In this document: piece by piece, positions 1 through 60,807 of the stretch
Layout of the letters: each line of letters begins with the position of its first letter
Numbering within the stretch: position 1 is the first letter of the stretch
DNA from: Flavobacteriales bacterium
Lineage (GTDB): Bacteria > Bacteroidota > Bacteroidia > JACJYZ01
Direction: 5' to 3'
DNA length: 60,807 bases
Assembly (NCBI GenBank): GCA_020435415.1
Contig: JAGQZQ010000009.1
Span: 1-60,807, forward strand
Position numbers and translations under genes: made by a program
Notes under the pieces: generated by a model
Seen by the model: only the letters and a program-made list of their open reading frames with translations
Databases searched by the model: none
Told to the model about the DNA's origin: nothing

Positions 1-835
1 CAGGCCAGCTATCGGCGATTTTCTGGCGACGATCAGGTTCATAAATGACTTCAAAATCTGGGATATGTTTTTTTATTTCCCGGGCGATTTCACCAGGGGT
101 AAAACTCATACTGGTAATGTTGTATGATGATCGGATCGATATCCTATCCGCAGGTGCATCCATTAATTCCAATGTGGCCCTGACTGCATCCGGCATGTAC
201 ATCATTGGTAGCCGGGTATCTTCGTTAAGAAAACAGGTATAGGCCCGTGTTTTTACTGCCTGATGAAAGATGTGAACGGCATAATCGGTGGTTCCGCCGC
301 CCGGCATCGTTTTACTTCCTACAATGCCCGGGTACCTCAGACCGCGAACATCAGCCCCGTATTTCTGATGGTAATATTCACACCATCGTTCACCGGCCAA
401 CTTTCCTATTCCATATACCGTATTCGGTTCGGTTATCGTGCGTTGTGCTGTTTGTTCTCGGGGTGTTGTCGGTCCGAAAACGGCAATGGAACTCGGCCAG
501 AATATTTTTTGGATCTTATTCTCCCTGGCTAACTCCAGCACATTGAAAAGTCCCTCCATATTTAACTTCCAGGCCAGTTCCGGTTTCTCTTCCGCAACTG
601 CAGAAAGCAACGCCGCGAGCAGATAAACCTGCGTTACATTATATTTCTCTACAACCGAATTTAATGCGGTCCTGTCCATGACATCCAGCAATTCAAACGG
701 ACCTTCCTCCGACCATGAACCTGCGGGCCTTATGTCCGAACAAATAACATTTTCAAGACCAAATTTTTGCCTTAACCCCGAAGCCATTTCAGCACCGATC
801 TGACCGGAGGCACCAATAACAAGGATTCTTTCCAT
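1..835 (-). CDS. NAD-dependent epimerase/dehydratase, probable L-threonine 3-dehydrogenase (3' end outside window)
   Basis: This gene is read leftward from an ATG at 835 and runs off the left edge, so only about 278 residues are present. The N-terminus has the Rossmann pattern G8-A-S-G11-Q-I-G14, and the short-chain dehydrogenase pair Y141-G-I-G-K145 follows a serine pair at 115-116. These mark an extended SDR enzyme. The run ending in R-Y-P-G near residue 190 and the G-G-G-T-T-D-Y segment after it resemble the UDP-galactose-epimerase-like L-threonine dehydrogenases, which convert threonine to 2-amino-3-ketobutyrate with NAD. The specific substrate is inferred; the superfamily is certain. A -7 promoter box lies at 861-868, which implies a leader of about 20 nt. 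The gene is divergent from the thioesterase gene at 945. Confidence 0.85.
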   Translation of the reverse strand, partial: MERILVIGASGQIGAEMASGLRQKFGLENVICSDIRPAGSWSEEGPFELLDVMDRTALNSVVEKYNVTQVYLLAALLSAVAEEKPELAWKLNMEGLFNVLELARENKIQKIFWPSSIAVFGPTTPREQTAQRTITEPNTVYGIGKLAGERWCEYYHQKYGADVRGLRYPGIVGSKTMPGGGTTDYAVHIFHQAVKTRAYTCFLNEDTRLPMMYMPDAVRATLELMDAPADRISIRSSYNITSMSFTPGEIAREIKKHIPDFEVIYEPDRRQKIADSWP

Positions 836-860
836 GAAAAGTTCTACTCTGTTTCAAAAA

Positions 861-868
861 CAAAAGTA
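861..868 (-). promoter_or_regulatory. Candidate Bacteroidota -7 box for the epimerase gene
   Basis: On the minus strand this reads TACTTTTG, an exact match to the Bacteroidota -7 consensus TAnnTTTG. Transcription would begin near 854, about 20 nt before the ATG at 835. No clean -33 TTTG was found at the usual distance. Confidence 0.45.
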
Positions 869-913
869 GAATTTTATCCTCTACCATAAAACCTGATGAT
901 TGGCCGATTCTGA

Positions 914-921
914 TAACTTTG
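914..921 (+). promoter_or_regulatory. Candidate -7 box for the thioesterase gene
   Basis: TAACTTTG matches TAnnTTTG exactly. Start of transcription would fall near 928, so the in-frame TTG at 900 lies upstream of it. This supports the ATG at 945 as the true start. Confidence 0.45.
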
Positions 922-944
922 TGCACAGCCAATCAATTGAGACC

Positions 945-1463
945 ATGAAAACAAAAACGCCCAAAGAATCGCTCACGATTCTTACAGAGATCGTGTTACC
1001 GAATGAAACCAACACGTTGGATAACCTGATGGGAGGTCAGTTGCTGCACTGGATGGATATCGCCGGTGCGATCGCTGCCCACCGCCATTGCCGGAGGGTT
1101 GTGGTTACCGCATCGGTGAATAATGTTTCCTTCGGCCAGCCCATTAAGAAGGGTGACATATTGACCATTGAAGCAAAAGTCTCCCGGGCATTCAAGTCAT
1201 CAATGGAAGTCTTTCTTGAAGTATGGGTGGAAGGAACCGGTGAAAATAAAATCAAAGCAAATGAAGCCATTTATACATTCGTGGCCGTAGATCAGCGTGG
1301 AAGCCCCATTGAAGTACCGGAACTGACACCGGAAACGGAATTGGAAAAGGCCCGCTTTGATGGTGCACTGCGTAGAAAGCAACTCAGTCTGATTCTGGCA
1401 GGAAAAATGAAGCCGGATGATGCGACGGAACTCAAAGCGTTATTCTTTCCAAAGGAAGCCTAG
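945..1463 (+). CDS. Acyl-CoA thioesterase, hot-dog fold
   Basis: The protein of 172 residues has one hot-dog domain. Near its N-terminus is the helix G-G-Q-L-L-H-W-M-D-I-A-G, which in YciA/BFIT-type acyl-CoA thioesterases carries the catalytic aspartate. The following strand V-V-T-A-S-V-N-N-V-S-F also fits. It should hydrolyse acyl-CoA in the cytosol; chain-length preference cannot be read. The ATG at 945 was chosen because a TTG start at 900 would precede the -7 box at 914-921. The TAG stop overlaps the stop of the convergent GT9 gene: both share the palindrome CTAG at 1460-1463. Confidence 0.85.
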   Translation: MKTKTPKESLTILTEIVLPNETNTLDNLMGGQLLHWMDIAGAIAAHRHCRRVVVTASVNNVSFGQPIKKGDILTIEAKVSRAFKSSMEVFLEVWVEGTGENKIKANEAIYTFVAVDQRGSPIEVPELTPETELEKARFDGALRRKQLSLILAGKMKPDDATELKALFFPKEA

Positions 1464-2473
1464 TTCATTATATCCAGGCAAAATGTGGCAATGGCTTCGG
1501 TGTCCTGGTTCACCATGCATTTGAAATGCTTTTTCGGGCAGCTGTCAAAGCCGATCTTACTGCATGGTCGACATCTCAGTTCTTTTACTTCTGCTGAGAA
1601 CCATGGGGTATTTGAATGTTTACCGTAGTATGGTCCCATTCCGAAAGCCGGAACCGTATTTCCCCATAATACCGCCATGGGAACCTGAAATGCCGCACCC
1701 ACGTGCATCAGTCCGGTATCATGCGTAACCAGACAACGGGCATGCCTGACAAGCCGGGCGGATTCCATCAGACTTCGGTTTCCGCATGCATTGTATATTT
1801 CTGCTTGTGGCAACAGGTTCATGATGATTTCGGCCTTTTCGCTTTCCATTGAGCCACCTAGCAGAACGGTAGGTTTGTTGATCTTCCGGATAATCGCTGC
1901 CAGGCCTTCAGGTGGCATGCATTTTGTCTCATGCTGAGCCCCGATCACTACTCCGAGGTAACCATCGGAATACAATGGCGGTAAAATTTCCTCCGGTGTT
2001 GTTGTTGTCGGATCCAGATAAAAATCCAATCCATGATTGTCGGGTTTGACGCCAAGGCTTCTCGCAGCTTTAAAATAACGGTCTACAACGTGGATATCTG
2101 GCATCACATTAATCTTCCCTTGAACCAATAACCATTTGCGAATATTCAGTTTTGGAAATGAATGCGATTTGGATTTGACTGCCCGCTTTACCCTGGCCGA
2201 GCGAAAATTCTTATGGAGATCAATCACCAGATCATAATTTCCTTCGGTTAGCAGAGGTACAATCTCGGAAAGCGACTGGTCAAAATAATGGCATCTGGAA
2301 ATATTAGGGTTCTCCCTGATCACGTCCAGAAACCGGCGTTTGGTCAGAAAGTCTATTTCAATATCCGGTCGTTGTTGCTTGATCGCACGGAGTAGCGGAC
2401 TGGTTAACAGTACATCGCCAATGGAGCTCAGCCGGATGACAAGTATCTTCAAAATGTTGATTTTGTAGCCCAA
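1460..2473 (-). CDS. Glycosyltransferase family 9 (ADP-heptose:LPS heptosyltransferase-like)
   Basis: The protein has about 337 residues. The opening K-I-L-V-I-R-L-S-S-I-G-D-V-L-L-T-S-P-L segment is the GT9 signature, and the C-terminal half has H-D-T-G-L-M-H-V-G-A-A-F, the donor-binding region of WaaC/WaaF heptosyltransferases. A cysteine-rich patch near the C-terminus (C-R-P-C, then two more cysteines about 10 and 16 residues on) is seen in many Bacteroidota members. Its probable role is transfer of a heptose-like sugar to the lipid A core at the inner membrane. The start is uncertain: TTG at 2473 or TTG at 2452, which sits directly before K-I-L-V. No ATG is available in this part of the frame. 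Confidence 0.87.
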   Translation of the reverse strand: MGYKINILKILVIRLSSIGDVLLTSPLLRAIKQQRPDIEIDFLTKRRFLDVIRENPNISRCHYFDQSLSEIVPLLTEGNYDLVIDLHKNFRSARVKRAVKSKSHSFPKLNIRKWLLVQGKINVMPDIHVVDRYFKAARSLGVKPDNHGLDFYLDPTTTTPEEILPPLYSDGYLGVVIGAQHETKCMPPEGLAAIIRKINKPTVLLGGSMESEKAEIIMNLLPQAEIYNACGNRSLMESARLVRHARCLVTHDTGLMHVGAAFQVPMAVLWGNTVPAFGMGPYYGKHSNTPWFSAEVKELRCRPCSKIGFDSCPKKHFKCMVNQDTEAIATFCLDIMN

Positions 2474-2478
2474 AAATA

Positions 2479-2512
2479 AAAAAACCCCGATCCTTCCGGA
2501 CCGGGGTTTTTT
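2479..2512 (-). terminator. Rho-independent terminator after the lipoprotein gene, bidirectional shape
   Basis: An 11-bp stem (A6-CCCCG paired with CGGGG-T6) with a 12-nt loop lies 16 nt past the stop of the lipoprotein gene. A and T tracts on both sides would let it work in either direction, but only the leftward transcript ends here. Confidence 0.85.
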
Positions 2513-2527
2513 AACTTCTTATGCTGA

Positions 2528-2935
2528 TTACTTTGCTACAAGCTGGGTTTGATCATTGTTACTGTCTTTGATCCACAGTTCTTTGCTTGTCAACCTGAGG
2601 ATAGTCACTTTATCCGTGGAACTGACCGATCCGACAGTAGTTGTAAAAACAATTCCTTCCTTTTTATCGTCAAAGTCCCATGTAAAAGCAGTTGAAGATG
2701 CACCGCCATCAACCGAAACGGTTTGGTCCTCCTTTAGTTCATAAGTGTGCTTCGGACTTGGCGTTGACTCGTTTCCATTGCTGTCAATGTATTTGGACTC
2801 TTCCCAAACCCTTTGAATACGCGCCTTTTTGGACTTGAAGCTGATCATGGGACCTTCTTCATACTTCTTACATCCGGTAAACATGGCTCCGGCTACAAAC
2901 ACCAGGGCAAGGGCAAACTTTGATGCATTTCTCAT
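2528..2935 (-). CDS. Small lipocalin-like lipoprotein, function unknown
   Basis: The protein of 135 residues starts with a lipoprotein signal peptide: a basic start, a hydrophobic stretch, and the lipobox F-T-G-C at residues 19-22. The remainder is rich in beta strands, with a W-E-E-S motif near residue 45, a lysine-rich start and tryptophans in the middle. This resembles the small lipocalin-like domains common in Bacteroidota lipoproteins. It is probably anchored in the outer or inner membrane, facing the periplasm. It is monocistronic, with a -7 box at 2959-2966 and a terminator at 2479-2512. No enzyme motif is visible. Confidence 0.75.
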   Translation of the reverse strand: MRNASKFALALVFVAGAMFTGCKKYEEGPMISFKSKKARIQRVWEESKYIDSNGNESTPSPKHTYELKEDQTVSVDGGASSTAFTWDFDDKKEGIVFTTTVGSVSSTDKVTILRLTSKELWIKDSNNDQTQLVAK

Positions 2936-2958
2936 GTTATGATAGTTTAGTTGGTTTG

Positions 2959-2966
2959 CAAATGTA
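2959..2966 (-). promoter_or_regulatory. Candidate -7 box for the lipoprotein gene
   Basis: On the minus strand this reads TACATTTG, an exact TAnnTTTG match. It implies a start near 2952 and a leader of about 17 nt. The -33 region has only GTTG, at a short spacing. Confidence 0.45.
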
Positions 2967-3096
2967 GGAAATTAACGGTGCACAACCATTTCCGGGATAT
3001 TATGGAATGTGATGTGATCATCACAATGCCTCATTTGTTTGCAAAGCTTATGCCAGATTTGCTATTCCTTATCAGGCATACTTGCATCAATAAAGC

Positions 3097-3104
3097 TATT
3101 TTTG
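3097..3104 (+). promoter_or_regulatory. Candidate -7 box immediately before tatD
   Basis: TATTTTTG fits TAnnTTTG and ends 4 nt before the tatD ATG at 3109. If used, the transcript would be leaderless or nearly so. No -33 box was found at the normal spacing. Confidence 0.3.
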
Positions 3105-3108
3105 CCCT

Positions 3109-3876
3109 ATGATCCTGACCGATACCCATACCCATCTTTACCTGGATGAATTCAAGGATGATCTTGACGAGGTGTTGCAGCGTTGTGAAGAAGCGGGGGT
3201 GTCCCGGTTTTTTCTTCCTGATATCCACCCTGACCACACCGGGGCATTGCGTTCTCTTGTTGCCAGGGACCCGGACAAGTTTTTCCCGATGACCGGCCTG
3301 CATCCGTGTTATGTAGATCACGATTTTGAAAAACACACAGATCGGGTGATCTCCGACGCAAAAACGGGAAACTTCTGCGCCATCGGGGAGATCGGGATTG
3401 ATCTTTACTGGGATAAATCCACCCTGGATATCCAGGAAAAGGCTTTTCGGAAGCAGGTCGAATGTGCATACGAAAACGGGCTCCCTATTGTGATACATTC
3501 CAGGGAATCCATAGACCTGATCCTTGACATCCTCTCGACCTACGATCACCGGAAGCTGAACGGCATCATGCATTGTTTTACAGGAACCATAGCTCAGGCA
3601 AACAGGGCGATATCGCTGGGTTTGATGTTGGGGATCGGCGGGGTTCTCACTTTTAAAAATGCCGGGCTCGATGCTGTGGTAGCTACCCTTGAACTCGAGC
3701 ATCTTGTCTTGGAAACCGATTCACCTTACCTGGCCCCGACACCCCATCGCGGAAAGCGAAATGAAAGCAGCTATCTTCGTATCATTGCCGAAAAACTGGC
3801 AACCATCAAAGAAACTTCTTTGGAAGTGATTGCGGAGATCACCACAAGCAATTCAAAAAAGATATTCAACCGATGA
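3109..3876 (+). CDS. tatD: TatD family metal-dependent deoxyribonuclease
   Basis: The protein of 255 residues shows all metal ligands expected in TatD hydrolases: H7 and H9 in T-H-T-H, E94 in G-E-I-G-I-D, H130 in V-I-H-S-R-E, H155 in M-H-C-F-T-G, and D204 in L-E-T-D-S-P-Y-L-A-P. TatD-family enzymes are TIM-barrel nucleases and hydrolases that use two divalent metals, often acting on DNA 3' ends in the cytosol. The exact substrate of this member cannot be read. The stop codon overlaps the ATG of the asparaginase gene by 4 nt (ATGA), so the two are translationally coupled. Confidence 0.93.
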   Translation: MILTDTHTHLYLDEFKDDLDEVLQRCEEAGVSRFFLPDIHPDHTGALRSLVARDPDKFFPMTGLHPCYVDHDFEKHTDRVISDAKTGNFCAIGEIGIDLYWDKSTLDIQEKAFRKQVECAYENGLPIVIHSRESIDLILDILSTYDHRKLNGIMHCFTGTIAQANRAISLGLMLGIGGVLTFKNAGLDAVVATLELEHLVLETDSPYLAPTPHRGKRNESSYLRIIAEKLATIKETSLEVIAEITTSNSKKIFNR

Positions 3877-4895
3877 GAAGATCTTCTCTTTTACTCATTT
3901 ATACAGGCGGCACCATAGGCATGGTGACCGACGCCAAGGACGGCAGTCTGAAGCCGTTTGATTTTACGCATATCACTGATCAGATACCAGAGATATCACG
4001 GTTCGATCTCTCTATTTCTACCCATTCCTTCTCCAGGCCGATTGATTCATCCAACATGACACCGGAGACATGGATAGAACTCGCCCAAATCATTTATGAT
4101 CAATATGACCGGCATGATGGGTTCGTCATACTGCATGGATCGGATACCATGGCATTCACCGCATCCGCACTCAGTTTTCTGCTGGAAGGGCTGAACAAAC
4201 CGGTGATCCTGACCGGATCCCAATTGCCAATCGGCATCATTCGCACCGATGCAAGGGAAAACCTCGTGACTGCCATTGAGATCGCTTCCTCGCAAAATCC
4301 GGTCATCCCTGAAGTCTGCATCTATTTTGAATACCATCTATATAGAGGAAATCGCACCAGTAAGATCAATGCAGAAGAATTTGCTGCCTTCCATTCGTTT
4401 AATTACCACCCTCTGGCCACCGCTGGTGTGCATTTGCGATACAATAACAACCACCTTGAATCACCCGGCGAACGTAAGCTTGCCATTCATAAGAAGATGG
4501 ACGCTTCGGTGGTAATCCTGAAGATCTTTCCGGGAATCAGGGAAGAGGTCGTGCACGCCATGCTAAATATACCAGGATTAAAAGGCGTGATCCTTGAGAC
4601 ATATGGCTCAGGCAACGCACCTACGGTATCATGGCTGGAGACCATGCTGACCGAAGCCGTAAATAAAGGTATTGTTGTCGTGAATGTGACGCAATGCCTT
4701 GGTGGTGCCGTAGAGCAGGGAAAGTATGAGACCAGTATTCACCTGGAAAGGGCGGGGGTTATCAGCGGGGGAGATATGACCACTGAAGCAGCCCTGACTA
4801 AACTTATGTTTCTGCTTGGCTCCGAACAGGATATTTCGGAGGTTGCTAAAAGAATCCGAACACCCCTGGCCGGTGAAATGACACCGGAAGATTAG
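3873..4895 (+). CDS. ansA: Type I L-asparaginase
   Basis: The protein of 340 residues has both asparaginase signatures. The first is Y-T-G-G-T14-I-G, with the nucleophilic threonine. The second is H88-G-S-D91-T-M, where a serine replaces the more usual threonine. The length, the lack of a signal peptide and the segment K-P-V-I-L-T-G-S-Q-L-P fit the cytoplasmic type I enzyme, which hydrolyses asparagine to aspartate and ammonia. The start ATG overlaps the tatD stop by 4 nt, and the TMTC-like gene begins 20 nt past the stop, so the three probably form one operon. Confidence 0.93.
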   Translation: MRRSSLLLIYTGGTIGMVTDAKDGSLKPFDFTHITDQIPEISRFDLSISTHSFSRPIDSSNMTPETWIELAQIIYDQYDRHDGFVILHGSDTMAFTASALSFLLEGLNKPVILTGSQLPIGIIRTDARENLVTAIEIASSQNPVIPEVCIYFEYHLYRGNRTSKINAEEFAAFHSFNYHPLATAGVHLRYNNNHLESPGERKLAIHKKMDASVVILKIFPGIREEVVHAMLNIPGLKGVILETYGSGNAPTVSWLETMLTEAVNKGIVVVNVTQCLGGAVEQGKYETSIHLERAGVISGGDMTTEAALTKLMFLLGSEQDISEVAKRIRTPLAGEMTPED

Positions 4896-4915
4896 GTGGT
4901 GAATTTATTGCCGGT

Positions 4916-6952
4916 ATGAGCAAAAAGAAAAGACAGACTCCCAGGACTATAGACAAGCAGACAGATAGCGCTTCGTCTTCCACTATGCGGGCTTCGTATA
5001 AAACACCGGGCTGGATTATCTTTTTTGCTTCTGTTGTGGTCTATATCCACACCATCGGATTTGATTATGCGCTGGATGACAAACTCTACGTCACCCATAA
5101 CCAATTTACCAAACAAGGGTTATCCGGTATAAAGGACCTGGCAACCAATGATCTTCTGGTGGGCTTCTTTGGCAAGGATAAAAAGCTGCTTTCAGGCGGA
5201 CGTTATCGCCCATTGCCACTGATCACCTTTGCGCTTGAGGTGGAGATGTTCGGTCAAAATCCACACATCAGTCACTTCGTCAACCTGATATTATACGGTG
5301 CTACGTGTGTTCTGCTTTTTCTGATTCTCATAAAGATTTTTCCTCCGGAGAAAGAAAGGCATTGGGCACGCTCCCTGGCATTTGGCGCAACGCTGTTGTT
5401 TGCTCTTCACCCTCTCCACACTGAGGTCATTGCCAATATCAAAAGCCGGGATGAGATGATGAGTCTCCTTGGCGCATTGGGTAGTTTGTGGTTCTTGCTG
5501 CGCTATGCAGATACGCCTTCAACCAAAGCTTTGGGCTGGGCCTTTCTTTGTTTTACCTGTGCATTGTTCTCCAAGGAGTCCACCGTCACCATGCTTGGGG
5601 CAATACCTGTTACCTTGTTCTACTTCTCAGGGAAGGACCTGAAAACACAAGTAAGGATGGCGGCCCCCTTGTTTCTGGCCTTTGCCGGGTATATGGTAGT
5701 TCGGTTATCGTTATTGGAAGACAACACCCAGGAGGTTCATGAATTACTTAATAACTCTTATGAAGAAGCAACCGGTGCGCAAAAATATGCCACCATCTTT
5801 TATACGATGGGGCTATATATTAAGCTCCTGATATTTCCGCACCCTTTAACCAATGACTATTTTCCATATCATATTTCGCTGGTTAACTGGTCGCATCCGT
5901 TGGTGCTGCTTTCCCTGCTTATATATGCGAGCATGATTGTGGTGGGCCTTCGTGGTATACGCAAGCGTACCGTTGCCTCGTGGGCGATCTGGTTTTTTCT
6001 CATCACCTTTTCACTATTCACCAACCTGGTATTTCCGATCGGTTCGTTTATGAATGAGCGTTTCATGTATGTTCCATCCATTGCCTTTTGTGTGCTGGCA
6101 GCTTATACACTTGGCCCCGTATTGCGAAATCGATTTTCCACAGAAGCCGCACATCAAAAGTTCTATACTGCGGTAGCTGGAATTGTGTTGTTCGCATTCG
6201 CCATAAAGACCGCGCATCGAAGCAATGCGTGGAAGGACGACTACACTTTATCCATTACGGATGTGGCACTTTCACCAAACAGCACCAAGGCCAACATGTC
6301 GGCGGGAGCTGCCCTGCTTGAGAAGGCCAATGCGTTGCAGGATCAAAACCAACGTCATGCACTGGCCAACGAAGCCATAGGATACCTGAACCGTTCATTG
6401 CAAATCTACCCGAATTACAAACAACCCATGTTGCTTCTGGGGAATGCATATTATATGCTTGGACAATATGAAACGGCCTACCTGGGATACAGCAGGGCAT
6501 TGCAGATGGATAACCAATTCAAGGATGCAAAAAACAATCTGGAGTTTCTGGGGGATACCACCTCAGGGGCCAGACAATTCCAGGTGGCGGAAAAATGTTA
6601 TCTCACCCTGCTCCAATACACACCGGATGATGTAAGGGTGTATGGCAAACTCGGGCAGCTGTATGGCCGGGACCTCGGCGACATGGCCAAGGCGCAGAGC
6701 TACCTGGAAAAGGCCATGAACATTGATCCGAACAACAGTGACATTCTCCAGAAACTGGCCATTGTATATTCTTTGACTGGCAACAATAACGAAGCCCTGG
6801 AGACGTTTCTCAAAGCATACAGGCTGAATCCTAAGAATGCCCATGTACTAATGAACATAGGTATCACCTACCGCAATATGGGTGACGAGGCCAAAGCCAC
6901 AGAGTACCTCAATCAGGCGTTTGAATTGAACCCCTCCTTACAGAAACGTTAA
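4916..6952 (+). CDS. TMTC-like multi-pass membrane protein with C-terminal TPR repeats
   Basis: The protein of 678 residues begins with a basic cytoplasmic tail, followed by about ten hydrophobic segments between residues 33 and 440. It ends in a block of tetratricopeptide repeats from about residue 455 to the C-terminus, with repeat starts marked by A-L-x-x-N-P/D-N-N patterns. The first loop contains A-L-D-D-K, and a later loop has Y-R-P-L-P-L-I-T-F and H-P-L-H-T-E. These match GT-C glycosyltransferases of the PMT/TMTC type, which use polyprenol-linked sugars on the periplasmic side. Transfer of a sugar to exported proteins is inferred from the fold and not shown. The gene follows ansA by 20 nt. 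Confidence 0.8.
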   Translation: MSKKKRQTPRTIDKQTDSASSSTMRASYKTPGWIIFFASVVVYIHTIGFDYALDDKLYVTHNQFTKQGLSGIKDLATNDLLVGFFGKDKKLLSGGRYRPLPLITFALEVEMFGQNPHISHFVNLILYGATCVLLFLILIKIFPPEKERHWARSLAFGATLLFALHPLHTEVIANIKSRDEMMSLLGALGSLWFLLRYADTPSTKALGWAFLCFTCALFSKESTVTMLGAIPVTLFYFSGKDLKTQVRMAAPLFLAFAGYMVVRLSLLEDNTQEVHELLNNSYEEATGAQKYATIFYTMGLYIKLLIFPHPLTNDYFPYHISLVNWSHPLVLLSLLIYASMIVVGLRGIRKRTVASWAIWFFLITFSLFTNLVFPIGSFMNERFMYVPSIAFCVLAAYTLGPVLRNRFSTEAAHQKFYTAVAGIVLFAFAIKTAHRSNAWKDDYTLSITDVALSPNSTKANMSAGAALLEKANALQDQNQRHALANEAIGYLNRSLQIYPNYKQPMLLLGNAYYMLGQYETAYLGYSRALQMDNQFKDAKNNLEFLGDTTSGARQFQVAEKCYLTLLQYTPDDVRVYGKLGQLYGRDLGDMAKAQSYLEKAMNIDPNNSDILQKLAIVYSLTGNNNEALETFLKAYRLNPKNAHVLMNIGITYRNMGDEAKATEYLNQAFELNPSLQKR

Positions 6953-7062
6953 ATAACAGGACAATTCTCAACCTGTTGTTTCGTCAAATTTCTCCACGCA
7001 TTCCGAAGCAGGATATTGTAAATCCCGAAGAGCGGTTGTCTAATCTTGACACAAGTTGCTTG

Positions 7063-7090
7063 TTTGGGAAATAATATTTTTTGTAATTTG
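7063..7090 (+). promoter_or_regulatory. Candidate promoter of the tRNA-Ser gene
   Basis: A -33 TTTG at 7063-7066 is followed after 17 nt by TAATTTG at 7084-7090, one base short of the TAnnTTTG consensus. The predicted start lies about 35 nt before the tRNA. Confidence 0.4.
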
Positions 7091-7132
7091 GCTGCCCTGT
7101 TACGATATCCCTTTACGGGATGTATACGAAAT

Positions 7133-7223
7133 GGAGAGGTGGCCGAGTGGCTGAAGGCGCACGCTTGGAAAGCGTGTATACTCCAAAAGGGTATCGAGGG
7201 TTCGAATCCCTCTCTCTCCGCCA
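7133..7223 (+). tRNA. tRNA-Ser (anticodon GGA)
   Basis: A 91-nt cloverleaf with a 7-bp acceptor stem (one terminal G-T wobble), a T arm of GAGGG/CCCTC around TTCGAAT, and an anticodon stem CACGC/GCGTG at 7160-7164 and 7172-7176. The loop is TTGGAAA, with anticodon GGA at 7167-7169, reading UCC and UCU serine codons. It has the long variable arm of class II tRNAs, G73 as discriminator and an encoded CCA end at 7221-7223. Confidence 0.97.
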
Positions 7224-7226
7224 GCA

Positions 7227-7273
7227 CAGATGCCGGGGACGAAAGAAGGGATAGGGCATCTGAAGTATTTTTT
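7227..7273 (+). terminator. Terminator after tRNA-Ser
   Basis: A perfect 8-bp stem (CAGATGCC at 7227-7234 with GGCATCTG at 7255-7262) encloses a 20-nt purine-rich loop. A run of six T follows at 7268-7273, a few bases after the stem, so the shape is slightly loose. Confidence 0.55.
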
Positions 7274-7351
7274 AATGTCAATTCGGGGTTGTTGCCGCAT
7301 CTTTTTAAACCCTGATTTGATTCAAAGGATGGTTACATACGACAATTATTA

Positions 7352-7359
7352 TATTTTTG
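7352..7359 (+). promoter_or_regulatory. Candidate -7 box for the tolQ/exbB operon
   Basis: TATTTTTG matches TAnnTTTG. Start of transcription would be near 7366, leaving a leader of about 58 nt before the ATG at 7424. No -33 TTTG occurs at the normal distance. Confidence 0.4.
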
Positions 7360-7423
7360 GCATTCCCAAATCAAGTCTGAAACTAAGTTTTAAATTCTGA
7401 ATAACCGTTAACCCTATTTACCC

Positions 7424-8167
7424 ATGAGAAAGCTGTTTGCCTTTTTGTCTATCCTAGGAGTCTTTTTGGTTGGTATGACCCAAACCGTTATGGCACAGGA
7501 TGAAGCTGAAGCCGCCGCCGATGGAGCTGCAGAACCCTCATTCCACCAAATCATTCTAGAAAAATTTGTTGAAGGTGGTCCCATCTTTATGGGTATCGTA
7601 CTGTTGTGTCTGATCATCGGACTGGCCCTTTGCATCGAACGTATTATCTATCTGAACCTGTCAACGGCGAACAATGACAAACTTCTGAATGAGATCGAAG
7701 GAGCCCTTCAATCAGGTGGTGTGGAAGCAGCCAAGGAAGTATGCCGTTCCACCAAAGGCCCGGTAGCAAGTATTTTTTACTCCGGACTTGAAAAGGTGAA
7801 TGAAGGTATTGATGTGGTTGAAAAATCCATCGTTTCTTATGGTGCTGTTCAGATGGGCCTCCTGGAAAAAGGCTTGTCCTGGATATCTCTCTTTATCTCC
7901 CTGGCCCCTATGCTTGGTTTCATGGGTACGGTAATCGGTATGATCGATGCCTTCGATACCATCCAGGCATCCGGTGACATTCAACCGAGCCAGGTAGCGG
8001 GTGGTATCAAGATCGCCCTGTTGACCACCGTATTCGGTCTGATTGTGGCCATGATCCTGCAAGTATTCTACAACTACATCGTTGCCAAAGTGGATTCCCT
8101 GGTAAACAACATGGAAGATTCTTCCATCTCTCTGGTGGACCTGCTGATGAGAAACAGCAGATCCTAA
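7424..8167 (+). CDS. MotA/TolQ/ExbB proton channel family protein
   Basis: The protein of 247 residues has an N-terminal hydrophobic segment ending in M-A-Q-D around residue 26, which reads like a signal peptide. Three further membrane helices follow, at about residues 45-68, 155-178 and 197-220. The last two, with G-F-M-G-T-V-I-G-M-I and G-G-I-K-I-A-L-L-T-T-V-F-G-L-I, form the conserved TolQ/ExbB core. It should pair with the ExbD proteins downstream as a proton-driven motor of the TonB or Tol type in the inner membrane. The added N-terminal helix and acidic linker are a Bacteroidota feature. Confidence 0.93.
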   Translation: MRKLFAFLSILGVFLVGMTQTVMAQDEAEAAADGAAEPSFHQIILEKFVEGGPIFMGIVLLCLIIGLALCIERIIYLNLSTANNDKLLNEIEGALQSGGVEAAKEVCRSTKGPVASIFYSGLEKVNEGIDVVEKSIVSYGAVQMGLLEKGLSWISLFISLAPMLGFMGTVIGMIDAFDTIQASGDIQPSQVAGGIKIALLTTVFGLIVAMILQVFYNYIVAKVDSLVNNMEDSSISLVDLLMRNSRS

Positions 8168-8205
8168 TTCAACCCTTGTTGTTAACGTGACCTTGTGAAA
8201 CGACT

Positions 8206-8649
8206 ATGAAGAATCCAAATACAAAGTGGCTCATTTTCATCCCCCTGGTGATCTCCGTTATCAGTGCTATTCTGATCCTGGTGATGTTGTTCAAAGGTGA
8301 TGATGCCGTGAAAGAAAATCCGGGAAGCACTGTGGTTCCTCTGTTCTACATCACTTATATAGTGCTGGCATTGTGTACCCTTGGTGCAATCGTGTTTCCG
8401 ATCATTCAGATCATCCAACATCCGAAAAACATCAAGACCTACCTTATCAGTTTGGGTGCGATCGGTGTGGTATTTATTCTCTCCTATGTTATGGCATCCG
8501 ATGTTGTTCCGGCCAAGCTGGCAACTGACCTGTCCATTACGTCCGGAGATATCAAATGGTCCGGTACCGGTCTGATCATGTTCTATATTCTGCTTGCGAT
8601 CGCGGCGGTAGGTATTCTATATTCGGAAGTTTCCCGTTTGTTTAAATAA
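8206..8649 (+). CDS. Small four-helix membrane protein of the ExbB/ExbD operon
   Basis: The protein of 147 residues has four clear hydrophobic segments, near residues 8-28, 45-68, 80-98 and 120-142, and little else. It lies 38 nt after the ExbB-like gene and 3 nt before the first ExbD gene, so it belongs to the same transcript. I recognise no catalytic or binding motif. Similar unnamed membrane proteins sit between exbB and exbD in many Bacteroidota. A role in assembly or stability of the motor is a guess from position only. Confidence 0.75.
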   Translation: MKNPNTKWLIFIPLVISVISAILILVMLFKGDDAVKENPGSTVVPLFYITYIVLALCTLGAIVFPIIQIIQHPKNIKTYLISLGAIGVVFILSYVMASDVVPAKLATDLSITSGDIKWSGTGLIMFYILLAIAAVGILYSEVSRLFK

Positions 8650-8652
8650 GCC

Positions 8653-9249
8653 ATGGCCAGAAAAAGAAGACTACCACAGGAAATCAATGCAGGGTCGATG
8701 GCTGACATCGCCTTCCTGCTCCTGATCTTCTTCCTCGTGACAACGCAAATGAATGCAGACAAAGGATTGCTCCGTAAGCTGCCACCCATCGTTGAGGAAG
8801 AGAACCAGGATAATATAAAGATCAAAGAAAGAAATGTCTTTGTCGTGCTGGTAAACGCCAACGATCAACTGTTGGTGGAAGGCAAACTGATGGATGTTAA
8901 GAACCTGCGCCATGAGACCAAAGAGTTTATCATCCCATCCTGCGGAGACGAACTTCAACCGGAATGTAAAGACACGGTTCTGAGCGTACCCGGGGTTGGC
9001 CAGCGCAAGGTGATTCTTACCAAGCAGGTCGTCTCCCTACAGAATGACAACGGCACGAGTTACGATATGTACCTCCGTGTGCAGAATGAACTCATCGCCG
9101 CTTATAATGAGTTGAGGAATGAACTCGCCGAGGAATGGTACGGGAAAATCTTCGATAAACTTACCGACGATCAGGCATCCCCGATCAAAGTGGTATACCC
9201 ACAAAACATTTCCGAAGCTGAACCCAAACAAGTAGGAGGACCACAGTAA
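8653..9249 (+). CDS. ExbD/TolR family protein, first pair, long type
   Basis: The protein of 198 residues has a short basic N-terminus and one membrane helix (residues 18-36). The helix opens with S-M-A-D-I-A-F-L-L-L-I-F-F, whose aspartate is the proton-binding residue of ExbD/TolR. The remainder is periplasmic and has a C-P/C-type cysteine pair at about residues 97 and 106, unusual among ExbD proteins but kept in the duplicate at 9851. The stop TAA overlaps the next ATG (TAATG). The 3' third of the gene is nearly identical to that of the duplicate. Confidence 0.92.
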   Translation: MARKRRLPQEINAGSMADIAFLLLIFFLVTTQMNADKGLLRKLPPIVEEENQDNIKIKERNVFVVLVNANDQLLVEGKLMDVKNLRHETKEFIIPSCGDELQPECKDTVLSVPGVGQRKVILTKQVVSLQNDNGTSYDMYLRVQNELIAAYNELRNELAEEWYGKIFDKLTDDQASPIKVVYPQNISEAEPKQVGGPQ

Positions 9250-9719
9250 TGTCTAAATTCAAGAAAAAAGGCAGCAAAGAGGCTCCACCCATCTCAACAG
9301 CCTCTCTTCCTGACATCGTATTCATGCTCCTGTTCTTCTTCATGATCGCAACGGTGATCAGGGATACATCCATCCTCGTGGACCAGGAAATGCCTAAAGC
9401 CACAGAGATACAGAAATTACAGAAGAAGTCTCTGGTAAGTTGCATTTACATCGGACGCCCTATTAAGGAAATGCGTTCCAAATACGGGGATGAGCCGCAA
9501 ATACAGCTCAATGATACCTATAAAACCCTGAATGACATCCCCGACTTCATCGCCAAAGAGCGTGAAGATAAGATCGAAGCACAGGTTCCGCAGATGACGA
9601 CTTCTCTCAAAGTGGATAAAAAAGTGAAAATGGGCATCGTAACCAAGGTGAAACAGGAGTTGAGAAAAGTGAACGCACTCAAGATCAACTATGCCGCCAC
9701 TGAGGACAACGACAGGTAA
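9249..9719 (+). CDS. ExbD/TolR family protein, first pair, short type
   Basis: The protein of 156 residues starts with a lysine-rich tail, followed by a helix with S-L-P-D-I-V-F-M-L-L-F-F-F, again with the conserved aspartate, and a periplasmic domain. Two different ExbD proteins in a row after one ExbB-like channel is the usual Bacteroidota arrangement; each probably supplies part of a heteromeric plug. The start overlaps the previous stop (TAATG). A strong terminator follows at 9765-9803. Confidence 0.92.
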   Translation: MSKFKKKGSKEAPPISTASLPDIVFMLLFFFMIATVIRDTSILVDQEMPKATEIQKLQKKSLVSCIYIGRPIKEMRSKYGDEPQIQLNDTYKTLNDIPDFIAKEREDKIEAQVPQMTTSLKVDKKVKMGIVTKVKQELRKVNALKINYAATEDNDR

Positions 9720-9764
9720 GTCTGCCGCTCAGATCGCATTTACAACAAATCATAACCCATACCC

Positions 9765-9803
9765 GACCGGTGAATAGTTAAGCCCTATCACCGGTCTTTT
9801 TTT
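9765..9803 (+). terminator. Terminator between the two ExbD pairs
   Basis: A perfect 9-bp stem (GACCGGTGA at 9765-9773 with TCACCGGTC at 9788-9796) is followed directly by seven T. It lies 46 nt after the first short exbD and 48 nt before the start of the duplicate pair, so the second pair needs read-through or its own promoter. Confidence 0.88.
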
Positions 9804-9850
9804 GACATGAAGTCAGCCGTTTTTCGCGTTTGGTATGTAAAGCACACGCC

Positions 9851-10441
9851 ATGCGAAAAACACGAAAACCTCCACAGCAGATCAATGCCGGATCGATGGC
9901 TGACATCGCTTTCCTGCTTCTGATCTTCTTCCTGGTGACCACCCAGATGAATGCTGATAGCGGATTGCTCCGGAAATTACCTCCGCTAAATACCGACGCC
10001 GAACCTCCCAAATTTCCCGAACGGAATGTCTTTGTCGTATTGGTCAATGCCAATGATCAATTAATGGTAGAAAATCAACACATGGACGTCAGTGAGCTTC
10101 GCGCTGCAACGAGAGAATTCATTCTTCCAGCATGTAACGACCCGGATCAGCCTGTATGCATGGATACCACGTTATACGTACCGGGTGCAGGACCCAAACA
10201 GGTGACCTTAACGAAACACCTGGTTTCTCTTCAAAATGACAACAACACCAGTTACGATATGTACCTGCGTGTGCAGAATGAACTCATCGCCGCTTATAAT
10301 GAGTTGAGGAATGAACTCGCCGAGGAATGGTACGGGAAGGCCTTTGACAAGCTCACTGATGATCAGGCAGCGCCGATCAAAGTGGTTTACCCACAAAACA
10401 TTTCCGAAGCTGAACCCAAACAAGCAGGAGGACCACAGTAA
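9851..10441 (+). CDS. ExbD/TolR family protein, duplicate pair, long type
   Basis: The protein of 196 residues is a paralogue of the one at 8653, with the same Q-I-N-A-G-S-M-A-D-I-A-F start of the membrane helix, the same two cysteines and the same C-terminal E-A-E-P-K-Q. The first two thirds have diverged clearly, while the last third is almost identical at DNA level, including a 71-nt exact match. The ATG at 9851 was chosen because it aligns with the start of the first copy; an in-frame TTG lies 21 nt upstream. The stop overlaps the next start (TAATG), as in the first pair. Confidence 0.92.
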   Translation: MRKTRKPPQQINAGSMADIAFLLLIFFLVTTQMNADSGLLRKLPPLNTDAEPPKFPERNVFVVLVNANDQLMVENQHMDVSELRAATREFILPACNDPDQPVCMDTTLYVPGAGPKQVTLTKHLVSLQNDNNTSYDMYLRVQNELIAAYNELRNELAEEWYGKAFDKLTDDQAAPIKVVYPQNISEAEPKQAGGPQ

Positions 10442-10911
10442 TGTCTAAATTCAAGAAAAAAGGCAGCAAAGAGGCACCACCCATCTCAACAGCCTCTCTT
10501 CCGGATATCGTATTCATGCTCCTGTTCTTCTTTATGATCGCAACGGTGATCAGGGATACATCCATCCTCGTGGACCAGGAAATGCCTAAAGCCACTGAGA
10601 TACAAAAGTTGCAACGTAGATCATTTGTCAGCAACATTTACATCGGACGCCCTATTAAGGAAATGCGTTCCAAATACGGGGATGAACCCCAGATACAGCT
10701 CAACGATTCCTACAAAAGCCTAAAGGATATTTCCGACTACATTGCCAATGAACGTGAACCGTTAACTGAGGCCCAGATCCCGTTGATGACCGTCTCACTC
10801 AAGGTAGATAAGAAAGTCAAGATGGGTATTGTGACCGAAGTGAAGCAGGAGTTGAGAAAGGCAAATTCATTGAAGATCAATTATGCAGCCACAGAGGATG
10901 TGAATCCATAA
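10441..10911 (+). CDS. ExbD/TolR family protein, duplicate pair, short type
   Basis: The protein of 156 residues has the same length as the paralogue at 9249 and the same membrane helix with the S-L-P-D-I-V-F motif. Its first 60 codons are nearly identical to the first copy at DNA level, while the region from about residue 63 onward carries many replacements. It keeps the conserved aspartate, so both copies look functional. The gene ends 1 nt before the stop of the convergent CPBP protease gene. Confidence 0.92.
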   Translation: MSKFKKKGSKEAPPISTASLPDIVFMLLFFFMIATVIRDTSILVDQEMPKATEIQKLQRRSFVSNIYIGRPIKEMRSKYGDEPQIQLNDSYKSLKDISDYIANEREPLTEAQIPLMTVSLKVDKKVKMGIVTEVKQELRKANSLKINYAATEDVNP

Positions 10912-10912
10912 C

Positions 10913-11851
10913 CTAATCCTGGAAAGTGATTTTGTTATCCCGCCGCTGACGCATAATCAGATACATCAAGCCAAGGGAGACCGCAAGTGAAACGGCCACC
11001 ATACCCAGACTTACCGGGGCATGATCCATATTAAGCCATTCCTCTGAGATCGTCCCCCTGGCAGCCAGGAAGTATATGACAATGCCAAGTAGGTTGTTCG
11101 TGAAGTGTGCGGCAATCGGAAGCCATAACGATCCCGACCAGAGAAAAAGATAACCCAACATCGCGCCCAGGATCATCCTCGGAAAGAAACCGAAGAACTG
11201 GAAATGAAAAAAACTGAAGAGAATGGCCGTGGTCCAAACAGCCAGATGTGCCTTCCCCATTCCCTTCATCACCTGACGCTGCAGGATTCCCCGAAAGATC
11301 ATTTCTTCTCCTATGGCTGGGATCAGTGCCAACAGGAACATATTTATGAGTAACATCCCTGTATCAGAAGTGAGGAGGATGGCCTTCGTCAGTTCTGCTG
11401 CTGAGTCCTCCATCACCCGTATGGTATTTTCCAGGGAGGCCATGCTTTCCGGTAACTTCAGCCCCGCATTCCATTCACCAACCCAACTCACAACGGGCTG
11501 TACACAGATCATCAACATGATCGCCACAATGATTAACCTGACATCGGGTTTGATGTCCAGACTCAGGTACCTGACAGGTGCCCGTTGTGCCAGATACCCA
11601 AAAAGTAATGCAGGGGTGATAAAAAGACCCAAATGCTGAAAAAGCAACAAGAGTTTATTGGCTTCAATGACTTCAGGCAGATCGTATCGGGTGAGTGTCG
11701 TCGTATCCATGAAAATGTTGATGTCCCAGATACTCCATATGGCCAGGCCAGCCAGGCCTATGAAGATGATCGCGCAACAAACCGAAAAAACAAGGAGTAT
11801 AGCTACCTGAACAGGTGTGCCAAGTGACTTCAAAAGGTGTTTATCATTCAT
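10913..11851 (-). CDS. CPBP family intramembrane metalloprotease
   Basis: The protein of 312 residues has about eight membrane helices. The three CPBP/Abi motifs are present: G-E-E-M-I-F-R-G, with the paired glutamates and arginine; F-S-F-F-H-F-Q-F; and A-A-H-F-T-N-N-L-L-G near the C-terminus. These form the metal site of CAAX-type prenyl proteases and their bacterial relatives. In bacteria such proteins cleave substrates inside the membrane, but the target here is unknown. The start ATG at 11851 is divergent from dusB, with 36 nt between the two starts. Confidence 0.9.
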   Translation of the reverse strand: MNDKHLLKSLGTPVQVAILLVFSVCCAIIFIGLAGLAIWSIWDINIFMDTTTLTRYDLPEVIEANKLLLLFQHLGLFITPALLFGYLAQRAPVRYLSLDIKPDVRLIIVAIMLMICVQPVVSWVGEWNAGLKLPESMASLENTIRVMEDSAAELTKAILLTSDTGMLLINMFLLALIPAIGEEMIFRGILQRQVMKGMGKAHLAVWTTAILFSFFHFQFFGFFPRMILGAMLGYLFLWSGSLWLPIAAHFTNNLLGIVIYFLAARGTISEEWLNMDHAPVSLGMVAVSLAVSLGLMYLIMRQRRDNKITFQD

Positions 11852-11866
11852 CCGCCAGGCATTTCT

Positions 11867-11874
11867 TACCTTTG
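11867..11874 (+). promoter_or_regulatory. Candidate -7 box for dusB
   Basis: TACCTTTG is an exact TAnnTTTG match ending 13 nt before the chosen ATG at 11888. A start near 11881 would leave a leader of only about 7 nt. Confidence 0.45.
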
Positions 11875-11887
11875 CATTCTTGAGGAG

Positions 11888-12874
11888 ATGGCAAAGATAG
11901 ACAATATCGAATTAGGTGAATTTCCGCTGCTTCTTGCTCCTATGGAGGATGTAAGTGACCCACCCTTCCGTGCATTGTGCAAACAACATGGTGCGGACCT
12001 CATGTATACTGAGTTCATTTCATCGGAGGGACTGATCCGTGATGCTGCAAAAAGCCTCAAGAAACTGGATATCTTCGAAGAAGAACGTCCCATTGGCATT
12101 CAGATTTTTGGTGGCGAAATCGATTCGATGAGGCAGGCAACCGAGATCGCGGCAGCCGCAAATCCTGATCTCATTGATATCAACTTCGGTTGTCCGGTCA
12201 AAAAGGTGACATGCAAGGGCGCCGGTGCCGGTATTCTGAAGGATATACCAAGGATGGTAGAGATGACAAAGGAGATCGTGCAAGCCACCTCACTCCCGGT
12301 AACGGTCAAAACACGCCTGGGGTGGGATGAAAAAAGCATCCGGATCGTGGAAGCAGCCGAACGTTTACAGGATGTGGGAATTCAGGCCCTGACCGTACAC
12401 GGTCGCACACGCGTGCAGATGTATAAAGGCGAGGCGGATTGGACACATATCGGAGCTATTAAGGAGAACCCCAGAATGCATATTCCGATCTTCGGAAACG
12501 GTGATGTGGACAGTCCTCAAAAAGCCCTCGATATGAAAAACCGTTTCGGGGTAGATGGAATCATGATCGGTAGGGCCAGCATTGGAAATCCCTGGATATT
12601 TAAACAAATCAAGCATTTCCTTAACACGGGTACCGAATGCGCGCGCCCTACGCTGGAGGATCGCATAGAAGCAGCACGCCAACACTTTCTTCATTCTCTC
12701 AGATGGAAAGGGGATAAACTCGGATTACTTGAAATGCGACGCCACTATGGTAACTACTTTCGCGGCCTGGATCATTTCAAAGCCTTTCGCCTTCGCCTGG
12801 TCACGTCCGACTCAACCGATGAGGTACTTGCAATCCTGAACGAGATCAGGGAACATTACACTGTTTACGCCTGA
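11888..12874 (+). CDS. dusB: tRNA-dihydrouridine synthase, DusB type
   Basis: The protein of 328 residues is an FMN-dependent TIM barrel. It shows L-L-A-P-M-E-D-V-S-D-P-P-F-R at the start, D-I-N-F-G-C-P-V-K-K-V, catalytic C109 in T-C-K-G-A-G-A-G, V-K-T-R-L-G-W-D, T-V-H-G-R-T-R and I-M-I-G-R-A-S-I-G-N-P-W. These place it in the Dus family, which reduces uridine to dihydrouridine in tRNA; DusB is the usual member in Bacteroidota. The ATG at 11888 was preferred over an upstream TTG at 11837, which would overlap the divergent protease gene and lie before the -7 box. The 3' end overlaps the convergent permease gene by 10 nt. Confidence 0.94.
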   Translation: MAKIDNIELGEFPLLLAPMEDVSDPPFRALCKQHGADLMYTEFISSEGLIRDAAKSLKKLDIFEEERPIGIQIFGGEIDSMRQATEIAAAANPDLIDINFGCPVKKVTCKGAGAGILKDIPRMVEMTKEIVQATSLPVTVKTRLGWDEKSIRIVEAAERLQDVGIQALTVHGRTRVQMYKGEADWTHIGAIKENPRMHIPIFGNGDVDSPQKALDMKNRFGVDGIMIGRASIGNPWIFKQIKHFLNTGTECARPTLEDRIEAARQHFLHSLRWKGDKLGLLEMRRHYGNYFRGLDHFKAFRLRLVTSDSTDEVLAILNEIREHYTVYA

Positions 12875-14103
12875 GGAGAAGACGCCCACAAAGCGTTCTT
12901 GTGAATACGTCGTGACGGTATCCATGCCGCCAACCATCCAATGCATGCCACGGTGATAAAAACCGAAATCATATCCCGAACCCGGATCTCGACCGGATAG
13001 GCTTCGATCACAAAGGTGCCGCTCCCTTCCAGTCCTACCACACCAAATTTGTACTGGATCCAGCATATGGCAAACCCCAGGAGAATTCCAAGTACACACC
13101 CCACAAGAGAGATCAACATTCCCTCCACCATGAAAATGCGTCGGATCATTTGTGCATCCGCTCCCATGCTCCATAGCGTGCGGATGTCTTTCTTCTTCTC
13201 AACGATCAGCATGGTGAGTGCGCCAATGATATTGAATGCACCGATGACCAGGGTAAAGGTCAGGATAAGAAATATGGCCCATTTCTCGGATTTCATGATT
13301 TTATATAGCACCGCATGTTGTTCAAACCTGTCGCGGATCTCAAAACCATCACCCAGCAGTTTGCGCAATTCCATTCTCACCTGTTCCGGGTCTGTGCCCT
13401 CCGTAAGACCCAACTCAATGGCATTCACCCGGTTTTCATACTGGGTAAGTTCACGGGCCATATCCAATGAGATCAGGATATATTTTGAATCAAAATCCTG
13501 TTGGATAGAGAATATACCCGATGGCATTACGTGCTTTATGTTAAACGCATTCTGGGCTGTCACCGCAATGCCCTTCTTGGTTTTTTTCGGAACATACAGG
13601 TTGATGGGACGAAAGACATTTCCCATGTGAATCGATAATGCCGAGGCCACACCATAACCCAGAACCGCCATTTGCTGTCCCTGCTCGGTAAGCACCAGGC
13701 TACCATCGACCATCATGCCCTCCATGTGACTGATCTTGAAAAATGCAGGAGTAACCCCCTTCATCGTTGCGATATACTGCTTGTCGTCATACTTGAGCAA
13801 TACGTTTTCTTCGATCACAGGTGAATAAAATGCAACGCCCTTTATCTGGCGGATCTGCTCCTCCGGAATACTATCCAGATCGAATGATTTGGTTTGCACA
13901 GCGGTGATCTTCAGATCAGGGTCAAATGAATTGAACAGACTAACGATCAGGCTTTCAAATCCGTTAAAAACAGACAATACCGTAAAAAGCGCAGCGGTGA
14001 GGATGGTCATCACCAGAACGGAAATACCTGAGATCAGGTTGATCGCATTGTGTGATTTCCTTGAGAAAAGGTAACGGCGGGCGATATAGTATGGAAAATT
14101 CAA
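12865..14103 (-). CDS. LolC/LolE-like ABC transporter permease
   Basis: The protein of about 412 residues begins F-P-Y-Y-I-A-R-R-Y-L-F-S-R-K-S-H-N-A-I-N. One membrane helix comes first, then a large periplasmic domain (residues 45-270), then three C-terminal helices. This is the layout of LolC/LolE and other MacB/FtsX-type permeases, which move lipoproteins from the inner membrane towards the outer membrane. The ATPase partner (LolD) is not in this window. The start was placed at a TTG (14103), giving L/M-N-F-P-Y-Y-I. Longer starts would overlap the methyltransferase gene and add residues foreign to the family. Confidence 0.88.
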   Translation of the reverse strand: MNFPYYIARRYLFSRKSHNAINLISGISVLVMTILTAALFTVLSVFNGFESLIVSLFNSFDPDLKITAVQTKSFDLDSIPEEQIRQIKGVAFYSPVIEENVLLKYDDKQYIATMKGVTPAFFKISHMEGMMVDGSLVLTEQGQQMAVLGYGVASALSIHMGNVFRPINLYVPKKTKKGIAVTAQNAFNIKHVMPSGIFSIQQDFDSKYILISLDMARELTQYENRVNAIELGLTEGTDPEQVRMELRKLLGDGFEIRDRFEQHAVLYKIMKSEKWAIFLILTFTLVIGAFNIIGALTMLIVEKKKDIRTLWSMGADAQMIRRIFMVEGMLISLVGCVLGILLGFAICWIQYKFGVVGLEGSGTFVIEAYPVEIRVRDMISVFITVACIGWLAAWIPSRRIHKNALWASSPQA

Positions 14104-14150
14104 TCCGAACTTATTTCTTTCCTGCAGGCCCGTGTGATGGCTGCGCGGCC

Positions 14151-14957
14151 TTATTTGTATGCTTTCACAATCAAACCGGATCCGGAACGATGCACCACGC
14201 CCATATCCAACATATTCAATACAAAGCTGACCGGGTACACGAACAGATAATACACCGGCAAGATGACAAAAAATAATTTGCTGTAGCCCAATAAAAGCAT
14301 CGGGAGTTTGACAGAAAGTTTCCACGATAACCTACCCATGGTCCCGTAAGAGTATCTTGCCCTTACCCTGCTGAAACCTGCTGCTCTGAGTTTTTCCTGG
14401 ATTTCATCAATGTTGTACCCTTCCCGAACTTGTTCTTCAATGAACCATGAACCTTCATTTCGCCCCTCATCCGAACCATTGATATCGGAGGGAGTGGAGA
14501 CTAATAACATTCCCCCTTCTTTGAGAGAGTGCTGAAAATTGCGAAACACCTCCATATCATCGGCAATACATTCCATGACGTCAATTGACAGTATCAGATC
14601 AAAAGCGTTATCATGACGCATTTTCAAGAGATCTGCGGTTTTGAACAGAACCTGTTCTCTTCCAAGCCTTCGAAAAAAACCATTGCAGTCACAAACCTGT
14701 TCTTCTTTCACATCCACCGCCAGAATGTTCCACTCCGGTCGCATTCTGCTCAGAAAGTATGTATATTGACCGAATCCCGAACCCGCATCCAATACATGAA
14801 CTTTATTGCCCGCCTTCTTTGCCCATTTTCGTAATTCGTATTGAACGTACCAGGATCTGAGAAGGAGAAGATCAAGCAAATGGTAAAACAATTTGCGGAG
14901 CCATGGCGAACGGTTAAAAAATTCGCCCAGGTTCTTCTTTATCGGATCGTAGCGCAT
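14151..14957 (-). CDS. Class I SAM-dependent methyltransferase
   Basis: The protein of 268 residues has the SAM-binding motif I V-L-D-A-G-S-G-F-G-Q at about residues 55-64, motif II A-V-D-V near residue 80, and a post-I segment L-I-L-S-I-D-V-M-E. This is the class I Rossmann fold. A hydrophobic stretch near the C-terminus (M-L-L-L-G-Y to F-V-L-N-M-L) may dip into the membrane. The substrate is unknown. It lies between rbfA (12 nt upstream) and the permease gene (47 nt downstream) on the same strand, so the three probably share a transcript. Confidence 0.85.
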   Translation of the reverse strand: MRYDPIKKNLGEFFNRSPWLRKLFYHLLDLLLLRSWYVQYELRKWAKKAGNKVHVLDAGSGFGQYTYFLSRMRPEWNILAVDVKEEQVCDCNGFFRRLGREQVLFKTADLLKMRHDNAFDLILSIDVMECIADDMEVFRNFQHSLKEGGMLLVSTPSDINGSDEGRNEGSWFIEEQVREGYNIDEIQEKLRAAGFSRVRARYSYGTMGRLSWKLSVKLPMLLLGYSKLFFVILPVYYLFVYPVSFVLNMLDMGVVHRSGSGLIVKAYK

Positions 14958-14969
14958 ACTGGTGTAGCG

Positions 14970-15323
14970 TTATAATCCGGAGGGACCGGAAAGCAACTGA
15001 TCTATCCGCTCCGCATAGTCCAGGGAATCATCCAGGAAAAAGGTCAGCTCGGGAATCTTCCGTACCTGATGGCGAATGCGTTGTCCAAGCATCTTTCTGT
15101 ACACGTACGCTTCCTTGTTGATATCGGCAATGAGCGCCTGCTTGTCCGCCACATTAAAAATGCTGAGGTAGACCCTTGCAAGGCCCATATCCGGGGTGAT
15201 CCGGACCTGGGTAACCGTGATCATACCCTTGGAAGCGGTAAGCTTCTTTCCCTCTACAATGAACAGTTCACCCAACTCTTTTTGGATCATCCTGGCCATT
15301 TTTTGCTGTCTCGTCGAGTCCAT
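14970..15323 (-). CDS. rbfA: Ribosome-binding factor A
   Basis: The protein of 117 residues is the right size for RbfA and shows its pattern: an N-terminal helix with R-Q-Q-K-M-A-R-M-I-Q-K-E-L, then V-T-Q-V-R-I-T-P-D-M-G-L-A-R-V-Y-L, and a C-terminal I-R-H-Q-V-R-K-I-P-E-L-T-F. RbfA is a KH-fold factor that helps mature the 30S subunit. The ATG at 15323 was chosen; a TTG at 15332 would sit within the -7 box at 15330-15337. Confidence 0.93.
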   Translation of the reverse strand: MDSTRQQKMARMIQKELGELFIVEGKKLTASKGMITVTQVRITPDMGLARVYLSIFNVADKQALIADINKEAYVYRKMLGQRIRHQVRKIPELTFFLDDSLDYAERIDQLLSGPSGL

Positions 15324-15329
15324 ACGCGG

Positions 15330-15337
15330 CAAAGGTA
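15330..15337 (-). promoter_or_regulatory. Candidate -7 box for rbfA, giving a leaderless transcript
   Basis: On the minus strand this is TACCTTTG, an exact TAnnTTTG match ending 6 nt before the ATG at 15323. Transcription from it would start at or beside the start codon. Confidence 0.45.
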
Positions 15338-15382
15338 AGAAAGATTGGCAAGGCCAGCGCCTTTCGTATCATCCAGGAAGGT

Positions 15383-15390
15383 TATCTTTG
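15383..15390 (+). promoter_or_regulatory. Candidate -7 box for the MsbA-like exporter gene
   Basis: TATCTTTG matches TAnnTTTG. A weak -33-like TTTC lies 17 nt upstream. Start near 15397 leaves a leader of about 43 nt before the ATG at 15440. Confidence 0.5.
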
Positions 15391-15439
15391 TCCGATCACC
15401 CGTACGAAATAAAACAGGATTCCCTCAGTTCAATAAGCC

Positions 15440-17257
15440 ATGCAAAAGTTATTTGTCCTTCTGCGAATGGTGTCTTCGTTTAAGACCTCCGCCTGGCTGA
15501 ATATTTTGTTTAACGTGCTTTCCGTGGTCTTTTCCTTTTTCTCGGTGACCATGATGATGCCCTTTCTGGGTTTGATATTGGGTACGATAGAGATGGTGGA
15601 TCAACCTCCAGAATTTGCACTCAATTCAACTTACTTCATAGACCTGCTGCGGTATTATATTTCGGATGTCATTCGCACCAGCGGCAGCAAACAGCATGCA
15701 CTTGCCGTGGTATGTATCTGGCTGGTCACCGCTTTTCTGCTGAAGAATATTTTTCGTTATCTGGCCATGTTCTTCCTGGCCGCAGTACGCAGCGGCGTAG
15801 TGAAGGAGCTGAGGGAGCGCCTTTACCGCAAGGTGCTTTCCCTGCCCATTTCCTTTTATACCGAACAAAGAAAAGGGGATCTTCTGACGCGGTTCTCCAA
15901 TGATGTCCAGGAGGTGGAATGGTCGATCCTGAGCTCCCTGGAAATGATCGTGAAGGATCCTTTCACCCTGATCGTTTTTCTGGGTGGTATGATCGCTTTC
16001 AGTCCGTCCCTTACCCTCGTGGTCTTTGTAGTGGTCCCGATCGCCGGTCTGCTGATCGGAGCCATGGGCAGAAGCCTGAAACGAACATCGGTCAAGACAC
16101 AGACTCACCTGGGAAATGTGATGTCCACCTTTGAAGAAACCTTATCGGGCATTCGCATCATCAAAGCATTTTCTGCGGAGGAAAAGATGAACAACACTTT
16201 CAGTCAGCAGAACGGACGATTCCGTCAACTGATGCAGCGCATGTTCCGGAAACGTGACCTGGCTTCTCCGTTAAGCGAACTCCTGGGCGTAACCGCCATT
16301 TCTGTTGTAGTTCTCTACGGTGGACAGATGGTTTTAAAAGGCGAAATGGGTGCCGATGTTTTGATCACTTATCTCTTCCTGTGTTCGCAATTGATCGCTC
16401 CAGCGAAAGCCATCACCACCGCCTGGTATAACATTCAACGGGGAAGTGCATCGCTGGACAGGATCCAATCGGTGCTGGATGCCGATGAGAAGATTGCGGA
16501 GACCACCAACCCCAGGGAACTGAAGTCCTTTGAAACAGCCATTGAATACCGGCACGTGCGCTTTTCCTATGGAGGTGATCAGGTGCTCAACGACATCGAT
16601 CTTCAAATTCCCAAGGGCAAAACGGTCGCGCTGGTAGGCGCATCCGGGGCAGGGAAATCTACCCTGGCCGACCTCCTTCCACGATTTTATGACATCGCAG
16701 AAGGCCAGCTTCTGATTGATGACATACCCGTGAAAGAATTAAAGCTGCGTGATCTGAGAGGGTTGATGGGCATCGTTACGCAGGAATCCATCCTGTTTAA
16801 CGATACGGTATTTAATAATATAACCCTGGGCGTAACCGGGGCCAGCCGGGAGCAGGTTATCGAAGCAGCACGTATTGCCCATGCCCATGATTTTATCGAA
16901 CAACTTGAAAACGGATACGACACGATGATCGGGGAACGCGGCGGACGATTGTCCGGTGGTCAGAAGCAGCGCATCAGCATCGCCCGCGCCGTATTGAAAA
17001 ACCCACCCATTCTCATCCTGGATGAAGCCACCTCAGCCCTCGATACGGAATCTGAAAAATGGGTACAGGATGCATTGCTGAACCTGATGAAGAACCGGAC
17101 CTCCATCGTTATCGCACACCGGTTATCGACCATCCAGCATGCGGATACCATCGTTGTACTTGATGAAGGACGGATTGTTGAACAAGGCAATCATCAGGAA
17201 CTGATCGAACGAAACGGCACCTACCGCAAACTGTTCGATCTGCAGCACTTCGCTTAG
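15440..17257 (+). CDS. MsbA-like ABC exporter (fused permease and ATPase)
   Basis: The protein of 605 residues has six membrane helices in the first 320 residues and a C-terminal ATPase. The ATPase has Walker A G400-A-S-G-A-G-K-S, signature L504-S-G-G-Q, Walker B I-L-I-L-D528-E529, and a switch histidine in I-A-H-R-L-S. This is a half-transporter that works as a homodimer. The MsbA group flips lipid A across the inner membrane, which would fit a Gram-negative envelope, but drug or other lipid export is not excluded. It is probably transcribed alone, from the -7 box at 15383-15390. Confidence 0.9.
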   Translation: MQKLFVLLRMVSSFKTSAWLNILFNVLSVVFSFFSVTMMMPFLGLILGTIEMVDQPPEFALNSTYFIDLLRYYISDVIRTSGSKQHALAVVCIWLVTAFLLKNIFRYLAMFFLAAVRSGVVKELRERLYRKVLSLPISFYTEQRKGDLLTRFSNDVQEVEWSILSSLEMIVKDPFTLIVFLGGMIAFSPSLTLVVFVVVPIAGLLIGAMGRSLKRTSVKTQTHLGNVMSTFEETLSGIRIIKAFSAEEKMNNTFSQQNGRFRQLMQRMFRKRDLASPLSELLGVTAISVVVLYGGQMVLKGEMGADVLITYLFLCSQLIAPAKAITTAWYNIQRGSASLDRIQSVLDADEKIAETTNPRELKSFETAIEYRHVRFSYGGDQVLNDIDLQIPKGKTVALVGASGAGKSTLADLLPRFYDIAEGQLLIDDIPVKELKLRDLRGLMGIVTQESILFNDTVFNNITLGVTGASREQVIEAARIAHAHDFIEQLENGYDTMIGERGGRLSGGQKQRISIARAVLKNPPILILDEATSALDTESEKWVQDALLNLMKNRTSIVIAHRLSTIQHADTIVVLDEGRIVEQGNHQELIERNGTYRKLFDLQHFA

Positions 17258-17857
17258 CTAAGCACTTACGGCTTCCACCGCCGTTACCTCAGGGACCATT
17301 CTCTTCATGAGTCCTTCAATCCCTGCTTTCAGCGTGATGGTAGAACTGGGGCATCCACTGCAGGCGCCTTTCAACAAAACTTTAACCACACCGTCCTTGA
17401 ATGAATGAAAGTGGATGGCACCTCCGTCCTGCTCGACCGCCGGCCTGATGTATTCTTCCAGGATGCCTGATATCCTTTCCTCCAACTCGCCCTGAGGAAT
17501 GGCCGGATCACCAGGTAATGAAACAGACTCCGCATCACCTGCCGGAGATTTTGAGGATTCCTCAACCACCGCTAAACCTTCTGTAAGCCGGTCGCGGATA
17601 AACTCCCGCAACTCCATCACCACGTCATTCCACTCGATGGCTTCACTCTTTGTAATGCTGATAAAGTTGGCCGCAACGAAAACATTTTTCACAAACGGAA
17701 AGGTGAATAACCGGCTTACCAGTGGCGCATGTACGGCTTCTTCAGCACTCTTGAATTCCACTTCGCGGCCTTTGACCAGCATCTTGTTTGCAACGAATTT
17801 CATTGCCGCCGGGTTCGGTGTGGACTCCGCATATATCGTAATGACCTGCTTTTCCAT
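17258..17857 (-). CDS. Nfu-type iron-sulfur carrier (NifU C-terminal domain protein)
   Basis: The protein of 199 residues has two domains. Residues 1-95 form the Nfu N-terminal domain, with T-P-N-P-A-A-M-K-F at the start and L-F-T-F-P-F-V-K-N-V-F in the middle. Residues 120-199 form the NifU C-terminal domain, with the cluster-binding motif C166-S-G-C169. This layout is that of mitochondrial NFU1 and bacterial Nfu proteins, which pass 4Fe-4S clusters to target enzymes. The stop codon abuts the stop of the exporter gene. Head to head lies nadB; the E. coli NadB partner NadA is an Fe-S enzyme but is not in this window. Confidence 0.93.
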   Translation of the reverse strand: MEKQVITIYAESTPNPAAMKFVANKMLVKGREVEFKSAEEAVHAPLVSRLFTFPFVKNVFVAANFISITKSEAIEWNDVVMELREFIRDRLTEGLAVVEESSKSPAGDAESVSLPGDPAIPQGELEERISGILEEYIRPAVEQDGGAIHFHSFKDGVVKVLLKGACSGCPSSTITLKAGIEGLMKRMVPEVTAVEAVSA

Positions 17858-17888
17858 ATACTTCGCTTCCTTTTTGAGTCCGAAAGGT

Positions 17889-17896
17889 TATTTTTG
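17889..17896 (+). promoter_or_regulatory. Candidate -7 box for nadB
   Basis: TATTTTTG fits TAnnTTTG. Start near 17903 gives a leader of about 49 nt before the ATG at 17952. It lies only 18 nt from the opposing nfu -7 box. Confidence 0.42.
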
Positions 17897-17914
17897 TAAT
17901 GCCCTAAAGGTAAC

Positions 17915-17922
17915 CAAAGTTA
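17915..17922 (-). promoter_or_regulatory. Candidate -7 box for the nfu gene
   Basis: On the minus strand this reads TAACTTTG, an exact TAnnTTTG match. Start near 17908 gives a leader of about 50 nt. Its transcript crosses the nadB -7 box, so the two promoters may interfere. Confidence 0.45.
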
Positions 17923-17951
17923 TACTTTCAGGTGCGCCTGATAACCTGTTG

Positions 17952-19553
17952 ATGAAAAAAGAGACCGATTTTCTGGTAATCGGATCCGGTATTGCCGGGT
18001 TAAGTTATGCCCTTAAGGCTGCCCAACACGGAAAGGTGTGTATGGTTACCAAAGCGGAACCGGAAGAATCCAACACCAAATACGCCCAGGGAGGAATCGC
18101 GGCCGTCATATATGCGCCGGACACCTATGAGAAACACATCGCAGATACCCTTGAATGCGGTGGAGGGCTTTGTGATGAGGATGTCGTACGAATGGTCGTA
18201 AGTGAGGCACCCGATCGCATCCGGGAATTGGTAGACTGGGGAGTGGAGTTTGACAAGACCCCTTCCGGAAAGTATGACCTGGCCATGGAAGGTGCGCATT
18301 CGGAAAAACGGGTGCTGCACAGAAAAGACTCCACCGGCTTTGAGATAGAGACCTCTCTGCTGCGCAAGGCAAAGAACCATCCGGACATCACCATACTTGA
18401 TCACCATTTTGTAGTGGATATCATTACCCAGCACCATCTGGGAGAAAAGGTAACCAGACGGCGCGAAGACATCCAATGCTACGGCACATATGTACTCAAT
18501 GTACATACGGGGCAAGTGGACACATACCTCTCCCGCATTACCCTGATGGCCTCCGGAGGCGCAGGTCATGTTTACAATACCACCACCAACCCGGTGGTTG
18601 CAACAGGGGATGGTATCGCCATGGTGTACCGTGCCAAAGGTCAGATCAGGGATATGGAATTCATGCAGTTCCACCCAACCTCCCTTTACAATCCTGGAGA
18701 TCATCCTTCCTTTTTGATATCTGAAGCTGTACGAGGTTTCGGGGCCATCCTGAGAAATGGACAGGGCGAAGAATTCATGCATAAATATGATCATCGGGGG
18801 TCCCTTGCACCACGTGACATCGTTGCCAGAGCCATAGATACAGAAATGAAGATCAGCGGTGAAGACTTTGTAGGACTGGATTGCAGACATCTGGATATGG
18901 TCGAATTCAGGGAACACTTCCCAACAATCCATGAGAAATGCCTGGGTATTGGCATCAATCCTGAGAAAGACCTGATCCCGGTTGTACCTGCTGCACATTA
19001 CCTTTGCGGGGGCATCGCGGTGAATCAGGACGGACTCAGCTCTATCACAAACCTTTATGCTATTGGCGAATGTTCAAGTACCGGATTGCATGGTGCGAAC
19101 CGCCTGGCCTCTAATTCGCTTCTGGAAGCCGTGGTATATTCTCATCGGGCCTATAAACATGCCGTCAACGTAATAGCGGGAACAACGATCAAATCGGGTA
19201 TTCCGGAATGGGATACTTCCGGAACTGAAGCACCGGAAGAGATGATCCTCATCACCCAGTCTCACCGGGAACTGCGCATGATCATGAGCAGTTATGTCGG
19301 CATCGTACGCTCTGACCTGCGGATGAAAAGAGCTATGGATCGCCTGGAGATCCTTTACCGGGAAACAGAAGCACTGTACGAAAAAACAACCGTCTCCAGG
19401 GAGTTATGCGAATTGCGTAATCTCATCAATATCGCTTACCTTATCATTAAGATGGCCATGGATAGAAGGCAGAGCATTGGTCTGCATTATACCATGGACG
19501 ATCCTGAAAACGTTCCTGTCTTCCATCAACCGGAAAACACAAACCCATCCTGA
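17952..19553 (+). CDS. nadB: L-aspartate oxidase
   Basis: The protein of 533 residues starts with the FAD-binding motif V-I-G-S-G-I-A-G-L-S-Y. It then shows the flavoprotein segments K-Y-A-Q-G-G-I-A, A-S-G-G-A-G-H-V-Y, F-M-Q-F-H-P-T-S and Y-A-I-G-E-C-S-S-T-G-L-H-G-A-N-R-L-A-S-N-S-L-L-E. The last of these is typical of NadB. The enzyme oxidises aspartate to iminoaspartate, the first step of de novo NAD synthesis. The ATG at 17952 directly precedes the first strand of the FAD fold; any longer start would run across the intergenic promoters and overlap nfu. It is 2 nt from the next gene. Confidence 0.95.
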   Translation: MKKETDFLVIGSGIAGLSYALKAAQHGKVCMVTKAEPEESNTKYAQGGIAAVIYAPDTYEKHIADTLECGGGLCDEDVVRMVVSEAPDRIRELVDWGVEFDKTPSGKYDLAMEGAHSEKRVLHRKDSTGFEIETSLLRKAKNHPDITILDHHFVVDIITQHHLGEKVTRRREDIQCYGTYVLNVHTGQVDTYLSRITLMASGGAGHVYNTTTNPVVATGDGIAMVYRAKGQIRDMEFMQFHPTSLYNPGDHPSFLISEAVRGFGAILRNGQGEEFMHKYDHRGSLAPRDIVARAIDTEMKISGEDFVGLDCRHLDMVEFREHFPTIHEKCLGIGINPEKDLIPVVPAAHYLCGGIAVNQDGLSSITNLYAIGECSSTGLHGANRLASNSLLEAVVYSHRAYKHAVNVIAGTTIKSGIPEWDTSGTEAPEEMILITQSHRELRMIMSSYVGIVRSDLRMKRAMDRLEILYRETEALYEKTTVSRELCELRNLINIAYLIIKMAMDRRQSIGLHYTMDDPENVPVFHQPENTNPS

Positions 19554-19555
19554 CT

Positions 19556-20068
19556 ATGGCACTCATCAAACCAGTAGAAGGCAAGAAGCCTCAATTCGGA
19601 GATAATTGTTACCTGGCAGAAAACGCCACCGTTGTAGGTGATGTGATCATGGGTGACGACTGCAGTGTCTGGTTTAACGCAGTGGTTCGCGGAGATGTAC
19701 ATTGGATCCGAATGGGAAATAAGGTAAACGTCCAGGATCATGCAGTGATCCATTGTACATACCAGAAAGCACCTGTTACCATTGGCAACAATGTTTCGGT
19801 CGGCCATCGTGCCATCGTACACGGCTGTACAATCCATGACAATGTATTGATCGGCATGGGCGCCATCGTCATGGATGGCGTGGTCGTGGATTCACATTCC
19901 ATCATCGCAGCAGGTGCCGTGGTTCTTGAAGGAACGCACGTAGAAAGCGGAAGTGTATACGCCGGTGTGCCCGCCAGGAAGGTGAAGGAGGTCAGCAAAG
20001 AATTATTCGAAGGACAAATTCAACGCATCTCCAATAACTATGTGATGTACGCCGACTGGTTCAGGTAA
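19556..20068 (+). CDS. Gamma carbonic anhydrase-like hexapeptide-repeat protein
   Basis: The protein of 170 residues is a left-handed beta helix built of hexapeptide repeats, with sets such as V-V-G-D-V-I, V-V-R-G-D-V and V-S-V-G-H-R. The histidines in D-H-A-V-I-H and V-G-H-R-A-I-V-H-G-C lie where gamma-class carbonic anhydrases and the YrdA/PaaY group bind zinc between subunits of a trimer. Carbonic anhydrase activity is therefore possible, though many members of this group have little. It starts 2 nt after nadB and is probably co-transcribed with it. Confidence 0.88.
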   Translation: MALIKPVEGKKPQFGDNCYLAENATVVGDVIMGDDCSVWFNAVVRGDVHWIRMGNKVNVQDHAVIHCTYQKAPVTIGNNVSVGHRAIVHGCTIHDNVLIGMGAIVMDGVVVDSHSIIAAGAVVLEGTHVESGSVYAGVPARKVKEVSKELFEGQIQRISNNYVMYADWFR

Positions 20069-20161
20069 GCGGCCGGGCACTTTTTTTAGTTGCAGGAAAG
20101 ATTTTTTTCTACTTCATGCAACCTTCTCAGAAAAACGCATCCTTAGGGAAAGGAAATCAAA

Positions 20162-20890
20162 ATGCGTTTAAACATGAAAAAGATAATGATCTTCGGATGC
20201 GTGCTGACCATATTCGCATCCTGTACAAGGGAACGACTGGTGGTATCACCTTCCGGGCGTATCATTCAGAATGAAATCCCGCTGAGCAATATACACGAAC
20301 TTGAACTGTCCAATTCATTCGTAGCTTACGTAAGCTTCTCTCCCAATGAAGAAAAACTGGTGATCGAAACCGACGACAACCTGATGTCCCTGGTTGACGT
20401 GAAGGTCCGGAACGGCCAGGTGGATATCAGTATGAAAAATAATATACGGTTGCTGGGCCGCGCAACAAAGGTGGCATACCTTACCGTACATGACCTGAGT
20501 CGCATTGACCTGTCAGGTGCGTCGACCGTTTATTTTGAAGACACGTTGTTCACACCGGAACTCGAAGCCCATCTGTCAGGTTCCAGCCGGATCACAGGCA
20601 CCATGAATGTGACCTACCTGGACGCCGATCTGTCGGGATCATCGGAAGTTAACTTTGAAGGTCACGCCGATACCTACCGTGTGCATGGAAGCGGTTCAAG
20701 CCGGTTGGAAGGCCTGGACCTTGATGTGAACCATGTGGACATTAACCTGTCAGGTTCCAGCAGTATGCATCTGACCGTTAATCAAACATTGAAAGCACAC
20801 CTGTCCGGATCATCGGTTGTGTATTACATGGGCAACGGTGTAATTACCCACCAGGAACTTTCAGGAAGTTCAAGGATCATCAAACTGTAA
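20162..20890 (+). CDS. Head-GIN (DUF2807) lipoprotein
   Basis: The protein of 242 residues has a lipoprotein signal with cysteine in F-A-S-C at about residue 20. The mature part carries the repeated motif L-S-G-S-S, seen at least five times and spaced roughly 20-30 residues apart. This marks the DUF2807 'head GIN' domain, a short right-handed beta helix frequent in Bacteroidota surface and periplasmic proteins. Its function is unknown; early names link it to auto-transporter adhesins, without proof. ATGs at 20162 and 20174 are both possible starts. Confidence 0.85.
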   Translation: MRLNMKKIMIFGCVLTIFASCTRERLVVSPSGRIIQNEIPLSNIHELELSNSFVAYVSFSPNEEKLVIETDDNLMSLVDVKVRNGQVDISMKNNIRLLGRATKVAYLTVHDLSRIDLSGASTVYFEDTLFTPELEAHLSGSSRITGTMNVTYLDADLSGSSEVNFEGHADTYRVHGSGSSRLEGLDLDVNHVDINLSGSSSMHLTVNQTLKAHLSGSSVVYYMGNGVITHQELSGSSRIIKL

Positions 20891-20908
20891 ACATACACAT
20901 AGGGAAAT

Positions 20909-20936
20909 GGGCTGGTCCTGTAGGATCAGTCCTTTT
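20909..20936 (+). terminator. Possible terminator after the DUF2807 gene
   Basis: An imperfect stem (GGCTGGTCCT with AGGATCAGTCC, one bulge) with a 2-nt loop is followed by CCTTTTCC. It overlaps the end of the convergent tyrA gene. The T run is poor, so this is tentative. Confidence 0.3.
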
Positions 20937-21780
20937 CCTTATCCAGTACTTTCCGGATGGCATTCGCTTCCGTCATCATCTCCCGTAGTTTGTCGATATG
21001 ACCTGCTGCAATCTCATCCCTGAATTCCTGTACGATCCTTATGTAGGCGTCTAACACCTCGAGGATATAGGCATCATTTTCGGTGTATACCTGTGCCCAC
21101 ATCTCAGGAGAGCTTTTGGCAAGACGAACAGTAGATCCGAATCCACCACTGGCAAGATTAAAGATGGCCTTTTCGTTTTTCTCTTTTTCCAAAACAGCAA
21201 GGGCAAGGGCAAATGAGCTGATATGAGAAATATGCGATACGTATGCCGCATGCATGTCGTGGGCATCCGCATCCATATACAACAGTTTCATACCCACCGC
21301 AGCATACATGCCTTCCACCGTCTTCAAAGCTTCAGGAGATGAGGATTCCTTGTTGCAAATGATGCCCACCTTATCCCGAAACAATCCACTGACTGCAGCC
21401 TGCGGACCGGAATGTTCCGTTCCCGCCATAGGATGGGAAGAAACATAAAAACGACGGTTCGGGTGATCCGCAATCGTTTTGAAAATGGTGGTTTTGGTGG
21501 AGCCCATATCCGTAACCACCTGCCCTTCCTTCATCCGATCCAGGATCGAAGGAAGTAATGTTTTGATCGTGATTACGGGAACAGCAAGAACAATGACATC
21601 TGCCTGGGAGATGGCTTCGTTCATATCTACGATCTGATCAACCAGGCCCAATTCAAGTGCTTGTTTTGCATGACCCGCATTCTGATCAACACCGAGTAAC
21701 GTATCCGCAAAGCCAGTGTTTCTGAGATCCTTTGATAACGAACCTCCGATGAGGCCGAGTCCTATGATGGCTATGGTCAT
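20926..21780 (-). CDS. tyrA: Prephenate dehydrogenase
   Basis: The protein of 284 residues opens with the NAD-binding motif I-I-G-L-G-L-I-G-G-S-L-S-K-D-L and continues with D-M-G-S-T-K, S-S-H-P-M-A-G-T-E-H-S-G (substrate histidines) and H-D-M-H-A-A-Y-V-S-H-I-S-H. These are the TyrA signatures. It oxidatively decarboxylates prephenate to 4-hydroxyphenylpyruvate in tyrosine synthesis. Unlike the E. coli enzyme it has no fused chorismate mutase. The start overlaps the stop of the aminotransferase gene by 4 nt (ATGA), so the two are coupled. Confidence 0.94.
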   Translation of the reverse strand: MTIAIIGLGLIGGSLSKDLRNTGFADTLLGVDQNAGHAKQALELGLVDQIVDMNEAISQADVIVLAVPVITIKTLLPSILDRMKEGQVVTDMGSTKTTIFKTIADHPNRRFYVSSHPMAGTEHSGPQAAVSGLFRDKVGIICNKESSSPEALKTVEGMYAAVGMKLLYMDADAHDMHAAYVSHISHISSFALALAVLEKEKNEKAIFNLASGGFGSTVRLAKSSPEMWAQVYTENDAYILEVLDAYIRIVQEFRDEIAAGHIDKLREMMTEANAIRKVLDKEKD

Positions 21781-22964
21781 GATGCCCGGGTAGCCTTTTC
21801 ACGTCCGGGGACTTTCAACCTGGACAATGCTTCTTTGTATACCGATTCAGGACTGCAGAGCGATATGCGCACGTGCTGTTTGCCATTTTCACCGAAGATC
21901 ATACCCGGTGTAATAAACACGTGGTATTCCTGGAGCAAGCGCTCCACGAAGGCTTCCGAAGAAACCTCATTCCCCGGGATACGTGCCCAGACAAACATTC
22001 CACATTGATCCTTTGCATAGCTGCAGCCAAGCTCGTCAAACAAGGCCCATACAAGGGAACGCCGCTTTTCGTATTCGTGGTTTCTGGATTCGTGCCATGC
22101 CTCATCAACATGTAACGCAGCAACGGCAGCATCCTGGATGGGTCTGAACATACCCGAATCCATGTTGCTTTTGACCCGAAGTACAGTTTGAACATGATCA
22201 GCAGCGCCTGCAAGCATTCCCACACGCCACCCGGCCATGTTGTGTGACTTGCTCAGGGAGTTTAATTCCAATGCTACTTCTTTGCCATCCTCATACTGCA
22301 AAATACTGGTAGGCTCACCTGCATTGAGTACCAGGCTGTATGGATTATCATTCACCACCAGAATCTTGCGGTGTTTTGCCCAGGCGAGCACCGCCTCCAT
22401 GGCATCATCATCTGCCGGCGTACCCGTAGGCATGTGCGGATAATTAAGCCATATCATCCGGGTATGGGTGTGGGCCAGGCGATCCAGTTCTTCAACCTGA
22501 GGTTGGTAATTGTTTTCCTCAGACAAATTATATGTTCTTATTATGGCCTGCGCCAAATTTGCGACCGCCGAATAAGTCGGATAGCCCGGATCCGGGATCA
22601 GAATCTCATCCCCCGGATTTACAAAGGCCAGGGTGATATGCATGATCCCTTCCTTGGATCCCATAAGGGGAAGTATTTCCGAGGTTTCATCGAGGATCAC
22701 ACCATAGGTTTTCAAATACCATTCCGCCATGGCCTTACGCAATTCAGGCGTTCCGGTATACGGCTGATATGCATGATGATTGGGATCCTGGGCTGAATGA
22801 ATCAGCGCCTGTATGGTTTCATCTGCCGGTGGCATGTCCGGACTTCCAATGCCCAGATTGAGTACGTTCAATCCTTTGGACCGCATGACAGCGATCTGTT
22901 TAAGCTTGGTGGAGAAATAATACTCCTGCACATGTTCAAGGCGATGGGCCGGTGGAACGATCAT
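21777..22964 (-). CDS. Class I/II PLP-dependent aminotransferase, probably aromatic
   Basis: The protein of 395 residues has the fold-type I aminotransferase pattern: N-L-G-I-G-S-P-D near residue 35, N-Y-P-H-M-P-T-G in the middle, and the PLP lysine in S-L-S-K-S-H-N-M-A-G-W-R-V-G. Coupling to tyrA suggests that it aminates 4-hydroxyphenylpyruvate and phenylpyruvate. The motifs alone would also fit LL-diaminopimelate or aspartate aminotransferases. The ATG at 22964 was chosen over an upstream start at 23018, which adds residues unlike the family and runs towards the groEL terminator. Confidence 0.88.
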   Translation of the reverse strand: MIVPPAHRLEHVQEYYFSTKLKQIAVMRSKGLNVLNLGIGSPDMPPADETIQALIHSAQDPNHHAYQPYTGTPELRKAMAEWYLKTYGVILDETSEILPLMGSKEGIMHITLAFVNPGDEILIPDPGYPTYSAVANLAQAIIRTYNLSEENNYQPQVEELDRLAHTHTRMIWLNYPHMPTGTPADDDAMEAVLAWAKHRKILVVNDNPYSLVLNAGEPTSILQYEDGKEVALELNSLSKSHNMAGWRVGMLAGAADHVQTVLRVKSNMDSGMFRPIQDAAVAALHVDEAWHESRNHEYEKRRSLVWALFDELGCSYAKDQCGMFVWARIPGNEVSSEAFVERLLQEYHVFITPGMIFGENGKQHVRISLCSPESVYKEALSRLKVPGREKATRAS

Positions 22965-23020
22965 GATTCTGTTGTTGGAATGCTGGCGCGAAGTTATGGA
23001 GAATAAGGGGACGCACAAAA

Positions 23021-23048
23021 AGAAAGGCCCCGGGGTTTCCGGGGCCTT
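23021..23048 (-). terminator. Terminator after groEL
   Basis: A perfect 8-bp stem, AAGGCCCC with GGGGCCTT, encloses a 9-nt loop. On the minus strand a T-rich run (TTTCTTTTTG) follows. It lies 23 nt past the groEL stop. Confidence 0.88.
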
Positions 23049-23071
23049 ATAATAATCATGGCAAGCTCTGA

Positions 23072-24733
<1,662 letters not shown>

Positions 24734-24743
24734 TTAAATGGGT

Positions 24744-25022
24744 TTACAGAACAGCGAAAATATCTGACTCTCTCATGATCAGATAATCTCTGCCATCAAC
24801 GGTGATCTCTGTTCCGGCATACTTGCCATAAAGTACCGTATCACCTTCTTTTACCGTCAGCGGCTCATCCTTTTTACCGGTGCCGACTGCCACGATTTTT
24901 CCTTTTTGGGGTTTTTCTTTTGCGGTATCTGGTATGATGATACCACCTGCGGTAGTCTCATCTGCGGCAGAAGCTTCAACAAGCACCCGATCTGCAAGGG
25001 GCTTGATCTGGATCTTTCCCAT
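24744..25022 (-). CDS. groES: Co-chaperonin GroES
   Basis: The protein of 92 residues has the GroES start [10 protein letters not shown], the mobile loop around [10 protein letters not shown] (residues 22-31), and the closing Y-L-I-M-R-E-S-D-I. The loop docks onto GroEL. The gene is first in the groES-groEL operon. No CIRCE operator (TTAGCACTC-N9-GAGTGCTAA) is present upstream; a different set of repeats is there instead. Confidence 0.97.
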
Positions 25023-25085
25023 GGTTCAATACAATTTTAGTTTAACAATGAATATTCTTGATTGCGGCTTCCTATACTCACATTA

Positions 25086-25190
25086 CATGCCAAATGGCTT
25101 ATTTGTGTGTTGACAGGTGTAGCGACTGACAAATTATCTGCAATTGACGTTAAATTGTCATGACCGCTGCCGACTGACGTCATGCTGTCA
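25086..25190 (-). promoter_or_regulatory. groESL control region with TGACA/TGTCA repeats
   Basis: The gap between secG and groES carries four TGACA or TGTCA boxes, at 25111, 25127, 25156 and 25186. Two of them form an imperfect inverted repeat, TGACAAATTA (25127-25136) with TAAATTGTCA (25151-25160), matching in 9 of 10 positions. A second palindrome, TGACGTCA, is at 25175-25182, and CGACTGAC occurs twice, 48 nt apart. On the minus strand TTTGGCATG at 25086-25094 resembles a sigma-54 -24 box, but the -12 GC is missing. Heat-shock control by these repeats is an inference. Confidence 0.45.
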
Positions 25191-25201
25191 CGAGACGAAC
25201 C

Positions 25202-25537
25202 TTACTGTCCGGGATCTTCTTCGGGTACATCCGGTAGAACCGGTGCGCCTGTCTGAGGCGAAGGAGCACTCTGAATCTGCTCTTCCATGCGGGATTCAGC
25301 ACGGTTCTCATCTCTGGGGATTACAGTGCTTGAAAGCAGACTGAGGCCGAGAAGGACCGCTACCAATACCCAGGTGGCCTTTTCCAGGAAATCCGCAGTT
25401 TTACGCACACCCACAATCTGGTTGTTTGATGCGAATGATGAGGCCAGGCCCCCTCCTTTTGAATTTTGCACCAAAACGATCAGAATGAGAAGAACACAAA
25501 CGATCAGAATCAGTACGGTGAGGATATTGAAGATCAT
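25202..25537 (-). CDS. secG: Preprotein translocase subunit SecG
   Basis: The protein of 111 residues has two membrane helices (about 3-22 and 52-70), separated by the SecG motif V-L-V-Q-N-S-K-G-G-G-L-A-S-S-F. A polar proline-rich tail of about 35 residues follows, common in Bacteroidota SecG. It is a helper subunit of the SecYEG channel in the inner membrane. It starts 1 nt downstream of the TPR gene's stop, which places it last in the miaB operon before the groESL control region. Confidence 0.94.
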   Translation of the reverse strand: MIFNILTVLILIVCVLLILIVLVQNSKGGGLASSFASNNQIVGVRKTADFLEKATWVLVAVLLGLSLLSSTVIPRDENRAESRMEEQIQSAPSPQTGAPVLPDVPEEDPGQ

Positions 25538-25538
25538 A

Positions 25539-26438
25539 TTACTGTTGATTATTGTCTTTTAATGCCTGAATAAGGGCTGCAAAGTAACCGCTTTTTTCCG
25601 GATATTTCAAAGTTAACTTCTCATATATAGCAATGGCTTTGGCCACATGACCCTGGTCCGCGTATATTTTTGCCAGGGTTTCTGTCATGAACTCATCGTG
25701 CTCTGCAGCACTTTTCTTTGCCATGTTCTCAGGCGAAAAGAATTCTGCCTTCGCCTGGATCCTCGGGTCTGCCTTAATGAACCGGTCTATCAGTTCTTCC
25801 GGTGAGGATGGCTTGTCCGTTGTCTCCGGTTCGGTTTTAATTTCTTGTACCGGTTCAATGCCTCGGGTTGGTTGACTTGTATGTTTCAACCAGTCTGAGA
25901 ACGTCCTGTTGCTGGGCGTCGCCGGTTTTTTGTTACCTATCTCATTCTCCTGCTTTGCAGCTGGCTTGAAGCGTTCCGGCGTCTTTACCGGTGCTTTTTC
26001 TTTCTTATCTTTTTTGATTTCAGGGACGACCGTTTCTACAGGAGCGATATCGCGAACCCGACTCCCCGGGTCAACCATCTTGTCCGGCTTGAGAGGTTTA
26101 TCAACAACAATCGATGATTCCTTCTTCGCCGGTTTTACCTCTTCCTTACCAACAATTTTTTTCTGAGCTGCGACAGGTGCCTCAAGCTCCGGCTCTTTTT
26201 CCTTTTCCTCCGCATGTATCCAGTGGTACAGAACACTCCGGTCTCCGGCATATGCAGCCGTCTTACGGAGATAATCTTCATACCTGAAATCAGAGGCATC
26301 CTTCAGTTTACGGGCCACCAACATACGTGCTGTTGGAAAATACGGGTACTCACTAACGAGTGACTGCAACCACTCTCCTGAAAGATTCTGCAGGGGAGCT
26401 TCCCTTTTTAATACGGATATGAGGGTGGCGGCATCCAT
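25539..26438 (-). CDS. TPR-containing protein of unknown function, lptE-secG operon
   Basis: The protein of 299 residues has three parts. Residues 1-75 include E-W-L-Q-S-L-V-S-E-Y-P-Y-F and A-R-K-L-K-D-A, a short helical domain. Residues 80-200 are low-complexity and rich in K, E and P. Residues 215-299 contain a tetratricopeptide-like pair ending A-K-A-I-A-I-Y-E-K-L-T-L-K-Y-P. No signal peptide or membrane segment is visible, so it is probably cytoplasmic. It sits 3 nt from lptE and 1 nt from secG, in an order common in this phylum, which hints at a role near envelope biogenesis. Confidence 0.78.
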   Translation of the reverse strand: MDAATLISVLKREAPLQNLSGEWLQSLVSEYPYFPTARMLVARKLKDASDFRYEDYLRKTAAYAGDRSVLYHWIHAEEKEKEPELEAPVAAQKKIVGKEEVKPAKKESSIVVDKPLKPDKMVDPGSRVRDIAPVETVVPEIKKDKKEKAPVKTPERFKPAAKQENEIGNKKPATPSNRTFSDWLKHTSQPTRGIEPVQEIKTEPETTDKPSSPEELIDRFIKADPRIQAKAEFFSPENMAKKSAAEHDEFMTETLAKIYADQGHVAKAIAIYEKLTLKYPEKSGYFAALIQALKDNNQQ

Positions 26439-26441
26439 CCA

Positions 26442-26963
26442 CTACCAATTGATCATGATCTTATCAAAGATGTCTTGTGACAGCTGATCATATACCAGCT
26501 TCATCAATTCTTCCTCCTTCGCATTAAAGTCTGTCGCTCCCTCGAAATCGGTATACCTGGAGAATTCCGACTCGAAGTCTTTGTTCTTTTCCTTTCGGTT
26601 GACATAAGTAACCCTGACCCGGATGGTCAACCGGTTCATGGCCGCCGTCTCATTTCCCTGGATTGCCACAGGACTTACCTCGTAGCCGGTTATCTGACCT
26701 TGCACATCCATATCACCGTTGTTGTTCACCAATGACAAACGAGACTGTCTGATAAAAATATCTTTGAGCGCTTCTGTGAATTGTTGGCTCAATACGGGTT
26801 GCACCAGGGACGCATTATTCTGAAAGTACCCTATGGAAATTGTTTTGACATCCGGCCCAATGGAAACACCGCTGAACGAATAGAACCCGCAACCACCGGC
26901 CAGACCTGCAACCATAATCAGCAGCCCCAGGACCTTAAACTTTGCTTTTATCTTAAACATCAT
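26442..26963 (-). CDS. lptE: LptE-like LPS assembly lipoprotein
   Basis: The protein of 173 residues has a lipoprotein signal with the lipobox A-G-G-C at about residues 22-25. This is followed by G-F-Y-S-F-S-G at the mature start and a segment on fibrous or beta structure with T-I-S-I-G-Y-F-Q-N-N-A. This is the form of the Bacteroidota LptE family, which supports LptD in inserting LPS into the outer membrane. LptD is not in the window. It lies between the sigma-54 activator gene (45 nt) and the TPR gene (3 nt). Confidence 0.85.
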   Translation of the reverse strand: MMFKIKAKFKVLGLLIMVAGLAGGCGFYSFSGVSIGPDVKTISIGYFQNNASLVQPVLSQQFTEALKDIFIRQSRLSLVNNNGDMDVQGQITGYEVSPVAIQGNETAAMNRLTIRVRVTYVNRKEKNKDFESEFSRYTDFEGATDFNAKEEELMKLVYDQLSQDIFDKIMINW

Positions 26964-27008
26964 GGCGGTGTTTTGGTAATGGAGCCATCCAAAGATCGTG
27001 CTAAAACA

Positions 27009-28232
27009 TTACATGCTGTATTCTTTGATCTTCCGGTACAGGGTACGCTCCGAAATACCCAGTTCTTCGGCGGCTTTTTTACGGCGACCGTTGTGTTTTT
27101 CCAATGCCTTTCTGATCAATTCTTCTTCCTTCTGAGCTATTGATAAAGATTCTTCCGTAACATCTTCATGTGCGTCAATGCGGTCATGATCCTCTTCATG
27201 TGTGTCCTTTCCATTGCGAATGGTCACCGGATATACCGCGGCATTGTCATCATACAACCGATTAATAACCTGGGCATTTTCCGTGTGAATGTCTTCTGAA
27301 GGCTGATTGCCTTTCATCAGAACTGCCACTAGTTTTTTCAGATCGGTTACATCTCGTTTCATATCAAACAGAACCTTATACAATATTTCCCTGTCCGTCA
27401 TTCCCTTTTGTTCTTCACTTGGTTCAAGTAAGACGGGTAAATTCGTACCCGAATCATCCGGCAGGTATGATCTTAGTCGCTCGGGACCAATTTCACGGCT
27501 TTCCTCAATGATTGAAACCTGTTCCGCAATATTCCTCAACTGGCGCACATTACCGGGCCACCGGTATGCATTGATCATTTCTACCGCTTCATCCGTTAGT
27601 CTGATAGGTGGCATCTGATATTTATCGGCAAAATCTGCTGTAAACTTTCTGAACAACAGATGTATATCCTCCTTTCTTTCCCTAAGCGAAGGCACTCTGA
27701 TAGGTACCGTATTCAGTCTATAATACAAGTCTTCCCGGAATTTACCATTGGCCACAGCCTGTGCAAGGTTTACATTAGTCGCAGCGACCACTCTCACATC
27801 GGTCTTGATCACCTTGGAGGACCCCACACGGATGAATTCTCCGGTTTCAAGGACCCGTAGCAATCGCACCTGAGTCGATAATGGTAACTCGCCAACTTCA
27901 TCCAGGAAGATCGTACCACCATTCACCACCTCAAAATAACCCTTCCGGGCATCATGTGCACCGGTAAAGGAACCTTTTTCATGCCCGAACAATTCCGAGT
28001 CGATGGTGCCCTCCGGAATGGCGCCACAGTTTACGGCGATAAAGGGTCCGTGCTTTCTTTTACTCAGATGATGAATAATTTGCGGGAAAGCCTCCTTACC
28101 GGTTCCGCTTTCACCGGTGATCAATACAGTCAAATCCGTTGGAGCCACCTGAATGGCTATCTCCAGGGAACGGTCCAGCAAGTTGGATGAACCGATAATC
28201 CCAAATCGTTGTTTGATTTCCTTGACGTTCAT
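27009..28232 (-). CDS. Sigma-54 interaction domain regulator without receiver domain
   Basis: The protein of 407 residues starts directly with the AAA+ domain: Walker A G40-E-S-G-T-G-K-E47, the sigma-54 contact loop G87-S-F-T-G-A92 (serine for the usual alanine), and Walker B G-G-T-I-F-L-D-E. The C-terminus is a Fis-type helix-turn-helix with A-A-E-E-L-G-I-S-E-R-T-L-Y-R-K-I. Between them lies a polar linker of about 100 residues. There is no receiver, GAF or PAS domain, so activity is probably controlled by level or by a partner protein. Its start overlaps the PAP2 stop by 4 nt. Confidence 0.92.
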   Translation of the reverse strand: MNVKEIKQRFGIIGSSNLLDRSLEIAIQVAPTDLTVLITGESGTGKEAFPQIIHHLSKRKHGPFIAVNCGAIPEGTIDSELFGHEKGSFTGAHDARKGYFEVVNGGTIFLDEVGELPLSTQVRLLRVLETGEFIRVGSSKVIKTDVRVVAATNVNLAQAVANGKFREDLYYRLNTVPIRVPSLRERKEDIHLLFRKFTADFADKYQMPPIRLTDEAVEMINAYRWPGNVRQLRNIAEQVSIIEESREIGPERLRSYLPDDSGTNLPVLLEPSEEQKGMTDREILYKVLFDMKRDVTDLKKLVAVLMKGNQPSEDIHTENAQVINRLYDDNAAVYPVTIRNGKDTHEEDHDRIDAHEDVTEESLSIAQKEEELIRKALEKHNGRRKKAAEELGISERTLYRKIKEYSM

Positions 28233-29131
28233 TTTGAGATCGTGATTGAATGCCGCCCGTTAAAAGCTGTTGTTAATGACATATTTAATCCAAGGGTATA
28301 TACAGGTGCATATCCATCAGGATATTGTATACCGGTTCGCAGATCAACGGCCTGTCTACCACTTAAATGAAGAGCCGGGACCAAAATTCCTGTAAGCGTC
28401 CCTGTAAATGCCCCGGTCAGAATGTCGGTGGGGTAATGGTCACCGGACCGATACCTCTGAACGGCAGTCACAGTAGCGGCGCCTGCGAGTGCCAAAGCAA
28501 TCCATCTGATATGTTTCTTTTCGGATGTGTGCATAAGTACGGTGGAAACAAACGCTGCAGTCATAAATGCCCCCGAGGTATGGCCTGAGATAAAGGAATC
28601 CTTGCCACCTTTTTCTGCCCGTAACAATTTATCTTCCGTGGAGTAGGATGGGTTGAACAAGAAGGGTCTGGGCCGGTTGACGAGTGTCTTGATCATACTT
28701 TTGATGCCAGCCTGAATCAACCAGGCCTCCATGTACATGGTATAGATTGTTCTTGCCTGCGTCCAGGTTCCGCCTTTGCCGTCTCTTTCATTTGCAAGCG
28801 TCCATGGCAATGCACCCACCACGACTGCCATACCGAATGGAATGATGGTGCTGATGCGATCCGCAGAAAGGGACCAGTTAAGGTGTGCTTTTTTATCCAG
28901 GCCAGGCCACCAAAGCTTTTCAGTTTGAAGCGACGCCAGCTCACTTCGGTGATAAAAACGGGTTTGATTGGATAGGAGCGGCATTCCGCAAAGCATCATT
29001 CCCGTTGCAGATAAGGCCATATCCTTTTTAGCATTCAACTGATACACCGGTTCACCGGCGCTGGCCACCAGGGTGGTGAACAACAAGCCCAGGATGGGTA
29101 TCCGTTTTTTCAGTTCATGCATGCTCAACAA
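28229..29131 (-). CDS. PAP2-superfamily phosphatase, membrane-bound
   Basis: The protein of 300 residues has a signal-like N-terminus and about five hydrophobic segments. The three PAP2 phosphatase motifs are present: [16 protein letters not shown], and R-S-G-D-H-Y-P-T-D. These form the acid-phosphatase site that acts on lipid phosphates such as phosphatidic acid or undecaprenyl pyrophosphate at the membrane. Which lipid is used cannot be told. The start at 29131 (or the next ATG at 29122) overlaps the miaB 3' end by up to 17 nt. Confidence 0.88.
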
Positions 29132-30551
29132 CTTCTCCCATAAGGGTTGCCGCTGTACACCGGTCTGCCCTTACATGAACATATTGTCCGCGAACCAGGT
29201 TGCCTTTGGGAAAGATCATCACCTTGTTCTGATCATTTCTGCCATAGAGGTGTTCCTGTGAACGTTTTGAAACCCCTTCGACGAGTACCCTGAACACCTT
29301 ACCAATATCCTTCTCATTGCTTTCCAGGGACATTCGTTGCTGCAGTTCTATCACTTGCTCTAACCGTTTGGTTTTCAGTGATTCCGTCACGTCATCGCTG
29401 TACTTTCTCTCCGCCAATGTGCCTGGTCTTTCGGAGTATTTGAACATGTACGCAAAATCAAAAGCCGCCCATTCCATCATGGAAAGGGTCTCCTGATGAT
29501 CTGCTTCCTCTTCTGAACAAAATCCGCATATCACGTCAGTGGAGATCGCTATGTCGGGGATAATCCGACGTATCATTTCCACCCGGTCCATATACCACTC
29601 ACGGGTATACCCCCTGTTCATTTTCTCAAGAATCCGGCTGTTTCCTGATTGAACGGGCAGATGAATGTAATTGCAAATATTTTCATGCGCAGCCATGGTA
29701 TGTAAAACATCCTCCGTGATGTCTTTCGGATGAGAGGTGGAGAAACGAATTCTCAGATCCGGATTTACCTTGGCTACCATTTCCAGCAAACCAGCAAAGT
29801 TGATTGCATCCTTGCCTGATTTAATGATGTCTTTTTTCGGACCACCCCCGGCCCATAGATATGAATCCACATTCTGCCCCAGAAGTGTTACCTCCCGGTA
29901 GCCTTTGGCGAAAAGATCTTTGGCTTCCTGCACGATCGTTTGAGGATCACGGCTACGCTCCCTGCCTCTGGTAAAGGGAACCACACAGAATGAGCACATG
30001 TTGTCGCAACCGCGCATGATGGAGATAAAAGCCGTCACACCATTGGAATCCAGACGAACAGGTGTGATATCATCGTATGTTTCTTCGGTAGAGAGGATAA
30101 CGTTTACAGCCTTTCTCCCGGATTCCACCTCTTGCAAGAGGGCGGGGAGCGTACGATACGCATCAGGACCTGCCACAAGATCGACCAGTTTTTCTTCCTC
30201 AAGTAGCTTCGCTTTCAACCTTTCAGCCATACATCCCAGCACACCTATGACGAGTTCTGGATTTTTTTTCTTGACAGCCCTGAATTCCTGCAGCCGATTT
30301 CTGACTCTTTGCTCTGCATTATCCCTGATAGCACAGGTATTGATCAAAACCACATCGGCCAAATGATAGTCAGGCGTTGTATTAAAACCCTTTTCTTCAA
30401 GGATGGATACCACAATCTCACTATCGGAGAAATTCATTTGACATCCGTATGACTCTACATAGATTTTTTTTCGGCCTTCGTGCAACGCATCAACCGGTCT
30501 GTCCAATACCTCTCCCTGGCGCTCTTCTGCTAGCAAATCATTCTGATCCAT
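29115..30551 (-). CDS. miaB: tRNA-2-methylthio-N6-dimethylallyladenosine synthase MiaB
   Basis: The protein of 478 residues has the MiaB three-domain plan. An N-terminal domain has cysteines in Y-G-C-Q-M-N and G-C-M-A-E-R-L-K. A radical SAM core has C-D-N-M-C-S-F-C, and a C-terminal TRAM domain contains R-V-L-V-E-G-V. It adds the methylthio group to i6A37 of tRNAs. The ATG at 30551 was chosen because a perfect promoter lies at 30579-30609, so the in-frame start at 30641 would be upstream of the transcript. It heads the leftward operon that runs to secG. Confidence 0.95.
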
Positions 30552-30578
30552 TTGAAAAATCGGTGTTAAAAAGGGACT

Positions 30579-30609
30579 CAAAGTTAGCAAATTCCAAACG
30601 GGTGTCAAA
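30579..30609 (-). promoter_or_regulatory. Full Bacteroidota promoter of the miaB operon
   Basis: On the minus strand TTTG (30606-30609) is separated by exactly 19 nt from TAACTTTG (30579-30586). This is a perfect match to TTTG-N19-TAnnTTTG. Start near 30572 leaves a leader of about 20 nt before miaB. Confidence 0.8.
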
Positions 30610-30742
30610 ATGTCAGCGACATAGTTATTAAGGTGACTCATAATTCAACAATTTGCTTTTTCAGGATGGTTTTTTCTTTCTTTGTTGCCACGAAGGATGA
30701 ATTTTTGCGGAATTTTCACCCTGGGAAACCCTTCAGATTGAT

Positions 30743-33142
30743 ATGTCAAAAAATCTTGTTATTGTAGAGTCACCAGCCAAAGCCAAAACCATTGGTGGAT
30801 TTCTGGGAGACGATTATCTGGTGAAATCCAGTTTCGGTCACATCAGAGATTTGCCGGGCAAAGGCCTCCACGTGGATATTGAAAATGGCTACCAACCTAC
30901 TTATGAAATCTCTCCAGATAAAAAGGATGTGATAAAGGAATTGACCGAGTTGGCAAGCAAAGCGGAAATGGTATGGCTGGCAACGGATGAGGACCGTGAA
31001 GGAGAGGCCATCTCATGGCATCTGTTCGAGGCATTGGGACTCACCCAGGAAAAGGTCAAAAGGATTGTGTTTCATGAAATCACCAAGCCGGCGATCATGA
31101 AGGCCATTGCTTCACCAAGAGGGATAGACCTCAATCTGGTTGAAGCTCAGCAAGCCAGAAGGGTACTGGACAGACTGGTTGGTTTCGAGTTATCACCGAT
31201 CCTATGGAAAAAGATCAAACCTTCCCTGTCTGCAGGTCGGGTACAATCGGTTGCGGTACGGTTAATCGTTGAAAGAGAACGCGAAATCAAGGCGTTTACA
31301 TCCAAACCATTTTACCGTGTGCGCGCCATCTTTCATCTAGATAAAGACGGTGAGAAAGCCATACTCCAGGCAGAATTATCCAACCGTTTTGATACCGCTG
31401 AAGAAGCTGAATCTTTTCTCAAAAATTGCCGTGAAGCCAGTTATCAGATCGGGGCATTGGAGACCAAACCTTCCACCAAGTCACCGGCTGCACCATTCAC
31501 GACATCCACGCTTCAGCAAGAGGCCAGCAGAAAGCTTGGATTTTCAGTAGCCCAGACCATGACCGTGGCCCAAAGGCTATATGAATCCGGAAAGATCACC
31601 TATATGCGTACCGACTCCGTAAACCTCTCCGAAACGGCCATCAGCGCAGCTGCAGTCGAGATAGGAAGGTCCTATGGAACCGAATATGTCGAAAGCCGCC
31701 AATACACAACCAAGTCCAAAGGTGCTCAGGAAGCTCACGAAGCTATACGTCCCACATACATGAACCATCGTGAGGTTGACGGTGAAAGGAACGAACAACG
31801 ACTTTACGATCTGATCTGGAAACGAACCATTGCCAGTCAAATGGCCAATGCGAAATTGGAAAAGACCACTGTGACCATTGACATATCCAATGCAACACAA
31901 AAATTGATCGCCCGTGGTGAGGTGGTGAAGTTTGATGGATTTCTTAAAGTTTATAATGAATCCAGCGATCAGGAAGAGGAGGAAGATCAGGAAGGAATGC
32001 TCCCGCCATTGTCTGTGGGGCAAACGCTTAACCTTTCCCAGATGGATGCCACACAACGTTTCCCACATGCATCAGCGAGGTATACGGAAGCAAGCCTGGT
32101 AAAGAAAATGGAAGAACTTGGAATTGGAAGACCTTCTACTTATGCACCTACCATTTCTACCATTCAGAAACGTGACTATGTTGTAAAGGAAAGCAGGGAA
32201 GGGCATCCAAGGGAATACCTGGTATTTACACTGAAACAAGGCGAGGTAGCAAAAGAGACCCGTATCGAAACCGCCGGCAGTGAAAAGTCCAAATTGTTTC
32301 CGACCGATATCGGAATGGTGGTCAACGACTTTTTGATCGAACATTTCGGAGATATCCTGGATTACCATTTTACAGCGCGGATAGAGAAACAATTTGATGA
32401 AATTGCGGAAGGCCAACTGGAGTGGAACAAAATGATCGATGCTTTTTACGGTCCATTCCACGAGGATGTCACCGAAACCATTGAGACTTCCGAGAAAGCC
32501 ACCGGAGAAAGGGTTTTGGGAGATGATCCGGAATCAGGAAAACCGGTGATTGTGCGCATCGGCCGATATGGCCCCATGGTTCAGATTGGTACGGTAGACG
32601 ATGAAGAAAAGCCGCGGTTTGCAAGCCTGCGAAAGAATCAACGCATTGAAGACATCACGTTTGAGGAGGCTCTGGAATTGTTTAAACTACCACGGCCAGT
32701 TGGACAATTTGAAGACAAAGATGTGATCGCCAACATTGGTCGGTTCGGTCCTTATGTGATGCACGATGGCAAATTTGTAAGCCTCAAGGAAGATGACCCT
32801 ATGGAAATACAAATTGATAGGGCCATTGAACTGATTCTCGAAAAGCGAAAAGCAGACAGCGAGCGCATTATCAAGACCTTTGAACAAGACGCGGAGTTAC
32901 AAATCCTCAAAGGACGATGGGGTCCTTACCTCTCTCACGGAAAGAACAACTTCAGACTCCCCAAAGACACACAACCGGAAGACCTGACCTACGAACAGTG
33001 TGTTAAGATTATGGAGGAAGCCCCACCTAAGAAAGGCGGGAAAAAAGAAACGAAAAAGGCCGTAACCGGTACCTCCAAACCTACAAGTAAAACCAAAGCC
33101 AAAAGCAAGGGAAAGGCTAAGGGAAAAGGAAAATCATCATAA
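30743..33142 (+). CDS. topA: DNA topoisomerase I
   Basis: The protein of 799 residues starts with the TOPRIM motif V-I-V-E-S-P-A-K-A-K-T-I and has D-E-D-R-E-G-E-A-I. The catalytic tyrosine is Y287 in I-T-Y-M-R-T-D-S. It relaxes negative supercoils by single-strand cleavage. The C-terminal part has three Topo_C repeat motifs (G-R-Y-G-P-M, G-R-F-G-P-Y, G-R-W-G-P-Y) instead of the Cys4 zinc fingers of the E. coli enzyme. It ends in about 45 residues that are almost half lysine, a likely DNA-binding tail. It is followed 17 nt later by the arginase-fold gene. Confidence 0.96.
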   Translation: MSKNLVIVESPAKAKTIGGFLGDDYLVKSSFGHIRDLPGKGLHVDIENGYQPTYEISPDKKDVIKELTELASKAEMVWLATDEDREGEAISWHLFEALGLTQEKVKRIVFHEITKPAIMKAIASPRGIDLNLVEAQQARRVLDRLVGFELSPILWKKIKPSLSAGRVQSVAVRLIVEREREIKAFTSKPFYRVRAIFHLDKDGEKAILQAELSNRFDTAEEAESFLKNCREASYQIGALETKPSTKSPAAPFTTSTLQQEASRKLGFSVAQTMTVAQRLYESGKITYMRTDSVNLSETAISAAAVEIGRSYGTEYVESRQYTTKSKGAQEAHEAIRPTYMNHREVDGERNEQRLYDLIWKRTIASQMANAKLEKTTVTIDISNATQKLIARGEVVKFDGFLKVYNESSDQEEEEDQEGMLPPLSVGQTLNLSQMDATQRFPHASARYTEASLVKKMEELGIGRPSTYAPTISTIQKRDYVVKESREGHPREYLVFTLKQGEVAKETRIETAGSEKSKLFPTDIGMVVNDFLIEHFGDILDYHFTARIEKQFDEIAEGQLEWNKMIDAFYGPFHEDVTETIETSEKATGERVLGDDPESGKPVIVRIGRYGPMVQIGTVDDEEKPRFASLRKNQRIEDITFEEALELFKLPRPVGQFEDKDVIANIGRFGPYVMHDGKFVSLKEDDPMEIQIDRAIELILEKRKADSERIIKTFEQDAELQILKGRWGPYLSHGKNNFRLPKDTQPEDLTYEQCVKIMEEAPPKKGGKKETKKAVTGTSKPTSKTKAKSKGKAKGKGKSS

Positions 33143-33159
33143 CATCCAGGTGAAATCAT

Positions 33160-34338
33160 ATGAAGGACATTTCAGGGTTTTTTAAGGCGGTCAATCTTGA
33201 TTTCGTTGTGGGTGACATTGACTTTCATCCGCGCCAGGTGGGCAGTGAAATCGCCGTCCATCGCCAGGGAAACTTTCCGGAACTGGACAAGGTGAATATT
33301 GCTCTCATCGGTGTGAAAGAAGAACGGAGGGCAAAAAACAACAGGGGATGCTCCGAAGGACCTGACCCGGTGCGTAAAGCATTTTACAGGACTTTTCGCG
33401 ATTTTGGAAATGCGCGTATTGCCGATTTAGGCGACATAGCCGCCGGGCATAGTCTCGATGACACTTATTTTGCATTAAGCGAATCAGTAGCCGAGTTGGT
33501 GAAAGGGAAAATAATACCCGTAATCATTGGCGGAAGTCATGACCTTGCCTTTGCCCAATACCAGGCATACGAAAAACTGGAACAAACCATTAACATTGTT
33601 TCAATTGATAATACGCTGGATCTAGGGCTTTCGAAGGACGAAGAACTGAACGCCACCTCGTACCTGGGCAAGATTATCATGAGAAAACCAAACTACTTGT
33701 TCAATCACTGTACGCTTGGTTATCAGAGCTATCTTACGGATCCGGAAGCAGTACAGTTAATGGCAAGTTTACATTTTGATTGCCAGCGTCTGGGCGCTAT
33801 CCAATCTTCCCTTATCGAGACAGAACCTTCCATCAGAAATGCAGACATGCTGAGCTTTGATATGTCTGCCATCCGCTCATCAGATGCTCCTGGTCATGAA
33901 CAAGCGGTTCCCAATGGACTTTTTGGGCAGGAAGCCTGCCAACTGATGCGCTATGCAGGTTTAAGTGAGAAAATATCATCCCTGGGATTATACGAATTCA
34001 ACCCACTTTTTGACCCCAGAAGCCAAACAGCCCATTTGATATCCCAGATGATCTGGTATTTTGTTGAGGGTTACAGCGGAAGAAAACACGACTTTCCCTT
34101 TACTGACGCGTCGCAATACATTGTATACCACGTAAACATTAGCGAACACAGTCAGGAATTGGTTTTCTATAAAAGCAAGAAAAGCGACCGATGGTGGATG
34201 AATGTACCCTTCCTATCAGATGCAGGAAGTCGCTACGAACGGCATCATATGGTCCCCTGCTCGTATAAGGATTATGAGCTGGCATGCCAGGATGATCTGC
34301 CTGATCGGTGGTGGCAAGCCTATCAAAAACTTAATTAG
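33160..34338 (+). CDS. Arginase/formimidoylglutamase-fold protein with degenerate metal site
   Basis: The protein of 392 residues has the ureohydrolase fold, with G-G-S-H127-D and the C-terminal R-Y-A-G-L-S-E-K region. The usual D-x-H-x-D metal motif reads D150-N-T-L-D154, so its histidine is a threonine. The usual D-x-D motif reads D234-M-S236, so its second aspartate is a serine. Two ligands of the dinuclear manganese site are therefore missing. It is annotated in relatives as formimidoylglutamase, but hydrolase activity is doubtful. It lies between topA (17 nt) and the type IX secretion operon. Bacteroidota relatives appear to share the altered motifs, which argues for a conserved non-enzymatic role. 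Confidence 0.82.
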   Translation: MKDISGFFKAVNLDFVVGDIDFHPRQVGSEIAVHRQGNFPELDKVNIALIGVKEERRAKNNRGCSEGPDPVRKAFYRTFRDFGNARIADLGDIAAGHSLDDTYFALSESVAELVKGKIIPVIIGGSHDLAFAQYQAYEKLEQTINIVSIDNTLDLGLSKDEELNATSYLGKIIMRKPNYLFNHCTLGYQSYLTDPEAVQLMASLHFDCQRLGAIQSSLIETEPSIRNADMLSFDMSAIRSSDAPGHEQAVPNGLFGQEACQLMRYAGLSEKISSLGLYEFNPLFDPRSQTAHLISQMIWYFVEGYSGRKHDFPFTDASQYIVYHVNISEHSQELVFYKSKKSDRWWMNVPFLSDAGSRYERHHMVPCSYKDYELACQDDLPDRWWQAYQKLN

Positions 34339-34437
34339 GCTTTACCTGATAACCTTTTTCCCAAGAGCTGCGTAGAAATCTGTTACGAGATTATTAAAAG
34401 CTACCCATGTAAATTCAGCATGTTGGGGCGTTAAAAA

Positions 34438-34461
34438 TTTGCGAATGCATTTTTTTATTTG
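34438..34461 (+). promoter_or_regulatory. Weak candidate promoter before porP
   Basis: TTTG at 34438-34441 is followed 14 nt later by TATTTG at 34456-34461, which lacks the two spacer bases of TAnnTTTG. It is the best site seen in the 192-nt gap before the porP/sprF-like gene. Confidence 0.25.
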
Positions 34462-34530
34462 TTTCTTTAGCGGCCAAAGTGTCTGTTAGTTAAGGGTAGA
34501 TGTGTAAATAAATTTCTTGTAGTAATCATT

Positions 34531-35469
34531 ATGAAAAAGACAATTCTTGCAATAGGAATGGCCTTTTCGGGCTTGTTCGCATACGCTCAACAGGATGCGC
34601 AATTCAGCCAGAATATGTTCAATAGACTGGCGATCAATGCGGGCTATGCAGGAAGTCGTGGAGCGATCTGTGGTACTTTGTTGTATCGCACGCAATGGGT
34701 TGGTTTTGATGGTGCGCCAGAGACGACTTTATTGAGTGTGGATATGCCGGTGAAGGTTTTATATGGTGGTGCAGGGATTACAGTATTTCAGGATCAGCTG
34801 GGTGCGGAAAAGAATTTTAGCGCAACACTGGATTATGCTTATCGCAGAACGCTGGGCGCAGGTAATGTTGGCATAGGCATTGAACTGGGCTTATTTAATA
34901 AAAATCTCCGCGGTCTGGCAAGTAACGGGGTCAAAGATGGCTTGGTACCAATAGACCCTAATGACCCTTCAATACCCGCGAATAGTGAGAGTGATATGAC
35001 GGTGGATTTTGGATTTGGAATTTATTACAATACAAACGACCTATACTTCGGTGTCTCTACTTCTCACATACCTGAAACCGATGTCAAATTGCAAAAGATT
35101 GATATTTCATTGGCACGTCACTATTATGTGATGGCAGGTTATAATTATCAATTGCCAAACCCATCATTGGTATTGAAACCTTCGGTTTTCATAAAATCAG
35201 ATGCAGCCACAACAGCACTTGATGTTAATGCGTTATTGGAATGGAATAGTACGGTATGGGCCGGAGGTTCTTTCCGCCCTGGTGATGCAGCCGTAGCGCT
35301 TGTGGGTGTACAAATCATCAAAGATCTTAAGTTCGGATACGCCTATGATTTTACCTTGTCTGACATCAAAGGATATAGCAGCGGAACCCACGAATTGATG
35401 CTGAATTATTGCAAGAAGCTTCAAAGTGAGCAGCCGCCGATGAGATATAGGAATGTACGATTCCTGTGA
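34531..35469 (+). CDS. PorP/SprF family type IX secretion outer membrane protein
   Basis: The protein of 312 residues has a signal peptide ending A-Y-A-Q (about residues 1-19). The family start Q-D-A-Q-F-S-Q-N-M-F-N-R-L-A-I-N-A-G-Y-A-G follows, then an alternating beta-barrel pattern. PorP/SprF proteins sit in the outer membrane and link type IX cargo or the GldKN ring to the surface; in Porphyromonas gingivalis PorP heads the porPKLMN operon. This gene holds the same position before gldK. Its stop overlaps the frame of the following leader, and the gldK start is 147 nt downstream. Confidence 0.93.
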   Translation: MKKTILAIGMAFSGLFAYAQQDAQFSQNMFNRLAINAGYAGSRGAICGTLLYRTQWVGFDGAPETTLLSVDMPVKVLYGGAGITVFQDQLGAEKNFSATLDYAYRRTLGAGNVGIGIELGLFNKNLRGLASNGVKDGLVPIDPNDPSIPANSESDMTVDFGFGIYYNTNDLYFGVSTSHIPETDVKLQKIDISLARHYYVMAGYNYQLPNPSLVLKPSVFIKSDAATTALDVNALLEWNSTVWAGGSFRPGDAAVALVGVQIIKDLKFGYAYDFTLSDIKGYSSGTHELMLNYCKKLQSEQPPMRYRNVRFL

Positions 35470-35603
35470 TGATAATTAACGCTAATTGTAACCTGAAAGA
35501 AATACGAACCGTTAAAGGGCATTCCAAGCCCGAAGTTGCTTCAAAAAAAATTGGTTCAAAAAAGACTCGGGAGAAGAGGTCACTTAAACAAAAGGTGATA
35601 AAA

Positions 35604-35610
35604 AAGGAGG
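35604..35610 (+). promoter_or_regulatory. Strong Shine-Dalgarno site of gldK
   Basis: AAGGAGG ends 5 nt before the ATG at 35616. Such a full anti-SD match is rare in Bacteroidota and decides the gldK start over an in-frame ATG at 35466. Confidence 0.75.
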
Positions 35611-35615
35611 TCATT

Positions 35616-36974
35616 ATGAAGAGGTTGCTTTTTCAAGCACCGTGGATCGCCCTGGCTTTCATAGCTGGCGGTTGCGGGAGCTACTATGACAACGGGGAGT
35701 TGACCGGTGTTCTCGGCAGGGGAACATGGTACATGGATAATCCGTATGGAACGATCCATATTCCTATGGGAAGTTTTAACATGGGTCCCAGTGACCAGGA
35801 GGTCCCTTATGCTCAAACAGCACACAGCAAGACGGTGTCGGTTCAGGCGTACTATATGGATGATACCGAAATCTCCAATAATGAATACCGCCAATTTGTG
35901 TTTTGGGTGCGTGATTCGATTGCTGGTCGTATTTTGGGTGAAGAAGATGAAGAAAGGTATTTTACAACCACAGATGAATGGGGACTTGATGTAGATCCTC
36001 CCACACTGAAGTGGAGGGCCTTGGTTAACATTCCCTGGGATGAGCAGGAAATAAGAGAAAATGGAACCCTGGATGAAATGTTCCTTCCCGAGAACGAACG
36101 ATTCTACCGCCGAAGAGAAATTGACTCGCGTAAACTGAACTTCGAGTATTATGTTATTGACTATCGTAAGGCAGCCAGAAAGGTAAACCGTTACGAATAC
36201 ACGGATGAAAACAATTCCAACTGGAAATATGGTAATGGTATTAAAGATCGTTCGGATTTTATCATTCGTGATGTAATCAACGTATTTCCCGATACCCTCT
36301 CGTGGGTACACGATTTCACCTATTCCTTTAATGAACCATTGACCATGATGTACTTCTGGCACGTGGCTTATGATGACTACCCCGTCGTGGGTATCACGTG
36401 GCCGCAAGCCAAAGCATTTTGTGTCTGGCGTACGCAATTATTCAACACCTATAGGGCTTATCGTCTTGGTGTAAAATTCGTAAACGACTTCAGGTTGCCT
36501 ACTGAAGCCGAATGGGAATATGGCTCACGTGGTGGTCTGGATCTTTCTCCATTCCCATGGGGAGGTCCGTATATCAGGAATTCCAGAGGTTGTTTCTTAG
36601 GAAACTTTAAGCCAATGCGCGGAAACTATATTGATGATGGAGGATTCCATACCGTTAAGGTTACTTCCTACTGGCCTAATGAATACGGTCTGTGGTGTAT
36701 GGCCGGAAACGTTTCGGAGTGGTGTGAAGATGCCTTTGATGAGTCAGCATACAACTTTGCGCATGATCTTAACCCATACTTCTTTTACAATGCCAAGGAA
36801 AATGATCCACCAGCTTTAAAACGTAAAGTCGTGCGCGGCGGATCATGGACCGGTGTAGGTTATTACATGCAAACCGGAACAAGGGATTATGAATATCAAG
36901 ATTCCTCCAAGTGTTATGTTGGATTTCGTTGTGTAATGACGTTCCTTGGTAGAGCCAAAGAAGATTTCCAATAG
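35616..36974 (+). CDS. gldK: Type IX secretion lipoprotein GldK (PorK)
   Basis: The protein of 452 residues has a lipoprotein signal with the cysteine in A-G-G-C at residue 19. The main body has the formylglycine-generating-enzyme/sulfatase-modifying fold, with Y-M-D-D-T-E-I-S-N-N-E-Y, R-L-P-T-E-A-E-W-E-Y, W-C-M-A-G-N-V-S-E-W and V-V-R-G-G-S-W near the C-terminus. GldK/PorK uses this fold without sulfatase-maturation activity to build a large periplasmic ring with GldN under the outer membrane. The start at 35616 follows a strong ribosome-binding site. A longer reading from 35466 would add a lysine-rich stretch and hide the lipoprotein signal. Confidence 0.95.
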   Translation: MKRLLFQAPWIALAFIAGGCGSYYDNGELTGVLGRGTWYMDNPYGTIHIPMGSFNMGPSDQEVPYAQTAHSKTVSVQAYYMDDTEISNNEYRQFVFWVRDSIAGRILGEEDEERYFTTTDEWGLDVDPPTLKWRALVNIPWDEQEIRENGTLDEMFLPENERFYRRREIDSRKLNFEYYVIDYRKAARKVNRYEYTDENNSNWKYGNGIKDRSDFIIRDVINVFPDTLSWVHDFTYSFNEPLTMMYFWHVAYDDYPVVGITWPQAKAFCVWRTQLFNTYRAYRLGVKFVNDFRLPTEAEWEYGSRGGLDLSPFPWGGPYIRNSRGCFLGNFKPMRGNYIDDGGFHTVKVTSYWPNEYGLWCMAGNVSEWCEDAFDESAYNFAHDLNPYFFYNAKENDPPALKRKVVRGGSWTGVGYYMQTGTRDYEYQDSSKCYVGFRCVMTFLGRAKEDFQ

Positions 36975-37167
36975 GGTCGGTCTTTGTTTAATAAGTAATC
37001 TGATTCGGGATATAATTTGTCGGGGATAGCCTATGGCTTATCTAATTATCGGTATACCCTAACAAAATTATGATACCTTGCGGATAGCAGGTTCGCAAGC
37101 ACTGATATCTGATATAGTATTAATTGAATGTCTGAATTTGAATTGTTAACTATTAAACCCATTACTT
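36975..37167 (+). other. gldK-gldL spacer with small hairpins
   Basis: This 193-nt gap is the longest within an otherwise compact operon. It holds two small hairpins: GATAGCC with GGCTTATC (one bulge, near 37025-37042), and CTTGCG with CGCAAG near 37078-37100. Near 37073 TACCTTGC resembles a -7 box missing one T. It may contain a processing site or an extra promoter for gldL, but nothing here is conclusive. Confidence 0.3.
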
Positions 37168-37977
37168 ATGGCAAGTTTAGCTGAGATAACCCAATCGAAG
37201 GGGTGGAAGAATTTTATGGCCAAGCTCTATGGCTGGGGAGCTGCGGTGGTAATTACCGGTGCCATGTTTAAGATCATGCACTGGCCGGGAGCCGGAGTTA
37301 TGCTTGTAGCTGGTCTTACGACTGAAGCGGTGATTTTCTTCTTTTCGGCGTTTGAACCACCTCATGAAGATCCCGATTGGTCCTTGGTTTATCCTGAACT
37401 GGCAGGAATGCATGGCGAAGGCGGTCATAAGGCAATTGAAGAAGATACTGGTAGTCTAACGGAACAGTTGGACGACATGATGGAAGAAGCCAAGATAGAA
37501 CCCGAAATGATAGAACGACTTGGACAGGGTTTGCGTGCATTCGGCGATGCTGCAACTAAGATTACGGATATTTCTGATGCAACGGTTGCAACAAATGAAT
37601 ATGTTCAAAATGTACGCACAGCTGCTTCCAACGTTAACGAACTTTCTGACTCGTATTCAAGGGCTTCTCAGTCTCTGACGTCTCTTGCAGGATCTGCTGA
37701 CGATAGTGCTAATTACGCTGAAGGTCTGCAGAAAGTATCCACCAGTCTGAATGAGTTGAACGACGTTTATCGTCAACAGATTAGTGAATCCGCAAATCAG
37801 CTTGATGCTTCCAATAAATATAAAGAAAGCATTGCCGAACTGATGGAAAGCTTAAGTGGATCGCTTGATGATACCAAGCAATTCAAGGAAGAAGTTTCAA
37901 AGCTTACTCAAAACCTGAGCACATTGAATACCATTTATGGCAATATGCTTTCGGCAATGAGCGGGCCCAGATCATAA
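37168..37977 (+). CDS. gldL: Type IX secretion motor protein GldL (PorL)
   Basis: The protein of 269 residues has two membrane helices at residues 22-38 and 42-62, with a glutamate (E53) in the second, as in GldL. A long, helical cytoplasmic tail follows, predicted to form coiled coils. With GldM it makes the proton-driven rotary motor of gliding and type IX secretion, as a GldL5-GldM2 complex in Flavobacterium johnsoniae. It has no clear Shine-Dalgarno site, unlike gldK, gldM and gldN. A 60-nt gap separates it from gldM. Confidence 0.96.
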   Translation: MASLAEITQSKGWKNFMAKLYGWGAAVVITGAMFKIMHWPGAGVMLVAGLTTEAVIFFFSAFEPPHEDPDWSLVYPELAGMHGEGGHKAIEEDTGSLTEQLDDMMEEAKIEPEMIERLGQGLRAFGDAATKITDISDATVATNEYVQNVRTAASNVNELSDSYSRASQSLTSLAGSADDSANYAEGLQKVSTSLNELNDVYRQQISESANQLDASNKYKESIAELMESLSGSLDDTKQFKEEVSKLTQNLSTLNTIYGNMLSAMSGPRS

Positions 37978-38037
37978 TTTAACCAGGGAATCAATGTCTG
38001 ATCCTTTTTGTTTATCTAAACAAGGAGAAAATTAACC

Positions 38038-39609
38038 ATGGCAGAAAAAAAATTAAGCCCCAGGCAGAAGATGATCGGGATGATGTACCTGGTACTGACC
38101 GCGCTTCTTGCCCTTAACGTGTCCAAAGAAATTCTCAATGCCTTCGTTCTTGTGGACTCAGGTTTGGCGCGTACAACCGATAACTTCAATAAAAAGAATG
38201 CATCCACTTATGCGGCGTTTGACAAAGCAGCCGCTGAATTTGAAAAGGCAGTTGAATGGCGCAACAAGGCATATGATGTTAAGAAGAAGTCGGATGACTT
38301 GGTAAAACTGATCAATGACCTGAAAGTAGCTATTATCCAGGAAGCGGATAAAACAGAGGAAACAACTGTCGAAGCCGGACACATTCAAGCAAAAGACAAT
38401 CAGGACATTGCTCCTCAGATTATGCTTGTGAATGGCAAAGGCGAAGAACTAAAATCGGAAATTGAAAGCTACCGGAAGTTCCTGACTGGATTTATCAAAG
38501 CCAAGGATGAGCACCTTAGAACTACCATCGAAAGTAACTTGAGCACTGATGACCCACCTCCGTCAGAACATGGAACAGAAACGTGGGTAACCCAGTATTT
38601 TCAGGGCCTTCCGTTGATTGCTTCTATCACTATGATGTCCAAAATGCAGAACGACATTCGTAACTGTGAAGCAGACATGATCAACTACCTGCTTACGGAG
38701 ATCGATGCTGGTTCATTCAAGTTTAATAAGCTTGAAGCGATGGTATTGGCCCCGACCAACTACGTTGTACAAGGCGATACGTTCAGAGCACAAGTATTCG
38801 TTGCCGCAAGAGACTCCACCCAAGACCCGGACGTTGAAGTTGAGTTTGCTGGTCAGGATAGCAGTAAGCTTGCACAACCAATGAAATTGGCTGTAAAGGG
38901 TGGTAAAGGTGTGTATAAAGTGCCCGCTAATTCGGAAGGGTTTTACAAATGGGGTGGTGTGGTGAACATCAAAAAACCAGATGGCAGCATTGCTCCATTC
39001 CGTTTCAATCATTCCTATCAAGTTGCGAAACCATCTTTGGTAGTATCAGCCGATAAAATGAACGTGTTCTATATCGGCGTTGATAACCCTGTCTCCATTT
39101 CTGTTCCCGGTTTACCACCAGATGTACTTCAACCCTCGTTGAGTTCGGGAAGTATCTCCAAAAAAGGTAAAGGTTATACCGTTCGTGTGAAATCATCGGG
39201 AACTTGTAACGTTACAGTTTTTGCAAACATCAACGGTGAAAAGAAAAACATGGGACGGGCGGAATTCCGCGTAAAACGTGTTCCGGATCCGGTGGCAAAA
39301 ATCGCTGGTAAAACCGGTGATGATAAAATTGCAAAGAACGTGTTATCCGTGCAACCCGGCTTGGCTGCAGATATGGAAAACTTTGACTTTGATCTGAAAT
39401 TTATTGTAACGGCTTTTGAAATGGTCGTTACAGGAAAAGGGATTGACCCAATTCCAAAGAAATCTGATAGCTATGCCCTTACTGGTGATATGAAGAAAAT
39501 GCTGAGGGGCGTGGTCAAAGGAAATAAGGTTTATTTCCAAAACATCAGGGCCAAAGGTCCGGATGGATCAACAAGAAAGCTTGCCCCTATTGCATTGGAA
39601 ATAATGTAA
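38038..39609 (+). CDS. gldM: Type IX secretion motor protein GldM (PorM)
   Basis: The protein of 523 residues has one N-terminal membrane helix (about 13-32, M-I-G-M-M-Y-L-V-L-T-A-L-L-A-L-N-V). A long periplasmic part follows, built first of helices and then of beta domains rich in V-x-V-x-V patterns. The helix inserts into the GldL pentamer, and the periplasmic dimer spans towards the GldK/GldN ring, passing motion to the outer membrane. AAGGAGA at 38022-38028 gives it a Shine-Dalgarno site 9 nt before the ATG. Confidence 0.96.
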   Translation: MAEKKLSPRQKMIGMMYLVLTALLALNVSKEILNAFVLVDSGLARTTDNFNKKNASTYAAFDKAAAEFEKAVEWRNKAYDVKKKSDDLVKLINDLKVAIIQEADKTEETTVEAGHIQAKDNQDIAPQIMLVNGKGEELKSEIESYRKFLTGFIKAKDEHLRTTIESNLSTDDPPPSEHGTETWVTQYFQGLPLIASITMMSKMQNDIRNCEADMINYLLTEIDAGSFKFNKLEAMVLAPTNYVVQGDTFRAQVFVAARDSTQDPDVEVEFAGQDSSKLAQPMKLAVKGGKGVYKVPANSEGFYKWGGVVNIKKPDGSIAPFRFNHSYQVAKPSLVVSADKMNVFYIGVDNPVSISVPGLPPDVLQPSLSSGSISKKGKGYTVRVKSSGTCNVTVFANINGEKKNMGRAEFRVKRVPDPVAKIAGKTGDDKIAKNVLSVQPGLAADMENFDFDLKFIVTAFEMVVTGKGIDPIPKKSDSYALTGDMKKMLRGVVKGNKVYFQNIRAKGPDGSTRKLAPIALEIM

Positions 39610-39633
39610 GGCAATCTTAAAATGGGAGGTTCT

Positions 39634-40503
39634 ATGAAGAATTGGTTGAAAATCGCAGCAGGTATTTGCCTGATCTCCGGAATCATCATTCCGGAAACAA
39701 GTTCAGCGCAAAACGTTTTGGACGGTGTATACGTTAAAGAACACCTTCCGACACGAAGGGTAACCCCTTATTCTCACCTGAGAGAAGCGGATGTGATGTG
39801 GTTCAAAAGAACCTGGAGGTATATTGATCTCAAGGAAAAACTCAACCTGCCTTTCGCATACCCGAAAAGTAGTCAGAAGATCAAAGACAGAAGAAATCTT
39901 TTCGATGTGATCCATGACGCCGTACTGGAAGGAGCGGTTACCGCGTATAACGCCTATAACGGTCTTTTACCTGATGACGAGTTTACTGTGCCCTATACAC
40001 TTGAAGAGGTGCAGAATATAGGCGCTGACCCGCCTGATACCATTGGATATGAAGATCCTATTACCGGTGAATGGATCGAACAAATTATCACCAATGAGCT
40101 TAACCGTGATGATGTGGTGAAATTCAAGATCAAGGAAGACTGGTTCTTCGATAACCAAAGATCTGTTCTTGAAGCGCGCATCATTGGTATAGCTCCGGTA
40201 ATGGAACAATACTCCGAAACAGGTGAATATATCGGTGACCTTGACCTCTATTGGGTATATTTCCCTGAACTACGAACCATCATATCCAACGAAGAAGTAT
40301 TTAATCGCTGGAATGATGCGGAAAGAAGGACTTATGATGATATCTTCCATAAGCGCTTGTTCAGCAGCTATATAGTAAAGGAATCCAATGCTTATAATCG
40401 TCGGATCAAGGATTATAAAGTTGGTCTGGATGCACTGCTGGAAGCCGAAAGAGTTAAATACGACATCTTCTTCAAGATGGAACATGATCTCTGGGAGTTT
40501 TAA
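39634..40503 (+). CDS. gldN: Type IX secretion ring protein GldN (PorN)
   Basis: The protein of 289 residues has a signal peptide ending in S-S-A-Q and the family sequence V-Y-V-K-E-H-L-P-T-R-R-V-T-P-Y. It also has W-R-Y-I-D-L-K-E-K-L-N and, near the C-terminus, F-S-S-Y-I-V-K-E-S-N-A-Y-N-R-R-I. GldN forms the periplasmic ring with the lipoprotein GldK. The ATG at 39634 was chosen because GGGAGG at 39624-39629 sits 4 nt before it, so the in-frame ATG at 39622 lies inside the ribosome-binding region. The operon ends with the terminator at 40522. Confidence 0.95.
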   Translation: MKNWLKIAAGICLISGIIIPETSSAQNVLDGVYVKEHLPTRRVTPYSHLREADVMWFKRTWRYIDLKEKLNLPFAYPKSSQKIKDRRNLFDVIHDAVLEGAVTAYNAYNGLLPDDEFTVPYTLEEVQNIGADPPDTIGYEDPITGEWIEQIITNELNRDDVVKFKIKEDWFFDNQRSVLEARIIGIAPVMEQYSETGEYIGDLDLYWVYFPELRTIISNEEVFNRWNDAERRTYDDIFHKRLFSSYIVKESNAYNRRIKDYKVGLDALLEAERVKYDIFFKMEHDLWEF

Positions 40504-40521
40504 ATCCCGCGAACCTTTTGG

Positions 40522-40557
40522 AAAAAGCCTCCGTATGAATAACGGGGGCTTTTTTTA
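40522..40557 (+). terminator. Terminator of the porP-gldKLMN operon
   Basis: A stem of about 13 bp (AAAAAGCCTCCGT with ACGGGGGCTTTTT, one T-G wobble) with a 7-nt loop is followed by a T run. It starts 19 nt after the gldN stop. Confidence 0.9.
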
Positions 40558-40569
40558 TATGAGAAAACA

Positions 40570-41046
40570 ATGAAGAGACTCGTAACCATCTTCATCCTTT
40601 GCCTGACCCTGGGCATTGCAAGTGCACAAGATTATAGCACCGGAATCGGACTGCGATTCGGTTTTTTTAATGGTATAACTGTTAAGCACTTTGTTCAACC
40701 ATCCCGTTCGCTGGAAGGAATTATAACCACACGCTGGAAAGGCTACCAGTTAACCGGACTTTATCAATGGCATTTTGATACTGGTATGAGCAATCTATAC
40801 TGGTTTCTTGGAGCAGGTGTTCACACCGGTTTCTATAACAACGGCGGTTATTACTACGACAGACATGGAAAATATTACAACAAGACGGTAACCCCGGTTG
40901 GAGTTGATGGGGTTGCCGGTTTGGAATTTGTATTTCCTTCAGTGCCTATTACCCTCACTTTTGACGCCAGGCCATTTATCGAGCTGGTCTATCCCGGTCC
41001 CGAAGCCATTGATGTGGCGTTTTCCGCGAGATTCTATCTTGAATAA
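40570..41046 (+). CDS. Small exported beta-barrel-like protein, function unknown
   Basis: The protein of 158 residues has a signal peptide ending in A-S-A-Q (residues 1-19). The mature part alternates hydrophobic and polar residues, is rich in G, Y and F, and ends in a C-terminal aromatic strand (F-S-A-R-F-Y-L-E). This suggests a small outer-membrane barrel of about eight strands. It starts 13 nt after the operon terminator, so it depends on read-through or on its own promoter. Proximity to the type IX genes may be chance. I do not recognise a named family. Confidence 0.72.
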   Translation: MKRLVTIFILCLTLGIASAQDYSTGIGLRFGFFNGITVKHFVQPSRSLEGIITTRWKGYQLTGLYQWHFDTGMSNLYWFLGAGVHTGFYNNGGYYYDRHGKYYNKTVTPVGVDGVAGLEFVFPSVPITLTFDARPFIELVYPGPEAIDVAFSARFYLE

Positions 41047-41112
41047 GTATCTTTCTGCCTGATTCTGTTCATTTCGGTTTTACCCAACCGATATGACCAT
41101 CGCTTCATATCA

Positions 41113-41814
41113 ATGCAGAATACTTCTCAACGTACCAAAGTCATCATACCGGCACTGAATGAGGAAGCATCCATCGGTCTTGTTCTGGATGCGCTGCCAC
41201 GCAATCTTATTCAGGAAGTGGTCGTGGTAGACAATGGTTCATCGGACCAGACCACAACCGTGGCTGCATCAAAGGATGCGACCGTCCTGCGTGAAGATCG
41301 TCGGGGATATGGCGCGGCATGTCTCAAAGGTTTACATTACATTTCCAACCAATCTCCTTTACCCGATATCATTGTTTTCCTCGACGCCGACTTTTCCGAT
41401 AACCCGAATGAACTTCCTTTAATTCTGACGCCCATCCTGAACAACGAAGCGGATCTGGTCATTGGCTCACGTGTAACGGGAAAAGCTGAGAAAGGCAGCT
41501 TAATGCCTCAGCAACGCTTCGGGAATGCTCTGGCAACATTTCTGATCCGCCTGATATATGGCGTAAGATATACTGATCTTGGACCATTCAGAGCCATTCG
41601 TTTTAGCGCATTACAGGCATTGAATATGCAAGACCGCAACTTTGGCTGGACGGTAGAGATGCAAATCAAAGCAGCGGCAGTGGGTTTGAGAATAACAGAA
41701 GTTCCGGTTAGCTATAAAAGGCGAATAGGTCAATCCAAGGTTTCCGGAACAATCCGGGGCAGTGTGATGGCCGGATACAAGATCATTGCAACGATCTTCC
41801 GTTATGCCTTCTAG
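41113..41814 (+). CDS. Glycosyltransferase family 2, dolichol-phosphate-mannose-synthase-like
   Basis: The protein of 233 residues has the GT2 start V-I-I-P-A-L-N-E-E-A-S-I-G, V-V-D-N-G-S-S-D, and the metal site D-A-D in F-L-D-A-D-F-S-D. It lacks membrane helices and is close in form to enzymes that move a hexose from a nucleotide sugar to polyprenol phosphate. Its stop lies within the start of the GT-C gene (11-nt overlap), so the two are made together. The simplest reading is that it charges the lipid carrier used by the GT-C enzyme. Confidence 0.87.
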   Translation: MQNTSQRTKVIIPALNEEASIGLVLDALPRNLIQEVVVVDNGSSDQTTTVAASKDATVLREDRRGYGAACLKGLHYISNQSPLPDIIVFLDADFSDNPNELPLILTPILNNEADLVIGSRVTGKAEKGSLMPQQRFGNALATFLIRLIYGVRYTDLGPFRAIRFSALQALNMQDRNFGWTVEMQIKAAAVGLRITEVPVSYKRRIGQSKVSGTIRGSVMAGYKIIATIFRYAF

Positions 41815-43132
41815 GTCTTCCCTTCTATTTATCACACCGCTGATGCTTTCCGCAGGTCTATACCTGTTCATCGCATACGGCTTCCCGGGTCGCAGTCAGT
41901 TCGGCATACTTTTACTTGGAGTAACCTGCCTTTTTATTCTCTATATCTGGGCCTTAAGACATGCAAGTAACCTTGGAGCAACAGCACTTATTGTTGCTCC
42001 GGTCGTCCTTCGATTGTTATTTCTTCTCTCTATTCCTGAACTCTCTGATGACTTTTACCGATTTATCTGGGATGGCCATGTTATGCACCGGAACCAAAAT
42101 CCCTACCTGGTTATTCCGGCGGATTGGGCCGGTCAGTTGTCGGATGGTGCCACGGGTATGTTGGCACATATGAACTCACCTGAATACCATACAGTATATC
42201 CCCCGGTCTGCCAGTTCCTATTCTGGCTGGCTACCGCACAAAGTCCGGATGATGTTTTTTCTTCCATGGTCTGGTTACGGGTCCTTACAGTGATTGCAGA
42301 AACAGGAACCATGTTTTTAATGGTAGCCATACTAAGGTATTACAAATTACCGGCAGGTCATATGTGGTTCTATGGTTTAAATCCATTGGTCGTTCTTGAG
42401 CTTACCGGTAATTTACATCCTGATGCTTTTATGATCTTTTTTTCGGTTTTATTCTACTATCTCTGGGTAAGCCGGAAGACCTGGTGGTCTGCCGGTGCAC
42501 TTGGTTTGGCAATTGGTGCAAAGTTATTACCCCTGCTCATCCTGCCTTTCTTATTCAAGCATTTGGGTGTCAAACGCTTTATCAGCTATGCACTCATCGT
42601 AGCGATTGTTTTCCTGGGCGGGTTCATTCCCTTTTTGAGCCTTGAGGTCATATCCGGCATGATGTCAAGCATCCATTTGTATTTCCGGTATTTTGAATTC
42701 AATGCATCGGTATACTATCTGATTCGAGAAACCCTGTCTGCATTCTACGGATATAACCCCATCGCCCTGGTTGGTCCAATGATGGCCGGTATCTGCGTCG
42801 TTCTCCTATTCATCCGGGTTGTATTCACGATGCAAAAGTCTACCAGATTAAGCGATGACGTGGTGTGGGCTTTCTTTTTATATCTGCTTTGTGCGCTGGT
42901 CGTTCATCCGTGGTATGTGACCATCCTTGCGGCATTCACAGTGATCAGTGAAAAGAAGTTCGCACTGGTGTGGACATATCTGGTTTTTCTAAGTTATCAC
43001 CGGTACAGGACACCAGGTGTGGACGATTCTTTGTTGATCATCTTTCTGGAATACCTTTTGCTGGCGGTCGCCGTTTGGGTTGAATTATACCGTCCCCATC
43101 TTTTCAGAAGATTGTTTCCTTCTGCTGTTTAA
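41804..43132 (+). CDS. Polyprenol-sugar-dependent GT-C glycosyltransferase
   Basis: The protein of 442 residues has about eleven membrane helices. The first large loop has L-S-D-D-F-Y-R-F-I-W-D-G, then N-Q-N-P-Y, the signature of GT-C mannosyl- and arabinosyl-transferases that take sugar from a polyprenol phosphate on the outer face of the membrane. The double aspartate is the likely catalytic site. The ATG at 41804 lies in the last codons of the GT2 gene. A TTG at 41786 is possible, but the protein then gains six residues without hydrophobic character. The 3' end is 13 nt from the convergent S9 peptidase gene. Confidence 0.85.
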   Translation: MPSRSSLLFITPLMLSAGLYLFIAYGFPGRSQFGILLLGVTCLFILYIWALRHASNLGATALIVAPVVLRLLFLLSIPELSDDFYRFIWDGHVMHRNQNPYLVIPADWAGQLSDGATGMLAHMNSPEYHTVYPPVCQFLFWLATAQSPDDVFSSMVWLRVLTVIAETGTMFLMVAILRYYKLPAGHMWFYGLNPLVVLELTGNLHPDAFMIFFSVLFYYLWVSRKTWWSAGALGLAIGAKLLPLLILPFLFKHLGVKRFISYALIVAIVFLGGFIPFLSLEVISGMMSSIHLYFRYFEFNASVYYLIRETLSAFYGYNPIALVGPMMAGICVVLLFIRVVFTMQKSTRLSDDVVWAFFLYLLCALVVHPWYVTILAAFTVISEKKFALVWTYLVFLSYHRYRTPGVDDSLLIIFLEYLLLAVAVWVELYRPHLFRRLFPSAV

Positions 43133-43145
43133 GTGAATCTTCGGA

Positions 43146-45155
43146 CTACTTCAGATACTTGTCCAGCCAATCGAAAAACACGCGATGCCAGAGTATTCCG
43201 TTTTGTGGTTGAAGAACCCAGTGTCCTTCATCGGGATAATATAGAAAACGGCTGGGGATGCCCTGCAGTTGTGCAGCATGGAATGCACCCATACCCTGGG
43301 TTACCGGCACCCTGAAATCCCTTTGTCCATGTATAACCAAAATAGGGGTATCCCAATTCTGCACGAACATATGTGGAGAAAAAGATGTGTAGCTCTTTGG
43401 TTTCGGGCTGTCCCAATAGGCACCTTTCATATCAAAATTGGCGAAAAAATATTCTTCGGTGGTGCCATACCAACTTTCCATATTGAAAAGTCCGCAGTGT
43501 GAAACAAAAGCCTTGAACCTTTTCTCATGGTGACCAGCAAGCCAGTAGGTAGAATACCCACCATAACTCGCACCAACCGCACCCAGGTGATCTTTATCCA
43601 CAAATGGTTCCGCCGATACGGCATCAATGGCCGACAGATAGTCCTGAATATTCTGTCCGCCCCAGTCGCCACTGATCTGATCGTTCCATTCCTGACCAAA
43701 CGAGGGAAGTCCCCTTCGGTTCGGTGCAACGATCACGTATCCGTTGGCTGCCATCAGTTGAAAGTTCCAACGATATGAGAAGAACTGGCTGACTGCGCTT
43801 TGAGGTCCTCCCTGGCAATAAAGTAAAGCCGGATATTTTTTTGTTTTATCAAAGTCCGGCGGATATATAACCCACACAAGCATATCCTTTCCGTCGGTTG
43901 TTTTCACCCAACGCTCTTCAACTTTTCCCATCTTCACCTGCTTCAACAGGGCGTCATTCACATGAGATATAAGGGTTGATTTCCCGTCAGCGGGGTTCAC
44001 AGCATAGATTTCCGTGGGCATGGACATGGACTGGCGGGAAGCAACCATCTGATTTCCGGCCTGCAATACGTGCAGATAATTGTGAACTCCGTTGGTGATC
44101 TGCGTGATCTTCGCATCTTTCACAGCTACTTTATAAATCTGATAGGTTGCTTTGATACCGCTGATAAAGTAGAGGGCTGACCCGTCTTTTGTCCAGGTAA
44201 GGTCTGTGGCCGATTGATCAAAGCCCTTGGTCAATTCCTTTTTGTTTCCCTCAAGATCAGTGATGAAAATACGATTCCGGTCTGATTCAAACCCCGCCCT
44301 TTCCATGCTCAGCCATGCAATGGATTTACCATCCGGTGAAAATACAGGATGATTGTCATAACCAGGCATACCCTCGGTCAGATTGCGGGTGGTCTTCTCC
44401 TGAACATCGTACAGATATATATCTGTGTTGGTGCTGACCGCAAACTCTTTGCCCTGGAGTTTTTTACATGAATATGCAATGTAACGTCCATCCGGGCTCC
44501 AGCTAATATCCGTGACGTCATATGGCTCGTCTTTCATAATATCCACAGCGGTGCCTTCAGTCTTACCATCAGCGTATCCAATAACGAACAAATGGGTATT
44601 GGCATAGTCATCCCATGCATCCCAATGCCTGTACATCATATCGTCAATGATTCTGGCGTCCGCTTTGGGCAGGTCAGGATAGATATCCTGTGTTGTTTTC
44701 CGCGTCTTCACATCGGCCTTGTAAGCCAGAAACTTCTGATTGGGAGCATAGGTACATCCTTGTATACCTCCCTGTATATGCGTAACCTGCCTTTCCTGGG
44801 TCCCATCTTTCTGAACTTCGTACCATTGGACGCCGTCCTCAGACATGGCTAAAAAACCGATCTGTTTGCCATCGGGACGCCATTGGGGAGCGAACTCGTT
44901 ACCCGCATTGTTTGTGATACGGGTTTGCTTGGCACCGGTAATATCGGTCAGAAACAAATCTTTATTACCGCCGTTTTTTTCCAGGTCATAGGTGGCCACA
45001 TCATATACGATGGAAGCACCATCAGGAGAAACGTCCATTCCTCCAATGCGATTGAACTTCCATAACATTTCCGGTGTCAGGTTCTGTTGTGCAAAAGAGG
45101 GGGAAAACAGGAGGGAGAAAATAACGGAAACAATGATATACTTTCTGATCTTCAT
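43146..45155 (-). CDS. S9 family serine peptidase (prolyl oligopeptidase fold), exported
   Basis: The protein of 669 residues has a signal peptide ending S-F-A-Q. A beta propeller spans about residues 35-400, with repeats of the D-G-K-x-I-A-W/Y-x-S form. A C-terminal alpha/beta hydrolase follows. The catalytic triad is visible: S530 in G-A-S-Y-G-G-Y-S, D613 in H-G-Q-R-D-F-R-V, and H645 in E-G-H-W-V-L. It is expected to cleave short peptides in the periplasm in the dipeptidyl or acylaminoacyl peptidase manner. The ATG at 45155 directly precedes the signal peptide; an upstream start at 45281 would overlap the tag gene. Confidence 0.94.
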   Translation of the reverse strand: MKIRKYIIVSVIFSLLFSPSFAQQNLTPEMLWKFNRIGGMDVSPDGASIVYDVATYDLEKNGGNKDLFLTDITGAKQTRITNNAGNEFAPQWRPDGKQIGFLAMSEDGVQWYEVQKDGTQERQVTHIQGGIQGCTYAPNQKFLAYKADVKTRKTTQDIYPDLPKADARIIDDMMYRHWDAWDDYANTHLFVIGYADGKTEGTAVDIMKDEPYDVTDISWSPDGRYIAYSCKKLQGKEFAVSTNTDIYLYDVQEKTTRNLTEGMPGYDNHPVFSPDGKSIAWLSMERAGFESDRNRIFITDLEGNKKELTKGFDQSATDLTWTKDGSALYFISGIKATYQIYKVAVKDAKITQITNGVHNYLHVLQAGNQMVASRQSMSMPTEIYAVNPADGKSTLISHVNDALLKQVKMGKVEERWVKTTDGKDMLVWVIYPPDFDKTKKYPALLYCQGGPQSAVSQFFSYRWNFQLMAANGYVIVAPNRRGLPSFGQEWNDQISGDWGGQNIQDYLSAIDAVSAEPFVDKDHLGAVGASYGGYSTYWLAGHHEKRFKAFVSHCGLFNMESWYGTTEEYFFANFDMKGAYWDSPKPKSYTSFSPHMFVQNWDTPILVIHGQRDFRVPVTQGMGAFHAAQLQGIPSRFLYYPDEGHWVLQPQNGILWHRVFFDWLDKYLK

Positions 45156-45234
45156 TTTATTCCAATATGATTCGGGTTTAACAATAATAGCCGCCCCGAA
45201 TTTACAATTATCTTTAAGAAAGTCATGAAATCCC

Positions 45235-45798
45235 CTAAGCTTTGGGCAAACCATACCTGAAGCAGGTAGTAAGATGATCATTCACCATACCACTGGCTTG
45301 CATGAATGCATAACAGATGGTGGTACCGCAAAATTTGAAGCCACGTTTTTTTAGATCCCTGCTCATGGCATCGGATTCGGCGGTGCGGGCGGGTACTTCA
45401 GACGGGCTGGAAAAATGATTTTTTTGTTGGGTATGTCCTACGAAGGACCAGATGTAAGCATCAAAGGATCCGAAAGACTCCTGAACTTTAAGAAATGCCT
45501 GGGCATTCACTATTGCCGATTGGATCTTCAAACGATTTCTGACGATGCCCTCATTATTCATCAGGCCTTTGATCTTGGACTGATCATATGCAGCGATAGC
45601 CTCTGGGTTGAATTGATCGAACGCCTGACGGAAATTTTCTCTTTTTCTAAGAATGGTCAACCAACTCAGTCCTGCCTGGAAGCCCTCCAGGAGCAGTAGT
45701 TCAAACAAGGCCTGGTCGCTATGTTGTTCCTTGCCCCATTCCTCATCATGGTACCGGATGTAGTCGGGATCGTTCCCACACCAGGGACATCTTACCAT
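45235..45798 (-). CDS. tag: DNA-3-methyladenine glycosylase I
   Basis: The protein of 187 residues shows the Tag family pattern M-V-R-C4-P-W-C, Y-H17-D-E-E-W-G, and a C-terminal H-L-T-T-C. The N-terminal cysteine and histidine with the C-terminal pair form the zinc snap of this family. It removes 3-methyladenine from alkylated DNA in the cytosol. It lies 14 nt after the broken siaC-like gene on the same strand, so it may be read from the same transcript. Confidence 0.95.
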   Translation of the reverse strand: MVRCPWCGNDPDYIRYHDEEWGKEQHSDQALFELLLLEGFQAGLSWLTILRKRENFRQAFDQFNPEAIAAYDQSKIKGLMNNEGIVRNRLKIQSAIVNAQAFLKVQESFGSFDAYIWSFVGHTQQKNHFSSPSEVPARTAESDAMSRDLKKRGFKFCGTTICYAFMQASGMVNDHLTTCFRYGLPKA

Positions 45799-45812
45799 TA
45801 CCTGACTATTTG

Positions 45813-46232
45813 CTAACCTGCGTCGTTTACAGCAATAAAATTAAAGGGGATGGAAATCAGGCGATCGTACTCTTCCCCTGCTTCCTTCATATCTTCATCC
45901 ACTTCCTCGTACTTCCAGTCTACCTTAATTTCAAAACCATCCTGTTTGATCTGATCCAGGCGGGTAAGCATATCCAGGATATATTTGGCAGATGTGGAAT
46001 TAAAATATTCGAAGAAGAATGTGAATGTAAATGCTTTGCCAGCACTATCCGGCTAGTTATCCTTGAGCCAATACAGGGATGACTTGTACTTATCCAGCCA
46101 CTCCAGAATGGGTTCGTAAAACTTTCGTACATCTTCGGGTCTGGACTCACCTATGATTTCATAAGTACCCTTCTCAGGATCGAGGGTGATGGCCGGAGAA
46201 CTTTCCGTCGCGGGTATCCTTAGTGCTTCCAT
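45813..46232 (-). pseudogene. SiaC-like DUF1987 protein gene with in-frame amber codon
   Basis: Read leftward from the ATG at 46232, this frame encodes a DUF1987 protein in 138 sense codons, but codon 60 is TAG (46055-46053). Both halves match the family in the same frame. Residues 1-59 carry P-A-I-T-L-D-P-E-K-G and F-Y-E-P-I-L-E-W-L. After the stop come F-E-Y-F-N-S-T-S-A-K-Y-I-L-D and D-E-D-M-K-E-A-G-E-E-Y. A single base change from CAG or AAG would create the stop. The family homologue SiaC in Pseudomonas is phosphorylated by SiaB and dephosphorylated by SiaA; both partner types lie immediately upstream. A true null, a read-through codon or a sequencing error cannot be told apart here. Confidence 0.85.
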
Positions 46233-46236
46233 AATC

Positions 46237-46803
46237 TTAATCTTCAGGTGATTGAGTTATATTAACTTGTAAGATATAAAATACAGACTGCATGTCATAG
46301 TCGTGAAAGGCGTATTCCAGCTTCCTTCCTGATCTCATGGCAATATCCACCAAACCGAGTCCGGCTCCTCCTTTTTCCGACACAAATCCGTTGGTAATGA
46401 TCTGGCGGTATCTCTCTTTGAGACCCTCCCGGTCGAGACCATTGACTTCTTCAATCTGTTTCTTTAACACGGCCGCATCCTCTGTTGTGATAAGGTTACC
46501 TATCCTTACCAGATAACCATCGTCATTCTGGCCCAGCAATATGATACCTTCAGGGGCTTCCTTAATGGGATCCTCGATCATAATGTTCTTCGCATGCTTC
46601 AGGATATTCTCCATACATTCCACCAGCACATTATACAGCCGTTTCACCAGTACAGGATCATGTTTTCCCCTTTCAAATTCTCTCTTGGCGTGTTTCAACA
46701 TCATGGTAATAACCTGATGTGAGAACTCGCCCTGGTAGGCGGAAATGATCTTTTCTTTCACCATGTTCTGGTGAAGGTGAAATATGATCTCCGGATCAAT
46801 CAT
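46237..46803 (-). CDS. SiaB family protein kinase (DUF6272)
   Basis: The protein of 188 residues is a small GHKL-type kinase. The N-box is E62-C-M-E-N66-I-L-K-H70, and the glycine-rich ATP lid is G145-G-A-G-L-G150-L-V-D-I-A. It has no membrane segment and is predicted to be cytosolic. The SiaB family phosphorylates a serine or threonine on its SiaC partner, like a bacterial anti-sigma-factor kinase. The stop is 4 nt before the siaC-like ATG, and the phosphatase gene ends 25 nt upstream, so the three form one operon. Confidence 0.88.
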   Translation of the reverse strand: MIDPEIIFHLHQNMVKEKIISAYQGEFSHQVITMMLKHAKREFERGKHDPVLVKRLYNVLVECMENILKHAKNIMIEDPIKEAPEGIILLGQNDDGYLVRIGNLITTEDAAVLKKQIEEVNGLDREGLKERYRQIITNGFVSEKGGAGLGLVDIAMRSGRKLEYAFHDYDMQSVFYILQVNITQSPED

Positions 46804-46828
46804 TGTTCGTTCGTTTTATGACGAATAT

Positions 46829-49800
46829 TCAAATACGTATGCCGAATACGAGGATATCATCAATTTGTTCCATATTCTTCATCCATTCGTTGATGGTTTC
46901 ATCCAGTTTCTTCTTCTGGGATTCCACCGGCAATGCGGATATTTCAACCAACAATTCCTTGAATGGCGGATAATAAAACTTTTTCTTTTTAGGCCCTCCT
47001 TTTTGGTCTGCGAATCCATCGGAGAACATATAAATCATGTCTCCCTTTTCGAGCTTACGGGTTTGATTCTTGAAGGAATCCTGCATACTTGGAGGTCTTT
47101 TTCCAATGGGCACCTTGTCTCCTTTCAATTCCTCCAGCACCCCTTGACGCACAAGGTACAGTGGGTTATATGCGCCCGAAAATCCGAGTTCCATTTTCTT
47201 ATGATCAATGCTGCAAAGGGCAATGTCCATACCATCCTTTACCTCCGAAGACTCTTCCTTCTGACGCAAAGTCTTGATAACCTCTTTGCTCAGAGAAGAA
47301 AGTATTTCGGCCGGATTCGTCTGGTTGTATTCATTCACGATCTTATCTATCAAATTATGTCCGATCAATGACATGAATGCACCTGGAACCCCATGACCGG
47401 TGCAATCCACCGCTGCGGCGAGGGTCTTATCTCCTTTCTGATCCACCCAATAAAAATCGCCACTTACAATGTCTTTTGGCTTGAACAAGATAAAGTATTC
47501 CGGTAAACTTTGTTTCAGACTCTCCCGGGATGGCAGAATGGCTTCCTGGATCTTTTGCGCATAATTGATACTGTCGGTGATCTGTTGATTCTTATGGCTG
47601 ATCACCTGGCTTTGTGATTCCACTTTTTCTTTTTCTGCACGAAGTTCAACCGTTCGCTCTGCCACTTCCGCTTCCAGAATTTTTTGCCGTGCCTTCATGT
47701 TACGTTCCCTTAACTTCATGATCATATAGATCAGAAGCAATGATGCAGCTATGCAAATGCCCACGAACCACCATGTCATCCAAAATGGTGTTTCGATCAC
47801 AAATGAATAGGATACAGGTTCTTCATTCCAAACCTGATCGCGGTTGGCAGCCTTCACCTTCAGGGTGTATGATCCGGGTCTCAGATTGGAAAAGGTAATC
47901 TGATTGGTTTTCTGTGGGGGAGACCATTCTTTGTCAAATCCTTCCAGCATGTAGCTGTAAGTTACCTGATCTGGGTTGGCAAGGCTGATACCCAGGAAAG
48001 AAAAGGTCAGGTGATTCTGTTCGTAACCAAAGCTACCGTTCTCCGGATAATCGGCCTCTTCCAGAAATATCTTCAACTTCTTATCAATGGATGTGATGGG
48101 TGGAACCTTATTGGCACGATCTTTATCCGGATCCAGTTTCACTGCGCCACGGATCGTACCGAACCATACATTCCCCATTTTATCACGGGTGACCGCATTC
48201 AGATTTGTTTCAATGTTGATATATCCCTGCTTCTTACCGAAACGATGAAACTGACCCGTTGCAACATCCAATTGTTCCACACCATGATTATGGCCGATCC
48301 ATACCTGGTCATTACCATCTACGACCACAAAAGTCGGTGACTCAGAACCGAGTCCATCAGAACTTGTAAACTGTTTGAACGATGAGCCGTCATACTTGTA
48401 TATACCTCCTCCGTAGGAGATCATCCAGATATTTCCGGATTTGTCTTCACCAAACCCAAGGATGAACTTTTGGTTCAATCCCTCAGCCTCACCGAACTGT
48501 TTAAAACCATTGCCATCGAAGGTGGTCATAAAGCCACCCAGAATACCCATCCATAGTGTGCCTTTGCTGTCCTTGAACAAGCTATATACCTTGTCGCCAC
48601 CTAATCCGTCTGCACTGGTATATCTCACTAAGTCATTGGACTCCGGCTCATAGGATACGGCTCCTTCCGGCGTACCAAACCAGAGCACACCATTCTTATC
48701 TTCCTGTATTGAAAATACCGTTTCGGATCCTGTTGATATGAATCCGGGAATGGGGGTAAACTTTCCTTTTACCTGGTCAAACAAATATGCACCTCCCATT
48801 TCCGTACCTACCCATATCCTGCCTTGTGTGTCCTCGTAAACACTTAGCACGACAGGATCTGATAAACCAGCACCAACACCGAACGATGTCACCACCGGGC
48901 TATAATACAATCGCTGACCGGAAGGTGTCAGGGGGAAGTTCATTCGCGCCAACCCTTCATTTGTTCCCAGCCAGACGATATTGTCCCGATCGGTCATGAC
49001 CGACCACACCATGTTGCTGGGTAGATTATCATTGTGGTTATACAGCCTGAACATATCGCCTTTGTAAAGGCTCAATCCGATGTCTGTTCCCATCCACACA
49101 TTCGCTTCCCTGTCCAGGAAGAATGCATTGGCTTCATAATACTTCATCTCCAGTTTGTTGCCGAACGTATGTACTTCTCCGGGAACAAATCCGTTGCCGG
49201 ACGTCCCCTTTTCTGTGGGTACAAACTGAAACAACCCCTGATCATCCGTAGCGATCCAAACTTTTTCATCCGTGTCTTCAAAAATGAGCTTAACAGAGGT
49301 GGACGGTAATCCTTTTTCTGAAGAAATCCATGCGGTTTCGCCAACCGGGTTCTCACCTGCCTTCAACCTGAGAATTCCATTGCCTTTGACTGCAAGCCAC
49401 AATTCATTGCCGTTGATCACGGACATTGAACGGATGCTCCCGTGTGTCAATCCTAACTCTTCGCCGAAGCATGCGCTGGCTTTATTTGAGGCAGGATCGA
49501 TCAGGCAAAGTCCTTTGGCGGTAGCTACCCAGAGCCGGGACTGGTCATCAAGCGCCAAGGCAACGATCTGGTTACTGTTCAAACCTTCAATGGCCGTCAC
49601 TTCTGGTCCTACCGGGTTGTAACTAAAAAGACCAGCGCTTTCCGTTGCCAGCCAAATCTTTCCGTTGGGATCACTTAACAGTTGGGTGATCGGTTTGTAT
49701 TTGCTGTATTTCTCAAATGCCAGCGGATCACTGAACTGACGTTGCTCGTTATCGTAGAAGGTCACACCTCCACCCCAGTGGCCAAACCAAAGATTTCCAT

Positions 49801-50071
49801 TGGCATCCAGACAGGAAGCTGTAATCCAGTCTTCCGCAAGCCCGTCTTTCCTGGTATAGTTTTTAAACGTGTATCCATCATACCTGGAAAGGCCTCCAAC
49901 GGTTCCGATCCAGAGGTTTCCATCATGGTCCTGTTCAATGCTTTGTATCTGTGACTGAACCAGTCCGTCTTCTACCGTAAATGTCTTGAAGTTCGTGGAT
50001 TGTGCACGAAGACCCAGGCTTGTGGCAAAAATCCAGGAGAAAATAATAACTATGCCTTTGTTGTTCATCAT
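46829..50071 (-). CDS. Hybrid sensor with periplasmic propeller, Y_Y_Y domain and PP2C phosphatase (SiaA-like)
   Basis: The protein of about 1080 residues has a signal peptide ending L-R-A-Q. About 14 propeller repeats of the two-component regulator type follow, with the core N-L-W-I-G-T-x-G-G-L and variants. A Y_Y_Y domain (about 690-760), one membrane helix at 768-788, a coiled coil, and a cytoplasmic PP2C/SpoIIE phosphatase complete it. The phosphatase has A-V-D-C-T-G-H-G-V-P-G-A-F-M and S-D-G-F-A-D. A ligand in the periplasm probably controls dephosphorylation of the SiaC-like target. Starts GTG 50083, ATG 50071 and ATG 50068 are possible; the GTG overlaps the upstream stop. Confidence 0.92.
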   Translation of the reverse strand: MMNNKGIVIIFSWIFATSLGLRAQSTNFKTFTVEDGLVQSQIQSIEQDHDGNLWIGTVGGLSRYDGYTFKNYTRKDGLAEDWITASCLDANGNLWFGHWGGGVTFYDNEQRQFSDPLAFEKYSKYKPITQLLSDPNGKIWLATESAGLFSYNPVGPEVTAIEGLNSNQIVALALDDQSRLWVATAKGLCLIDPASNKASACFGEELGLTHGSIRSMSVINGNELWLAVKGNGILRLKAGENPVGETAWISSEKGLPSTSVKLIFEDTDEKVWIATDDQGLFQFVPTEKGTSGNGFVPGEVHTFGNKLEMKYYEANAFFLDREANVWMGTDIGLSLYKGDMFRLYNHNDNLPSNMVWSVMTDRDNIVWLGTNEGLARMNFPLTPSGQRLYYSPVVTSFGVGAGLSDPVVLSVYEDTQGRIWVGTEMGGAYLFDQVKGKFTPIPGFISTGSETVFSIQEDKNGVLWFGTPEGAVSYEPESNDLVRYTSADGLGGDKVYSLFKDSKGTLWMGILGGFMTTFDGNGFKQFGEAEGLNQKFILGFGEDKSGNIWMISYGGGIYKYDGSSFKQFTSSDGLGSESPTFVVVDGNDQVWIGHNHGVEQLDVATGQFHRFGKKQGYINIETNLNAVTRDKMGNVWFGTIRGAVKLDPDKDRANKVPPITSIDKKLKIFLEEADYPENGSFGYEQNHLTFSFLGISLANPDQVTYSYMLEGFDKEWSPPQKTNQITFSNLRPGSYTLKVKAANRDQVWNEEPVSYSFVIETPFWMTWWFVGICIAASLLLIYMIMKLRERNMKARQKILEAEVAERTVELRAEKEKVESQSQVISHKNQQITDSINYAQKIQEAILPSRESLKQSLPEYFILFKPKDIVSGDFYWVDQKGDKTLAAAVDCTGHGVPGAFMSLIGHNLIDKIVNEYNQTNPAEILSSLSKEVIKTLRQKEESSEVKDGMDIALCSIDHKKMELGFSGAYNPLYLVRQGVLEELKGDKVPIGKRPPSMQDSFKNQTRKLEKGDMIYMFSDGFADQKGGPKKKKFYYPPFKELLVEISALPVESQKKKLDETINEWMKNMEQIDDILVFGIRI

Positions 50072-50079
50072 AGGTCGTA

Positions 50080-50970
50080 TCACGGATTTTTTTGTTTTTC
50101 CTTGTTTACCGCTTCCGACAACTCTTCACGCCATCTTCTGGTTACCCTGGCCTTTGCCTGACGGCTTTCCAGCTCTTTCTTCACATTCGTCTGATTGATC
50201 TTGTCGACGGACTCTTTGTCTTCTGCCACCTTGCGCTGATCAACCACATTCTCCTTCACCTCTTCCCGGATCACTCTTTCTTTAGGATCTTCCTGGTTTC
50301 CTGCAGCGGCAGCCCGTTGGAATTTCAAATCTGACGCCTTGTTCAACTCCTCTGTTTCCTTTTTGATCTGCGCCTCCTCATCAGATATCGGAGGTGTTTC
50401 GGATTCTATGTGTATCGGTTTCGTCTCTTTTGTGATTTCCTCCTTGGACTCGGTTTTAATCAAGGGCGGATTTTCCTCTTTAGGCTTTAAGACATAGGAT
50501 ACGGAGTTCTCATATGGCACCGGCATACCGAAGTTCTCCTTGGACCTGATATAATTTACCTTGACTACTGCAGGCCTTCTGAGGCGGGCAATGTAACCGT
50601 CCTTTTCCGGAAACACATCCAGGGTTGTTTTGTAAATCAGGATGTACTTTTTCATAGATGCAGGAACCGTGGTATTCAACTCAATGGTCATCCCGACATA
50701 GCCTGCCTTTGTCAGTTCGATCGAATAAACCCCATCGTATGGGATATGAAAGTTGAAAGAACCGTCACTTCCTGATGTGGCCTTCTCCACGGACTTTCCG
50801 GAGCGCATCAGATTGGCAGATACGCCGGCGAGAGGTTGATCATCAACCACCATAACAGCCGTAAACTCCAGGTATGATTCCGCCGGGAACGCAGACGTAC
50901 CCAGGCCTGTGATTAGAACCAACAGGAGAGCTACCTTCCTCAATAATTGAATGTTGTGAATGAATCCCAT
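50080..50970 (-). CDS. Exported protein with carboxypeptidase-regulatory-like domain and charged coiled coil
   Basis: The protein of 296 residues has a signal peptide (M-G-F-I-H to A-F-P-A). Residues 30-115 form a beta-sandwich of the carboxypeptidase regulatory-like type, with L-A-G-V-S-A-N-L and D-G-S-F-N-F-H-I-P. Residues 150-296 are rich in E, K and R and likely form a coiled coil. It leads directly into the sensor gene (overlapping stop and start), so it probably acts with it in the periplasm, perhaps by presenting a surface or ligand signal. That role is inferred from the operon. The ATG at 50970 was preferred over 50997, since it precedes the hydrophobic signal. Confidence 0.75.
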   Translation of the reverse strand: MGFIHNIQLLRKVALLLVLITGLGTSAFPAESYLEFTAVMVVDDQPLAGVSANLMRSGKSVEKATSGSDGSFNFHIPYDGVYSIELTKAGYVGMTIELNTTVPASMKKYILIYKTTLDVFPEKDGYIARLRRPAVVKVNYIRSKENFGMPVPYENSVSYVLKPKEENPPLIKTESKEEITKETKPIHIESETPPISDEEAQIKKETEELNKASDLKFQRAAAAGNQEDPKERVIREEVKENVVDQRKVAEDKESVDKINQTNVKKELESRQAKARVTRRWREELSEAVNKEKQKNP

Positions 50971-50980
50971 CTGATAAAGG

Positions 50981-51016
50981 CGTATATACGCTCGCAACCT
51001 AAAATGGTTGCCAGCG
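50981..51016 (-). promoter_or_regulatory. Palindrome and hairpin in the leader of the sensor operon
   Basis: CGTATATACG at 50981-50990 is a perfect 10-bp palindrome. It is joined to a hairpin at 50989-51016 whose arms, CGCT-C-GCAACC and GGTTGC-C-AGCG, pair in 10 of 11 positions around a TAAAAT loop. There is no T run, so it is unlikely to be a terminator. It lies 11-46 nt before the ATG at 50970 and may be an operator or leader structure. Confidence 0.4.
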
Positions 51017-51036
51017 TACCGGTGTTCAGGATCATT

Positions 51037-51672
51037 TTATGGTTCCCAACGTTGGGTCTTATCGTTTTGCCAGCGCACAAGGTCTTCTTCAGTATCAACA
51101 TCCTGAAGTTCATGCAGAAGCCTGTAACGTCGTCCGTGACCCGAAACAGCCTTTATGGTTTGCTCCAACAAGCCGGAACTGCTCCAGGGCATCCCCTCAA
51201 ATATCCAGGGATGGTACGCGGTACTTCCTAACAAATAATATCCTCCATCCATGGACGGACCTATGACCACATCATGATGGTCAAGCATGTCAAATGCTTC
51301 TTCTATAACATGAGCAGTGATGTACGGGCAATCACTTCCGATGATCACGGCTTTTGACGCCCCATCCCGGAAGGCATCCCGGAAAGCCGCATCCATCCTT
51401 TCCCCGAGGTCTCCTTCCGGTTGCCGGCATGGTTCAAACCGTGAGGTATTCCACTTTTTTAATCCGTCCCATTCACCTGAATACCACAGCATCTTCCTGA
51501 TATCCTTTCCACACCCTTCAGCCGCATTTAATGTGATCCGGAGTAACCGTTCATATACGCTCAGTGCTTCCGCATCCCCAATACTTGCTGCCAGTCGCGT
51601 TTTGACGGTACCAGCCACCGGGCTCTTCACAAATACCATGAGCGTAGACCGTGATTCACTTTCAGATTCCAT
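51037..51672 (-). CDS. TIGR04282/DUF2064 family glycosyltransferase-like protein
   Basis: The protein of 211 residues has a GT-A-like fold, with F-V-K-S-P-V-A-G-T-V-K-T-R-L-A at the start, G-S-D-C-P-Y-I-T in the middle, and P-S-M-D-G-G-Y-Y-L-L-G. These motifs define the DUF2064 family, which is related to nucleotidyl and sugar transferases and is linked to arsenosugar synthesis in some bacteria. No arsenic genes are in this window, so its acceptor is unknown. It lies upstream of the sensor operon on the same strand, with the hairpin at 50989 in between. Confidence 0.87.
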   Translation of the reverse strand: MESESESRSTLMVFVKSPVAGTVKTRLAASIGDAEALSVYERLLRITLNAAEGCGKDIRKMLWYSGEWDGLKKWNTSRFEPCRQPEGDLGERMDAAFRDAFRDGASKAVIIGSDCPYITAHVIEEAFDMLDHHDVVIGPSMDGGYYLLGSTAYHPWIFEGMPWSSSGLLEQTIKAVSGHGRRYRLLHELQDVDTEEDLVRWQNDKTQRWEP

Positions 51673-51769
51673 CCCGGGACTTTTTGAGTTCCATTTCGAA
51701 ATATCTGTATTATGATTGTACTTTGTATCATTGTCATACCTATTAACTTTATTTTCAGCTCATACAGAT

Positions 51770-52438
51770 ATGAAAGGATCCGTTTTCATACTTTGCTCTG
51801 TACTCCTCTGGGGCTGTACAACCGATCAGCCTGAGAGCAGTGATGAACCGGTGAGCAACAATACTGGTAACACTGAAACAGAAATCACCAGTCCACCGGA
51901 AAAAAAGGCATTGATTCCTCAGGCGTTGTTCAAATGGGAAATGGATAGCCTGATCGGTAACCAGCGTATTTTTGTACAAACCTTCGTCAAGCAACGAAGT
52001 ATGAAGGATCTGGTTGAGATCTATACAGATGATGACTGGCCGGACGAGGAAACCATCATGGCGGTTTACCAGCTCAGTTACCGGCCTAACGGGAGTACCC
52101 AGTTCTTTGCCGAGCGGCTCTATGGCATGGGAGACAGGGACGTGCAATTAACGCATTACTTTGACGAGTCAAACCACACGGTTGCTTTTGAAAAATACGT
52201 GAAGTATTATCAAAACGGATGTTCTGAAGGACTGGCGCAGGAAACGGCTATCACATATTTTGACGGGCAATTCCATGAAGTTAGCTCTGAATATCTGCTC
52301 ACGGATGAGAATGAGAATCCGTTACATGGCGCTGATTGCATCCGAAGAGGGCTTCAGGATCACGTAATTTTCAAAACCTACGAGGACCTTGCCAATGACA
52401 AGGGAACGAAAGTACTTTATAAGGGAAAGCCATCCTGA
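51770..52438 (+). CDS. Lipoprotein of unknown function
   Basis: The protein of 222 residues starts M-K-G-S with a short signal peptide and the lipobox L-W-G-C at about residue 16. A T/S/E-rich linker of about 30 residues follows, and then a mostly beta domain with F-D-G-Q-F-H-E-V-S-S. I recognise no family. The start at 51770 was chosen because it opens the lipoprotein signal; an upstream TTG or ATG at 51716 would place 18 residues ahead of it. The gene stands alone, divergent from the DUF2064 gene. Confidence 0.72.
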   Translation: MKGSVFILCSVLLWGCTTDQPESSDEPVSNNTGNTETEITSPPEKKALIPQALFKWEMDSLIGNQRIFVQTFVKQRSMKDLVEIYTDDDWPDEETIMAVYQLSYRPNGSTQFFAERLYGMGDRDVQLTHYFDESNHTVAFEKYVKYYQNGCSEGLAQETAITYFDGQFHEVSSEYLLTDENENPLHGADCIRRGLQDHVIFKTYEDLANDKGTKVLYKGKPS

Positions 52439-52544
52439 CCGGGAAACAAAAATGAATGCGCTTATTGTGGTGTAAACCCACTTCGAATCTTTACCTTTAG
52501 TCGTGGTCTATTGCGTATGATACTTGATTTTTGAAATCATTTTA

Positions 52545-54071
52545 ATGCACCAAAAGGTTAAACAGGTTTATCTTATATTCTGCTTACTGGCCGTTGTAAT
52601 AAGCACGCGGGCACAAGTACTTACGGATAAGCGGATAGAAGTTCCCGAAAGTGACAACTTCAGTATCGTATCCTGTCATCCCATGGGAGAGCGGGGTATG
52701 GTGGTCCTGGGCTATTCGCTTAAAGACAAATCATCCCCGAACCACTATACGGTTGTTTTTTATGACACCGATCTGAATGTAATTTCCAAACGGGAAGTAG
52801 TGATCCCAAAGAAACAATATCTGAGTTTCAACTACCTCCAGGACGATGCGTTGTACCTGTTCTTCACCAATCAGAAAAAGGGTACCATGACGATAGAAAA
52901 AGTATCCCCTGATCCCTCCTCTATTTTCGTGACTTCCGTTCTTATCGCGCCAAAAACATGGATGGGCGAATGTTTTGTTTTGGGAAACTATGCATACATC
53001 ACGAGTCAGCTTAGGAACAATGATTTTATCACCCGCGTTGATCTGATCCACGGCCAAAAGGAATTGTTAAAGTTCGGTAACGGTCCGAACAGCGGCGTGA
53101 GCATTCAAAACATTGAACTTTCTCCCGACAAAGGATCACTGCAGATTCAATATCAGGATTGCTCCAGCAGGAAGCCATGCACCGTGTTTTTACGGCTGTA
53201 TGATAAGCAGGGAAATCAAACCCGGGAATTTAAGATTGAACCAGATGCAGACAAAGCGATCGCATCCATATCGGCTACAGCCATGGAAGATGGTTCCTAC
53301 ATCGTAAGTGGTACCTTTTCAACCGGATCCGTCTATACCGGTTTATATGGACGAACGGACGGATTTTTCTTCGCCAGATACAGAAACGGAAAACAGGAAT
53401 TCACAAAATATTATCGCTACACAGACCTTAAGAACTTCTTCAGCTTTATGTCGGAAAAGAAACAAGAGAAGCTGGAAAAGAAACTGGAGCGAAAAGAAAA
53501 AAAAGGCAAAGAACTGGATCTTAGTATTCGAATGGCATTGCACCCCATCTTATTGGTAAATGGCAACTATACCCTTGTAGGTGAAGCTTATTTTGCCACC
53601 TATAAAACGGAGACCTATACCACCTACACCAATGGTCAGCCGGTCACACAAATGCGCAATGTATTTGACGGATATCAGTATTCTCATGCAACAGCAGTTA
53701 CGTTTGACGGGAACGGCGAGTTATTGTATGATCAGATTCTGGAAATGTGGCTCTTTTACAAACCATTCACCATCAAACGATTTGTAAAGGTTTATGCAAA
53801 AGATGATCATATTGCCCTGGTGTTTGTAAACGGTCCCGATATTAAATCGGTCACATTCAAAGGCAATGAAATTGAACAGGAACGCGAGGTTGGAAAGATC
53901 GATTCCGGTAATGAAGGAGATAAAATCAGGATATCAGATTCGGAAATGGATCATTGGTACGACCGGCACTTTGTGATCTACGGCTATCAGACCATCCAGA
54001 ACAAAGACGATCCCAACATCTTCAACAAACGATCCGTATATTTTATTCAGAAGGTAACTTACGGCATTTAG
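52545..54071 (+). CDS. Large exported protein of unknown function
   Basis: The protein of 508 residues has a signal peptide (V-Y-L-I-F-C-L-L to T-R-A-Q). It is mostly beta-stranded, with repeated S-x-D-K-G and V-x-F-x-G motifs that might be propeller blades. In the middle, about residues 303-323, lies a short helix of almost only K and E (E-K-K-Q-E-K-L-E-K-K-L-E-R). A second patch with Y-x-T-Y-x-T-Y-T follows at about 352-360. No enzyme motif is visible. Convergent with the MBOAT operon, it may share its role in the envelope, but nothing in the sequence shows this. TTG 52524 is an alternative, less likely start. Confidence 0.72.
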   Translation: MHQKVKQVYLIFCLLAVVISTRAQVLTDKRIEVPESDNFSIVSCHPMGERGMVVLGYSLKDKSSPNHYTVVFYDTDLNVISKREVVIPKKQYLSFNYLQDDALYLFFTNQKKGTMTIEKVSPDPSSIFVTSVLIAPKTWMGECFVLGNYAYITSQLRNNDFITRVDLIHGQKELLKFGNGPNSGVSIQNIELSPDKGSLQIQYQDCSSRKPCTVFLRLYDKQGNQTREFKIEPDADKAIASISATAMEDGSYIVSGTFSTGSVYTGLYGRTDGFFFARYRNGKQEFTKYYRYTDLKNFFSFMSEKKQEKLEKKLERKEKKGKELDLSIRMALHPILLVNGNYTLVGEAYFATYKTETYTTYTNGQPVTQMRNVFDGYQYSHATAVTFDGNGELLYDQILEMWLFYKPFTIKRFVKVYAKDDHIALVFVNGPDIKSVTFKGNEIEQEREVGKIDSGNEGDKIRISDSEMDHWYDRHFVIYGYQTIQNKDDPNIFNKRSVYFIQKVTYGI

Positions 54072-54124
54072 CCTATCCTACCGGAACCGGTAACCGAAGT
54101 ATGAACTTGTCTGCTCCCTTAGAA

Positions 54125-55783
54125 TTAGAACTGGAAGTAAATAAACGGTTGCAGATCTGAGCTTAGTGACTGGTATATCAGGAATACCACCACAACCACG
54201 ATCAATCCCTGCACGACATACGAACCATTGGCGATCACATTTTTGTATCGATCCTTGAGCGATTCAGGCAGCCAGTGAATAATCATTCCGGCCAGCATCA
54301 TCAAAAAGACCTCGGGGTATCCGGCAAGTACCTTGGGAATAATTTCCAGATCAAAGTTATTTCCGATCTGGTGAAGAATGGCCTGACTTTTCTCAGGGGT
54401 CTCTCCCCTGAACCATATTCTCGTGAACGTGATAAAATTAAAGGTGAGGAAAATGCGCCATGCCCTCACCGCCAGTAGCTTGCTTCCATCCCAGGGGCTG
54501 ATCTTTTTCCAGAGTTTGTACACCACAAGGCCCAAGCCGTTGAGTCCACCCCAGATAACAAACTGCCAGCTTGAACCGTGCCATAACCCTCCGAGTACCA
54601 TCGTCACCAACAAGTTGATGTTGTGACTTATTCCCTTCTGTATGCGGGGAAAGACCATGGCCAGGATGACCATAATCACCGCTGCAAAGATCAGGGCCAC
54701 ACCAACCTTCAATGACCCGGATAACAAAACGATCATCAGGCAAATCACAACCACCATGATGTATGTGAACCACGAACCCTCCCTGTTACCACCCATGGGT
54801 ATGTACAGGTAATCCTTCAGCCAGCTGGAAAGAGACATGTGCCAACGTTTCCAGAAGCCCGCCACACTGGTTGCCTTATAAGGAGAGTTGAAGTTGGTTG
54901 GCAGGGTGAAACCCATCAGAAGCGCTACTCCAATGGCCACATCCGTGTATCCTGAAAAGTCGCAGTATACCTGGAGAGAATATCCATACAACGACATGAG
55001 ACTCTCAAAACCGCTGTACATGGTGGGGTTTTCAAACACCCGGTCGATAAAATTAACGGCAATATAATCGCCGATCACCAGCTTTTTTGTGAGGCCTTTC
55101 AGGATCATGTACAACGCCATCCCAAATTCCGGACGACTCAATTTATAGTCCTGGTACAGCTGTGGTATGAATTCCGACGCACGCACAATCGGACCTGCGA
55201 CAAGCTGTGGAAAGAATGACACATAAAAGCCAAAATCGAAAATATTCTTCACTGGTTCGGTGTCACCCCGATACACATCAATGGCATAACTGATCGTCTG
55301 GAAGGTAAAAAAGGAGATACCGACGGGAAGCAGGATCTTACCTACCTCAAAATGACTTCCGGTAAATATGTTCGCCCACATGGCGAAATAGTTGACCACC
55401 TCGAAATGGGTTCCTAGTATCTCGTTTACATTCTCTACCACAAACTGCGCATATTTAAAATAGGAAAGCACAAGCAGATTGATGGTCACGCTAAGCGCTA
55501 CCAACCACTTTTTCACAATGTCCTTTGAAGCGCCATAAATCGCCTTACCTATGAAGTAATCTGTTGCTGTGGAGAATAACAGAATAAACAAAAACAACCC
55601 ACTGGTCTTGTAATAGAAAAACAAGCTGACCGCAAAAAGGTATGCGTTGCGAAGACCCTTCTTCTTATATACCAGGCAATAGATGGCAAGGACAACGGTA
55701 AAGAAGCCCCAAAAGAAGAACCGTGTGAAAATGAGCGGTTCATTCTCATTATACGTCAACAGGTTCTGCAACCAATCAATCAT
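54125..55783 (-). CDS. MBOAT family membrane O-acyltransferase (DltB/AlgI/PatA-like)
   Basis: The protein of 552 residues has about eleven membrane helices. The MBOAT signature L-G-G-L-W-H402-G-S-S-W-Q-F carries the conserved histidine. Earlier, a segment S-Y-A-I-D-V-Y-R-G matches AlgI/DltB. It should pass acetyl groups from a cytosolic donor across the inner membrane to a periplasmic partner. The two SGNH proteins encoded just upstream in the same operon are the likely partners, as with PatA-PatB. Its start overlaps the stop of the second SGNH gene by 8 nt. Confidence 0.92.
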   Translation of the reverse strand: MIDWLQNLLTYNENEPLIFTRFFFWGFFTVVLAIYCLVYKKKGLRNAYLFAVSLFFYYKTSGLFLFILLFSTATDYFIGKAIYGASKDIVKKWLVALSVTINLLVLSYFKYAQFVVENVNEILGTHFEVVNYFAMWANIFTGSHFEVGKILLPVGISFFTFQTISYAIDVYRGDTEPVKNIFDFGFYVSFFPQLVAGPIVRASEFIPQLYQDYKLSRPEFGMALYMILKGLTKKLVIGDYIAVNFIDRVFENPTMYSGFESLMSLYGYSLQVYCDFSGYTDVAIGVALLMGFTLPTNFNSPYKATSVAGFWKRWHMSLSSWLKDYLYIPMGGNREGSWFTYIMVVVICLMIVLLSGSLKVGVALIFAAVIMVILAMVFPRIQKGISHNINLLVTMVLGGLWHGSSWQFVIWGGLNGLGLVVYKLWKKISPWDGSKLLAVRAWRIFLTFNFITFTRIWFRGETPEKSQAILHQIGNNFDLEIIPKVLAGYPEVFLMMLAGMIIHWLPESLKDRYKNVIANGSYVVQGLIVVVVVFLIYQSLSSDLQPFIYFQF

Positions 55784-57014
55784 GGGTTGACAAGTGTTCG
55801 TCGTAAGCCTTCATTACCGCTTCGTACATCAGGTCTCCAACCAGTAAGTAACCTTCACGAGAGAAATGGACCTTATCCTTTCTGGCCAGGCCGTTTTTTT
55901 CCCATTCGGTGATCACATCAAGACCTCCCATCACAGAGAAAAGATCCCAGACCGCACCATGGTGTTTTCGCGCCAGCCGGTCCATGGCATCTTTCACCAA
56001 CAATCCATTCCTGTTTACATTACGGCGGCGGCGATAGCTGTCATTATTGGTGGTAAATAAAATGGCGCAGTGAGGTGCGGCCATCCGGATCATGGCAACC
56101 AGAGAATCATAATTGGTCTCATAGGTTGATGGTACAAAATCACTCTCGTACGCATCGTTGATGCCGATGGAAAGTATGACAAGGTCGGGCTTAAGTACGG
56201 CCAATTGGTCGGTAAACAGTTTACATCGTAAATAGGATGGAACGCTGGCACCGTTCACGCCAATGGCGTGGTAGTAGTAACCGGGATCGTCGGTCTCCAT
56301 AACAACACCAAACAGCGTTAGCGGGCGATTCAGTGAGTCAGTCCGGACCACTTTCATATCCAGTGTATCGTGAAAGGAAGAGAAAGTAAAACACCAGGCA
56401 CCGCTTGCAGGATCATGGGTCATCTCATATTGCAAAGAAGTATCGGCAGGAACCAAGCGGTAGCTCGCGGAATCGGCATTGCTAAACACCTTGATCCTAT
56501 TGAAATCATATGCAGGATAACGGGTATCTCCCACCTTGTCTTTGGGGATAATGGTGAAGGTTGCCTGAGTGTCCGATGTGGTCGCTTGAATTCCTGATAC
56601 CCCAAGAAGACATTCTTTAGAGCGTTGTACATTCCTGCAGGTAGACCAGTTGCCGCGGTATTTGGATTTATAATTCCATGGGTTATTGGTGCGCGCTATG
56701 GAATACGGAAATACCAATCCCCTGCCGGCATTACATCCGGGCGCGGATTCCTGGAGCCTCTCCCGGAGCCGGCCAGACCATATATCGGCCTGGATATGGG
56801 AACCGCCGATATGAACGATATTCACCTGACCCGAACCGTAAAAGTAAATGGAATCCATTTTTCGGAAAAGATTGTCAAACGGCCGGTTCCCGAAAGTCTC
56901 AATGGTGTTGGTTCCATATTGAATAAATGAATAACGATCCTCCGGAAAAGGATTGATCTGAGCGTTTGCTACGACGGTGCCCAGCAATGCTATGTATAAA
57001 AGGACGGTCTTCAT
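55776..57014 (-). CDS. SGNH-type hydrolase/acetyltransferase, second in operon
   Basis: The protein of 412 residues has a signal peptide (ending A-N-A-Q). Its block I is H-I-G-G-S72-H-I-Q, in which the usual aspartate before the serine is a glycine. Block III is S-I-G-I-N-D-A-Y, and block V is D-K-V-H-F-S near the C-terminus, giving a plausible Ser-Asp-His triad. SGNH proteins next to MBOAT genes act as periplasmic O-acetyltransferases or esterases on peptidoglycan or polysaccharides. The start overlaps the stop of the first SGNH gene by 4 nt (ATGA). Confidence 0.88.
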   Translation of the reverse strand: MKTVLLYIALLGTVVANAQINPFPEDRYSFIQYGTNTIETFGNRPFDNLFRKMDSIYFYGSGQVNIVHIGGSHIQADIWSGRLRERLQESAPGCNAGRGLVFPYSIARTNNPWNYKSKYRGNWSTCRNVQRSKECLLGVSGIQATTSDTQATFTIIPKDKVGDTRYPAYDFNRIKVFSNADSASYRLVPADTSLQYEMTHDPASGAWCFTFSSFHDTLDMKVVRTDSLNRPLTLFGVVMETDDPGYYYHAIGVNGASVPSYLRCKLFTDQLAVLKPDLVILSIGINDAYESDFVPSTYETNYDSLVAMIRMAAPHCAILFTTNNDSYRRRRNVNRNGLLVKDAMDRLARKHHGAVWDLFSVMGGLDVITEWEKNGLARKDKVHFSREGYLLVGDLMYEAVMKAYDEHLSTHD

Positions 57015-58486
57015 GGATGCTCTTTGTTTTTATATGCTTCATAGTCGGCAATGAATGCACTATAAAACAGTTCTGCCACCTTACGGGCGCCTTTGGGTGA
57101 GAAATGGGTGTAATCTTTTGCTGCCAGCGGCGGGTCTGCTTCCACCCAAAGAGGCATGGAGTTTTTTCCACCCATTACTTCAAAGAGATCCCAGTACGCA
57201 GCGCCTGCCTCAAATGCCGCATTCTTGAGAATGTCACGTACCATTTCCAGATGAGGATAGGTTACGAATTTATCTTTCTGTTTAATAGACATATCGGACG
57301 GGCCTATGACAATTACCGCTGCTCCGGGTCTGAGTTTATGAATACGTTCGATCTGATTTTTGAAAGAACGTCCGTAGCCCTCTGCTCCCTCCCGGGTTTC
57401 CACATAAGGCATCACATTACCTCCGAACTGCAGGATGAATAATTCAGGTTCGAGATCGTCATAAAGCGCTTTCAGCAATGGGCCGTTCATTTTGGTAAAT
57501 ACTGTTCCCGCGCTTCCCCTGAGGGGTATGTTATCAACCGCCAGTCCGGTTTTGCTGTCCAGGCTCAATCCGTAAATGTCCGGACTGTCACATCCTTTGA
57601 AATCCAGGGTGAATGATTCCGGAGTCTTATCGAAGTCCCATTGTATCTCCTGCAAAGTGGTTGACGGACGCAGGGTATCGGTACGGATCACCACCTCATT
57701 GATCTTGAGCTGCACGATAACAGGCGTTCGGTTGTGGCTGTAGTACATTCTACATTCGCTGTACTCCTTGCAATTGGCATAGGCCGAACGCGACCGGTCG
57801 ATAGCGATCCATCCTTCGAATACCTCGGCCGGGATTGGCATTGTATCGTGCAACACCGGTGTGAAACGTGAAAAGCTGGCCATCATACCAAACCGATTAT
57901 GGAATACCGTGGTATCACGCAAACCAAACATCGTGTAACGGTTCCAGTTCTCCGAAGCACGCTGTTCCACTGCGATACTGGGAATGGGTTGCATGGCCGG
58001 TATCAACCCCGGGCCGCTTCCTCCGAACTTTCGTTGCAGATGGTAGCGAATGTACCCGGATATGCGATCTCCCTCAATTTGTGAATCACCATAATGCATG
58101 ATCCTGATTCGCTTTCCGGAGGATTTCAATTTTTCCAGCTTCCTGAAAAATTCGTAGAGGATGGCATGATCTCCTCCCTTGTATTGGAATTTCATTACAA
58201 CCCTCCGAAGCGAATCCCTGACCGCTGCCTGACGGCTCAGTTTTTTCTTGATGGCAACGCTGTCAACCATTTGATCGGATACCGTATCCAGGGTCATATT
58301 CATGATCATGGACAGATCTTTCTCCTCTTCCTGATCATCGGGCAGAAACTCTGAGATATCGGGAAAATACAAGGTATATCCTCCGGGTATGGCAATCCCG
58401 TCTTTCGGAAACAGAGCAATGACGCCGGTTAACATGGCCATTACACCAAGCATGAACAACAGGGTATGGATGGGTTTCACCTGCAT
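57011..58486 (-). CDS. SGNH-type hydrolase/acetyltransferase, first in operon, membrane-anchored
   Basis: The protein of 491 residues has a membrane helix at residues 9-27 and a coiled segment up to about 125. The SGNH domain follows: block I H-Y-G-D-S135-Q-I-E, block III L-Q-F-G-G-N, block V D-Y-T-H-F-S-P-K-G. A beta-rich insert lies between blocks I and III (about 190-310). Unlike the second copy it keeps the GDS core. The order LysM protein, SGNH, SGNH, MBOAT with gaps of 10 nt or overlaps argues for one complex. Its acceptor could be peptidoglycan, but this is an inference. Confidence 0.9.
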   Translation of the reverse strand: MQVKPIHTLLFMLGVMAMLTGVIALFPKDGIAIPGGYTLYFPDISEFLPDDQEEEKDLSMIMNMTLDTVSDQMVDSVAIKKKLSRQAAVRDSLRRVVMKFQYKGGDHAILYEFFRKLEKLKSSGKRIRIMHYGDSQIEGDRISGYIRYHLQRKFGGSGPGLIPAMQPIPSIAVEQRASENWNRYTMFGLRDTTVFHNRFGMMASFSRFTPVLHDTMPIPAEVFEGWIAIDRSRSAYANCKEYSECRMYYSHNRTPVIVQLKINEVVIRTDTLRPSTTLQEIQWDFDKTPESFTLDFKGCDSPDIYGLSLDSKTGLAVDNIPLRGSAGTVFTKMNGPLLKALYDDLEPELFILQFGGNVMPYVETREGAEGYGRSFKNQIERIHKLRPGAAVIVIGPSDMSIKQKDKFVTYPHLEMVRDILKNAAFEAGAAYWDLFEVMGGKNSMPLWVEADPPLAAKDYTHFSPKGARKVAELFYSAFIADYEAYKNKEHP

Positions 58487-58496
58487 CTGACGCTGC

Positions 58497-60017
58497 TCAA
58501 GGATTGTAAACCTTAATGACCTGACCGGGCTGGATGTTGCTATCGATGTTATTCCAGCGCATCAGATCCTGTTCTGTCACTCCCGGATATTTCCGTGCAA
58601 TTCCCCAGAGTGAATCGCCTTTTTTCACAGTGTAAGTAGTGTATGAACCGGAAGGTGGTTTACTTACCGGTGTTTCTTTCGGCTTTGCCTCCTCCTTTTC
58701 CCTGGCTGGTGGTGTTTTTCCGATACGCGCCTGTTTATCGGAGAACGACAGATCATCCACTACTTTGTAATAATCTTCTTTGTCTTTGGGGACATAAATG
58801 ACCATATCCTCTCCCACCTGAATAACGTCGTTTGAGATATCATTCCACGATTTGAGCGACGACACACGAACATCAAACCAGGAGGCAATAAATCCCAGGT
58901 TATCCCCGGACTTCACCCTGTAGTAAACTTCAGCTGTCTCATCCGGAATACTGGTCTCAGGCCTGACCTCATCCTTTGGTTTGCGCAATTTGTTTGCAAA
59001 CATGCTGTCAGGATGTGTTGTTAGCGAGTCCCGATATGTCAGGATAGAATCCCTGGCCGCATCAAAGCGTACTTTGTACGGATGTGGTATATAGATGGGA
59101 TAGCCCGATGGCACCCACCCTTTTACACATGCACGGTTCATCGACTGCAACCGTTCCACCGGAACATTCAGAAAGTGCGCCGGTTGTTGAAGTGATACGG
59201 CTTCTGCCACGCTGACCGTATCTTTCCGATCCGGAATATCCATCTTCAATTCGGATACCCGGTAGGCTTTCTGGTGCGTGGCAATGCACCGCAAGGCCAG
59301 GTAAGCATACCACCGCGCCTGTAACTCGGGAGAGAAGGAAACGGGAAATGAAAACTGATCATTTGGTTGTCTGTTTAGTCGGCGACGTACTTCGGAAGGA
59401 CTACTCATCCATGCTGCCAGTGCCTGCTCCTGTCCCGGAAATAATTCAAGAAGATATTTCAGATATCTTACGGCCGCACGGGTAGCCAATTCCGGATCGC
59501 GACGTTCATCTATGTGGTCATCAATCCTCAGCCCGAAACGCCGAGCAACAGGGAAACTCAATTGCCACATCCCAACCAGCCCCTCCGATGAAACCTTGTC
59601 GGCATTGAATGCTGAAAGTGCTCCTGCAAGCCACGCCCATTCTACCGGCAGTCCGGCTCGTTCCAATTCTTCTCCGATCATTGGAACATACTCCGACCCC
59701 AAACTAACCAGCATCTCGGTGGCATCGTGGTTGTCGGTTACAAAAGAAGATATGAATGCTGATGCCATCGCTTGCGCTGCGGCATTGACTTCCATCTCAT
59801 CTAAACGCTGGATGTTCTTTTCGTGATCAGTTTCAAGATTTCTGGGAGCCTTATAGGGATGCAGAATCCGTGATCGTTGAATCTCCCAGACTTCATTTAA
59901 TGACTGTAAATCAGGAGCAACATAACGGTCAAACAATTTGAGACTATCTGCAACCTGAGCTGATGAATTCAGAACGAAACCTGCAACCACACAAAATATC
60001 AGAAAGCTTTGACGCAT
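58497..60017 (-). CDS. LysM protein related to lytic transglycosylases, catalytic Glu missing
   Basis: The protein of 506 residues has a signal peptide (ending N-S-S-A-Q). An SLT-like domain spans about 110-240, and two LysM domains follow, near 385-430 and 459-506 (K-S-G-D-N-L, K-K-G-D-S-L). The SLT region keeps L-P-V-E-W-A-W-L and G-L-V-G-M-W-Q-L, but the E-S of the MltD family reads L134-S, so the catalytic glutamate is a leucine. Downstream, the usual A-Y-N-A-G is A-W-M-S-S. The fold may therefore bind glycan without cutting it. The ATG at 60017 precedes the signal peptide; TTG 60026 is unlikely. Confidence 0.88.
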   Translation of the reverse strand: MRQSFLIFCVVAGFVLNSSAQVADSLKLFDRYVAPDLQSLNEVWEIQRSRILHPYKAPRNLETDHEKNIQRLDEMEVNAAAQAMASAFISSFVTDNHDATEMLVSLGSEYVPMIGEELERAGLPVEWAWLAGALSAFNADKVSSEGLVGMWQLSFPVARRFGLRIDDHIDERRDPELATRAAVRYLKYLLELFPGQEQALAAWMSSPSEVRRRLNRQPNDQFSFPVSFSPELQARWYAYLALRCIATHQKAYRVSELKMDIPDRKDTVSVAEAVSLQQPAHFLNVPVERLQSMNRACVKGWVPSGYPIYIPHPYKVRFDAARDSILTYRDSLTTHPDSMFANKLRKPKDEVRPETSIPDETAEVYYRVKSGDNLGFIASWFDVRVSSLKSWNDISNDVIQVGEDMVIYVPKDKEDYYKVVDDLSFSDKQARIGKTPPAREKEEAKPKETPVSKPPSGSYTTYTVKKGDSLWGIARKYPGVTEQDLMRWNNIDSNIQPGQVIKVYNP

Positions 60018-60202
60018 ATGACCCAAAGATGCAACAATGCTTTCTTTTAAAGGAACACCCCGTTTCGGTTTTTTTAACAGTCTACTGTTATCTATCGTTT
60101 AAAGCGTTGGCCAATTAAGAAAACGAACCGGTGGTATGCATGGTGCGCCTTGGTTACATATTTAGCTTCCCTTTCTGGATAGTAAGGCAAACCCGACGGT
60201 CG
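60018..60202. other. Non-coding flank between the LysM operon and the palindromic element
   Basis: Together with the element and the stretch up to 60426, this is a 409-nt gap without a gene, the longest in the window. A perfect 7-bp inverted repeat, TAACAGT-CT-ACTGTTA, lies at 60075-60090, with no T run after it. No clear promoter for the LysM gene was found; CATCTTTG near its start is one base from a -7 box. Confidence 0.4.
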
Positions 60203-60368
60203 GTGGTTAGGCGAAGGTTGCACCTTCGTCTGTCTATCTCGTAGCTTTAAGCTACTTCCTTTATCTCAGCGAAAAGGTCTATTAGTAAAGGAATAGTTCT
60301 CAGTATAAAATACCAAAGCGGAACGCTTTGAATATAACCGGACGAAGGTGCAACCTTCGCCTAACCAC
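60203..60368. repeat. 166-bp element of nested palindromes with 28-bp terminal inverted repeats
   Basis: Two perfect 28-bp inverted arms (60203-60230 and 60341-60368) enclose 110 bp. Each arm is itself a hairpin, with CGAAGGT and ACCTTCG around TGC or its complement. Two more perfect 7-bp hairpins sit inside: GTAGCTT-T-AAGCTAC at 60241-60255 and CAAAGCG-GAA-CGCTTTG at 60314-60330. This looks like a MITE or a REP/BIME-type element moved by a transposase in trans. No target duplication is evident. It lies between the stop of the DUF3078 gene and the start of the LysM gene. Confidence 0.8.
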
Positions 60369-60426
60369 TGCGGTATTAACATTCCGGTAAACTCAATATA
60401 ATTTCCGAATCTTAGTGGTCAACACG

Positions 60427-60807
60427 TTAACGTTTATCTCCGAGTTTAACGGTGAGCCCCACACCCAACACTTCTTTGAATTGGGTACGTGGTCCTCTTT
60501 CTGTGGGACTCACTTCGATGGTCACGTCATCATCATAGAGTAACTGTGTGATAAGGCTTGCGGAAAGGAAGGAATTGATCTTCATATCCAACAGTGTTTC
60601 CCAGTTCACATCGATGTTTTGCGGGTTATTCAGATAATTGGAGAACAGATCCAGCTTCGTGGTGAAATTTACATTCTCCATCAACTTTTTTGTCCAGGCC
60701 AGTTTTACATATCCTCCGAATTCCGAGCGCAGGTTTTTTCCGGGGGTAAGGATTTTTCCGTTGGCATCGGTCACGGCAGCTTCTACCCCAAAAGCACCGG
60801 CATTGGC
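60427..60807 (-). CDS. DUF3078 protein, C-terminal part (5' end outside window)
   Basis: The reading frame enters from the right edge and ends at a TAA at 60427, giving 126 residues. The visible part has F-G-G-Y-V-K-L-A-W-T, L-D-L-F-S-N-Y-L-N-N-P-Q-N-I-D-V-N-W and a final F-K-E-V-L-G-V-G-L-T-V-K-L. This matches the C-terminus of DUF3078 proteins, which are beta-barrel-like and probably lie in the outer membrane of Bacteroidota. The function is unknown. The upstream part, including any signal peptide, is not in view. Confidence 0.8.
   Translation of the reverse strand, partial: ANAGAFGVEAAVTDANGKILTPGKNLRSEFGGYVKLAWTKKLMENVNFTTKLDLFSNYLNNPQNIDVNWETLLDMKINSFLSASLITQLLYDDDVTIEVSPTERGPRTQFKEVLGVGLTVKLGDKR

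Follow-up and report, generated by a model that had tools for sequence, protein, structure and literature searches.

In Pseudomonas aeruginosa, the SiaC protein carries a threonine at the start of helix 2 (Thr68) which is phosphorylated by SiaB and dephosphorylated by SiaA (PMC7647112), and SiaC phosphorylated at this position stops binding to SiaD (PMC8457831). The locus studied here lies within a stretch of 60,807 nucleotides from a Flavobacteriales bacterium (contig JAGQZQ010000009.1 of assembly GCA_020435415.1), referred to below as the window. It contains an operon with the order SiaA-SiaB-SiaC, in which the last gene, siaC, is interrupted by an in-frame TAG. The features of the locus are as follows:

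46829..50083, minus strand: SiaA-like sensor phosphatase, intact, with Reg_prop repeats, Y_Y_Y and SpoIIE/PP2C domain (profile matches)
46237..46803, minus strand: SiaB-family protein kinase (DUF6272, PF19788; NF038262), intact, 4 bases upstream of siaC (profile matches)
45813..46232, minus strand: siaC-like gene (DUF1987/SiaC, PF09345), interrupted at codon 60 (translation, Pfam, coding signal)
46053..46055, minus strand: codon 60, an in-frame TAG inside a loop insert specific to a subgroup; makes a CTAG tetranucleotide
45990..46004, minus strand: FNSTS, codons 77-81, including S79; 3' of the stop (alignment)
45235..45798, minus strand: DNA-3-methyladenine glycosylase I, next gene downstream, intact, outside the module (profile matches)

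The kinase and phosphatase genes had been described as looking intact in the first-pass annotation, which the profile matches confirm. The sensor is a protein of 1084 residues comprising propeller repeats, Y_Y_Y and a SpoIIE/PP2C phosphatase domain. The SiaB-like kinase scores 146.1 bits against NF038262 (cut-off 85) and is therefore a subfamily member. The SiaC of the window scores 70.9 bits against the equivalog NF038265, below the cut-off of 150; judged by its sequence, it is a member of the SiaC family but not a SiaC of the P. aeruginosa type. In class relatives, a SiaB gene adjoins most of the other SiaC loci examined.

The siaC-like gene and its in-frame TAG

While the plus-strand reading of 45813-46232 is meaningless, the minus strand, which the first-pass annotation does not name, encodes an open reading frame that begins with ATG and runs for 59 codons up to the TAG at codon 60, beyond which 79 sense codons lead to the terminal TAG (codon 140). 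No frameshift was found within the gene, the single in-frame stop being the sole lesion, and no direct or inverted repeats were found near it. The read-through protein matches the Pfam SiaC profile (PF09345) with 114.7 bits (cut-off 24.5 bits) over residues 6-134, corresponding to positions 1-119 of the 120 in the profile, so that the match spans the stop; the 59-residue product actually encoded covers just the front part of the domain. The same region was also marked by a genome-wide SiaC search, with one inner stop, TAG. The dicodon coding signal is 21.4 upstream of the stop and 24.6 downstream of it, compared with 11.6 for the best competing frame on the opposite strand. A chance pairing of two open reading frames was considered and is ruled out by the full-domain match together with the approximately equal coding signal on both sides. 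The two halves thus belong to one SiaC domain, and the initial description of a lone TAG at codon 60 in an unshifted frame holds in both respects.

The protein retains all of the 20 strongly conserved columns (those on which 14 or more of the 15 homologues agree), which indicates that the stop arose recently or is absent from the cells.

Position of the stop within the protein

Codon 60 falls within an insert of about 11 residues that separates helix 1 from the strand after it and is confined to a subgroup of SiaC proteins. In the alignment, those homologues that have a residue at this position carry Y, F, S or L. Behind the stop, the Thr/Ser phosphoacceptor with which helix 2 begins is present as S79, which aligns with the phosphorylated Thr68 of P. 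aeruginosa SiaC (LLYLNTSSIK in the latter, FNSTSAK in the window protein). A 59-residue product would lack this residue as well as most of the fold, and such a fragment would probably be inactive. The next in-frame ATG after the stop is codon 88, which is already beyond the phosphoacceptor.

Other interrupted genes and decoding of TAG

Rates of interruption were drawn from family searches and from a sample of about 459 kb including the window, which represents 13% of the genome; the assembly itself is a draft of 194 contigs. The sample holds two further genes with a single stop, one TAA and one TAG, both of which give Pfam matches when read through:

G000:C1:5574-6353 (L184), minus strand: LytTR-type response regulator, single in-frame TAA inside the receiver domain (stop at 6096-6098)
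G000:C1:91060-91710 (L188:11060-11710), minus strand: polyketide-cyclase/SRPBCC-like gene, single in-frame TAG, Pfam match across the stop (stop at C1:91414-91416; L188 11414-11416)

The frame of the response regulator gene is otherwise intact, and a histidine kinase-like gene follows it. A search of the PDB with the interrupted polyketide-cyclase-like gene returned chance matches only. Such lone stops, which look like ordinary nonsense alleles or consensus errors, thus recur in this genome and are not tied to TAG. Family searches within the same genome found inner stops in 2 of 121 domain matches, compared with none of the 117 SiaC matches from class relatives, although with such small numbers the difference may be due to chance. 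Among the stronger matches, those listed for the response regulators of nine relatives, there was likewise no inner stop. A scan of the sample for frameshifts flagged mostly overlapping gene ends, and the one call that was translated proved false. The tetranucleotide CTAG is strongly avoided in the sample (78 occurrences, 315 expected from trinucleotide counts), and the appearance of a new CTAG at codon 60 slightly favours a stop that is very recent or spurious.

The possibility that the TAG is decoded as an amino acid, raised in the first-pass annotation, is not supported. Release factor RF1 is intact and full length (TIGR00019, 503 bits), RF2 is also present and intact, and TAG terminates 73 of the 323 sampled genes, siaC itself being a TAG-ended gene. 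The search for a suppressor was negative as well: a CUA or UUA anticodon is absent from all 32 tRNAs identified (in a tRNA set from which several isotypes are missing), and a pattern scan of the whole assembly for CUA tRNAs yielded four hits where the reversed control yielded more, none of the four being a tRNA. Three tRNA matches unreported by ARAGORN were considered as suppressors and discarded, since inspection by eye assigned them to Lys(CTT), Arg(CCG) and Arg(TCT). As for further genes with an in-frame TAG, the sample has one (the polyketide-cyclase-like gene), but the second interrupted gene has TAA. Amber recoding was rejected in view of RF1, the usage of TAG, the terminal TAG of siaC and the other in-frame stops, TAA included.

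Origin of the in-frame stop

We consider an ordinary, recent single nonsense allele of siaC to be the best explanation, with a probability of roughly 55%. One substitution would have created the TAG at codon 60, too recently for any other decay to have accumulated in the gene. Translation would then end after 59 residues, ahead of the strand-helix segment carrying the phosphoacceptor serine, and for this reason the SiaB-like kinase and the SiaA-like phosphatase of the operon would be deprived of their cognate substrate, leaving a pathway that is presumably either silent or reliant on a paralogue. The lone in-frame stop within a full-length family match, the lack of any departure in the conserved columns and the two other single-stop genes (one of them with TAA) all speak for this explanation, which supposes that the base is real in living cells. 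So do the SiaB genes adjacent to most other SiaC loci, combined with the absence of inner stops from the SiaC matches of class relatives. Against it, an erroneous consensus base in a draft of 194 contigs would give an identical picture, and the reading as a pseudogene has no backing from a signal of relaxed selection. The best SiaA relatives from named genomes are about 30-46% identical and are therefore too distant for dN/dS or dating, and no SiaC was found within their flanks, so that they offer no help at codon 60.

It is quite conceivable, if somewhat less probable, that the cells carry an intact siaC and that the consensus shows TAG through an incorrect base or one present in a minority, arising from sequencing, from assembly or from a mixture of strains. 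The draft state of the assembly, the lack of further damage to siaC and the avoidance of CTAG are all compatible with this, and the two additional lone stops in 459 kb would fit a raised rate of substitution errors. However, taking all three stops as errors implies a substitution error rate of about 2 in 10,000 bases (our own estimate, assuming that roughly 4% of substitutions yield a stop), which is high for a short-read consensus, and a rough scan did not show frameshifted genes in correspondingly raised numbers. Readthrough of the TAG, by a suppressor tRNA, near-cognate decoding or a programmed event, would yield full-length SiaC, perhaps at low or regulated levels. The frame and the conserved residues are intact past the stop, which moreover lies in a loop of variable residue identity, where an inserted residue could be tolerated. 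It is nevertheless improbable considering the release factor, the ordinary use of TAG as a terminator and the tRNA results described above, in addition to which no homologue has a stop at this position and the sequence around it is free of direct or inverted repeats. A specific form of it, in which a low, regulated level of TAG decoding at a codon in a tolerant loop sets the amount of the switch protein, is more doubtful still. Least probable of all is a functional truncated or split SiaC, in which the first 59 residues, or a protein begun at an internal start, would have a function of their own; only the open reading frame itself speaks for it, while the cut lies inside a single SiaC domain, a restart at codon 88 would come too late to include the phosphoacceptor, and no class-relative homologue shares an inner stop. 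Of the three readings that had been offered at the outset (loss, readthrough and error), loss and error therefore both stand, while readthrough is unsupported.

SiaC and SiaB copies elsewhere in the genome

A whole-genome search found three SiaC genes, namely the window copy and two intact ones. One of these (on C22) belongs to a complete SpoIIE-SiaB-SiaC set, while the other (on C67; L159, 8905-11640) is of the loop-insert type like the window copy, and is adjoined by a divergent TPR-SpoIIE gene, with no SiaB. A third SiaB, on C135 (L145, L160), is an orphan with no SiaC match nearby. Because of these three copies, the loss of one SiaC could be tolerated, which is consistent with a nonsense allele. 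The earlier suggestion that another DUF1987 paralogue might serve the sensor is borne out as far as two intact copies exist, and it is possible that one of them cooperates with the SiaA and SiaB of the window and substitutes for its SiaC. Two further arrangements were observed: a tandem SiaB-SiaC-SiaB-SiaC array in a class relative (G005:C67, L169, 5044-7005), and a run of three consecutive genes with SpoIIE domains, after which come two SiaB-like stretches (L033, 5902-15348).

If the stop is real, the locus would be a naturally occurring instance in which a partner-switch module has parted with its own switch protein while retaining the sensor phosphatase and the kinase, in a genome where the SiaC family is kept and intact paralogues may take over. 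Should it be an error, it would call for caution in interpreting lone in-frame stops in draft genomes. As things stand the significance is small, and the locus makes no argument for amber recoding in this lineage.

Comparison with known systems

The likeness to SiaABC of P. aeruginosa noted in the first-pass annotation is valid at the family level only. Both systems (PMC7647112, PMC8457831) consist of a PP2C/SpoIIE sensor phosphatase, a SiaB-family kinase (DUF6272) and a DUF1987 SiaC, encoded in the same order, and the window SiaC is homologous along its whole length to the P. aeruginosa SiaC structures (6KKO, 6K4F and 7E6G). They differ in that the sensor of the window is a two-component-regulator propeller/Y_Y_Y protein, and that its SiaC, with the loop insert of about 11 residues, has Ser where the P. 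aeruginosa protein has Thr68. The window proteins also fall below the NCBIfam equivalog cut-offs for SiaC and SiaB, and no gene for the diguanylate cyclase SiaD was found in the operon, the glycosylase gene lying downstream instead. The loop-insert subgroup, which includes proteins from other families of the same class and the C67 paralogue, shows about 39-51% identity to the window protein and an FNSTSAK-type motif, and most members have the insert that separates helix 1 from the following strand; unlike in the window SiaC, the insert contains a stop in none of them. With regard to the lesion itself, ordinary single-nonsense alleles and pseudogenes of draft bacterial genomes present the same picture as the window siaC, from which they do not differ: one stop, an intact frame and no second lesion.
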